Assembly (NCBI GenBank): GCA_013822345.1
Contig: PNKH01000073.1
Location: 1-41,431 of the forward strand
Source: Isosphaera sp.
GTDB taxonomy: Bacteria; Planctomycetota; Planctomycetia; Gemmatales; Gemmataceae
DNA: 41,431 nucleotides
Direction of reading: 5' to 3'
Part shown: positions 1 through 41,431 of the stretch, piece by piece
Position numbering within the stretch: the stretch's first letter is position 1
Layout of the letters: each line of letters opens with the position of its first letter
Program-made: the position numbers and the translations under genes
Notes under the pieces: model-generated
Databases searched by the model: none
What the model was told of the DNA's origin: nothing
Seen by the model: only the letters and a program-made list of their open reading frames with translations

Positions 1-310
1 GACGGGCGGCCGGGGTTGCATCCCGGCCGTCTCGGTCGGCTGCCGGGGGAGCACCCCGGCCCTCCGTCTACGCCGCCAGGGGTTGCGCTCCGGCCCTGGC
101 GGGCCGTTCGCTCCACCCCTGGCTACCCTCGGTCGCCGCTCCGCGGCTGCAGGGTTGTAGCCCCGGCAGGGGCGGCCGACGGTAGCCAGGGGTGGAGGTC
201 CCGCCCGGGGGGCGGGGCCGGAACCCCTGGCGGCGTCACACGGGCCGGCGCGCCACCCCTGGCGGCGCGGACGTAACCCGGCGGGCGTTGCGACCCCGGC
301 CGTTCTTCGC
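1..310. repeat. Palindromic repeat cluster at the left edge, no gene
   Basis: No convincing gene lies here. The stretch is built from nested inverted repeats. Positions 111-137 pair with 171-197 (27 bp, two mismatches), and 71-84 pair with 222-235 (14 bp, perfect), so 71-235 can fold as one long structure. A short motif of the form GGGTTGC followed by a few bases and CCCGGCC recurs about four times, near 14, 80, 152 and 287, with variation. The cluster lies just past the stop codon of the minus-strand CxxCH gene at 311. It could terminate that transcript, but it is larger than an ordinary terminator and looks like one or more decayed MITE- or REP-like elements. Confidence 0.6.
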
Positions 311-3300
311 TCACTTCCCCTCGCCCGCATCGGGGTAACTCAGCTTCCGGTCCGGGTCGAGGAACCGGGCGAACACCGCGTTGCCGCCGGCCCCGTTCTT
401 CACCACCACCGTGAGCGTGTGCTTCCCGGCCGGCAGGGTCACGTCGAACGCGTCCTGGTCGGGCCGCAGCTGCTTCCCCGCCCCCTTCCCGACGCCGACC
501 GCCTGGCCGTTCAGCCGCACCTCGTAGTCCGCCGACGAGCCGACCAGGAGCTTCGTCTTCAACTCGGCGGCCGCGGTCACCTCCGCCTCGACCACCGCCG
601 GCGCCCCCTTCGTGTCCGGCAGCGCGAGCCGGCCCGGCGCCCCGACCGACAGCTTGGCGCCGTTCACGGCCACGTCGGTGACGAACGGGTGGGCCATGAC
701 GTACCGGACCAGGTCGCGGAAGTCCTGCGGGGTCATGTTGTACCCCAGCCCCTCCGGCATCAGCGACTTCTCCGCAACCCGGACCTCGGCCACGTCCGCC
801 TTCTTGACCGTCTTGAACGCCGCCCCCTCCAGCTTCAGCGTGATCGACGTCTCGTCCTCCTCCGCCAGCAGCCCCTGGAACACGATGTCGTCGTTCGTCC
901 GCACCGTCCGGACGAAGTACGGGGCGCCGATGACCCGGTTCGGGTCGAGGACGTTGGCGAGGATGTACTCGATGTCCCGGCCGGCCCCCTCCAGCGCCGG
1001 CCCGACCTCGCTCCCCTTCCCGTCGAACTTGTGGCACTTCCCGCAGCTGTTCTCGAACACCTTCCGGCCGCGGGCGAACGACGCCGGGGCCTCGTGCAGC
1101 GACGCCCGGGTCTTGTCGATGAGGGCGGCCAGCTCGGCCGGGGTCGGCCGGGTGCGGCCCCACGCCTTCTCGATCAGGGCGTTCAACTCCTTGTCGTTGA
1201 ACGCCTGGATGCGGGTGATCGTGTTGTCGGTCAACTCCGCGCGGTCGACCGTCTTGTCGGCCATCGCCTTCAGCAGCGCCTTCGCCCACTCCTTCCGCGA
1301 CGCCAGGGCGTTCACCACCTCCGGGCGGAGTTCCTTCGGGTACGCCTTCCAGCCGGCGAGGAGCCGGCCGGGGATGTCCTGGGCGTCGAACGCGGCGAGC
1401 GCCCGCACCGCCTCGGCCCGGACCGCCGCCGGGGTGTCGCCGCCGACTAGGCCGAGCAGCAGCTTGACCGCCTCGGTCGGCTTCAGAGCGGCGAGCTGGC
1501 GGACCGCCTCGGCCCGGGCGTCGGCCGACAGCTTGACGTTCGCGGCGGCGGCGAGGGCACGCCGGATGGCGGCCGGGTCGCGGAAACTGACGGCCAGCTT
1601 GTTCGCCAGCGCGACGAGCTTCGGGTCGTTGTCCTTGGCGATCTCGGCCTGGAGCGCGACCCACCCGTCCGGCGGGGTGACGGTCTGCTTGTCGAGGGCG
1701 AGGGCGAGGCCGTCGAGGGCCTTCTCGCGGCTCGCGCCGTCCTTGAGTTTGGCCACGAACGCGACGCAGAGCTTGAGGTCGTCGGGCTTCCCGGTGGCGA
1801 CGAGCCGGCGCATCACCTTCGGGACGATCTGGTCGCGGACGAAGATGTTGCCCGGGGACTGTTCGGCGAGCCAGGCGAGTTCGGCCTCGACCGGCGACAC
1901 GTCGGCCGCGACCGGCTGCACACCCTTCGGGACGGGGTCGGCGGGCTTCGCGGGCCGGGTCAGCGCCTTCTCGTAGGCGAGCCACACGAGCTGCGGGATA
2001 ACGGGGTCCTTCGCGTCCTCCTTGCGGGCCATCAGGGCGCGGACCAGCGGGGCCACGTCGTGCTTGTCGGCGAGCCGGATCGCCGCGGACGCCAACTCCC
2101 GGCGGGCGGCCGGGGACGGCTCGGTCTCGGCCTCCTTCGCCAGCCGCACGACCGCGTCCGACTTCTCCCCGGAGTACCGGGAGACGAGCCGGTAGACGAA
2201 CGCCCGGGCCTCCGGCCGGCCCCGGGCCGCGCCCAGTCCGACGTCCAGCCACACCTTCAACTCGGCGTCCCCGATCGTCCAGGCCGGGGCGGCCGCGGCC
2301 ATCATCCAGTTGAGGACGAGTTCCAGGTTGTTGAGGGGGAAGTTGACGTCGTCTTGGTTCTCGGACAGGAGGCGCAAAGCCGTCCGCCGCTCCCACGGGT
2401 TTCTGGCGGCCACGGCCGTCTGGGCCAGCTGCGGGCGGGTGAGCGCACGCAGGTTCTCCGCCTTCCGCGGCTCCACACCCTTCAATTGGATGCGGTACAC
2501 CCGGCCGCGGTCGTAGTCCCAGTCGTCCGGGTTCGTCTGGTGGCACGGGTTCTGGTCGTGCCAGTCGATCAGGTAGATGTCGCCGAGCGGGCCCCACCGC
2601 AGGTTGATCGGCCGGAAGTTCTTGTCCCCGCTCACGAGGAAGTCGTCGCCGCGGCTCGCGGTGAACGTGCTGCCGTTCGGCTTCAGGACGTTCTGCTTGA
2701 CGCTGCACCCGTGGATGCTGCCGAAGATGACGCTGTTCCGGAACCGCTCCGGCACGTGCGGCACGTCGAGCGAGATCAGCCCGGCGTGCGCCCACCCGCT
2801 CTCCTTGTGGAACGTGTGGTCGCAGATCTCGTTCAGGTAGCCGTAGACATGCGGGTTGAAGCTCGCCCCCGCCTGCCGCTTGTACACGCCGCCCGGCACG
2901 ATGTGGTACAGGTGCGGGATCACACAGCACGCCAGGATGAATTGCCCGTCGGTGTTGCGCCAGTCCATGCCCCACGGGTTACTCGTCCCCTCGGCGAACA
3001 CCTCGAACGTCTTCCGCGTCGGGTGGTACCGCCAGACGGCGGCGTTCATCCGCGTCTCCGGGCCGTCGGCCGCCTTCACGCTGCTCTGGGTGAACACGCC
3101 GTGCAGGCCGTAGAGCCAGCCGTCCGGCCCCCACTGGAAGGTGTTCAGCGTCTCGTGCGTGTCCTGACTGCCGAACCCCTTCAGCAGCACCTCGAACTTC
3201 CCCGGCTTGTCGTTCTTGTTCTCGACGAAGAACAGGTACGGTGCGGCCCCGACGAACACCCCGCCGTGCCCGACCTCGATCCCGGTGCACAGGTCGAACG

Positions 3301-3700
3301 CCCCGAGCCCGGCCTTCGCCCGCTCCTCCGGCACCGGGAAGTCCTTCCCCTCCGCGAACACCGTCCGCTTGTCGCACGCCCCGTCCCCGTCGGTGTCCTC
3401 GAGGATGACGATGCGGTCGCGCGGGGCCTTCCCCTTCGGCGTCCGCTTCGGGTACTCGAAGCACTCGACCACCCAGACGCGGCCCTTCTCGTCGATGGTG
3501 AACGCGACCGGGTTGACGACCTGCGGCTCGCCGGCGAACAGCTTCACCTCGAACTCGGCCGGCACCTTGAACCGGGCGACCGTCTCGTCCGGCTTGAGGT
3601 ACGGCTGGCCGGACCCCTTGCGGTTGTCGAACCCGAACTCCTTCTGGGCGAGGGCGGGCGACGCGAGGAGCGCGACGACGAGTGCGACGGAGGTTCGCAT
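311..3700 (-). CDS. PVC-type heme-binding CxxCH protein with dehydrogenase-like propeller and HEAT-like repeats
   Basis: This 1129-residue protein has a signal peptide (about residues 1-18, ending ASPALA). A beta-propeller region like the membrane-bound dehydrogenase domain of planctomycetes follows at about 35-420, then an alanine-rich HEAT/ARM-like helical region at about 430-860. A single c-type heme site, CGKCH, sits at residues 886-890, and a beta-rich tail of about 110 residues ends the protein. Such proteins are abundant in Planctomycetota and Verrucomicrobiota and are thought to be periplasmic oxidoreductases acting on sugars or polysaccharide products. The electron acceptor and substrate cannot be read from the sequence. 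The ATG at 3700 immediately precedes the signal peptide, though its ribosome site is weak. The upstream minus-strand kinase ends 100 bp away, so the two could share a transcript. Confidence 0.93.
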   Translation of the reverse strand: MRTSVALVVALLASPALAQKEFGFDNRKGSGQPYLKPDETVARFKVPAEFEVKLFAGEPQVVNPVAFTIDEKGRVWVVECFEYPKRTPKGKAPRDRIVILEDTDGDGACDKRTVFAEGKDFPVPEERAKAGLGAFDLCTGIEVGHGGVFVGAAPYLFFVENKNDKPGKFEVLLKGFGSQDTHETLNTFQWGPDGWLYGLHGVFTQSSVKAADGPETRMNAAVWRYHPTRKTFEVFAEGTSNPWGMDWRNTDGQFILACCVIPHLYHIVPGGVYKRQAGASFNPHVYGYLNEICDHTFHKESGWAHAGLISLDVPHVPERFRNSVIFGSIHGCSVKQNVLKPNGSTFTASRGDDFLVSGDKNFRPINLRWGPLGDIYLIDWHDQNPCHQTNPDDWDYDRGRVYRIQLKGVEPRKAENLRALTRPQLAQTAVAARNPWERRTALRLLSENQDDVNFPLNNLELVLNWMMAAAAPAWTIGDAELKVWLDVGLGAARGRPEARAFVYRLVSRYSGEKSDAVVRLAKEAETEPSPAARRELASAAIRLADKHDVAPLVRALMARKEDAKDPVIPQLVWLAYEKALTRPAKPADPVPKGVQPVAADVSPVEAELAWLAEQSPGNIFVRDQIVPKVMRRLVATGKPDDLKLCVAFVAKLKDGASREKALDGLALALDKQTVTPPDGWVALQAEIAKDNDPKLVALANKLAVSFRDPAAIRRALAAAANVKLSADARAEAVRQLAALKPTEAVKLLLGLVGGDTPAAVRAEAVRALAAFDAQDIPGRLLAGWKAYPKELRPEVVNALASRKEWAKALLKAMADKTVDRAELTDNTITRIQAFNDKELNALIEKAWGRTRPTPAELAALIDKTRASLHEAPASFARGRKVFENSCGKCHKFDGKGSEVGPALEGAGRDIEYILANVLDPNRVIGAPYFVRTVRTNDDIVFQGLLAEEDETSITLKLEGAAFKTVKKADVAEVRVAEKSLMPEGLGYNMTPQDFRDLVRYVMAHPFVTDVAVNGAKLSVGAPGRLALPDTKGAPAVVEAEVTAAAELKTKLLVGSSADYEVRLNGQAVGVGKGAGKQLRPDQDAFDVTLPAGKHTLTVVVKNGAGGNAVFARFLDPDRKLSYPDAGEGK

Positions 3701-3799
3701 GGGGTGACCCGTGGAATGGCGAGCGGCGCGGCGTCAGCCCGCCGTGGTGCGGAGGTGATGTTACGCCGCCCGGCGGGGAAGTGCCAACGGCGGGCCGGC

Positions 3800-5329
3800 T
3801 CAGTCCTTCGACTTCGGCCCCCCGCCCTTCTTGTTCCCGCCGTCGGGGTCGATCTGCTTCGGGGCCGGCGCGGGCACCCCCTTGGCCGGGGCGGTCGCCA
3901 ACGTCCGCCCGTCCTCCCGCAGGACGAAGAAGGTGATGACCCCGCCGGTCAGCAGGACGAGCGCCGCGACGCCGAAGATCAGCGCCGCCCACGGCGTCTT
4001 CCGGGACGGCAACGGGGTTTCCGGCGTGGGCTCGCGCCGCTCTTCGCCCCGCGGCGTAGCGGGCGCCGCCCCACCGACCCGGTCCAGCCGGGCGAGCAGC
4101 TCGCCGGCGCCGGCCGGCCGCTCGGCCGCGGCGTCGTCCCAGCACGCCTCCAGCAGGTCGAGCAGTTCCGGGCTGACGCCCCGGGCCAGCAGGTCGCGCC
4201 GCCAGCCCTTGCCGCCGGGCCGCTCGGCCGCCACGTCGCCGGCCAGCAGCTGGTACCCGATCACGCCGAGGGCGTACACGTCGTCCCGCGGGTCCGGCGC
4301 GTCGCCGCGCTTCTGCTGCGGGCTCGCGTAGATCGGGGTGAACGCCCCGCGGGCGACGGTCGCCAGCCGCGCCCCGGTCGAGGTGGCCCGCCGGTCCTCT
4401 GCCAGGTCGTGCGCCGCCGACACCCCGCCGATGCCGAAGTCCGCCACCTTCAGCTCGAACCCCGACCCGGCCGGGGACACCAGCACGTTCGCCGGCTTCA
4501 GGTCCCGGTGGACCACCCCGAGGCGGTGGAAGTGGGCGACCGCCCCGGCCACCTGACGGAGTGCGGTCACCGCCCGGGCGTGGCGGTCGGCCGGCGCGAG
4601 GTCGCGCCACCCGGCGGCGAGCGACACGAGGTCCCCGCCGGGGACGTACTCGTACATCAGCCACGGGGCGTCGCCGGCCAGGTTCGCGTCGATCAGCGGG
4701 ACGACGTTCGGGACCGGCCCGGCCCGCATCACCCGGTCGATCAGCCCGCCCTCGTGCAGCAGCGTCCGGTCCCGGTCGGTGAGTTCGAGGCAGAACTTGA
4801 CGGCCCGCTTCAGCGAGGCGAAGTGCGGGTGCGCGGCGAGCCACACCTCGCCGAACCCGCCGGTCCCGAGCAGGTCGGTCAGCGTCCACCCGTCCCGGCC
4901 GGGGAGCCCGGACCCGGGCCGGAACTTCGACACCCGCTCCGGCAACAGCGCCAGCACGTCCTCCGGCTTCGACAGCGCGAACCCGGACGGGACGGTCTTG
5001 CCGGACGGGTCGTCGGTCCGGCGGAGCGACCGGCGGACGGCGGCCGGGATCTGGGTCAGGTAGAGTTCGAGTTCCAGCGCCTTCTCGCGGTCGTCGGGGA
5101 ACGCCTCCCGGGCGGCCTCGGCGGCGGCCCGCCGCACCTCGTCGGCGGCGGCCTGGGCGATCCGCTGCACCTCGGCCCGCTGCTCGGCCGCGGCCTTCCG
5201 CCCGCGGAACCGCCGCCAGGCGTCCGACGCCACCTCCCACAGGGCGGTGCCGAACGGGATCTCCTTCGCCAGCGAGACGACCCCCTTCGCGGCCACGGAC
5301 TCGGCGACGCACCGGAAGAAGGTGAGCAC
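3800..5329 (-). CDS. Membrane-anchored Ser/Thr protein kinase
   Basis: This 509-residue protein starts at GTG 5329; the longer open frame upstream runs antisense through the next gene and is not credible. A cytosolic N-terminal helical region rich in Ala, Arg and Glu (about 45-100) may form a coiled coil. A Hanks-type kinase domain spans about 148-415, with a glycine loop GTGGFGEVW (155-163), catalytic Lys178, HRD at 274-276 and DFG at 297-299. One transmembrane helix lies at 447-470, followed by a short basic and proline-rich tail. The placement of the kinase before a C-terminal helix is typical of bacterial PknB-like sensors, but the outer part here is only about 40 residues, too small for a known sensor fold. 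It is divergent from the unknown gene at 5507. Confidence 0.93.
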   Translation of the reverse strand: MLTFFRCVAESVAAKGVVSLAKEIPFGTALWEVASDAWRRFRGRKAAAEQRAEVQRIAQAAADEVRRAAAEAAREAFPDDREKALELELYLTQIPAAVRRSLRRTDDPSGKTVPSGFALSKPEDVLALLPERVSKFRPGSGLPGRDGWTLTDLLGTGGFGEVWLAAHPHFASLKRAVKFCLELTDRDRTLLHEGGLIDRVMRAGPVPNVVPLIDANLAGDAPWLMYEYVPGGDLVSLAAGWRDLAPADRHARAVTALRQVAGAVAHFHRLGVVHRDLKPANVLVSPAGSGFELKVADFGIGGVSAAHDLAEDRRATSTGARLATVARGAFTPIYASPQQKRGDAPDPRDDVYALGVIGYQLLAGDVAAERPGGKGWRRDLLARGVSPELLDLLEACWDDAAAERPAGAGELLARLDRVGGAAPATPRGEERREPTPETPLPSRKTPWAALIFGVAALVLLTGGVITFFVLREDGRTLATAPAKGVPAPAPKQIDPDGGNKKGGGPKSKD

Positions 5330-5506
5330 GGCGGGGCCTCGCGGGGTGATCGGCTGCCGGTGTTTCGTCCGCCACGGGTGAACATTTACCCGATTCCCGG
5401 GCCGCCCCTTCCGGTCGGCCCGGGGTCGGTCGTCGGGCCGCCGGCCGGCCGTACAATGGCCCCGCCCATCCTGCCCACGTTCCCGCCGCGGAGCGGTCCC
5501 CCGTTC

Positions 5507-6829
5507 ATGCCGATCGTCCTGTCCGCCACCGGCCGGCTCCCCCTCGGCGACCGCCGCCTGACCCGCGCCGAGGCCCGGGACTGGCTCGCCCGGGCGGCCG
5601 TCTGGTTCGAGGGCGTCGGCGACGCCGTCCTCGACGCCCGGCTGATGCGCGACGGCGAGGACCGGCCGGTCCTGCTCGTCGACCTGCACCCGGTCTGCCC
5701 GCCGGTCGAGCTGCGGCTCGGCGGGTCCGGCCTGGTGCGGGTCGCCGCCACCACCACCCCGGCCGGCCCCGGGTACCACGAGCACCTGTGCGGTCTCCTC
5801 GACCAGCTCGCCGCCGACTTCGAGTTCCTGTGGGAGCCGGAGCAGGACGCCGACCCGACCGGGTTCTTCCAGACCGGCGACCGCGGCGACCTGGAGGCCG
5901 CCTTCCTCCGCTGGCTCGGCGAGGCGTGCGGCCGCAAGCCGGCGAGCGTCGGGCTGCCGGCCGGGCACGGGTTCACCCACCCGGGCGAGGTGCTCACCCC
6001 GCTCGGGCCGCGGTCGCGCGGCTGGGCCGCGGCGGCGGCCGCCGACCCGCGCCGCGGGGCCGATGTCTTCCCGTGGTGGTCGGCCGCCCTCGACGCGACG
6101 TTCTACCGGAACCGGGCGGTGGCCCGGCTGTGGTGCGACTTCCCGTGGCGGCCGCCGCTGACCGAGGCCGAGGGCGAGGTCGCCGACGGGATCGCGAACG
6201 ACCTGGCGACCGCGTTCAAGCTCGACCCCGGGGCGGAACTGCCGTGGGCCGAGTGGCTGGAGCTCTTGGCCGCGATCCAGGCGGACGCGGCCGGGGACGG
6301 GTTCTGCGTCACCCCGACTGACACGGTGCTGAGCGTCGAGCTGTGGAAGCGGACCGGGCCGGTGCCGGAGACGAACGGCGGGCGGATCGGGTACCGCCGG
6401 CACCCGGTGCGGGTGGGGTTGGACGGCGGGTGGAGCGTGGAGGTGCCGGGCGGGTTCGCCCGGGAGTGGGACGCGGACCGGAACTGGACCGGGTGGGACC
6501 GGACGCGGACGGTGTGGTTCCGGCGGGTCGGGTACACTAAGCCGGACGGTGACCCGCCGACGGCGGCGGAGGCGGCGGAGGTGGGTCAGGGGAGCCTGCC
6601 GGACGGGGAGGCGGTGGCGGGGCCGGCCGGGGTGCCGGGGGCGGCGGTGTACGGGCCGGCGGAGGAGGACGGGCGGACGGTGTGGCGGCTGAGCGGGGTG
6701 GCCGGGGCGGCGGGTCAGTTGGCGGTGTGCAACGTGTACAGCGAGTCGGCGGCGGACCGCGAGTGGGCGGTCCGGACCTGGCAGTCCCTGCGGCACGGCG
6801 GCCGAGAAGTGGTTTTGCTCCCCGGTTAG
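5507..6829 (+). CDS. Hypothetical protein, unknown function
   Basis: A 440-residue protein that I do not recognise. ATG 5507 is preferred; an in-frame ATG at 5456 would add 17 proline-rich residues. There is no signal peptide or membrane segment. The sequence is rich in Trp, Asp and acidic patches. An N-terminal part of about 130 residues looks like a mixed alpha/beta domain, and the C-terminal part from about residue 280 is rich in beta-type sequence with aromatic residues. Coding is supported by its length, by codon third-position GC and by a stop codon (6827-6829) inside a strong hairpin. It is transcribed divergently from the Ser/Thr kinase at 3800-5329 across a gap of about 180 bp, so co-regulation is possible but unproven. 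Confidence 0.8.
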   Translation: MPIVLSATGRLPLGDRRLTRAEARDWLARAAVWFEGVGDAVLDARLMRDGEDRPVLLVDLHPVCPPVELRLGGSGLVRVAATTTPAGPGYHEHLCGLLDQLAADFEFLWEPEQDADPTGFFQTGDRGDLEAAFLRWLGEACGRKPASVGLPAGHGFTHPGEVLTPLGPRSRGWAAAAAADPRRGADVFPWWSAALDATFYRNRAVARLWCDFPWRPPLTEAEGEVADGIANDLATAFKLDPGAELPWAEWLELLAAIQADAAGDGFCVTPTDTVLSVELWKRTGPVPETNGGRIGYRRHPVRVGLDGGWSVEVPGGFAREWDADRNWTGWDRTRTVWFRRVGYTKPDGDPPTAAEAAEVGQGSLPDGEAVAGPAGVPGAAVYGPAEEDGRTVWRLSGVAGAAGQLAVCNVYSESAADREWAVRTWQSLRHGGREVVLLPG

Positions 6830-6867
6830 CGACGCGTCGCGGACGCGTCTGCGACGCGTCGCTAACC
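6824..6867. terminator. Bidirectional hairpin between convergent genes
   Basis: Perfect 17-bp arms at 6824-6840 and 6851-6867 flank a 10-base loop. The left arm contains the stop codon of the plus-strand gene, and the right arm lies 11 bp before the stop of the minus-strand DUF1559 gene. There is no T-run, but position and symmetry fit a terminator serving both genes. The motif GACGCGTC occurs in both arms and again in the loop. Confidence 0.7.
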
Positions 6868-6878
6868 AGGGGCGAGCG

Positions 6879-7847
6879 TCACGGCGTCCCGAACGGCAGG
6901 CCGTCGTTCCGGACGCCCAGCTGCGCCCGCAGGGCCGGGTCCACGTCCGCCGGGTACCCGCGGACCGACCCGTCCCCGAACGCGAACTGCGTCCACCCGC
7001 CCGTGTGCCGGCTGTTGAACGCCTCGTCCACGTAGTCCCGGCCGAACGCCGGGCCGCCGCCGGTCGGCCACACCACGTTGTCGATCCACACGAACCGGGC
7101 GGCCCCGGTCCCCGGGGTGGCGTAGGTGCCGGTCATCCCGCACCACAGCCCCGTCGACAGGGTGTTCCCGGTCGACACCGTCCGCGGCACCCCGGACCGG
7201 CCCTCCCCGACGAACACCGTGTTGCTCGTCCCGTCCGTCACGTCCCCGACCCGGGTCCGGCTGTTCTGGTACATCACCCCGCCGATGTCCTGCGACGGGG
7301 TGTAGAAGACGGTGGCCAGCGTCCCGCCGGTCGCCCGGTAGTTCGACACCGCGAACCCGCCCTGCTCGGCGCTCACCGGCGGGCCGATGTCGGCCGGGCA
7401 GCGGAACACCTTCAGCGGGGTCTGGCCGCCGTCCGCCGGGGTCGAGGTCGCCTGCAGGGTGCCCCACGGCGGCCCCGCCGTCGGGACCTGCCGGCCGAGC
7501 GCCTCCTGCTCGACGAACGGGAGGACGAAGGTGCCCCACCCCGGCCCCGAGTTGAGCCCAGCCGCCTGGTACGCCGGCGGGAACCGCCCGAACACCCCGT
7601 GGTAGTTGTGGAGACCGAGGCCGATCTGCTTCAGGTTGTTCGCGCACTGCGTGCGCGCCGCGGCCGCGCGGACCTTCTGGACGGCGGGCAGGAGCAGCCC
7701 GACCAGCACCGCGATGATCGCGACCACCACCAGCAGCTCGACCAGGGTGAACCCCCGTCCCGGAGCGCGGCCGTCCCGGCCGCTCCGGAAGCAGCGGCCG
7801 GGACGGCCGCGCTCCGGGACGGGCGTGAACCGGGTACGCCTGGTCAT
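6879..7847 (-). CDS. DUF1559 domain protein with prepilin-type N-terminus
   Basis: This 322-residue protein has a class III prepilin signal: an unusually long, Arg/Gly-rich leader of about 32 residues, cleavage expected after Gly32 before [13 protein letters not shown], then a single hydrophobic helix. The body matches the DUF1559/SBP_bac_10 family, with the early [16 protein letters not shown] motif and a C-terminal H-X9-tag-like region ending in an ADGSVR-type segment (here [10 protein letters not shown]). Planctomycetes carry many such pseudopilin-like secreted proteins of unknown function, often with type II secretion-like components. Residues 9-31 of the leader are encoded by a perfect inverted repeat (7754-7823). 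It is the last gene of a minus-strand run and begins 22 bp after the nitrilase-family gene ends. Confidence 0.93.
7754..7823. repeat. Perfect 31-bp inverted repeat inside the DUF1559 leader
   Basis: Arms 7754-7784 and 7793-7823 are exact reverse complements around an 8-base loop. The core of each arm (CGGCCGTCCCGGCCG or its complement) is shared with the repeats at 24868-24985 and 41155-41218, so the three form one family. This copy lies within the coding sequence and encodes Arg/Gly/Pro-rich leader residues upstream of the prepilin cleavage site. Confidence 0.9.
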
Positions 7848-7869
7848 GACCGATGTCCTCCCGCGGCCT

Positions 7870-8673
7870 TCACCCCGCGCCGGCGTCCCGGTAGCGGTCC
7901 GGGGCGTACCGCGCGGCCAACAACCCGGTCGCCTTCCCCACGTCGATCGGCTGCACCAGCACCCCCTCCGTGCCGTAGGGGAGGTGCGCCTGGCAGGTGC
8001 CGTCCGGGGCGATCAGGCTCGTCGCCGACTCCGGGAACCGCAGGGCGTAGTTCACGCTGGCGAAGTAGACCGTGTTCTCCCGGGCCCGCATCGCCATCGC
8101 CTGCTCGTAGTACGGCCCGCCGGCGGCGCCCCACTCGGTCAGCGTCGGGCCGTCGCGCTCGTACCCGGTGTGCTGCGGGTGGAACACCACCTTCGCCCTG
8201 CGCACCGCCGCCCACCGCACCGTCTCCGGGTACCGCCACCCCTCGTGGCAGATCGACACCCCGAACCTCACCCCGCCGACCTCGAACAGCTGCCGCGTGT
8301 CGCCGGGGACGTAGAACCGGTCTTCCGACGGGTCGAGCTGGTTCTTCGTCTGGCAGCCGAGGACGCGGCCGTCCGCGCCGAGGACGTAGGCGGCGATCTG
8401 CCGGCCGGCCGGGACGAGCCGCTCCGTCCCGAGGACGACGGCGACCGCGTGGGCCCGCGCCCACCCGCCCACGACCCGGATCACCCGCTCCCGGGTGGGC
8501 TCGTCGAACGGCGGCACGTCGAAGTCCTGGCCGCGCAGGCCCGGCAGGTACGCCTCCGGGAAGCAGACGACCGCCGCCCCGCGGGCGGCCGCCTCGGAGA
8601 TGAGGTATTCAACCTTGGCCAGGCCATCGTCGACGGTGGCGGCCGGGCGCGGCGAGGCGAGGGCGACGATCAT
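7870..8673 (-). CDS. Carbon-nitrogen hydrolase (nitrilase superfamily)
   Basis: A 267-residue protein of the nitrilase/amidase superfamily, whose members hydrolyse C-N bonds of amides, nitriles or carbamoyl groups through a Cys-Glu-Lys triad. The triad is visible as Glu40 (in CFPEAYLPG), Lys110 (TKNQLDP) and Cys142 ([11 protein letters not shown]), with the usual second Glu117 after the lysine. The length equals a single catalytic domain and there is no signal peptide, so it is cytosolic. The substrate is not determined; the sequence resembles the broad amidase/N-carbamoyl group rather than NAD synthetase or apolipoprotein acyltransferase. It follows the alpha/beta hydrolase gene by 13 bp and precedes the DUF1559 gene by 22 bp, which suggests a shared transcript. 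Confidence 0.93.
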
Positions 8674-8686
8674 GGATCGGCCCCGG

Positions 8687-9892
8687 TCACGGCTTCGCTT
8701 CCTCGTACTCCGAGCTGGCGGTCAGCTTCCCGACGTGCAGGTTCACGAAGTACGCCCGGGTGCCGGCCGGCAGCGCCGCCGTCACCCGGATCTTCTCGCC
8801 GTCGACGGCCAGCTCCGCCGCCGACTCGACCCACTTCCGCTCGCCGGTGAACCCGCTGTCGGCGGTCGACCACAGCACCGCCCGGTCCGGCTTCTTCGAC
8901 CCCGCCCACTCGACCGCCACCTTATCGCCGTCCCGCTTCCGCGACACCTCCCGCAGCCACGGCTTGCCGTCCTTCACCACGGCCGCGGCGAACGCGTAGC
9001 TGTCCTCCGGGGCCCACCCGGCCGGGTGCGAGTGCTTCATGTCCGGGAGGACGGCCACCATCCGCGGCCCGCCCGCCGCCCGGTACGACGCCCGCTGCAC
9101 GTCGAGCGGGTTGACCGGGTCGCGGAGCCACGTCAGCCACAGGGCCGGCATCTTCGCCGCCGACAGCCGCAGCCCCGGCTCCCACACCTCGCGGTACGTC
9201 TTGTTGTCCTTCAGCGCCCGCTGGTACCGGTCGACAGCGTCGGTCAGGTAACCCCCGCCGTAGACCGGGACCGCGAACGCGAACCGGTTGTCGATCCCCA
9301 TGACAGTGGCGGTGATGACGCCGCCCCACGAGATGCCGACGACGCCGACCTTGTCGGGGTCGACCTCGGGGAAGGATCGGAGGAGGGAGTGGGCGAGGAT
9401 GGTGTCGGCGGCGGCGTGGTACATCCACTGGTCGGCGAGCGGCTCGGCGGCGTCCCCGTAGATGCCGACCCGGGCCGGGCCGGGCCACGCGTGCCGCTCC
9501 CACCGGGCGGGGGCCGGGGCCGGCCGGTCGGTCTGGCCCTCGACCGCGATCGAGATGGCGGCGAACCCGTGGTCGGTCCACCGCTTCACCCACTCGGTGT
9601 ACGCCGTCCCGCCGCCGCCGTGGACGAGGACGACCGCCGGCACCTTCCCGGTGCGCTTCTCCGGCACGCCGTACCAGGCGAACACCCGGGTCGGCTTCCC
9701 CTTGTACGGCAGCCCGTCGAAGAACAGCGGCCGGAGCCCGCCGTCGGGCTTGAACCCGTCGGCCGGGTGGACCTTCGGCGGGTCGGTGAGCTTGCCGAGG
9801 GCGACGACCTTGTCGCGCTGGGCGGGGAAGTCGTCGGCCGCGGCGGCCGCGGGCAGGACCAGCCAGCACAGTCCGGCGGCAACCGCTCTCAT
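8687..9892 (-). CDS. Secreted alpha/beta hydrolase (acetylxylan esterase / dienelactone hydrolase-like)
   Basis: This 401-residue protein has a signal peptide (about 1-19, ending AAAA-ADD). It shows an alpha/beta hydrolase fold with an oxyanion-hole motif HGGGG (91-95), nucleophile Ser188 in GISWGG, a likely acid Asp258 (WLRDP) and His287 or His289 (KHSHP). A beta-rich C-terminal domain of about 90 residues, from about 310, contains TADSGFTGERKW and may be a binding or lid module. The family includes esterases that deacetylate xylan or cephalosporin and uncharacterised planctomycete relatives; the substrate here is inferred only as an ester. It heads a tight gene run with the nitrilase-type hydrolase. 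The TPR/HEAT gene lies 42 bp upstream. Confidence 0.9.
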   Translation of the reverse strand: MRAVAAGLCWLVLPAAAAADDFPAQRDKVVALGKLTDPPKVHPADGFKPDGGLRPLFFDGLPYKGKPTRVFAWYGVPEKRTGKVPAVVLVHGGGGTAYTEWVKRWTDHGFAAISIAVEGQTDRPAPAPARWERHAWPGPARVGIYGDAAEPLADQWMYHAAADTILAHSLLRSFPEVDPDKVGVVGISWGGVITATVMGIDNRFAFAVPVYGGGYLTDAVDRYQRALKDNKTYREVWEPGLRLSAAKMPALWLTWLRDPVNPLDVQRASYRAAGGPRMVAVLPDMKHSHPAGWAPEDSYAFAAAVVKDGKPWLREVSRKRDGDKVAVEWAGSKKPDRAVLWSTADSGFTGERKWVESAAELAVDGEKIRVTAALPAGTRAYFVNLHVGKLTASSEYEEAKP

Positions 9893-9934
9893 GCTCCCCC
9901 CCCACGGCCCGGACGCTACCTGGTTCGGCAGCCC

Positions 9935-11413
9935 TCACTGGCCCTGTCTTCCTGTCCCTTGACATACATGGCACTTCTCGGACCCCTGGCATCGGGCACA
10001 GCTCGCGGTGTCGGCTAGCCCCTTACGCTTGCAGTAGCACGCGCCGGAGCCTTTGCAGTGAGCACACGGTGCGAGTTGCGCCGTTGCCGGTGGGATCGTG
10101 AAGACGCGCTCCCATTCCTGAAGGTCGGCCGCGGTCGGGTTGCCCCGGCGCGCGAGCTCAACCTGCGCCAGCCGCTTCACTTTGCTGACATCGACACCGA
10201 AATCAACCGAGTACGTGAACTCGTCGTCCCGACCGCGTTCGGCCGTCATTTCCTCGGTCCGCACGCTGAGCGAGAGGTCCGCCAGTTCGGCCAGGAGCGC
10301 GCCCGGAAGTTCCCGCGGGTGCCGCCGCACGATCGCCTCCAGGCTGTTGGCTGCGGCCACGCTGACGCTGTGATTGTCGTTCCGCTCGTTCGGGTTGAGC
10401 AGTCCGACCAGCGGCTTCACGGCCTGCACGTCGCCGACCGGGCCGAGCGTCTCGACGACCAGCCTCAACCTCGAATTGCCGTAGTTACTCTGTCCCGTCG
10501 GCCGTCCGTTGACGATCGCGACCAGAGCACCGACCACCCGGGGGTCACGCGCTTGACCGAGGGCCGTAATGAACCGATCGCCTGCGGTAACCTCACTCTC
10601 GTTGGTCTTGATGCACCCGAGTTCGACCACGGCCGCCGGGATCACGGCGACGCCCACTTCGAGTAACTCGGGCGCCAAGTCAGGGAATCGCGCGCCCGCC
10701 CGCCGGGCCACGAAGGCCGCGCCCGGCACGCCGGCGTGCCGCAGGGCCTGGCGGTCCCTTCGCAGCCAGAGCCGCCACAGCCGGGTCTCCTCGTCGCCGA
10801 ACCCCGCGCGGCCCGGCAGGAGGTCGAAGGCCGCGTCGGCGAAGCCGTCGACCACCTTCGCCCCGTCCGGGGTCTGGTCCGCGAACCGCGGGTTCAACTC
10901 GATGGCACGGCGGAAGGCGGCGACGGCCGGCTCGCGGCGGTCCCCCGCGGCCAGGCCGACGGCCGCGTCCCAGTAGTCGTCCGCCTGAAGCCTCCGCGGG
11001 TAGATGGATTCGTCGATCCGCGCGGCCGGGGCCGTCGCCGCGGCGAGGTGGGCGGCGGCCGCGGCGGGGTCCGACGCCGCGAACTGGGCCGCGAGGACGA
11101 GGTGCGGCTCCGCCGCGGCGGGATTCAACTTCAGGGCCTTCCGGAGGCACTCGACCGCGTCGGCCACGGGGCGGCGCGACTTGGTGCCGCCGGCCTTGGC
11201 GCCCAACCGCTCCATGTCGGAGAGGAAGGCCCCCATGCCGAAGTGGCCGACCCAGGAGCCCGGCTCCTTCGCCAGCGCGTCCCGGAACAACTTCCTCGCC
11301 ACCTCCCGATCGATGCCCGGCTGCGACGAGTACCACACCGAGTGCCAAGCCTTGAACGCCTTGGCGAAACGGCCCCTGCGGGACCTTCCGAGTAGCCGGC
11401 TCAACCAGGACAT
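9935..11413 (-). CDS. TPR and HEAT-repeat protein with a DnaJ-like cysteine-rich tail
   Basis: A 492-residue protein. ATG 11413 is preferred over 11419 because a GGAGA ribosome site sits about six bases upstream. The N-terminal half carries TPR-like helical repeats, with phrases such as AVECLRKALKLNPAAAEPHL and AVAAFRRAIELNP. The middle has HEAT-like repeats (AVKPLVGLLNPNE, AAANSLEAIVRR). The last 45 residues contain four CxxC-type pairs (CAHCKGSG, CYCKRKG, CARCQGS, CHVCQGTG), like the zinc-binding cysteine-rich region of DnaJ but without a J domain. The layout suggests a scaffold or adaptor for protein binding; no enzymatic motif is visible. The longer upstream open frame overlaps the next kinase gene in another frame and is rejected. 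Confidence 0.85.
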   Translation of the reverse strand: MSWLSRLLGRSRRGRFAKAFKAWHSVWYSSQPGIDREVARKLFRDALAKEPGSWVGHFGMGAFLSDMERLGAKAGGTKSRRPVADAVECLRKALKLNPAAAEPHLVLAAQFAASDPAAAAAHLAAATAPAARIDESIYPRRLQADDYWDAAVGLAAGDRREPAVAAFRRAIELNPRFADQTPDGAKVVDGFADAAFDLLPGRAGFGDEETRLWRLWLRRDRQALRHAGVPGAAFVARRAGARFPDLAPELLEVGVAVIPAAVVELGCIKTNESEVTAGDRFITALGQARDPRVVGALVAIVNGRPTGQSNYGNSRLRLVVETLGPVGDVQAVKPLVGLLNPNERNDNHSVSVAAANSLEAIVRRHPRELPGALLAELADLSLSVRTEEMTAERGRDDEFTYSVDFGVDVSKVKRLAQVELARRGNPTAADLQEWERVFTIPPATAQLAPCAHCKGSGACYCKRKGLADTASCARCQGSEKCHVCQGTGRQGQ

Positions 11414-11700
11414 GACCATCTCCGCGAATCCTCCGGGGCCGAACTCGGGCTTGGGATGCGCCGAGGTCCGGGCGTAACCCTTCGGATGCGTTCCGGGCCA
11501 CGCGACTGCGACAGCCTCGCTCACCCCGGAGCGTACCGGGCGGGTTGACCGGATGCAAGAACCAGAATCTGGGTATGCCGAGAGAAGTGTACACCTGTTC
11601 TGAGCCGGCCGCCTCGCCGCCGGACTCGGGACTGACCCGGCCCGTGCCGCCCGTTCAGACTGACCGAAGGGGTAAGAGATGCCGCCCCGCCCCACCCGCG
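11414..11700. other. Intergenic stretch of 287 bp, no gene seen
   Basis: This gap separates the WD40 kinase (stop at 11701) from the TPR/HEAT gene (start at 11413), both on the minus strand. It is less GC-biased than its surroundings near 11540-11600. It probably carries the promoter of the TPR/HEAT gene and the end of the kinase transcript. No clear long inverted repeat, RNA gene or small reading frame was found. Confidence 0.5.
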
Positions 11701-14700
11701 TCACTTCGCCAGCGCCTCCGGCAGCTGCCACACCACCCCGGTCCCGTCCGCACTCCCGGTCACCGCCCGCTTCCCGTCCGGCGACAGCCACACCCCGTGA
11801 ACCCCCCCGGCGTGCTCCACCACCTTCCCGACCGACTTCCGGTCGGCCGCCGACCAGACGTACAGCCCGCGGTCCGCGCCCCCGGTCAGCAGGTGGCCCC
11901 CGCCCCGGGTGAACGCCGCCGCGGACACCTGCGGCTTCGGGCCGTCGAACGCCCGGAACTCGCCCGTCTCCAGGTCCCACGCCCCGGCCCCGGTCGGCCC
12001 CCCGACCGCCGCCCACCGCCCGTCCGCGGACACCGACAGCCGGTACGCGATCGCCGCCCCGGGCCGGGACCGGACTTCGACCCCGGTCCCCACGTCCCAC
12101 ACCCCGACCGACTTGTCCGCGTACCCGACCACGAACCGCCGCCCGTCCGGGGCGGCCGCCAGCCCGCGGGGCAACGCCCGGGTGACGAACCGAACCGGGT
12201 CGGCCGGCCGGGCCGGGTCCCACAGCCGGACCGACTTGTCGGCCACCGCCCCCGCCAGCACCCGCCCGTCCGGCAGGGCGGCCACCGACGCGAACCCGGT
12301 CACCCCGGGGGCGGTCAGCTCGTGGACCTGACGGCTCGTGGCGAGGTCCCACACCCGCACCGCCGGGTCGGCCTGGCCGCACGTCGCCACCCGCCCGTCC
12401 GGCAGCACCGCCAGCCCGCGGGCCCCGGGGACCGGGGCCGGCAGGGACAGCCGCCCGACCTCCTTCCCGGTCGCCGCGTCCCACACCAACACGTGCGGGT
12501 ACTTCCCCAGCGCCCCCAGCACCCGGGCCCCGTCGGCCGAGAACGCCAGGTCCTCGAGCGACCCGTCCGGCGGGGCGAGGGTGGCGACCGGCCGCGGCAG
12601 GTCGGTCCGGGGCGGCGGGGCGGCGGCGACCGGCGGCAGGGTCCACACCCCGGCCCCGCCGTTCGCCCCGACCGCCGCCACCCGCCGGCCGTCGTGGGAC
12701 GGGGCGACGTGGAACCCCTGCCCCGGCAGCCCCGGCTCGGATGCCACCACCTTCCCGGTGGCCACGTCCCACAGCGTCAGCGCCTTGTCGTACCCGGTCG
12801 ACACGACGTGCCGGCCGTCCCGGGTGAAGGCGGCGCACGTCGTCCGGTCCGACACCCCGGTGAACGGCCGGAACCGCCCGGTGTCCAGGTTCCACAGCCC
12901 CACCCCGGCCGCCATCCCGACCACCGCCTCGGTCCCGTCCGGGGACAGCCGGACGTGCGACACGCTCGTGTCGGTGGTGGTCCGCTTCAGCTCCTTGCCG
13001 GTCTCCACGTCGAACGTCCAGACGGTCACCTGGGTGAGGGCCCCGAGCTCGTCCGGCTTGGCCGTGTTCCGCTTCGCGTCCCACGTCCCGGCCACCGCCC
13101 GCCGGCCGTCCCGCCCGACCGCCAGGGCGTACACCGGGAGCGGCGACGGGTCGTACCGCCGGAGCACCGCCCCGGTCTCCGCGTCCCACTGCCACACCGC
13201 CCCCAGGTCGTCCGACGACAGGAACCGCCGGCCGTCCGGCAGGGCGGCCACCCCGACCACCTTCCCGGCGTGCCCGGGCTTCCCCGGCCCGGGGAACGTC
13301 CGCACGCACTCCCCGGTCACCAGGTCCCAGAGCTTGAGCGTCTTGTCGTGCGACGCGGACAGCAGCCGCCGGCCGTCCGGGAACAGCGACAGGGCCCGGA
13401 CGTTGCCCCCGTGCCCGTCCAGCTTCCGGACCGGCTTGCCGGTCGCCGCGTCCCACACCCGCACCGCCTTGTCCACCCCCGCGGTCACCAGCAGCCGGTC
13501 GTCCGGGGTGAACACCGCCGCCTCGACGTTCGCCTTGTCCACCGCCAGCCGGTAGCCGGGGGTGAGGGCCGGCGGCGGGTCCGCCGGCTTCGGGGTGACC
13601 GGCGGGTCCGGCCGGTCCGGCTCGGGCGGCGGGGCCGGGCGGCCGGCCGGCTCGACCGGGGCCGGGTCGCGGTTCAGGTACGCGACCGCCGCGATCACCC
13701 CGCCGCCGAGCAGGACGACCCCGGCCAACCCGGCCACGGCCAGCCGCTTCTTCCGCCGCGCCCCGCCCGCCGGGGCCGGGGGGACCGGCCGCCGGAGGTT
13801 GGCGGTGGTCTCGGACACGGCCGCGGCCGCGATCGGCGGCAGGTTCCCGGACGACGGGGTGGCCCCGGACCCGACGAACGGCAGCAGGGCGGCGACCACC
13901 TCGGCGGCCGACGGGTACCGGTCGCGCGGGTCCTTGGCCATCATCCGGTCGATCACCCGGGACAGCCCCTCCGGCACGTCCGGGCGGATCGTGTGGGCGG
14001 CCGGAACCGCCTTGAGCTGGTGGGCGATCAGCTTGGCGGTGGTGCTGCCGTCGAACGGCGGGCGGCCGGTCACCAGGTGGTACAGGGTGGCCCCGAGGGA
14101 GTAGACGTCGGCCCGGTGGTCGGCGGTGGCCGAGTCGAGGAGCTGCTCGGGGGCGACGTAGTCGGCTGTCCCCATGACCGCCCCGCTCCCCAGGTTCTGG
14201 GTCAGCCGGTCGTTCTCGTCGGCGAAGAACCGGGCCAGCCCCATGTCGAGGATCTTGAGCACCCCGTCCTTGCCGACCAACAGGTTCCCGGGCTTCACGT
14301 CCCGGTGGGCCAGCCCCTTCTCGTGGGCGTGCTGCAGCCCGGCGGCCGCCTGGACGGCGTACCCGCACGCCTCCCCGGGCGGGACCGGCCCGGCCGCCAG
14401 CATGTCCGCCAGGGACCGCCCGTCGACGTACTCCAGGACGAGGAAGTGGGTCCCCTTGTCGTTGGCGATGTCGTAGGCCCGGACGATGTTCGGGTGGTCC
14501 AGGGCGGCGACCGCCCGGGCCTCCCGGTAGAACCGCTCGACCCCGGCCTTGTCCAGGGCGAGCTTCGCCGGCAGCACCTTCAGGGCGACCCGGCGGCGCA
14601 TCCGGGAGTGCTCGCCGAGGAACACCTGGCCCATCCCGCCGACCCCGATCTGGTCGAGGATGCGGTACGGCCCGAGGCGGAACCCGCGGTACTTGCCGAG

Positions 14701-14886
14701 CAGGATGGCCCGGGCCTGGAACGGGGTGAGGATGCCGGCCTGGACCAGCCGGGTGGCGGTGTCGGGGGCGGCCGGCGGGAGCGGCCCGGCCTCCCGGAGG
14801 AAGGCGTCCAGCACGTCGTCGTCGGCCAGCGCGCTCCTGCGGACCAGCTCCAGGACGGCGGCACCCGTCTGCGGCGGCTCGGGCAT
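11701..14886 (-). CDS. Ser/Thr protein kinase with extracytoplasmic WD40 propeller
   Basis: A 1061-residue protein. An N-terminal segment of about 70 residues resembles the short helical region found ahead of many planctomycete kinases. The kinase domain spans about 74-337, with glycine loop GVGGMGQVF (81-89), Lys103, HRD at 194-196 and DMG (214-216) in place of DFG, a substitution common in planctomycete kinases that keeps the metal-binding Asp. An APEQ activation-segment motif follows. A transmembrane helix lies at 381-403, then a Pro-rich linker and a WD40 propeller from about 445 to the end, with roughly a dozen repeats of the VRVWDAATGK type. It is probably a sensor or scaffold kinase with a beta-propeller outside the membrane. 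Confidence 0.95.
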   Translation of the reverse strand: MPEPPQTGAAVLELVRRSALADDDVLDAFLREAGPLPPAAPDTATRLVQAGILTPFQARAILLGKYRGFRLGPYRILDQIGVGGMGQVFLGEHSRMRRRVALKVLPAKLALDKAGVERFYREARAVAALDHPNIVRAYDIANDKGTHFLVLEYVDGRSLADMLAAGPVPPGEACGYAVQAAAGLQHAHEKGLAHRDVKPGNLLVGKDGVLKILDMGLARFFADENDRLTQNLGSGAVMGTADYVAPEQLLDSATADHRADVYSLGATLYHLVTGRPPFDGSTTAKLIAHQLKAVPAAHTIRPDVPEGLSRVIDRMMAKDPRDRYPSAAEVVAALLPFVGSGATPSSGNLPPIAAAAVSETTANLRRPVPPAPAGGARRKKRLAVAGLAGVVLLGGGVIAAVAYLNRDPAPVEPAGRPAPPPEPDRPDPPVTPKPADPPPALTPGYRLAVDKANVEAAVFTPDDRLLVTAGVDKAVRVWDAATGKPVRKLDGHGGNVRALSLFPDGRRLLSASHDKTLKLWDLVTGECVRTFPGPGKPGHAGKVVGVAALPDGRRFLSSDDLGAVWQWDAETGAVLRRYDPSPLPVYALAVGRDGRRAVAGTWDAKRNTAKPDELGALTQVTVWTFDVETGKELKRTTTDTSVSHVRLSPDGTEAVVGMAAGVGLWNLDTGRFRPFTGVSDRTTCAAFTRDGRHVVSTGYDKALTLWDVATGKVVASEPGLPGQGFHVAPSHDGRRVAAVGANGGAGVWTLPPVAAAPPPRTDLPRPVATLAPPDGSLEDLAFSADGARVLGALGKYPHVLVWDAATGKEVGRLSLPAPVPGARGLAVLPDGRVATCGQADPAVRVWDLATSRQVHELTAPGVTGFASVAALPDGRVLAGAVADKSVRLWDPARPADPVRFVTRALPRGLAAAPDGRRFVVGYADKSVGVWDVGTGVEVRSRPGAAIAYRLSVSADGRWAAVGGPTGAGAWDLETGEFRAFDGPKPQVSAAAFTRGGGHLLTGGADRGLYVWSAADRKSVGKVVEHAGGVHGVWLSPDGKRAVTGSADGTGVVWQLPEALAK

Positions 14887-15011
14887 GGGACGGCTACCTG
14901 GCAGTGGCGGACCCGGGCGAGGTGAGCGACCCTCTCAGACAGTTATCATGCCGCAGCCCCGGCGGCGAGTCAAAGATACGTCCCCGAGTTGATCGAAGCC
15001 CCGCCGGCGGT

Positions 15012-15596
15012 TCAGGTCGGGGTCGGAGGTTGAGGCGGGGGTTGCAGGAACAGCTCGGCCAGCGGGAGCCGGAAGTCGGGCAGGACCACCCCGCCGTCGA
15101 GCGTATCGGCCCGCGTCAGCCGGCGGACTTGAGCCGGGGTGTCGTAGACGTAGAACCGCTCGTGCCGGGGGTACACGACCCACACCAGCCGCACCCCGGC
15201 CTGGAAGTACTCCTCGATCCTGGTCTCGATGTCGTCCGTCGAGTCGTGCGGGCTGATCACCTCGACGCACAGGTCCGGGAGCACGTCCCAGGCGTTCGTG
15301 GACGGCAGCGGGCGGCCCCTTGCCCAGCGGCTGTACGGGACGAACGCCGCGTCCGGCTTCCGGTTCCGGTCCACCGGCAGCGGCAGCTTGAACAGCACCT
15401 CGGTGCACGCGCGGCCCAGGTTGTGTTCGACCCCGTGGTTGGTCAGGTGGCGGGCGAGTTCGAACGCGAGGCCCTGCGAGTCCGCACTCATCGGGGGCAG
15501 CTCCACCTTGAGGCCGCCGATGATCTCGTAGTTGTCGTGGTCGAACTCGTCGCGGGTAAAGTCCGGCGTCGGGGTCAGCACTCCGGTCGCGGTCAT
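15012..15596 (-). CDS. Uma2 family protein (DUF820, PD-(D/E)XK-like)
   Basis: A 194-residue protein of the Uma2/DUF820 family, which has a restriction-endonuclease-like fold and is hugely expanded in planctomycetes and cyanobacteria. Visible family features are the N-terminal YEIIGGLKVELPP segment, the RKPDAAFVP strand with the conserved Asp, and the LCVEVISPHDS motif, whose Glu is followed by the helix DIETRIEEYFQAGVRLVWVV. These supply the D...ExI-type active-site pattern. The real cellular role is unknown; nuclease activity is a fold-based inference. ATG 15596 has a GGAGGG ribosome site. It starts 15 bp after thiSG ends and is probably co-transcribed with it, though a functional link is unlikely to be essential. 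Confidence 0.93.
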   Translation of the reverse strand: MTATGVLTPTPDFTRDEFDHDNYEIIGGLKVELPPMSADSQGLAFELARHLTNHGVEHNLGRACTEVLFKLPLPVDRNRKPDAAFVPYSRWARGRPLPSTNAWDVLPDLCVEVISPHDSTDDIETRIEEYFQAGVRLVWVVYPRHERFYVYDTPAQVRRLTRADTLDGGVVLPDFRLPLAELFLQPPPQPPTPT

Positions 15597-15610
15597 CGGT
15601 CGCCCTCCGT

Positions 15611-16648
15611 TCACTTGCTCCCCTGGATCATACCCTCGGTCGGGCTGCTGGCGTTGGCGTAGAGTTTCTTCGGGATGCGGCCGGCGAGGTACGCCAGCCG
15701 GCCGGCGTCGCAGGCGTACCGCACCGCCCAGGCCATCCGCACCGGGTCCTTCGCCGCCGCCACCGCGGTGTTCAACAGCACCCCGTCGCAGCCGAGTTCC
15801 ATCGCCACACTCACGTCGCTCGCCGTCCCGACCCCGGCGTCCACGATCACCGGGTAGTCCGGGTCGCCGTCCTTCAGGTACTCCAGGCAGATCCGCAGGT
15901 TGTTCGGGTTCAGGATACCCTGCCCGCTGCCGATCGGGCTGCCGGCCGGCATCACGCTCGCCGCCCCGGCCGCCTTCAGCCGCCGCGCCAGCGCCGGGTC
16001 GTCCGACGTGTACACCAGGACCGTGAACCCCTCCGACACCAGTTGCTCGGTCGCCTTGAGGGTGTCGATCGGGTCGGGCAGGAGCGTCCTCTTGTCGGCC
16101 AGGCACTCGAGCTTCACCCACCCGGCCCCGGGGTTGTCAAGGTTCGACAACAGCTCCCGGGCGAGGCGGGCGTGGCGGACCGCGTCCTCGGCCGAGAAGC
16201 ACCCGGCGGTGTTCGGCAGGACGGTCAGCCGGGCGAGGTCGAGGGCGTCGAGGAGGCTCTTCCCCTCCGCGTCGAAGAGCCGCTCGCGGCGGACGGCGAC
16301 GGTGGTCACCTCGCACCCGCTGGCGTCGAGCGCCCGCCGCATCAGGTCGTGGTCGGCGTACTTCCCGGTGCCGGTGAACAGCCGGCTCTTGAAGGTGAAC
16401 CCGCCGACCTTCAGCGGGGCGTCGGCCGGCGGGTCGAGCTGGGGCGAGCCGCCGCCGACCAGGGTGACGATCTCGACCGCGTCCCCGTCGGCGAGGCGGC
16501 GGGCGGCGTGCTCGGCCCGGGGCACGACGGCGCGGTTCACCTCGACGGCGAGTTTGGTCGGGTCGCGGCCGAGGTGGCGGAGGAGGTCGGCGACGGTGCA
16601 CGGGTCGGGGACGGTGGTCGGCTCGGCGTTGACGGTGACGGTCGGCAT
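15611..16648 (-). CDS. thiSG: Fused sulfur carrier protein ThiS and thiazole synthase ThiG
   Basis: A 345-residue fusion. Residues 1-67 are ThiS, a ubiquitin-fold sulfur carrier ending in GGG (65-67). Residues about 80-345 are ThiG, the TIM-barrel enzyme that joins ThiS-thiocarboxylate, dehydroglycine and deoxyxylulose 5-phosphate into the thiazole of thiamine. ThiG hallmarks are TGTGKY (92-97), TVAVRR (116-121), the Schiff-base Lys179 in WVKLE, and the phosphate-binding [10 protein letters not shown] and DAGVGTASD motifs near the C-terminus. Such fusions are known (bifunctional sulfur carrier/thiazole synthase). The ThiS Gly-Gly is internal here, so activation by ThiF would need cleavage or another route. 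No TPP riboswitch fits in the short leader upstream. Confidence 0.95.
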
Positions 16649-16693
16649 CGGGGTGGCTCCGTTCGCGGCACCGGTCAGCATACCGGGCGGAGC

Positions 16694-16723
16694 CCGGTCG
16701 GCCCGTCGACACGGCCCGACCGG
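16694..16723 (-). terminator. Hairpin between the LRR-like kinase gene and thiSG
   Basis: An 8-bp outer stem (16694-16701 with 16716-16723) and a 4-bp inner stem around a CGAC loop, with one C-C mismatch between them. It lies 15 bp past the kinase stop codon and before the thiSG start, fitting an intrinsic-type terminator. There is no T-run, so the call is tentative. Confidence 0.45.
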
Positions 16724-16737
16724 CATTCGGAGCGCTC

Positions 16738-18984
<2,247 letters not shown>

Positions 18985-19117
18985 CGGCGGCCCTCCGGCG
19001 CCGGGCGGATCCGTTCCGGTGAACGTATCGGAATCGACCACGGGGTGCAACGCAACCCCTGTCCCCGCCGCCGCCCGGTCCGCATTCTACCCGGGACGCG
19101 AACCACCGGAGTAACCC

Positions 19118-19522
19118 ATGTCCGACCCGTACACCGCCGTGCAACTGCCGATGATGCCGAAGGACACGAACCGGCACGGGACGATCTTCGGCGGGGTGCT
19201 GCTGGCGAACATCGACCTCGCCGGGGCGATCGCCGCCCAGCGGGAGCTGCACCTCCGCGGCGGCAACCCCAAGGCGTCGTTCGTCACCGTCGCCATCAAC
19301 CGGGTCGAGTTCCTGAAGCCGGTCCTGGTCGGCGACGTGGTCCGGTTCGAGACCCGGGTCGTCCGCATCGGCCGGACCTCGATCACCGTCCGCGTCGATG
19401 TGGTCGCCGAGCGCGGGGCGGAAACCATCGCGGTCACCGACGCGGAGGGCGTGTTCGTCGGGGTCGACCTGACCGACCCGGACCGCCGGCCGGTCCCGTT
19501 ATTCCCGGAACAACCGGAGTAA
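19118..19522 (+). CDS. Acyl-CoA thioesterase, hotdog fold (YciA-like)
   Basis: A 134-residue single hotdog-domain protein of the acyl-CoA thioesterase group that includes YciA and the vertebrate brain acyl-CoA hydrolases. Visible features are the N-terminal [19 protein letters not shown] segment, where the Asp and the GxxFGG turn form the active site and helix start, then the V-x-F-L-K-P-V-xxGD motif at about 69-81. It hydrolyses acyl-CoA to free acid and CoA; chain-length preference cannot be read. GGAG six bases before the ATG supports the start. It is followed 115 bp later by a MaoC-type hydratase on the same strand, suggesting a small acyl-thioester neighbourhood. Confidence 0.93.
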
Positions 19523-19637
19523 CTCGCCCAGGCGAACGGGTTTCCGCCCCCGCCCGAAACTTGCTTCGGGCCGGCCGGGAACTATAACCAACGGGACCTC
19601 CCGCCCCGCCGTCACGCCCACCCCGAGGCCGGCCCCC

Positions 19638-20171
19638 ATGAGCTTCTCGACCTCCCACCTGTACTTCGATGACCTGGAGGTCGGCCGGGAGTGGGTGTCC
19701 GGGGGGCGGACGGTGACCGAGACGGACATCGTCCACTTCGCCGGGTTCAGCGGGGACTTCAACCCGATCCACATCGACGCCGAGTTCGCCAAGACCACCC
19801 CGTTCCGGCGGCCGATCGCCCACGGGTTCGCGGTGTTCTCGATCGGCAGCGGGCTGGGGGTGTCGTGCCCGCTCATCCGGACCATCGCCATGCTCCGGGT
19901 GCGGTACTGGAACTTCATCCTCCCGGTGTTCGCCGGGGACACCATCAAGATGGTCAGCCGGGTGGTCGAGAAGACCCTGCGGGGCCGCGGGAAGCGCGGC
20001 GAGGTGGTGTGGAACCGGACGATCGTGAACCAGGAGGGGAAGGCGGTCCAGGAGGGCGAGATCGTCCTGCTGGTCGAGGCCCGCCCGCTCCCCCGCCCGG
20101 CGTCCGCCCCGGCTGTCGCCGCCGTCATCGACGCGGCCGCCAGCCCCAGCCCGAACGGGACCGGGGAGTAG
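19638..20171 (+). CDS. MaoC-family (R)-hydratase-like dehydratase
   Basis: A 177-residue hotdog-fold protein of the MaoC dehydratase family. The hydratase signature is clear: GDFNPIHIDAEFAKTTPF supplies the Asp and His of the (R)-specific enoyl-CoA hydratase active site, and RPIAHGFAVFSIGSG follows as the conserved helix. These enzymes hydrate trans-2-enoyl-CoA or related acyl thioesters. The last 30 residues are Ala/Pro-rich and low in complexity, beyond the family domain. It is a stand-alone single-domain member and its substrate is unknown. The start at ATG 19638 has GAGG eight bases upstream. It sits between a thioesterase gene and a gene of unknown function. Confidence 0.92.
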   Translation: MSFSTSHLYFDDLEVGREWVSGGRTVTETDIVHFAGFSGDFNPIHIDAEFAKTTPFRRPIAHGFAVFSIGSGLGVSCPLIRTIAMLRVRYWNFILPVFAGDTIKMVSRVVEKTLRGRGKRGEVVWNRTIVNQEGKAVQEGEIVLLVEARPLPRPASAPAVAAVIDAAASPSPNGTGE

Positions 20172-20225
20172 GCGGGCCGGCGCGGCGCCGCCGTTGGTGT
20201 AACGTGAACGCCGGAGGTGCCGGCC

Positions 20226-20699
20226 ATGGCGACCGCGGTGTTGCGCGAACTCGCGGGGCCGCACCCGTGGATGTGGTTCGAGGAGCCGTGGTTCTGGTAC
20301 GGGCGGACCGCCCGCCTCCTGACCGACGGCTGGCAGCGGGTCGCCCGGCACGCGCTCGCCGACGGGTCCGCGGAAGAGTTGCACGCCGGCCGGGCCGACT
20401 ACGAGGCGGTGCTGCTCACGCACCTCAAGGTCTTCGACGGCCTCCTCGTGATCGCGAGCCGGTTCGGTGAGGAGGTCCGCCCGACCGACCTCGCCGTGCG
20501 GATCGCCGAAGCCCGCGACCGGCTCCGGGGGCACTACGACTCGCTCTTCCCGCGGTGGCAGACGCTCGCGGACCTCGAGGCCATCCTGCTCGAACTCGCG
20601 TCCGTCCCGCACGACCGGCTGAAGGACCTGGCCGCACAGCACCCGCCCGACCCGTCCTGGTACAAGGAGCGAGTCAAGAAGCCCGCGCCGAAGGAGTGA
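20226..20699 (+). CDS. Hypothetical protein upstream of the PemK-like gene
   Basis: A 157-residue, mostly helical protein I do not recognise. ATG 20226 is chosen because GGAGG lies eight bases upstream; a GTG at 20217 overlaps that ribosome site. The N-terminus is aromatic (WMWFEEPWFWYGR), followed by amphipathic helices and a basic tail KERVKKPAPKE. No signal peptide or membrane helix is seen. Its stop lies six bases before the start of the PemK/MazF-like gene, so the pair looks like a two-gene cassette. It might serve as the toxin's partner, but it does not resemble the AbrB or ribbon-helix-helix antitoxins usually found with MazF, so that role is only a guess. Confidence 0.75.
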   Translation: MATAVLRELAGPHPWMWFEEPWFWYGRTARLLTDGWQRVARHALADGSAEELHAGRADYEAVLLTHLKVFDGLLVIASRFGEEVRPTDLAVRIAEARDRLRGHYDSLFPRWQTLADLEAILLELASVPHDRLKDLAAQHPPDPSWYKERVKKPAPKE

Positions 20700-20705
20700 C
20701 CGGCC

Positions 20706-21106
20706 GTGGGCTCGTCCTTGCACCAGGGGCGGATCGTGTGGGTCGAGTTGCTCGACCCGCAGGGCCGGAACCCGAAGGTGCGGCCTGCCGTCGTGCTCAC
20801 CCCACGGCGGAGATCCGGTCCGACGGCGAGGTGGTCGTCGCCGCGGTCAGCCGGCAGGTCGACCGGTCCCCCGCCGGGGTCTCCGTCCCGCTCCAGTGGC
20901 AGCGCGGCGGCCACCCGCGGACCGGGCTGAACGGCCCGAACGTCGTCGTCTGTACGTGGCTGGTCGTCGTCCCGGTGTCGGCGGTCGGGGGCGACGCGAT
21001 CGGCGGGGTCGTTCCGTTCCGGGAGATGGCCCGTATCCTGGACATCGTCGCGTCCCTCCGGGCCGACACCCGAGACCCACCACCCGATCCTCCCGCAACC
21101 CCATGA
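20706..21106 (+). pseudogene. PemK/MazF-like toxin gene, apparent one-base frameshift
   Basis: The first frame from GTG 20706 reads the opening of a PemK/MazF-type endoribonuclease: HQGRIVWVELLDPQGR, then KVRPAVVLT. It then runs into unrelated residues. From 20804 a different frame continues the same fold, with TAEIRSDGEVVVAAVS, then NVVVCTWLVVVPVSAV and FREMARILDIV, ending in TGA at 21106. Joining the frames needs one extra base near 20802-20803 and would give a normal protein of about 133 residues, typical of the family. Its stop overlaps the next start as ATGA. The intact protein would cut RNA at short motifs; as read, the product is truncated. A sequencing error or programmed frameshift are alternatives to true decay. 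Confidence 0.75.
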
Positions 21107-22089
21107 GAGAGTTCGACGTCATCGGCCTCGGCAACTCGCTGGTCGACATCCTGCTGGAGCTGACCGACCAGGAGTTCGCCCCGCTCGCGTTCGAGCGCGG
21201 GACGATGCGGCTGGTCGACCCGCCGGACCAGAAGCGGCTGATCGCCGCGTTCGCCGACCACGAGCCGCGGCTGGTGTCCGGCGGGAGCGTGGCCAACTCG
21301 GTCATCGCCTGCTCCCAGCTCGGCGGCCGCGGGGCGTTCGTCGGGTGCGTCGGGGACGACCGGTACGGGCTGCACTACGTCGAGGAGTTCGAGGCCCTGG
21401 GGATCGACTTCGTCAACCCGCCGCTGGTCGGGGAGACGACCGGGACGTGCGTCAGCATCATCACCCCGGACGCCGAGCGGACGATGCGGACCAGCCTGGC
21501 GGTGTCCAGCCACCTGGCCGCCCGGCACGTCCCGGCCGCCCGGGTGGCGGCCGCCGGGTGGCTGTTCGTCGAGGGGTACGTGTTCGCCAACCCGAGCACC
21601 GGCCAGCACGCGATCCGGGAGGCGGTGCGGGCGGCCAAGGCCGGCGGGACGAAGGTCGCCCTGACCTGCTCCGACGCGTTCGTCCCGCAGGCGTTCGGGG
21701 ACCCGTTCCGGGAGGCCCTGGCCCAGTCCGACCTGCTGTTCTGCAACGCGACCGAGGCGGTGGCGGTGGCCGGCGGGGCGGACGCGGCGGAGGCGTTCGC
21801 CAAGCTGAAGGGGTTGGTCCCGGCGGCGGTGGTGACGGACGGGCCGAACGGGGCGTTCGTCCGGTTCGGCGGGGCCGAGCACCACGTCCCGGCGTTCCCG
21901 TGCAAGCCGGTCGACCTGACCGGGGCCGGGGACATGTTCGCCGGGGCGTTCCTGTACGGGGTGACGCACGGGGTGCCGGCGGAGAAGGCGGCCCGGGCGG
22001 CGAACTTCCTGGCGATGAAGGTGATCACCCAGATCGGCGCCCGGCTGCACCACGGGGCGAAGGAGTTCTGGGCGCAAGCCGTCGCGTGA
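21103..22089 (+). CDS. PfkB-family carbohydrate/nucleoside kinase (adenosine kinase-like)
   Basis: A 328-residue ribokinase-fold enzyme. The N-terminal DVIGLGNSLVDILLEL matches the PfkB opening, SGGSVANSVIACSQLGG is the substrate-binding signature, and DLTGAGDMFAGAF near the C-terminus is the anion-hole motif with the catalytic base Asp. The overall pattern is closest to the adenosine kinase-like branch widespread in bacteria, but sugar or nucleoside specificity is not certain. The start at ATG 21103 overlaps the stop of the PemK-like gene by ATGA, which implies translational coupling that the upstream frameshift would alter. It is followed 10 bp later by thpR. Confidence 0.9.
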   Translation: MREFDVIGLGNSLVDILLELTDQEFAPLAFERGTMRLVDPPDQKRLIAAFADHEPRLVSGGSVANSVIACSQLGGRGAFVGCVGDDRYGLHYVEEFEALGIDFVNPPLVGETTGTCVSIITPDAERTMRTSLAVSSHLAARHVPAARVAAAGWLFVEGYVFANPSTGQHAIREAVRAAKAGGTKVALTCSDAFVPQAFGDPFREALAQSDLLFCNATEAVAVAGGADAAEAFAKLKGLVPAAVVTDGPNGAFVRFGGAEHHVPAFPCKPVDLTGAGDMFAGAFLYGVTHGVPAEKAARAANFLAMKVITQIGARLHHGAKEFWAQAVA

Positions 22090-22099
22090 GGGCCGGGCC

Positions 22100-22678
22100 G
22101 TGCCGAGGACGCGCACGTTCATCGCCGTCGACCCCGGGCCCGGCGTCCGCGCCGCCGCCGCCGACCTCCAGCGCGGCCTGGCCCGGACCGGGGCGGAGGT
22201 GAGGTGGGTCGCCCCGGAGGGCATGCACGTCACCCTGCTGTTCCTCGGCGAGGTGGACGACCGCGAGCTGCCGGCCGTCTGCCGGGCGGTGGCCGAGGTC
22301 GCCGCGACCGAGCCGGCGTTCACCCTCGGCGTGTCCGGGGTGGGGGCGTTCCCGAACGCCCGCCGGCCGAAGGTGGTGTGGGCCGGGGTGACCGAGGGGG
22401 CGGACGCCCTGCGGCGGCTGCACGCGAAGCTGGAGGCGAGGCTGCTCGACCTGGGGTGCTACCGGGCCGAGGAGCGCGGGTACACCCCGCACCTGACGCT
22501 CGGCCGGGTGCGGGGCGAGGCGGACGGGTTCGCCCTGGTCCCGGAGCTGGCGAGGCACGCGACCTGGGACGCCGGCCGGGCGGCGGTGGACGAGGTGCTG
22601 GTGTTCGGCAGCGTGCTGGAGCGGGACGGCCCGGTGTACACCGTCCTGGGCCGCGGCGAGTTGGCCGGGGCGGGTTGA
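22100..22678 (+). CDS. thpR: RNA 2',3'-cyclic phosphodiesterase ThpR
   Basis: A 192-residue 2H phosphoesterase. The two catalytic HxT motifs are visible as HVTLLFLG (about residues 44-51) and HLTLGR (about 132-137). The family (ThpR/LigT) opens 2',3'-cyclic phosphates of RNA to 2'-phosphate and can ligate tRNA halves in vitro. The length is usual for the family. The start is GTG 22100, 10 bp after the PfkB gene, with GAGGG just upstream, so it is likely translated from the same mRNA. A tRNA-Arg gene follows 39 bp after the stop. Confidence 0.94.
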   Translation: MPRTRTFIAVDPGPGVRAAAADLQRGLARTGAEVRWVAPEGMHVTLLFLGEVDDRELPAVCRAVAEVAATEPAFTLGVSGVGAFPNARRPKVVWAGVTEGADALRRLHAKLEARLLDLGCYRAEERGYTPHLTLGRVRGEADGFALVPELARHATWDAGRAAVDEVLVFGSVLERDGPVYTVLGRGELAGAG

Positions 22679-22717
22679 CCGCGACCGGCGGCCGGCCCGG
22701 CGGTACAATGCCGACGC

Positions 22718-22791
22718 GCGCCCGTAGCTCAACTGGATAGAGCATCCGCCTTCTAAGCGGAAGCGTGTGGGTTCGATTCCCACCGGGCGTA
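22718..22791 (+). tRNA. tRNA-Arg (anticodon TCT)
   Basis: A 74-base cloverleaf. The acceptor stem is 22718-22724 with 22784-22790 (one G-U pair at the end), and the D arm is closed by GCTC with GAGC. The anticodon stem is 22745-22749 with 22757-22761, and the loop places TCT at 22752-22754. A five-base variable loop and a standard T arm with TTCGATT follow. The discriminator base is A22791 and CCA is not encoded. TCT reads AGA/AGG arginine codons, which should be rare in so GC-rich a genome. The gene ends 15 bases before the next start codon. Confidence 0.96.
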
Positions 22792-22806
22792 CTCCCCGAG
22801 GCCGCG

Positions 22807-23364
22807 GTGCCGACCGAGCGCGAGCGAATGCTGGCGGGCGAGCTGTACGACCCGCTGGACCCGGAGCTGGCCGCCCTCCGGGAACGCGCCCGCGACCTCC
22901 TCCACGAGCTGAACGCCACCCGCGAGCGGGACGCCGAAGTGCGGCGCCGCCTGCTCGCGGACCTGTTCGGCTGCGGCGGCGACACCGTCACGGTGCAGCC
23001 GCCGTTCTTCTGCGACTACGGGGCGAACATCCGCCTCGGCGCCCGCGTCTACTTCAACTTCAACTGCGTCGTCCTCGATGTCTGCCCGGTCACCGTCGGC
23101 GACTTCACCCTGTTCGGCCCGGCCGTCCAGATCTACACCGCGGCGCACCCGATGAACGCCGAACAGCGGCGGGGGCCGGAGTTCGGCAAGCCGGTGGTGA
23201 TCGGGTCGGACGTGTGGGTCGGCGGCGGGGCGGTCATCTGCCCCGGGGTGACGGTCGGGGACCGGACGGTGATCGGGGCCGGGAGCGTGGTCACCCGCGA
23301 CGTCCCGGCCGGGGTGTTCGCCGCCGGCAACCCGTGCCGCGTCGTCCGCGAGATCACCGAGTAA
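22807..23364 (+). CDS. Hexapeptide-repeat sugar O-acetyltransferase (maltose/galactoside type)
   Basis: A 185-residue acetyltransferase with a left-handed beta helix. Residues from MLAGELYDPLDPEL match the N-terminal helix of maltose/galactoside acetyltransferases. Hexapeptide units (ANIRLG, PVTVGD, VWVGGGAVICPG, VTVGDRTVIGAG) form the coil, and the catalytic His is in TAAHPMN. It would transfer acetyl from acetyl-CoA to a sugar hydroxyl, as in detoxification or surface glycan modification. GTG 22807 is preferred, with GAGG five bases before it; ATG 22828 is an alternative. The start lies 15 bases after the tRNA-Arg end, so the message probably includes the tRNA. Confidence 0.93.
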   Translation: MPTERERMLAGELYDPLDPELAALRERARDLLHELNATRERDAEVRRRLLADLFGCGGDTVTVQPPFFCDYGANIRLGARVYFNFNCVVLDVCPVTVGDFTLFGPAVQIYTAAHPMNAEQRRGPEFGKPVVIGSDVWVGGGAVICPGVTVGDRTVIGAGSVVTRDVPAGVFAAGNPCRVVREITE

Positions 23365-23393
23365 AATGAAGGCGGGTGACCGGGGGGAATGAC

Positions 23394-23633
23394 ATGGACT
23401 ACCAGACGATCGAGGACTGGCGGCGGGCGAACCCGTTCCAGCCGTTCCGCCTCGTGATGACCGACGGGCGGACGTTCGACATCTTGCACCCGAACCTGGT
23501 CTGGCCCGGCCGCGTGACCGTCCTGATCGGCATCCAGGACCCGGCCGAGCCGGCCGGCGTGTTCGGGCAGTACATCAGCGCCGCGACGCTCCACGTCGTT
23601 CGCGTCGAACCGGTCCCCGTCGGCACGGTGTGA
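23394..23633 (+). CDS. Small conserved hypothetical protein (79 aa)
   Basis: A 79-residue soluble protein. ATG 23394 has a purine-rich GGGGGGA ribosome site. The sequence opens DYQTIEDWRRANPFQPFRLVMTDG, a pattern I associate with small planctomycete proteins of unknown function that share a beta-hairpin core (FDILHPNLVWPG, TVLIGIQDP, ISAATLHVVRVEPV). No catalytic motif is visible. Its stop overlaps the start of the DNA methyltransferase gene as TGATG, so the two are translationally coupled; whether they act together is unknown. Confidence 0.8.
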   Translation: MDYQTIEDWRRANPFQPFRLVMTDGRTFDILHPNLVWPGRVTVLIGIQDPAEPAGVFGQYISAATLHVVRVEPVPVGTV

Positions 23634-24865
23634 TGAGCGACGCACCCCGGAGGCGGCGGTCCCTGACCCACGTCGGCGGCGGGGTCCGCACCGCCGGCGA
23701 CGCCGCGGACGGCGACCGCCTCGCCCGCGCCCTCGCGGTCGCCCCGGCGACCGACGCCCCCGACGACCCGGCCCGCGCCCACGTCCACGGGTTCCACACC
23801 TACCCCGCCCGGATGCACCCGACCACCGCCGCCCGCCTGGTCCGGGCGTTCGCCCCGAGCGGCGGACGCGTCCTCGACCCGTTCTGCGGCTCCGGCACCG
23901 TCCTCGTGGAGGCGCAGCTCGCCGGCCTCGCCGCCCGCGGCACCGACCTGAACCCGCTCGCCGTCCTGCTGTCCCGGTGCAAGACGCGCCCACGGACCGC
24001 CGCCGAACTCGGTCGGCTCGTGGAGCGGGCGACGGAGTGCGCCGAGACGGCCGACGCGCGGCGGAAGGCGAAGGCCGGGGCGACGCGGCGGTTCCCGGAC
24101 GAGGACGTCCGGCTGTTCGAGCCGCACGTCCTGCTCGAACTCGACTCGCTCCGGGCGGCGGTCGCGGCGGTGCCGGACGCGACCGCCCGCGCCGACCTGT
24201 GGCTCGTCCTGTCGTCACTGCTGGTGAAACTGTCGCGACAGGCGGCCGACACGTCCGACCGGGCGGCCCCGCGCCGCACTGCCGCCGGGTTCGCCGCCCG
24301 GCTGTTCGCCCGCAAGGCGGAGGAACTCGCCGGCCGCCTGGCGGCCTTCGCGCGGCTGCTGCCGTCGCCCCCCCCGCCGGCCGCCGCCGACGAGGACGAC
24401 GCGACCGCCCCGGCCACCGTGCGGCCCGGGATGGCCGACGCGATCGTGACCTCGCCGCCCTACGCCGCGACCTACGACTACGCGGCGCACCACGCCCTGC
24501 GGATGCGGTGGCTCGGGCTGAACGCGTCGAAGTTGACCCGCGGCGAACTCGGGTCGCGGGCGGCGTACCGGCGGGTGAAGCCCGGGGCGGCGCGAGAGAC
24601 GTGGGGGCGGGAACTCGCCGGGTTCTTCCAGTCGGCGGCCCGGCTGCTGCCGCCCGGCGGGCCGCTCGTGCTGGTGATGGCCGACTCGGCGGTCGGCGGC
24701 GCGGCCGTGCGGGCGGACGAGGTGGTGGCGGAGGTGGGGCGGGCGTGCGGGTTCGTCCCGGCGGCGTGCGCGTCGCAGGACCGGCCGCACTTCCACGGCC
24801 CCGGCCGGGACGCGTTCCGCGACCGCCCCCGGGCCGAGCACGCGATCCTGCTGCGGCGGGCGTGA
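23633..24865 (+). CDS. DNA methyltransferase-like protein (N4-cytosine/N6-adenine type), orphan
   Basis: A 410-residue protein with the AdoMet-binding motif I DPFCGSGT (82-89) and catalytic motif IV TSPPY (273-277), the latter typical of amino-methyltransferases. HGFHTYPARMHP (53-64) before motif I is also seen in such enzymes, where it helps form the AdoMet pocket. The roughly 180 residues between the two motifs are rich in Ala and Arg and probably form the target-recognition region. No restriction endonuclease gene is adjacent, so it is an orphan methyltransferase or an RNA/DNA-modifying relative. The start at ATG 23633 overlaps the stop of the preceding 79-aa gene. The gene ends two bases before a large inverted repeat shared with the convergent ATPase gene. 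Confidence 0.88.
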   Translation: MSDAPRRRRSLTHVGGGVRTAGDAADGDRLARALAVAPATDAPDDPARAHVHGFHTYPARMHPTTAARLVRAFAPSGGRVLDPFCGSGTVLVEAQLAGLAARGTDLNPLAVLLSRCKTRPRTAAELGRLVERATECAETADARRKAKAGATRRFPDEDVRLFEPHVLLELDSLRAAVAAVPDATARADLWLVLSSLLVKLSRQAADTSDRAAPRRTAAGFAARLFARKAEELAGRLAAFARLLPSPPPPAAADEDDATAPATVRPGMADAIVTSPPYAATYDYAAHHALRMRWLGLNASKLTRGELGSRAAYRRVKPGAARETWGRELAGFFQSAARLLPPGGPLVLVMADSAVGGAAVRADEVVAEVGRACGFVPAACASQDRPHFHGPGRDAFRDRPRAEHAILLRRA

Positions 24866-24867
24866 CC

Positions 24868-24985
24868 ATCCTGGACCGCGGGCGTCCCGCCCGCCCCACG
24901 TACCCGGCGCGGTGACGTGAACGGTCCGCCCGGGAGCGGACGGGGCGGGGCCGGTGGAGCGGCCGGGACGGCCGCGGTCCAGGAT
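24868..24985. repeat. Inverted repeat filling the gap between convergent genes
   Basis: Arms of 27 bp at 24868-24894 and 24959-24985 pair with two mismatches. The right arm has the same core as the repeats at 7754-7823 and 41155-41218. The element begins two bases after the methyltransferase stop and ends directly at the ATPase stop codon. It could act as a two-way terminator, and it looks like a palindromic repeat element inserted between the genes. Confidence 0.8.
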
Positions 24986-27900
24986 TCACGGCTCCTTCCC
25001 GCCGAGGCGCGGGGCGACCACCGACGGCACCTTGAACAGGTCCGGGTCGACCAGGAACAGGTGCCGCCTGGCCGGGACGTCCGGGGCGTCGATCAGCACC
25101 TTGTCCCGGCCGCGGAGGGCGTCGACCGCCGCCTGCACCGTCAGCCGGTGCTCGATCAACTGCCGCCGCTCGGCCAACATCTTCTCCCGCCGGGCGGCCA
25201 GGCCGTCCGCCCCGCCGGCCGCCAGCTCCGCCTCCTCGGCCGGGGTCAGGGTGGTGCGGGCCGCGTGCCACGCCAGGAACGCGTCCCGGTCGGCACGGGC
25301 CGCCTCCCGCTGGGCGTGGGCGTCGGCGTCCGCCCGCTTCAAGACACGGTCCGCCTCCTCGTCCGCCCGCCGCCGCGTCCGGACCGCGTCCGCCTCGGCC
25401 GCGTTCACCAGCCGGTCCCGCTCGGCCGCCGCCCGCGCCACCCGGTGGTACGACTCGACCACCCCGGCCGGCGGGTGGACGTCGTGCAGGACGAACCCGT
25501 CGAGGGCGATGCCGCCGCCCGCGGCGGCCGAGCCGACCCGCTTCCGCAGCCGGGCCAGCGCCTCCCGCTCGACCTCCGCCCGGTGCGTCGTCAGCACCTC
25601 GGTGAACCGCCGCCCGGCGACCACCTCGCGCAGCGCCGACTCGGCGGCCGACCGGACCGCGGCGTCCGGGTCGCGGAACCCGAACAGGAACGCCCGCGGG
25701 TCGGAGACGTGATACCGGACGGTCGCCAGCACCTCGACCAGGTTCTCGTTCCCGGTGATCAGCACCGCCTCGTCGGTCACCCGGTGGATGCCGTCCCCGT
25801 GCCCGCTCGCCCAGGTGTTCCCGGGGCCGGTCCGCCCCGCCCCGCCGACCCGCCGGGCCTGCTCCGCGGTCAGCGTGCGGAACCCGACCTCGACCGTCCG
25901 CACCTCGTCCGGACGGACCCGGGTGACCGTCTCGACCGGCCACGGGTACCGGACGTGCAGCCCGGGCGGCAGGTCCGCGACCGGCCGGCCGAACCGCTTC
26001 ACCACCCCGACCTCGCCGGCGTCGACCACCGCCAGGCACGTCGCCAGCCACCCGAGCAGGGCGACGGCGGCCACCACGCCGGTGACCGCCTTCCACCGGT
26101 GCGCGAGCCCGTGCAGCACCTCGTCGACCGAGAGCCGGCCGAGCCAGTCGTCGAGCCGCCGGGCCGCCCCGCGGACCCGGGCGACCGACCCGGTCGACCC
26201 GGTCCGCTCGAACGCGAGCAGACGCATCGAGTTCAGCAGGACCAGCAGTGACCCGAGTTGGTGGTACACCACGCCGGCGAGCGGGGCCGACCGGTTCCAC
26301 TCGTCCGACGACCCGAGGAGCGGCCACAGCCACCCGGTGACGACCACCCCGACGAGGTTGACGCCGAACCCGAACACGACGATGTTCTGGCGGATGATCC
26401 GGACCGTCTCCCGCGAAAGCCGGACGAGCAGCGGGAGCGGGCGGAGCGGCTCGCCCATCAGGACGATGTCGCCCGCCTCGGCCGCCACGTCGGTCCCGGA
26501 GCCGACCGCGATCCCGACCGCCGCGCGGGCGAGGGCCGGCGCATCATTCACGCCATCCCCGACGAACGCAACGGCGAGCCGCGGGTGGCCGTCTTCCCCC
26601 TCGCCCCCGGAGGGGGAGAGGGCGGTGAGGCCCGTCCGGGCCGAGCCGGGTGAGGGGGCGGGCGTCCACGGATGTCCGGGTGCGTTCCCCCCCTCACCCG
26701 GCCGGCGAGCAAGCTCGCCGACCGCCCTCTCCCCCTCCGGGGGCGAGGGGGAAGACGCGGCGACCCACGCTGCCTTTTCGGCGGGGAGCAACCCGGCGTG
26801 AACCTCGGTCACCGGCAGCTGCCCGGCGACCGCCCGGGCGACGGCCGGGCGGTCGCCGGTGAGCAGCGCGACCGGGGCCAAGCCGAGCGCCCGCAGGTCC
26901 GCCAGCACCTCCGCCGCCTCCGGCCGCACCCGGTCCCGACACCCGACCGCCCCGAGCACCGTTCCCCCGGCCGCGACGAGGAGCGAGGTCTGCCCGGCCG
27001 CGTCGAGTCGGTCGAGGGCGGCGACCGCGTCCGACCCGACCGCGACGCCCTGCTCCTCCAGGAACCGGCGGGTGCCGACTACGACCGCGGCGCCCCCGAC
27101 GGTCGCCGTCACACCCCCGCCGGGGTGCGCCCGGAAGTCGGCCGCGTCCGGCAGTGACAGCCCCCTGTCACGCGCCGCGGCGAGCACCGCCCGGGCGAGC
27201 GGGTGTTCGCTCCCGCCCTCCGCCGCCGCGGCCGTCGCCAGCACCTCCTCCGCGGTCGCCCCGCCGACCGGGACCACGTCGCCGACTTCGAGCTTCCCTT
27301 CGGTCAGCGTACCGGTCTTGTCGAACGCGACGGCGGTGACCCCGGCCAGGCGTTCGAGCGCCGACCCGCCCTTGATGAGCACGCCGGTGCCGGCGAGCCG
27401 GCCGAGGGCGGCGATGACCGCCGCCGGGGTGGCGAGGATGAGGGCGCACGGGCAGGCGACGACGAGCACCGCCATCGCCGGGTACGCGGCGGCCCCGGCG
27501 GCGGCCCGGAGGGTCGGCTTCGCCCCCCCCGGCGGCGGGGCCGCGTTCAGTTGGAAGAAGACGTTGGCGGCGAACGTCAGGACGGCGAGGGCGAGGACGG
27601 TCGGGAGGAAGAACCGGGCGAGGCGGTCGGCGTACCGCTCCAGCGGGGCCTTGTCCTTGAGGGCCTGGGCGGTCAGGGCGATGACCCGCCCGGCGACCGT
27701 GTCCGCCGCCACCTTCCGGGCCTCGACGGTGAGCGCCCCGTCCTGCACCACGCACCCGGCCAGCACCTCGTCGCCCGGCCCCTTGTCGGCCGGCACGCTC
27801 TCGCCGGTCAGTGCGGCCGTGTCCACCGCCGACCGCCCGTCGACCACCACGCCGTCGACCGGCACCTTCCCGCCGGGCTTCACCACCACCCGGTCGCCGG

Positions 27901-28387
27901 CGAGGACATCGGTGGTGAACGTCCGCACCTCCTCCCCGTCGCGGAGGACCCAGCAGCGGGTGGGGAAGAGTTCGGCGAGCCGGCCGAGGGCGCCGCGGGT
28001 GCGGGCGAACGTGTACGCCTCCAGGCACTCGCCGAGAAGGCCGACGAACACCACCTCGGCGGCGACGAGTTCCTCGCGGAGGTAGATGGCGGCGAGGGCG
28101 GCGAGGGCGAGCGCCAGGTCGGCCCCGACGCGGCCCTCGAACAGGGCTTCGAGGGACCCGTACAGCACCCGCGCCCCGCCGACGACGGCGGCGAGGAGGG
28201 CGTACCGGAACCCGAACGGCTTCGGGTTCCAGGTGTAGGTACTAATGCCCCGCGTGGCGAGCCAGTCGGCGAGTTGGAGCCACAGGTCGGCGGCGAGGAG
28301 CAGCCCGACGACGGCGGTGAGGAGGTAGAGGCCGAGCGGGGACTCGGACCGGAACGGGTCGTCGGCGCGCGACACTTCGCGGTGCAT
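24986..28387 (-). CDS. Heavy-metal-type P-type ATPase fused to an HflK-like SPFH domain
   Basis: A 1133-residue fusion. Residues about 1-730 are a P1B-type ATPase: TGES (194-197), membrane CPC (312-314), phosphorylation motif DKTGT (356-360), the P1B-type EHP at 394-396, and GDGVNDAPA (610-618). The N-terminal metal-binding HMA domain usual for copper or zinc pumps is missing. A further helix at about 767-787 begins an HflK-like SPFH part, with VVKRFGRPV, PGLHVRYPWPVE, a long charged helical region with many Arg/Glu/Ala heptads, and a stomatin-like tail. HflK normally partners HflC to modulate FtsH protease. A metal pump tethered to a band-7 scaffold is the inferred outcome. In-frame foreign repeat sequence (residues about 545-598) lies between the HAD motifs. 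It is convergent with the methyltransferase gene. Confidence 0.93.
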   Translation of the reverse strand: MHREVSRADDPFRSESPLGLYLLTAVVGLLLAADLWLQLADWLATRGISTYTWNPKPFGFRYALLAAVVGGARVLYGSLEALFEGRVGADLALALAALAAIYLREELVAAEVVFVGLLGECLEAYTFARTRGALGRLAELFPTRCWVLRDGEEVRTFTTDVLAGDRVVVKPGGKVPVDGVVVDGRSAVDTAALTGESVPADKGPGDEVLAGCVVQDGALTVEARKVAADTVAGRVIALTAQALKDKAPLERYADRLARFFLPTVLALAVLTFAANVFFQLNAAPPPGGAKPTLRAAAGAAAYPAMAVLVVACPCALILATPAAVIAALGRLAGTGVLIKGGSALERLAGVTAVAFDKTGTLTEGKLEVGDVVPVGGATAEEVLATAAAAEGGSEHPLARAVLAAARDRGLSLPDAADFRAHPGGGVTATVGGAAVVVGTRRFLEEQGVAVGSDAVAALDRLDAAGQTSLLVAAGGTVLGAVGCRDRVRPEAAEVLADLRALGLAPVALLTGDRPAVARAVAGQLPVTEVHAGLLPAEKAAWVAASSPSPPEGERAVGELARRPGEGGNAPGHPWTPAPSPGSARTGLTALSPSGGEGEDGHPRLAVAFVGDGVNDAPALARAAVGIAVGSGTDVAAEAGDIVLMGEPLRPLPLLVRLSRETVRIIRQNIVVFGFGVNLVGVVVTGWLWPLLGSSDEWNRSAPLAGVVYHQLGSLLVLLNSMRLLAFERTGSTGSVARVRGAARRLDDWLGRLSVDEVLHGLAHRWKAVTGVVAAVALLGWLATCLAVVDAGEVGVVKRFGRPVADLPPGLHVRYPWPVETVTRVRPDEVRTVEVGFRTLTAEQARRVGGAGRTGPGNTWASGHGDGIHRVTDEAVLITGNENLVEVLATVRYHVSDPRAFLFGFRDPDAAVRSAAESALREVVAGRRFTEVLTTHRAEVEREALARLRKRVGSAAAGGGIALDGFVLHDVHPPAGVVESYHRVARAAAERDRLVNAAEADAVRTRRRADEEADRVLKRADADAHAQREAARADRDAFLAWHAARTTLTPAEEAELAAGGADGLAARREKMLAERRQLIEHRLTVQAAVDALRGRDKVLIDAPDVPARRHLFLVDPDLFKVPSVVAPRLGGKEP
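26593..26754. repeat. 162-bp palindromic element inserted in frame in the ATPase gene
   Basis: Perfect 34-bp outer arms at 26593-26626 and 26721-26754, with a nested 14-bp inverted repeat inside (a GCCGGGTGAGGGGG-type arm and its complement). The element is exactly 162 bp (54 codons), keeps the ATPase frame open, and encodes Ser/Pro/Gly/Glu-rich sequence between the strand LLPAEKAAWVAA and the conserved GDGVND loop. The module order resembles one half of the repeat at 35216-35398. Confidence 0.9.
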
Positions 28388-28500
28388 GGCGGGGGCAGGC
28401 TACCGGCGCCGGGGGCGGAGTCAAGCGGGCGGCCGGTTGACGCGACCCGCGGGCCGGGTTAGCGTTCGTGCAACGATTCCCGGCCCGACGGAGGGGTGCG

Positions 28501-29460
28501 GTGCCTGATCGCGCGGGCCTGTCGCGGCTTCAACTCTTGGTCGTCCTGCTCGTCGCCGGCCTGGCGGCCGGGCTGGTCGCGGCCGGGCTCGGCCAGATCC
28601 GCGAGGACGCCCGCGCCGCTTCTTGCCAGAACAACCTCCGGCAAGTGGGCCTCGGGACGCATAACTACCGGGACACGTACCTGCGTCTGCCCTCGCTGGT
28701 CGATCAGGGTCAGGACGCCCCGACGGGCAACGGCCTCCCGTCCGTCTTCTACGCCATCATCCCGTACATGGAGGCGGCGCCGACGATGTACCGACCGGGG
28801 CGGGCGCCGCCCGCCGCCTACCACGCCCACTCGGCGGTGCCGTTCCACTTCCGGCACAAGGACGGCTCCCCCGGCACGCAGGACGGGGGCGACGCCAACC
28901 AAGCCCGGTACCCGTTCACCGACCCGGCGGACGCCACGGCCACCTACCTTCGGGACGTGCCGGTGACACTCCCGGACGGCACCACCGGCCACTACGCCGC
29001 CGGGAGCTACGCCGCGAACGGGCTCATCCCCTGGGGCACCAAGTGGCCCTCGAACCGGTTCGAGAACACAATCCTGTTCGCGGAGCGGCCGAAGGTCTGC
29101 CGGACGGGGTCCGGCGAGGTCCACAACCTGTGGGGCGTCGGGTTCTACGGCCCGCAGCTGCCGGCGTTCGCCGCCCTCACCCCGACCGACCCGGCCGGGT
29201 TGTGGTCGACCGGGCAGGTCGTTCCGGTCGTGCCGTACAACGGTCTGGTGCGTTCCGGGTGGGACACGTCGCCGCAGCCGCCGGACTTCCCCAGTCCGGT
29301 CCAGCGGGTCGTCGCGGGCCGGCCGTGCGACCCGCGGCTGCCCGGGTCGCCGCACCGCGCCGGCATGCAGGTGGCCTTGGCCGACGCGAGCGCCCGGGTG
29401 TTCGGGTACGACACCGACCCGTGGGTGTTCTGGGCGGCGTGCGGCGCCGGAGGGCGGTGA
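28501..29460 (+). CDS. DUF1559-like protein with atypical pilin-type N-terminus
   Basis: A 319-residue protein; GTG 28501 has GGAGG about seven bases upstream. The N-terminus GLSRLQLLVVLLVAGL resembles a prepilin cleavage region and hydrophobic helix, but the conserved Glu at position +5 is Gln. CQNNLRQVGLGTHNYRDTY and the later SPHRAGMQVALADASARVFG match the DUF1559 family. The middle contains aromatic and Gly-rich stretches. The role is unknown; other members of this family are exported. Loss of Glu+5 would impair pseudopilin assembly, so it may be a membrane-anchored variant. It is divergent from the ATPase gene across about 110 bp and convergent with the lipoprotein gene at 29482. Confidence 0.85.
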   Translation: MPDRAGLSRLQLLVVLLVAGLAAGLVAAGLGQIREDARAASCQNNLRQVGLGTHNYRDTYLRLPSLVDQGQDAPTGNGLPSVFYAIIPYMEAAPTMYRPGRAPPAAYHAHSAVPFHFRHKDGSPGTQDGGDANQARYPFTDPADATATYLRDVPVTLPDGTTGHYAAGSYAANGLIPWGTKWPSNRFENTILFAERPKVCRTGSGEVHNLWGVGFYGPQLPAFAALTPTDPAGLWSTGQVVPVVPYNGLVRSGWDTSPQPPDFPSPVQRVVAGRPCDPRLPGSPHRAGMQVALADASARVFGYDTDPWVFWAACGAGGR

Positions 29461-29481
29461 GCCGCGGGCCGCGGGACCCGG

Positions 29482-29907
29482 TCACTTCGTCTTCACCTCG
29501 AAGTCGGCGGCTTCGGTGCCGCCGGCCGGGACCTCGAAGATCAGGTCGCTGTTCCGGTTGTACTTCGGCGGGATGACCACCCCGGACTTCGGGCCGGCCG
29601 GCCGGGTGTCGTGCCGGTCGTCGGCCTTCGCCCGGACGGTCAGCTCCACCCGGTGCCGGCCGACGACCGCCCCCGGCCCGTCGCCCTCGACCAACCGCAG
29701 GGTGAACCGGCCGTCGGCGTCGGTGACCCCGTACGACCCGCCGCCGGGGTGCTGGTCCCCGCCGGAGCCGACCGGCTGGAAGCCGACGTGGACCCCGGCG
29801 GCCGGCCCCCCGTCCACCGTCACCCGGCCGGACACCGGGGCCACCGCCGCCCGGCCGCACCCGGCGGCGGGGGCGGCGGCCAGGAGCACGACGACGTACG
29901 CGCGCAT
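29482..29907 (-). CDS. Lipoprotein with carboxypeptidase regulatory-like (transthyretin-type) domain
   Basis: A 141-residue lipoprotein. The N-terminus MRAYVVVLLAAAPAAGC ends in a lipobox with Cys17 as the lipidation site. The mature part shows VSGRVTVDGGPAAGVHVGFQPVG and ADGRFTLRLVEGDG, typical of a beta-sandwich of the carboxypeptidase regulatory or transthyretin-like type common as small planctomycete lipoproteins. It has no catalytic residues. It lies 17 bp downstream of the DUF1559 gene at 29925-30896 on the same strand, a pairing that recurs in planctomycetes and suggests a shared role at the cell surface. Confidence 0.9.
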   Translation of the reverse strand: MRAYVVVLLAAAPAAGCGRAAVAPVSGRVTVDGGPAAGVHVGFQPVGSGGDQHPGGGSYGVTDADGRFTLRLVEGDGPGAVVGRHRVELTVRAKADDRHDTRPAGPKSGVVIPPKYNRNSDLIFEVPAGGTEAADFEVKTK

Positions 29908-29924
29908 GGCGGGTGCCCCCCGGG

Positions 29925-30896
29925 TCAGTTGTCCTGGGCGACTTCCCCGCCGGCGACCGTCGACAGGTGGGTGAACACCCGCATGTCGATGGCGGTCCGG
30001 ACCGACCGGACCGACCCGTCCGCGAACACGAAGTTGATCACCCCCTCGTGGAAGCTCCCCCACCCGTACTTGCACTGGGCCTGGTCGGACGCGATGGTCA
30101 GGCACCGGTCGTAGTCGTTCAGCAGGGACGCGCTCTGGGTGTACGCCCCGGACACGGTGTACAGGTTGAACGAGTTCGCCCAGAACGTCCCGCGGGTCGG
30201 CCGGGTGCGGGTCGACCTCTCCCCGACGGCCAGGGTGTTGCTCGTCCCGTCGGTCACCCGGGCCACCCGCTCCGGAGAGGTCGGACCGCCCGCCCAGTCG
30301 GTGTGGAACAGCCCGCGGAGGCCGGCCCCGGCCTGGTGGTTCACCGCCACCTCGGTCGGGTACCCGGCCCACTGGTCGAACCCGGTCGCGCTGATCCCGC
30401 CCATCCCGCGGTAGGTGGAGGTCATGAACGCCACCCCCCCGCCCCCGCTCCCCGGGGCGCTCTCCGGGACCAGCAGCTTGTTGGCGTTCACGTCCGACGG
30501 GCAGGAGTAGACCGGGACCGGCGTCTCCCGGGCGGCCCGGTTGTTCGCGTGGAAGGCGTGGACCGTGTCGTCGTACCGGGCGAACAGGTTCGCCTGCTCG
30601 ACGTGCGGCAGGAGCTGGACCGCCCAGCTCGCGAAGTAGAACGTCTGGCCGTCGTTCGGCGGGGTCGGGGTCGTCACCCGCCGGCCGGACGGGAAGGTCC
30701 CGGTGATGTCGTGGTGGTTGTGGAGGGCGATCCCGATCTGCTTCAGGTTGTTCAGGCACTTCGCCCGGGCGGCGCCCTCCCGGGTCTTCTGGACGGCCGG
30801 GAGCAGCAGCCCGACCAATACCGCGATGATGGCGATGACCACCAACAGCTCGATCAGCGTGAACCCGGGCGCCGGGAGCCGACGACTCCTGCTCAT
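29925..30896 (-). CDS. DUF1559 domain protein, prepilin-type
   Basis: A 323-residue protein with a canonical prepilin leader: [11 protein letters not shown] then [16 protein letters not shown], cleavage before Phe12 and Glu at +5. The mature domain opens [20 protein letters not shown] and ends with [17 protein letters not shown], the DUF1559 C-terminal motif. The family is exported and surface-located by inference, function unknown. The start at ATG 30896 has GAGG seven bases upstream. It is followed 17 bp later by a small lipoprotein gene. Unlike the copy at 6879, its leader is short and carries no repeat. Confidence 0.95.
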
Positions 30897-31023
30897 GGCA
30901 CACCTCGGTGACATTAGAGATGATGGCGGCGAGCCGCCGCCGGCCCGAATGTAACACCGCCCGAGGCGTGGTTCAAGCCTCAACCCGGGTATCGTCGATC
31001 CCCCCTCCCGACTCCGCCCCGGG

Positions 31024-32469
31024 TCACGGCACCGGCGGGGTCTTCGGGTGGAGCTTCAGCCGGGCGTCGTACTCGGTCGACAGCACGTCCCTCACCAGCC
31101 CCCGCTTGATGAGTTCCTTCTCCGGCACCTCGCCCAGGTCCTTCGTGTCCACCACCCACTTGTCCAGCGCGTCCGACATCTCTTTCTTCACCCGCTGAGT
31201 CTCAACGGACTCGGCCGACGCCAGGTTGTTGACCTCATACGGGTCCTTCTCCAGGTCGTACAACTCCTCCTTCGGCTTGGTCCGGCTCATGAACAGCATC
31301 TGCGTCGGGTTCAGCTTCCCGTCGAACGCGAGCCGCCGCCAGTCCTTCATGATGGGCATCTCGTCCATGTAGTTGATGTACTGCAGGTACGGCAACTCCG
31401 GGTGGTAGTTCCTCACGTACCGATACCGCTCGCCCCTCACACTCCGGACGCGGTCGTACGTCTCGTCCATCCGGTCGCGGGCGGCGAACACGTACTTCGG
31501 GGCCGGCCCCGCCTTGTCCCCGAGGAACACCCGCCCCTGCATGTGCGGCGGCACCTCGCCGCCGGCGAGCGCGACCGCCGTCGGGCCGAGGTCGAGGAAG
31601 CAGACCAGGTCCTCGCGCACCGTCCCCGGCTTGACCTTCCCCGGCCACCGCACCAGGAATGGCACCCGCAGCCCGCTGTCGTACGGCCACCGCTTCCCGC
31701 GGCTCAGCCCCCACCCGTGGTCTCCGTAGAAGATCACCACCGTGTTCTCGCTCAACTTCCGGTCGTCGAGCAACTTCAACACATCCCCAACGATGTAGTC
31801 CATCGCGGTGACGTTGTCGTGGACCTTGCCGACGCACTCGCGCACCGCCGGGGTGTCGGGGTAGTACGGCGGGAGCAGAACCTTCGACCGGTCGCGGACC
31901 TCCTCCGGCTTGAGGCGGGCGATGTTCTTCTTGTACGCCGCGTCGGCCGCCCGTGCCTGGCTCTCGTGCGTCACGGTGATGTTGTAGACGGCGAAGAACG
32001 GCGGCTTCAGCGCCTCCGGCTTCTTCGTCCAGTCGTCGGTCACGTCCGCCCACCCCTTCGGCGGGTCGAAGTTGAAGTCCGTCTTGCCGATCCCGCCGCC
32101 CCCGGCCGTCGGCCAGTAGACCGTGTACCCGGCCTTCTTCAGGTAGTCGGTGAACAGCGGCGGGGCCTGCACCAGCTTCGACCGCATGTGGTGGCTGCCC
32201 ATCGTGGTCGGGTACATGCCGGTGATGATGCCGCTGCGGCTCGGGGCGCAGACCGGGGCGTGGGTGAACGCCCGGGTGAACCGGGCGCCCTGTGCCGCGA
32301 ACTTGTCGAGGTTCGGGGTGATCGCGTCCGGGTGGCCGTAGCACCCGAGGGTCGGGGACGTGTCCTCGCAGGTGAGGAACACGATGTTCGGCTTGTCGGC
32401 CGCCGCGGAGCGGGTGGCGTAAGCCCCCTGAGCGGCCAGCACGGCGAGGAGGGAGAGCAGGCGGCACAT
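31024..32469 (-). CDS. Sulfatase (exported, formylglycine-dependent)
   Basis: A 481-residue sulfatase with a signal peptide (about 1-24). The formylglycine motif is CAPSR at 74-78, with Cys74 the residue to be oxidised. Metal-site residues are seen in [15 protein letters not shown] near the N-terminus and [10 protein letters not shown] in the middle. The C-terminal part has [18 protein letters not shown], usual in this family. Planctomycetes use such enzymes to strip sulfate from algal and other polysaccharides; which glycan is cut here is not known. A GGAAG ribosome site precedes ATG 32469; an upstream in-frame ATG at 32535 would add 22 residues. Confidence 0.96.
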
Positions 32470-32538
32470 GGGGCAGCTTCCGCGCGGGGTGAGGGACGAC
32501 GCGGACATGGTACCGGGGGAGCAACCCGGGGGCAAAAG

Positions 32539-33117
32539 CTACGCCACCCGGTCCTCGGCCCGCCACGCGGAAACGGTCAGGCCGGCGAACACCAGGCACG
32601 CCAGCCACTGCACCGTGCTCGCCCACAGGTACGCCCGGTGGGCCGGGTAGAACAGCGGGCGGACCACCACCCGCGTCCGCCCCGGGTCCATGAACGCGTC
32701 CATCAGCTGGTGCAGGTAGAACAGCAGCCCCTGGCACAGCAGCGCGACCGCCCAGCACCACCACCGCGCGGCCGTCCGCCGACGGCCGGGGTCGGCGGTG
32801 TAGTTCAGGTCCCACGCCGCGACCGCCAGCCACACGACCCCGAGCACGTTCAGCGCGTCCGTCACCCGGGTCGTGATGATCCCCTGTGCCGCCGCCGACC
32901 CGAGCACCTCCGTCCCGACGGGCACGACGAACGACGTGTAGAACAGGAACCCGCCCTGCCAGACGAGCAGCGCCTGGAGCAGGATCAGCCGCCGGAGGAA
33001 GAGAAGGGGTGAGGGGGTGCAGGGGTGAGGGGGTGACGGAGTCAACTCCGGACCGCGGGCCGCACCGGGCCGGCCCGCCTCGCCGCCCCCGCGCGGCGTC
33101 GCCTGGTCTTCTGTCAC
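32539..33117 (-). CDS. Hypothetical membrane protein
   Basis: A 192-residue protein with about four hydrophobic segments starting near residue 44 (LILLQALLVWQGGFLFY, VTDALNVLGVVWLAVAAW, WWCWAVALLCQGLLFYL, VQWLACLVFAGLTVSAW). I do not recognise the family. The first 40 residues are Pro/Gly-rich (ELTPSPPHPCTPSPLL) and are encoded by an inverted repeat, so the start is uncertain: GTG 33117 lies inside the repeat. No other convincing ATG precedes the first membrane helix. It follows the PepSY gene, whose stop is only 20 bp upstream, in the same orientation. Confidence 0.7.
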   Translation of the reverse strand: MTEDQATPRGGGEAGRPGAARGPELTPSPPHPCTPSPLLFLRRLILLQALLVWQGGFLFYTSFVVPVGTEVLGSAAAQGIITTRVTDALNVLGVVWLAVAAWDLNYTADPGRRRTAARWWCWAVALLCQGLLFYLHQLMDAFMDPGRTRVVVRPLFYPAHRAYLWASTVQWLACLVFAGLTVSAWRAEDRVA

Positions 33118-33147
33118 CCCTTCACCCCCTCACCCTTTCACCCCTTC
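33003..33147. repeat. G-rich inverted repeat overlapping a gene end and the next gene start
   Basis: Arms of 35 bp at 33003-33037 and 33113-33147 pair with about five mismatches and are made of GGGGTGA-type units. The right arm covers the last codons of the PepSY gene and the GTG start of the membrane protein; the left arm encodes its Pro-rich N-terminal residues. The arms are degenerate, suggesting an old insertion. Confidence 0.75.
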
Positions 33148-33659
33148 ATCCGCGCCCGCCGCCACTTCACCACCAGCGGCAGCACGAACAGGTACACGCC
33201 GGTGACCCACAGGCCGAGCACGACCGCGGCCACCGGCAGGAACACCCACAGCTTCGCCGCGTCGCCGAACCAACTGCCGTCGTGCAGGCTCTCGATCAGG
33301 TCCGACCGCCGGTACTCGACCTGCAGCACCTTCCCGGTCGCGAAGTCGACCTGCACCTCGTACCGGTTCCGGCACTGCACCTTCACGATCCCGTCCTTCG
33401 GCCGGACGTCGAGGCGGTCGACGTCGGCCCACGACTCCACCTCCGCCTCGGGCACCGCCTTCACGGCGGCGAGGAGGTCGGGCATCGCCAGCGTCGGCAC
33501 CTTGGTCGTGCCCTTGGCGGTGGGCGGCTGCACCCAGGTGAGCTGCTTCTTGAGCTGGAGCAGGAGGCCGGACAGGAGGACGAGGAGGAACGGGGCGGCG
33601 ACGAGGGCGGCGCCCCACCGGTGCGACTTCCGGACGAACACGCGCGGGTTGAACGGCAT
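33138..33659 (-). CDS. PepSY-associated membrane protein
   Basis: A 173-residue protein with an N-terminal helix (HRWGAALVAAPFLLVLLSGLLLQL) and a C-terminal helix (FLPVAAVVLGLWVTGVYLFV), separated by a soluble PepSY-like domain. SHRWGAA and the closing LHDGSWFGD region match the PepSY transmembrane family. Such proteins often sit near metal or iron uptake or redox systems; this one's partner is not evident. The C-terminal WRRARMKG lies in the start of a G-rich repeat. Confidence 0.9.
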   Translation of the reverse strand: MPFNPRVFVRKSHRWGAALVAAPFLLVLLSGLLLQLKKQLTWVQPPTAKGTTKVPTLAMPDLLAAVKAVPEAEVESWADVDRLDVRPKDGIVKVQCRNRYEVQVDFATGKVLQVEYRRSDLIESLHDGSWFGDAAKLWVFLPVAAVVLGLWVTGVYLFVLPLVVKWRRARMKG

Positions 33660-33680
33660 GGCGGGACGTCTCGGGCGGGG

Positions 33681-34331
33681 TCAGCTCTTGCCCAACAGCA
33701 TATCGACCACCCAGCACCCGCGGGCGTGCGGCCCGGGTCCGCGGCAGTGGTCGAGGACGGCGGCGTCCTCACACCCGGCGTCCTGCAGCGCGTCGGCGAG
33801 GATCGGCAGCCGGTCGAACGCCCGCTCTCCGTAGATCCCTGTGGCCAGCGCGACGACCGTGGACGTGAGCCACGCCGGATCGGCGGTGACCGAGCGGAAC
33901 GGATTGCCGACGAGGTCACGGAGGCGGGCCACGACCCAGGCCGACTCGAGGCCCAACTCGCAGGCCCGCTGCGCGGTGCGTCCGAGCCACGATCGCGCCA
34001 CGTCACTGGCGAGTCGGGCGGGGAGCGCGCCGTCCGCGTGCTGCCAGGTCGGGATGCCGGAGGCGTAGCTCCACGTGCCCTGCGGGACACGACCCTCGGC
34101 CGCGAGCGCGCCCTCACGGGCCGACCGAAGTTCCTCCCTGCCGGCCAGGCCGTCTGCGAACCGCTCCGCGACCTCGACGGCCCGCCTGCTCTCGGGCTCG
34201 GTCAGGCGGGGCCAGACTTCGCGGCCGCACAGGCACGCCAACAGCCGCAGTTTCCGACTGCCTGCCCCTTCGCCCAAAAAGTCGAGGAGTGCGACGGGGT
34301 TGGTACACCCCAGCCAGTCGGCTTCGGTCAC
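33681..34331 (-). CDS. Gemmata-expanded hypothetical protein (CRGPGPH...GCWVVD family)
   Basis: A 216-residue protein that starts at GTG 34331, which overlaps the stop of the upstream DUF72 gene as GTGA. It follows a pattern I recognise from a large paralogous family in Gemmata: an N-terminal TEADWLGCTNPVALLDFLGE segment, LRLLACLCGREVWPRL, RRAVEVAERFADG, and a C-terminal ERAFDRLPILADALQDAGC followed by a CRGPGPHARGCWVVD motif. The Cys, His and Trp residues of the last motif are conserved in that family. Its function is unknown. It ends 21 bp before the PepSY gene starts. Confidence 0.88.
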   Translation of the reverse strand: MTEADWLGCTNPVALLDFLGEGAGSRKLRLLACLCGREVWPRLTEPESRRAVEVAERFADGLAGREELRSAREGALAAEGRVPQGTWSYASGIPTWQHADGALPARLASDVARSWLGRTAQRACELGLESAWVVARLRDLVGNPFRSVTADPAWLTSTVVALATGIYGERAFDRLPILADALQDAGCEDAAVLDHCRGPGPHARGCWVVDMLLGKS

Positions 34332-35167
34332 GGGTCGTCCCCGAACAGGGTCGGCTGCCGCGGCTCGGCCGGCGGGTCCAGCACGGTCACGGCCGGGGCC
34401 GCCTCCCGCAGCGCCGCGGCGAGCCGGCGGGCGTTCTCCACCGCCTGCGTCCCGACGCAGTTGTTGAAGAAGAACAGGCACTCGTCCGCGCGCCCGGCGG
34501 CGGCCAACTCCGCTAGCCCGTCGGCCCACTCCCGCAGCGCCGCCTCCGGGTAGTCGTAACTGTACCGCAGCTTCCCGCCCGAGTACCAGTTGCCGGCGTC
34601 CTGCGAGTGGAGGCGGGCGTACACCCGCCGGTTCGCCACCCGCAGCCCGCGCGGGAATAGCGACGGCACGTCCGGCACCCCGACGCTCACCACGTCCAGC
34701 CCGACGTGCTCCAGCCAGTCAGACAGGTTCGGGGCGTTCCACGACCGGTGCCGGAACTCCACCGCCACCCGGTGCGGCCGCAGCTGCCCGCCGACCGCCG
34801 TCAGCCAGGTGCGGTTCTCGGCCGTGTTCCGGAACGCCTCCGGCACCTGCACGAGCAGCCCGAGCAGCTTCCCGGCGGCGGACAGGTGGTCGGCGGTGAG
34901 CTTGAACGCCGGCAGCTCGTCCGGGCTGCGGTCGTGGCTCGCGGACCGCGGCACCTTCAGCGTGAACCCGAACCCCGGTGGGGTGCGGCGGGCCATCTTC
35001 GCCACCTGCTCCGGCGTCGGCGGGCGGTAGAACGACGAGTTCACTTCGACCGCCGGGAAGTGGCGGGCGTAGAACGGGAGCATGTCGTGTTGGGTCGTGC
35101 CGGGCGGGTAGAACCCGCCGACCCAGGCCGGGTAGGCGTACCCGGCCGTCCCGAGGCGGACGTTCAT
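34328..35167 (-). CDS. DUF72 domain protein (YecE-like, TIM barrel)
   Basis: A 279-residue protein of the DUF72 family (YecE-like). Recognisable points are the opening VRLGTAGYAYPAW, YARHFPAVEVNSSFYRPPTP, the VEFRHRSW strand, and FFFNNCVGTQAVENARRL near the end. The family adopts a TIM-barrel fold; its biochemical role is unresolved. It is the first gene of the DUF72 / Gemmata-family / PepSY / membrane-protein run. Upstream is a 183-bp inverted repeat between it and the divergent YdeI gene. Confidence 0.93.
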   Translation of the reverse strand: MNVRLGTAGYAYPAWVGGFYPPGTTQHDMLPFYARHFPAVEVNSSFYRPPTPEQVAKMARRTPPGFGFTLKVPRSASHDRSPDELPAFKLTADHLSAAGKLLGLLVQVPEAFRNTAENRTWLTAVGGQLRPHRVAVEFRHRSWNAPNLSDWLEHVGLDVVSVGVPDVPSLFPRGLRVANRRVYARLHSQDAGNWYSGGKLRYSYDYPEAALREWADGLAELAAAGRADECLFFFNNCVGTQAVENARRLAAALREAAPAVTVLDPPAEPRQPTLFGDDP

Positions 35168-35215
35168 GGCGGGGGGTCGCGGGGGTGGGGCGGGTGGTAT
35201 TCTACCCGCCGACGT

Positions 35216-35398
35216 CGCCCCCTCACCCGCCGGCGAAGCGCCGGCGACCTCTCCCCCGAGTACGGGGGAGAGGTGGGGGCCGCCGGTCTTCCCGGCAGCA
35301 ACCCCGTTCGGGTGCCTGTGACGGGGCCGCACCACCCCCACCTCTCCCCCGTACTCGGGGGAGAAGTCGCCGGCGCTTCGCCGGCGGGTGAGGGGGCG
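35216..35398. repeat. 183-bp inverted repeat in a divergent promoter region
   Basis: Arms of 63 bp at 35216-35278 and 35336-35398 pair with a single mismatch, around a 57-bp spacer. Each arm contains smaller palindromes (CCGGCG...CGCCGG and CTCCCCCGAGTACGGGGGAG). It occupies most of the 274-bp gap between the divergent DUF72 and YdeI-like genes, so it is unlikely to be a terminator. The length, symmetry and absence of an ORF fit a MITE. Confidence 0.92.
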
Positions 35399-35441
35399 CC
35401 TGCCGAGACCCACCCCCACGTCCCGTGTTCCGGAGACCCCC

Positions 35442-36026
35442 GTGCCCAAGCCCCCGCCGGACTCCGTCCACCCGCTGACCCGGGCCGAGTGGCGGGCGTG
35501 GCTGGAGGCGAATCACACCCGGGCCGCCGGCGTCTGGCTCGTCACCTTCAAGAAGGCGACCGGCAAGCCGCGGGTCGAGTACGGCGAGGCGGTCGAGGAG
35601 GCGCTGTGCTTCGGGTGGGTGGACAGCAAGCCGAACAAGCTCGACGCCGAGCGGTCGCTGCTGTGGTTCGCCCCGCGGAAGCCCGGCACCGGGTGGTCGA
35701 AGCCGAACAAGGAGCGGGTCGAGCGGATGCTCGCGGCCGGGCTGATGGCACCCGCCGGGCTGGCGAAGGTCGAGGCGGCGAAGGCGGACGGGTCGTGGGC
35801 GAAGCTCGACGCGGTCGAGCAGCTGGAGGTGCCGGCGGACCTGGCGGCGGCGTTCCGGAAGCACCCGGGGTCGGCGGCGAACTTCGCGGCGTTCCCGCGG
35901 TCGGCGAAGCGCGGCATCCTGGAGTGGGTGCTGCAGGCGAAGCGGCCGGAGACGCGGGCGAAGCGCGTCGAGGAGACGGCCCGCCTCGCGGCCGAGAACA
36001 AGCGGGCGAACCAGTGGCGGCCGTGA
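35442..36026 (+). CDS. YdeI/OmpD-associated family protein
   Basis: A 194-residue protein of the YdeI/OmpD-associated (bacteriocin-protection) family. It shows the family pattern: an N-terminal EWRAWLEANHTRAAGVWLVTFKK region, VEYGEAVEEALCFGWVDSKPNK in the middle, WFAPRKPGTGWSKPNKERVERM, and a C-terminal basic helical block KRVEETARLAAENKRA. It is cytosolic with no signal peptide. The molecular role is unknown and links to antimicrobial peptide tolerance come from other species. GTG 35442 has GGAGA seven bases before it. Downstream is a perfect 26-bp inverted repeat. Confidence 0.92.
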   Translation: MPKPPPDSVHPLTRAEWRAWLEANHTRAAGVWLVTFKKATGKPRVEYGEAVEEALCFGWVDSKPNKLDAERSLLWFAPRKPGTGWSKPNKERVERMLAAGLMAPAGLAKVEAAKADGSWAKLDAVEQLEVPADLAAAFRKHPGSAANFAAFPRSAKRGILEWVLQAKRPETRAKRVEETARLAAENKRANQWRP

Positions 36027-36039
36027 CGGGCGGTCCTCT

Positions 36040-36099
36040 GGGAGGGCGAGGCTCCTGCCGAGCCGCGTCGCTCCGGCTCGGCAGGAGCCTCGCCCTCCC
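36040..36099. repeat. Perfect 26-bp inverted repeat between convergent genes
   Basis: Arms 36040-36065 and 36074-36099 are exact complements around an 8-base loop. It lies between the YdeI-like gene and the DUF1501 gene, 14 bp and 25 bp from their stops. Both its position and symmetry suit a bidirectional terminator. Its core GGCTCCTGCCGAGCC belongs to a family different from the other repeats here. Confidence 0.85.
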
Positions 36100-36123
36100 G
36101 GACTCTGCGGCGGCGAACCCGCC

Positions 36124-37518
36124 TCACCCGCCGAGGCCGCGGATCGGGGCGTAGTCCGCCAGCTGCATCACCTCCCGGCTCGCCCCGCGGGTCACCCGCA
36201 GCTTGCCGGTGTCGAACAGGGTGTGCATCACGGTGCCGATCAGGTTCGGGATCCGGACCGGCTCGTCCGCCGCGTCCCCGCCGTTCGCCGTCGACTTGCC
36301 AATCACGACCCCCCGCGGCAAACCGCCGCCGGCCAACAGCAGCGGCCCGAGGTTCCCCCAGTGGTCCCGGCCGCCCTTGCCGTTGATCTTCGGCGTCCGC
36401 CCCATCTCCCCGCACGCCACCAGCAGCACCTTGTCCTCCAGCCCGCGGTCGCGCAGGTCGTCGAGGAACACGCTCACCGCGTGGTCGAGCGGGGGGGCCA
36501 TGTACCCCATCCCCTCCGTCATGTGGGCGTTGTTGTTGTCCGCGTGCATGTCCCACACGAAGTTCGTCGTGACCGTGACGAACCCGGCCCCGCGCTCGAC
36601 GCACCGGCGGGCCAGCAGCAGCAGCTTCCCGAGCGTGTTCGCGTTGTCCGTGTAGTGCTTCCAGTTGTTCCACTTCTTGCTGATCTTCCCCACGTCGTAC
36701 AGCTTCGCCGTGTCGTACTTCTCGACCGTCCGCACGTCCTCCTTCGCCAGGTCGAACGCCTCCCCGACCCCGCCGAGCAGGATCGAGAACGCCTTCTGCC
36801 GCGACGCCTCCATCGCGGCGCCTTCCGCCTCCATCCCACGCTTCAGCTCGTCGAACCCGTTCAGGAGCGCCCGCCGGTCGTCGAGCCGGTCGGGCGGCAG
36901 GTTCAGCTTCATGTCGCGCTTCAGCGACCCGTTCCCGTCCGGCTGGAACGGGGCGGCGTCGGCCGCGAACGGGCCGTGCGACACGAACTTCCCGAACCCG
37001 CCCTGCTCCGGCCCGGCCGCCGGGTCCACCGCCCGCGGGAACAGCACCAGGTTCGTCGGCATCCCGTCCGGGGTGCTGCCGCCGGCGACCGACGCGTACG
37101 CCGACCCCAGGTTCGCCCCGTGCGAGTCCTTGCCGACGATCGTCTTAATGTCGTGGTTCGCGTCTCCGGGGACGAACGACCGGACCACGCACAGCCGGTC
37201 GGCCCGCGCCGCGAGCTTCGGGAACGTGCTCCCGAAGGTGATGCCGGGCAGTTTGGTGGGGATCTCGCCGGTCGCGGACCGGACCTCCGCCGGGGCGGTC
37301 ATCTTCGGGTCGAACGTCTCGAACTGACTCGGCCCGCCGTGCAGGAACAGGAAGACGACGGCCTTGTCGGTGACCGGCTTGCCGGCCTCCGACAGCGGGA
37401 CGCCGGCCCGCCCGGCGGTCGGGAACAGCGAGGCGAGCGACAGCCCGCCGAGGCCGAGGCCGCCGACGCGGAAGAAGTCGCGTCGGCCGAGGCGGGTGGG
37501 CTGGGTGAGCGAGATCAT
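36124..37518 (-). CDS. DUF1501 protein, Tat-exported
   Basis: A 464-residue protein. The N-terminus has a twin-arginine signal, RLGRRDFFRVGGLGLGG. The mature part matches DUF1501, a relative of alkaline phosphatase-type enzymes: FLFLHGGPSQFETFDPK, then GAGFVTVTTNFVWDMHADNN, VLLVACGEMGRTPKING and GRDHWGNLGPLLLAGGG. The metal-ligand-like His and Asp residues of these motifs are present. Most planctomycete copies are next to DUF1549/DUF1553 genes or c-type cytochromes; here the upstream partner is a pair of WD40 proteins. The substrate is unknown. Confidence 0.95.
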   Translation of the reverse strand: MISLTQPTRLGRRDFFRVGGLGLGGLSLASLFPTAGRAGVPLSEAGKPVTDKAVVFLFLHGGPSQFETFDPKMTAPAEVRSATGEIPTKLPGITFGSTFPKLAARADRLCVVRSFVPGDANHDIKTIVGKDSHGANLGSAYASVAGGSTPDGMPTNLVLFPRAVDPAAGPEQGGFGKFVSHGPFAADAAPFQPDGNGSLKRDMKLNLPPDRLDDRRALLNGFDELKRGMEAEGAAMEASRQKAFSILLGGVGEAFDLAKEDVRTVEKYDTAKLYDVGKISKKWNNWKHYTDNANTLGKLLLLARRCVERGAGFVTVTTNFVWDMHADNNNAHMTEGMGYMAPPLDHAVSVFLDDLRDRGLEDKVLLVACGEMGRTPKINGKGGRDHWGNLGPLLLAGGGLPRGVVIGKSTANGGDAADEPVRIPNLIGTVMHTLFDTGKLRVTRGASREVMQLADYAPIRGLGG

Positions 37519-37563
37519 CGACGGTCTCTCGGGTGGGAATTGGCCGTGAGGCGGTGGGGTGGG

Positions 37564-38613
37564 TTACTTCTTGGGCAGGTCGATCGTCCAGAGTTCGACG
37601 GTCCCGTCGGCCGTGTTCCCGACCGCGAGCGTCTTGCCGTCCGGGGAGAAGGCCAGGCAACTGACCTCCTTGATGCCCGCGACGAACGACGCGACCGTCT
37701 CGGGCTTGTCGGCGATCCGGAGCACGGTGAACGAGGTCACTTCCCCGACTCTGGGGTGGTTCGTGTACGCCAGCAGGTCGTTCGGCCCCGGCGCGGCGAG
37801 GCCGGCCCGATTGTACGGCATGACCTCCCGCGGCGGCCCTTCCACGATCTGGCTCCCCGGCACCTTCCAGCACAGCACCGGCGCGCTCGCGGCCGAGCCG
37901 GACGTGCAGAACCACCTCCCGTCCGGGGAGAACTCGAGGCGGTTCGCGCCGCCGGTGTCGCCGAGGCCGCGGTAATCCCCGATGCCGTAGAACCCCACGG
38001 ACCTGCCGCCGACGGCCACCATGGCGCTCTCCTCGTCCGGGATCGCGCAGATCACCGCGACGGTCGCGTCCGGGTAGGCATGGGCGAAGACCGTCTTGGT
38101 CTCCTTGGACTCGGGGTCGTAGTACGCCAACTCCCACCGGTAGTTGATGATCGGCTGACCCGTGGTGGTGCTCACCATCCCGGTGGGTTGTTTCGTCCCC
38201 GAGGCGAAGTAGAACCGCTTGCCGTTTCCGCTGACGGTGCCGTGATACCCGAGTTCCTTCTCCTTCAGCTCCTTGAACGCGACGGCCGGCTTGTCCGGCT
38301 TCGCCGCGTCCCACACGACGAACCCGGTCTTGGCGACCGCGGACAGCAGCTTGCCGTTCGCCGAGAACGCCACGTGGGTGATCTTCTCCCCCTTGTGCTC
38401 GTCCAGCTTGGCCAGCTCCTTGCCGGTCTTCGCGTCCCAGACCCGGACGACGCCGTTCCCGGCCCCGGTGGCGAGGAGGTCGCCCTTGCGGCTGAAGGCG
38501 ACGGCCGTGGCCGCCCCGCGGTGGCCGTCGAGCTTCGCCCGCACCTCCGGCTTCTTGTCCTCGGCCGCGGCCGGGGCGGCGACCAGCAGGGCGGCGAGTG
38601 TGAGCGAGCGCAT
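37564..38613 (-). CDS. Exported WD40-repeat protein (tandem copy 2)
   Basis: A 349-residue protein with a signal peptide (LTLAALLVAAPAAAE) and a WD40 propeller. Repeats of the GHRGAATAVAFSRKGDLLATG and NGVVRVWDAKTGKELAKLDEHK kind are clear at the N-terminal end, and the C-terminal CLAFSPDGKTLAVGNTADGTVELW closes the ring. It is probably periplasmic and acts as a binding scaffold. It is a close relative of the next upstream gene (38647-39681), and the two look like a recent tandem duplication. The GTG at 38622 is an alternative start. It ends 45 bp before the DUF1501 start. Confidence 0.92.
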   Translation of the reverse strand: MRSLTLAALLVAAPAAAEDKKPEVRAKLDGHRGAATAVAFSRKGDLLATGAGNGVVRVWDAKTGKELAKLDEHKGEKITHVAFSANGKLLSAVAKTGFVVWDAAKPDKPAVAFKELKEKELGYHGTVSGNGKRFYFASGTKQPTGMVSTTTGQPIINYRWELAYYDPESKETKTVFAHAYPDATVAVICAIPDEESAMVAVGGRSVGFYGIGDYRGLGDTGGANRLEFSPDGRWFCTSGSAASAPVLCWKVPGSQIVEGPPREVMPYNRAGLAAPGPNDLLAYTNHPRVGEVTSFTVLRIADKPETVASFVAGIKEVSCLAFSPDGKTLAVGNTADGTVELWTIDLPKK

Positions 38614-38646
38614 GGCGGGCACCGGGAGGGGGAAGGGGGTTCGCCG

Positions 38647-39681
38647 CTACTTCGCCGCGATCGTCCAGAGTTCGACGACGCCCTCGGCCTCGTTCCCGAC
38701 CGCGAGCGTCTTCCCGTCCGGGGAGAAGGCCAGGCAACTCGGCGTCTCGATCCCGGTCGCGAACTCCGCGAGCGTCTCGGGATCCTTGTCGGGGTTGAGT
38801 TTGATGACGACGACCGTACTCGGCTTCGCGGGCGGCGGGTAGGCCAGCACGTCGCCGGGACCGGGGGCGGCGATCGACCCACCCTTCGTGGAGATCGTGG
38901 GGCCTCCGTAGGGGATGGCGTGACTGCCCGGCACCCTCCAGACGCCGCCGTTGGCGTACAGCCACCTCCCGTCGGGCGAGAAGGCCGGGACGGAAGCCCA
39001 CCGATCGTCCTTGGTAACGTCCCCGAAGACTTCACCCTGCACGGCGGCCCCGTGCCGCCGGAGGGAGTACTTCCGGGCACGGTCCGCGTCGACCTCGGTG
39101 TGGGACTCCCAGGTCACCAGCATGTCGCTGTCTTCGTCGGGAATGGCCGCGAGCGCGTGGTATCTCCAGTAGTAGTACGGTTCGCTCTTCGTTGTGGTTT
39201 TCGCCTCGGGGTCGTGGTACCGCAACTGCTCCCACTCGAGCGGCTTGCCGTCGGCCTTCGCGAAGTTGAAGGCGAAGTAGAACCGCTTGCCGTTGCCGCT
39301 GACCGTCCCGATGCAGGCGTCGGCCTTGGGGTTCGACTCCTTGAACGCCACCGCCGGCTTCGCCGGGGTCGCCACGTCCCAGACGACGAAGTCGGTCTTC
39401 GCGGCCGCGGAGAGCAGCTTGCCGTCGCCGGAGAACGCGACCGACGTGACCCGGTTCGCCCGGTGGTCGTTCGTCTTGGCGAGGAGCTTGCCGGTCTTCG
39501 CGTCCCAGACCCGGACCATCCCGTTCCCGCTCCCGGTCGCGATCAGGTCGCCCTTGACGCTGAACGCGACGGCCGTCACCCCGCCGCGGTGCCCCTCCAG
39601 CTTCGCCCGGATGTCCGGCTTCTTGTCCTCCGCCGCGGCCGGGGCGGCGATCAGCAGGGCGGCGAGCGAGAGGCGACGCAC
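38647..39681 (-). CDS. Exported WD40-repeat protein (tandem copy 1)
   Basis: A 344-residue protein starting at GTG 39681 with a signal peptide (RRLSLAALLIAAPAAAE). It shares the order and much of the sequence of its neighbour: EDKKPDIRAKLEGHRGGVTA, MVRVWDAKTGKLLAK, SGNGKRFYFA and the closing CLAFSPDGKTLAVGNEAEGVVELWT. The central blades differ most, with a GESHTEV-type aromatic block in this copy. The function is taken as a periplasmic propeller scaffold. A palindromic repeat lies in the gap upstream of it. Confidence 0.9.
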   Translation of the reverse strand: MRRLSLAALLIAAPAAAEDKKPDIRAKLEGHRGGVTAVAFSVKGDLIATGSGNGMVRVWDAKTGKLLAKTNDHRANRVTSVAFSGDGKLLSAAAKTDFVVWDVATPAKPAVAFKESNPKADACIGTVSGNGKRFYFAFNFAKADGKPLEWEQLRYHDPEAKTTTKSEPYYYWRYHALAAIPDEDSDMLVTWESHTEVDADRARKYSLRRHGAAVQGEVFGDVTKDDRWASVPAFSPDGRWLYANGGVWRVPGSHAIPYGGPTISTKGGSIAAPGPGDVLAYPPPAKPSTVVVIKLNPDKDPETLAEFATGIETPSCLAFSPDGKTLAVGNEAEGVVELWTIAAK

Positions 39682-39773
39682 GGCAGACTCCCGGGCGGGG
39701 GATCGGGGACCGCGACCGCCGCAATCATCGGCCATCCGTCAGCGGTTTGCAAGGGGCCGTCCGTGTCCACCTC

Positions 39774-39887
39774 AAGAATGGCCCGCAGATGACGCAGACT
39801 TCGGCGCAGATGAAACCCGATCAGAACCAGTCTTGTCTGATCCTGGCTTCGTCTGCGTCTTCTCTGCGTCATCTGCGGGCCATTCTT
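39774..39887. repeat. AT-richer palindromic element between DUF1501 and WD40 genes
   Basis: Perfect 25-bp arms at 39774-39798 and 39863-39887, with a second hairpin (GATCAGA / TCTGATC) nested in the middle, so the element folds as a long cruciform. It contains the core CTGCGTCATCTGCGG and is lower in GC than its surroundings. It begins one base after the DUF1501 stop codon on the minus strand, where it could terminate that transcript. Confidence 0.85.
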
Positions 39888-39888
39888 T

Positions 39889-41298
39889 TCACTTCAGGAT
39901 CCCGCGGATCGGTCGCCCGCCGTGGGAGATGTGGGTAGGTCGGCCGGTGTGGTCGGGCACCGTCGCTTCCGGGTCCACCCCGACCAGGTGATACACGGTC
40001 GAGACCAGGTCACCGGCCGACACCGGGTGGTCGGTCGGGTACGCGGCGATCTTGTCGGTGGTGCCGTGGACGACGCCCGGCCTTGTCCCGCCGCCGGCGA
40101 ACAGGCAGAACCCGCACGCCGGCCAGTGGTCGCGGCCGGCCCGGGCGTTCACCTTCGGCGTCCGCCCCATGTCCCCGGTCACCACCACCAGCGTCTCGGC
40201 CAGCAGGCCGCGGTCGCCGAGGTCGTCGAGCAGGGCCGACAGCGCCCGGTCGAGGAACGGCAGGAGCAGCCCCTTCAGCATGTTGAAGTTGTTGTCGTGC
40301 GTGTCCCAGTGGCCGTTCGGCTTCGCCTCGGTGTGGATCGTGACGAACGTCACCCCCGCCTCGACCAGCCGGCGGGCGAGCAGCACGCTCTGGCCGAACA
40401 GGTCGGCGCCGTACCGGTCGCGGAGCTTCGCCGGCTCGCGGGCCAGGTCGAACGCCGACTTCGCCTTCGGGGACAGCAGCAGGTCGAACGCGGCGTCGCG
40501 CCGGGTGGCGTGGTGGCGGGTGTCGAAGTGGGCGGCGTGGGTGTCGAGCTGCTGCACCAGGGTGCGGCGGTCGTTCAGGGCGTCGAGGGTGAGGTCGCCG
40601 CCGACCTTCGGCAGCCGCGGCTCGCCGACCAGCGGGACGTTCGGGTTGTAGAAGTCCTTGCTGACGCTGGTGTCCGCGCCGTTGTGGGCGTCGGCGGTGC
40701 TGAACACCGGGTCCCACTTCGGGCCGAGGTACCCGCCGTACGGGCCGGCCCGCCGCAGCCCCTGGGTGTACCCGGGGTACGCCGGCAGCATGACGTAGCC
40801 GGGCAGGTCGGTGCCGCGGCCGACGCCGAGGTACTGGCAGACGCTCGGGACGCTCGGGTGGTTGGTCGGCTTCGCGTGGTAGTCGGTCTGGTCGTGCCCG
40901 CCGTCGAACCCGGTCATCACCCCGTACGGGTTGTGCGAGTTGTACTTGTGGGTGACCGACCGCACGACGGCGAGCCGGTCGAGGCGGGCGGCGAGCTTCG
41001 GCAGGTGCTCGCAGACGCGGACGCCGGGGAGCCGGGTCGGGACGGTGGCGAACTCGCCGCGGATCTCGGGCGGGGCGTCCGGCTTGGGGTCGAACGTGTC
41101 GATGTGGCTCGGCCCGCCGAACAGGTCGAGCAGGATGACGGCCTTGGCCGTCTTCCCCTGGACCGCGGCCGTCCCGGCCGCCCGCGAAGAAGCGGCCGGG
41201 ACGGCCGCGGTCCAGGGGAGGAGCATCCCGGCCCGGAGGAGGTCGCGGCGGGTGACGCCGTCGGCGGCGGCGGACGGGTGTCCGAGGACCCGGAGCAT
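39889..41298 (-). CDS. DUF1501 protein with a repeat-encoded Tat signal peptide
   Basis: A 469-residue DUF1501 protein. The twin-arginine motif TRRDLLRAG lies at residues 16-24. The stretch that follows, residues 27-48 (LPWTAAVPAASSRAAGTAA...), is encoded by a perfect inverted repeat and would form the hydrophobic and cleavage parts of the signal. The catalytic region is conserved: LLDLFGGPSHIDTFDPK, GVTFVTIHTEAKPNGHWD, TLVVVTGDMGRTPKVNA and GRDHWPACGFCLFAGGG. It is the first gene of the DUF1501 / WD40 / WD40 / DUF1501 block. Its promoter is probably in the last 130 bases of the window. If the repeat is a recent insertion, the ancestral signal peptide was shorter. Confidence 0.94.
   Translation of the reverse strand: MLRVLGHPSAAADGVTRRDLLRAGMLLPWTAAVPAASSRAAGTAAVQGKTAKAVILLDLFGGPSHIDTFDPKPDAPPEIRGEFATVPTRLPGVRVCEHLPKLAARLDRLAVVRSVTHKYNSHNPYGVMTGFDGGHDQTDYHAKPTNHPSVPSVCQYLGVGRGTDLPGYVMLPAYPGYTQGLRRAGPYGGYLGPKWDPVFSTADAHNGADTSVSKDFYNPNVPLVGEPRLPKVGGDLTLDALNDRRTLVQQLDTHAAHFDTRHHATRRDAAFDLLLSPKAKSAFDLAREPAKLRDRYGADLFGQSVLLARRLVEAGVTFVTIHTEAKPNGHWDTHDNNFNMLKGLLLPFLDRALSALLDDLGDRGLLAETLVVVTGDMGRTPKVNARAGRDHWPACGFCLFAGGGTRPGVVHGTTDKIAAYPTDHPVSAGDLVSTVYHLVGVDPEATVPDHTGRPTHISHGGRPIRGILK
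41155..41218. repeat. Perfect 26-bp inverted repeat inside a Tat signal peptide
   Basis: Arms 41155-41180 and 41193-41218 are exact complements around a 12-base loop. The arm core matches the repeats at 7754-7823 and 24868-24985. It is in frame within the DUF1501 gene and encodes residues 27-48 of its signal peptide. Confidence 0.9.
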
Positions 41299-41431
41299 GG
41301 GAGGGGTATCCGGGATGGCGGGCGGCAGGCGGGACGGCCGGCAGGTGAGAAGAGATTACCCGACGGCCCGGCGACCATCAAGGAGAAACCTGGGCTACAG
41401 GCGAGCCGGGAGCGTGAGCGACCGGAGGACG
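41299..41431. other. Upstream region of the last DUF1501 gene
   Basis: No gene is visible. The sequence is likely to hold the promoter of the minus-strand DUF1501 gene. The last 40 bases (GAGCCGGGAGCGTGAGCGAC...) resemble a short repeated motif I associate with Gemmata genomes, but the window ends before it can be judged. Confidence 0.35.

Follow-up and report, generated by a model that had tools for sequence, protein, structure and literature searches.

Judged by its sequence, the palindrome in the signal region of the DUF1501 gene described here is one copy of a dispersed repeat family with REPIN architecture, i.e. two inverted REP-like hairpins. In our interpretation, which we hold with considerable confidence, a mobile element of the REPIN type, likely linked to a RAYT, would have inserted in frame into the Tat-type signal of the DUF1501 protein and extended it, with the protein still being exported. 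The nine prepilin leaders of the same genome that carry the element, eight of them with a decayed duplicate beside it, are the more interesting part of the case. If the account is true, a transposase-linked repeat supplies parts of a Tat signal and of type IV prepilin leaders, repeatedly and in one genome; a known kind of repeat would seem to rewrite the address labels of exported proteins, and the family would be a natural comparison set for the freedom of sequence that export signals enjoy.

The palindrome and its host gene

The window, by which we mean the whole stretch of 41,431 nucleotides that was analysed, contains the following features of the host gene:

39889..41298, minus strand: DUF1501 gene, 469 aa, with an N-terminal twin-arginine signal (from the translation, PF07394 and the orthologs)
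41245..41253, minus strand: codons of T16-R17-R18, part of the twin-arginine motif TRRDLLR (read from the translation)
41158..41214, minus strand: inserted element, 57 bp or 19 codons, residues 29-47, WTAAVPAASSRAAGTAAVQ (delimited by the nearest ortholog, which is without it)
41151..41181: palindrome arm, 31 nt
41192..41222: complementary palindrome arm, 31 nt

The open reading frame at 39889-41298 contains the whole palindrome, and its product matches the PF07394 (DUF1501) profile over residues 51-468 with 303 bits against a cut-off of 27, in agreement with the host protein named in the preliminary description of this DNA. The twin arginines are residues 17-18, within TRRDLLR at residues 16-22, and ten residues separate the second of them from the first residue encoded by the element, which begins 84 bases downstream of the start codon. 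The element-encoded residues 29-47, one arginine among them, make up the later part of the uncharged core and what comes next. An inverted repeat does follow the twin-arginine motif, as had been described, and it is longer than the 26 bp then ascribed to it: the 31-nt arms are 97% complementary, with one mismatch and a 10-nt loop, and 28 nt are perfect. Folded as single-stranded DNA the palindrome reaches -47.2 kcal/mol, compared with -22.3 +/- 2.4 for 200 dinucleotide shuffles (z -10.3), none of which was as good. It has no Rfam match at the gathering threshold, and there is no T run 3' of it in the sequence. A tRNA gene at 22718-22791 is all that Rfam recognises in the window at that threshold.

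A dispersed family of paired hairpin arms

That the palindrome belongs to a repeat element, as proposed earlier, is borne out by its copy number. A 21-base arm, allowing up to three mismatches, occurs at 149 + 151 = 300 places in the 7.47-Mb genome (an assembly of 226 contigs), while the reversed control occurs at 1 + 3 = 4; for a 22-base arm the counts are 186 + 198 = 384 and 5 + 5 = 10, respectively. Among 18 other genomes of the genus, 16 have at least one match to the 22-base arm (range 1-156 places), with the poorest genomes, G004 (5 vs 3 in the control) and G017 (1 vs 0), at the level of chance. The elements themselves were surveyed in 81 stretches (the window and 80 stretches mostly around known copies) that amount to 1.52 Mb and hold 268 of the 384 arms. 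These stretches contain 118 inverted arm pairs, 38 short and 80 long, apart from seven pairs with a summed mismatch above 8 that were left out. Short elements measure 47-65 bp between the outer GGACC/GGTCC ends; of the long ones 77 measure 97-111 bp and three 143-164 bp, and their cores are variable.

Each arm of the family is a hairpin with a 7-bp stem (GCGGNCG/CGNCCGC), a 3-base loop and a GGTCC tail, and GGTCC/GGACC is the conserved outer end of both the arms of this genome and the related ones. At stem pair 5/13, 40 arms from 20 elements of five relatives (inward-facing pairs picked among the arm matches listed) have G-C in 24 cases, A-T in 9 and C-G in 6, with the pair broken in one out-of-register arm; such three-way covariation supports selection acting on the putative folded arm. 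Besides the copy in the DUF1501 gene, the window contains two others:

7759..7818: second copy, in frame in a prepilin leader just 5' of GFTLVELL
24868..24985: third copy, long form, between the convergent genes 23633-24865 (plus strand) and 24986-28387 (minus strand)

The arms of the third copy, at 24868-24985, have differing stem variants, of the GCGGGC and GCGGCC types.

A transposase bounded by the same ends

Five matches to Y1 transposases were found in the genome. One of them (contig G000:C49, L119:1195-1845) has family arms on both sides, inverted and with 0 and 1 mismatch, and its C-terminal residues are encoded within its own right-hand arm. The protein of 216 aa matches NF047646, the NCBIfam model of REP-associated tyrosine transposases, with 85.6 bits (cut-off 80). 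Inverted ends of the same type accompany its orthologs of 65-69% identity (27 nt in G002, 19 nt in G014, 11 nt in G003) and are absent from the locus of a truncated ortholog in G015; a relative of another family, 56% identical (G049), has inverted ends of 14 nt. These shared ends are the link by which the family is likely mobilised by this RAYT, and the short elements would move by means of the transposase encoded elsewhere in the same genome. The reading frame directly after the RAYT gene has, by eye, a twin-arginine start and a DUF1501-like sequence.

The remaining four loci were rejected as sources of the family's transposase, with a family arm nearby only at 4-6 mismatches. Inverted repeats of other sequence are found at L118, L120 and L122 (up to 22, 26 and 12 nt) and one of 11 nt at L121, and several transposase-repeat pairs may coexist in the genome.

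Orthologs of the DUF1501 protein and the origin of its signal

A search with the DUF1501 protein gave matches in 59 of 59 genomes, its own included. For comparison we used 22 orthologous loci (L009-L030; 59-83% tblastn identity), of which two are incomplete at the 5' end, leaving 20 complete. The orthologs conserve the N-terminal 24 residues, MLRVLGHPSAAADGVTRRDLLRAG, which supports a start codon upstream of the repeat and speaks against the alternative raised in the preliminary description, that translation might begin downstream of it. The motif [ST]RRxxL is present in all 21 loci with a complete N-terminus among L008-L030, the gene studied here included. The stretch from the RR motif to the first strand, on the other hand, is hypervariable in length (10-36 residues) and in sequence among the 20 complete orthologs, and neither the element nor an equivalent palindrome is found in it in any of the 20; the earlier suggestion to compare orthologous N-termini accordingly yielded no protein with the same residues and no DNA symmetry (0 of 20). 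The longest perfect inverted repeat in this segment is 12 nt in L015, 9 nt in L028 and at most 7 nt in the other 18, against 28 nt in the gene with the element. The 12-nt linker palindrome of L015 (G004:C63:367-386) was considered as a member of another repeat family and rejected, as it has one place in G004 at up to two mismatches in a search of eight genomes.

The nearest ortholog, L009, reads ATC CCC GGG GCC GCG AAG GCC where the gene in the window reads CTC CCC [57 bp] GGG AAG ACG GCC AAG GCC. The DUF1501 gene thus looks as if it took an in-frame insertion at a CCCGGG site, a site defined from this one nearest ortholog, which is about 83% identical and comes from a different species. Insertion into CCCGGG would account for the added palindromic bases that this copy has at its outer ends.

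Downstream of the RR motif the uncharged run is 16 residues long; without the element it would be 7. In the 20 complete orthologs its length is 10-22 (median 14), being 12 in L009 and 10 in L021. The peak hydropathy over 10 residues is 1.37 with the element and 1.20 without, both below all 20 orthologs (1.39-2.20), which speaks against a strong role of the element in the signal. Native to the signal are the start, the n-region, the RR motif and the first six residues of the uncharged core (AGMLLP). Because of these native parts, and because orthologs free of the element have uncharged cores of 10-22 residues, the element most likely extended or partly replaced an older signal of the Tat type and did not create one. 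The earlier claim that it encodes most of the Tat signal therefore holds for its in-frame position in the hydrophobic-to-cleavage part and fails for the native start, n-region, RR motif and AGMLLP, and the view of the element as an uncommon route to a signal peptide gives way to that of an older signal extended or partly replaced, given such a core in all 20 element-free orthologs.

We propose that the hypervariable stretch separating the twin-arginine motif from the first strand received an in-frame copy of the element, which is read in a frame rich in alanine and valine, so that its 19 residues would lengthen the native uncharged core from 7 to 16. Its residues would also furnish the stretch before the mature domain; plausibly, the element now supplies the c-region of the older signal and the latter half of its h-region, a presumptive cleavage site with them. 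Selection has presumably tolerated the change, and export of the protein most likely continues by the Tat pathway.

Location of the copies in the genome

Of the 118 elements, 99 lie outside called genes, 17 inside and 2 across a gene edge, in sequence of which 89% (of 1.52 Mb) is called coding. As many as 80 of the 99 follow a called stop codon at a distance of no more than 40 nt. At least one element counted as outside genes (L045) lies in a prepilin gene that the gene caller missed and a pattern search recovered. The family avoids genes, the remaining coding copies seemingly occupying tolerant places; their arms are open in all three frames. Four of the 17 elements inside genes (L058, L098, L102, L110) may owe this position to false upstream extensions made by the gene caller, and L076 lies at a 3' end, so the coding copies relied on are those in the DUF1501 gene, the prepilins, L038, L040, L042, L079 and L082.

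In the L038 gene (L038:2453-4528), which encodes a conserved protein that we take to be MuiA/DUF4139-like, the element lies in a variable segment of 23-70 residues between fixed anchors (40 in this genome; readable at 11 of 12 ortholog loci). Two orthologs, L274 and L275, have another palindromic insert in frame in the same segment, whose arms match perfectly over 48 and 29 nt, and the segment looks like a shared landing pad for palindromic inserts. In L040:10424-11563, presumably a BioF/KBL-like enzyme, the element lies near residue 41 and possibly replaced native sequence instead of lengthening it.

Alternative explanations of the DUF1501 palindrome

Alanine-rich coding DNA of high GC content is in general expected to favour self-complementarity, and the symmetry could in principle be a product of chance or codon bias in such a signal. 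The likelihood of this is practically nil: the fold is far better than that of the dinucleotide shuffles, the orthologous segments have nothing comparable, and similar sequence at hundreds of further places refutes it. It has also to be considered that the palindrome acts on the level of DNA or RNA, in transcription attenuation or mRNA stability, and that the encoded residues are incidental. Most copies are indeed intergenic and closely follow stop codons, much as has been described for REPs (PMC3733652); this copy, however, lies in a translated segment near the start, where ribosomes would open it, and with neither a T run nor an Rfam match we regard such a role as improbable. A distinctly more serious candidate, to which we give appreciable though minor weight, is that of a neutral passenger, which takes no part in export and occupies a tolerant spacer with a complete native signal before it and the mature domain behind. 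It agrees with the hypervariability of the spacer across the 20 orthologs, with the in-frame copies in unrelated genes such as L038, whose orthologs differ widely at that place and in two cases have a different palindromic insert, and with the short uncharged runs of L009 and L021. Against it, the run left after removal of the element would be shorter than in all 20 orthologs, so that the element appears to belong to the core, and extension of an older signal remains the reading we prefer.

The element in prepilin leaders

The second copy in the window belongs to the following gene:

6879..7847, minus strand: DUF1559 prepilin-type gene with the element in its leader (PF07596, 144.3 bits; PF07963, N-methylation motif, 28.8 bits)

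Pattern searches together with called genes revealed the element in the leaders of nine prepilin genes of this genome, the one in the window included. A pattern of fixed spacing matched ten places, which became eight after the removal of L130 and L131 (not prepilins) and nine after addition of the window copy that it had missed; a spacing-free pattern matched 13 places in 4 of 19 genomes, ten of them in this genome, and nine of those are the known carriers. L312 and three places in G002, G014 and G016 were rejected as carriers, with no arm pair in the listed 170 bases before the motif. The fixed-spacing and spacing-free patterns gave no prepilin-leader carriers in the 18 relatives; leaders with variant arms or a differently spaced element could escape such patterns. 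For comparison, the prepilin core occurs, at up to three mismatches, at 79 places in the genome. Prepilin-like starts were found in 33 called genes of the 1.52 Mb, 27 with leaders of 4-15 residues and six with the element and leaders of 31-50.

The distance from the end of the right arm to the last leader residue is one codon in the prepilin carriers and two in the window copy; at least part of the leader must therefore come from the element, no matter which start codon is taken. The last leader residue is Gly in the carriers except for Ala in L125. On the left of the element, eight of the nine copies have 15 bases that resemble the 15-base intact motif on the right (mostly GGN TTC ACC CTG RTC) in 9-12 positions, and L125 has 7. 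The mean identity between the flanks of the nine copies, 10.0, compares with 4.85 +/- 1.71 for a background of 235 flanks of all elements, carriers included, and was reached in none of 20000 draws, in a test that was not blind, the 15-base frame having been chosen after the alignments were viewed. The duplicate is direct, with a mean of 10.0 of 15 against 4.4 for the inverted comparison at the symmetric offset, which rules it out as an extension of the inverted repeat; the window copy scores 11 both ways and hence does not discriminate. No duplicate motif of the GFTL type occurs in the listed leaders of the 27 element-free prepilins.

The insertion of REPINs is expected to proceed without target duplication, as for IS200/IS605. 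Across the elements in general we found none: a two-way scan of offsets in 116 elements, with their partners permuted for comparison, gave a best Z of 4.2, at offsets that fit no junction, and exact duplicates at symmetric offsets gave no general duplication either. No flank duplicate was seen at the DUF1501 copy. The prepilin duplicates reflect either a duplication of about 15 bp on insertion, leaving a working motif, or an ancestral carrier that recombined between paralogs, and they offer a handle on how REPINs insert.

One could imagine a gene-sparing insertion, in which the element enters after the GFTL[IV] codons, duplicates about 15 bp and keeps an intact GFTLxE behind it, itself joining a new leader; some nine independent events would then have made export leaders a preferred niche of REPINs, while other copies, such as that in the Tat signal, came in without duplication. 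We offer this scheme tentatively and think it somewhat unlikely as a whole. A single ancestral insert-bearing gene, copied or recombined into paralogs without repeated insertion, is a possibility that we rate a little higher, if still as doubtful. It would leave the same kind of left duplicate in eight of nine carriers and nine junctions alike save for one right-hand codon, and the common N-terminus of prepilins could permit the recombination. The carriers, however, are distant paralogs, six of them only 29-48% identical to one another, which differ in their element cores and upstream leaders. On a tree of 36 prepilin-like proteins they are also dispersed, the nine requiring 7 changes against a shuffled mean of 8.1 (112 of 500 shuffles as low), on a poorly resolved topology with 14 of 33 inner branches open.

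Comparison with known systems

REPINs consist of two conserved REPs inverted around a spacer; they form hairpins, are multicopy, mostly extragenic and linked to RAYTs (Bertels and Rainey 2011, PMC3116915). The family shares with them the paired inverted palindromic arms, the hairpin, the high copy number, the mostly extragenic position and a RAYT gene with the same repeats. It differs in arm sequence and tag, in that some copies are read in frame, and in export leaders as a recurrent landing place. The arm ends have neither a GTAG nor a CGTC tag, the outer end being GGTCC/GGACC, and the family is therefore not placed in those REP super-families. TIRYTs and TIRtrons combine a tyrosine transposase with self-complementary inverted ends that are free of GTAG/CGTC tags and genomically repeated as pairs (PMC3733652). 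Here, too, a tyrosine transposase lies between untagged inverted ends which recur as a repeat family, but the sequence GGGGWSAS, common to some TIRs in that paper, is missing from our arm consensus. To judge from these likenesses, the transposase and the family form a REPIN/RAYT arrangement, which in the nomenclature of PMC3733652 would be a TIRtron with TIR repeats.

Rickettsia palindromic elements are repeats that sit in frame within protein genes and are tolerated there (PMC2229807, PMC3733652); CGTC elements, RPE-4 and RPE-6 included, seem to be without a dedicated transposase (PMC3733652). The likeness, by description, lies in the in-frame palindromes and the difference in the phylum. Intragenic REPs, N-termini included, have been described with the caution that a wrongly annotated start may underlie many of those at N-termini (PMC3733652), and in-frame MITE inserts are reported in Coxiella (PMC5896051); the main text of the former does not mention a signal peptide, leader or pilin, and that of the latter uses neither "signal peptide" nor "signal sequence". 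The literature searched, largely that outside subscription papers, yielded no title that places REPINs in Tat signals or prepilin leaders. The closest precedent is the RU-2/YPAL element of Yersinia in YPO1552, where a MITE forms a signal peptide predicted by SignalP in a putative protein (Delihas 2007, PMC2759123; PMC2229807). With this precedent and the nine prepilin leaders of the same family, the DUF1501 gene is not the lone and uncommon case that it had first been taken for. Intragenic REPs and a MITE-built predicted signal peptide are thus already in print; in Yersinia the host is a putative protein, whereas here it is the twin-arginine signal of a conserved protein, and nine prepilin leaders besides, that contain the element.
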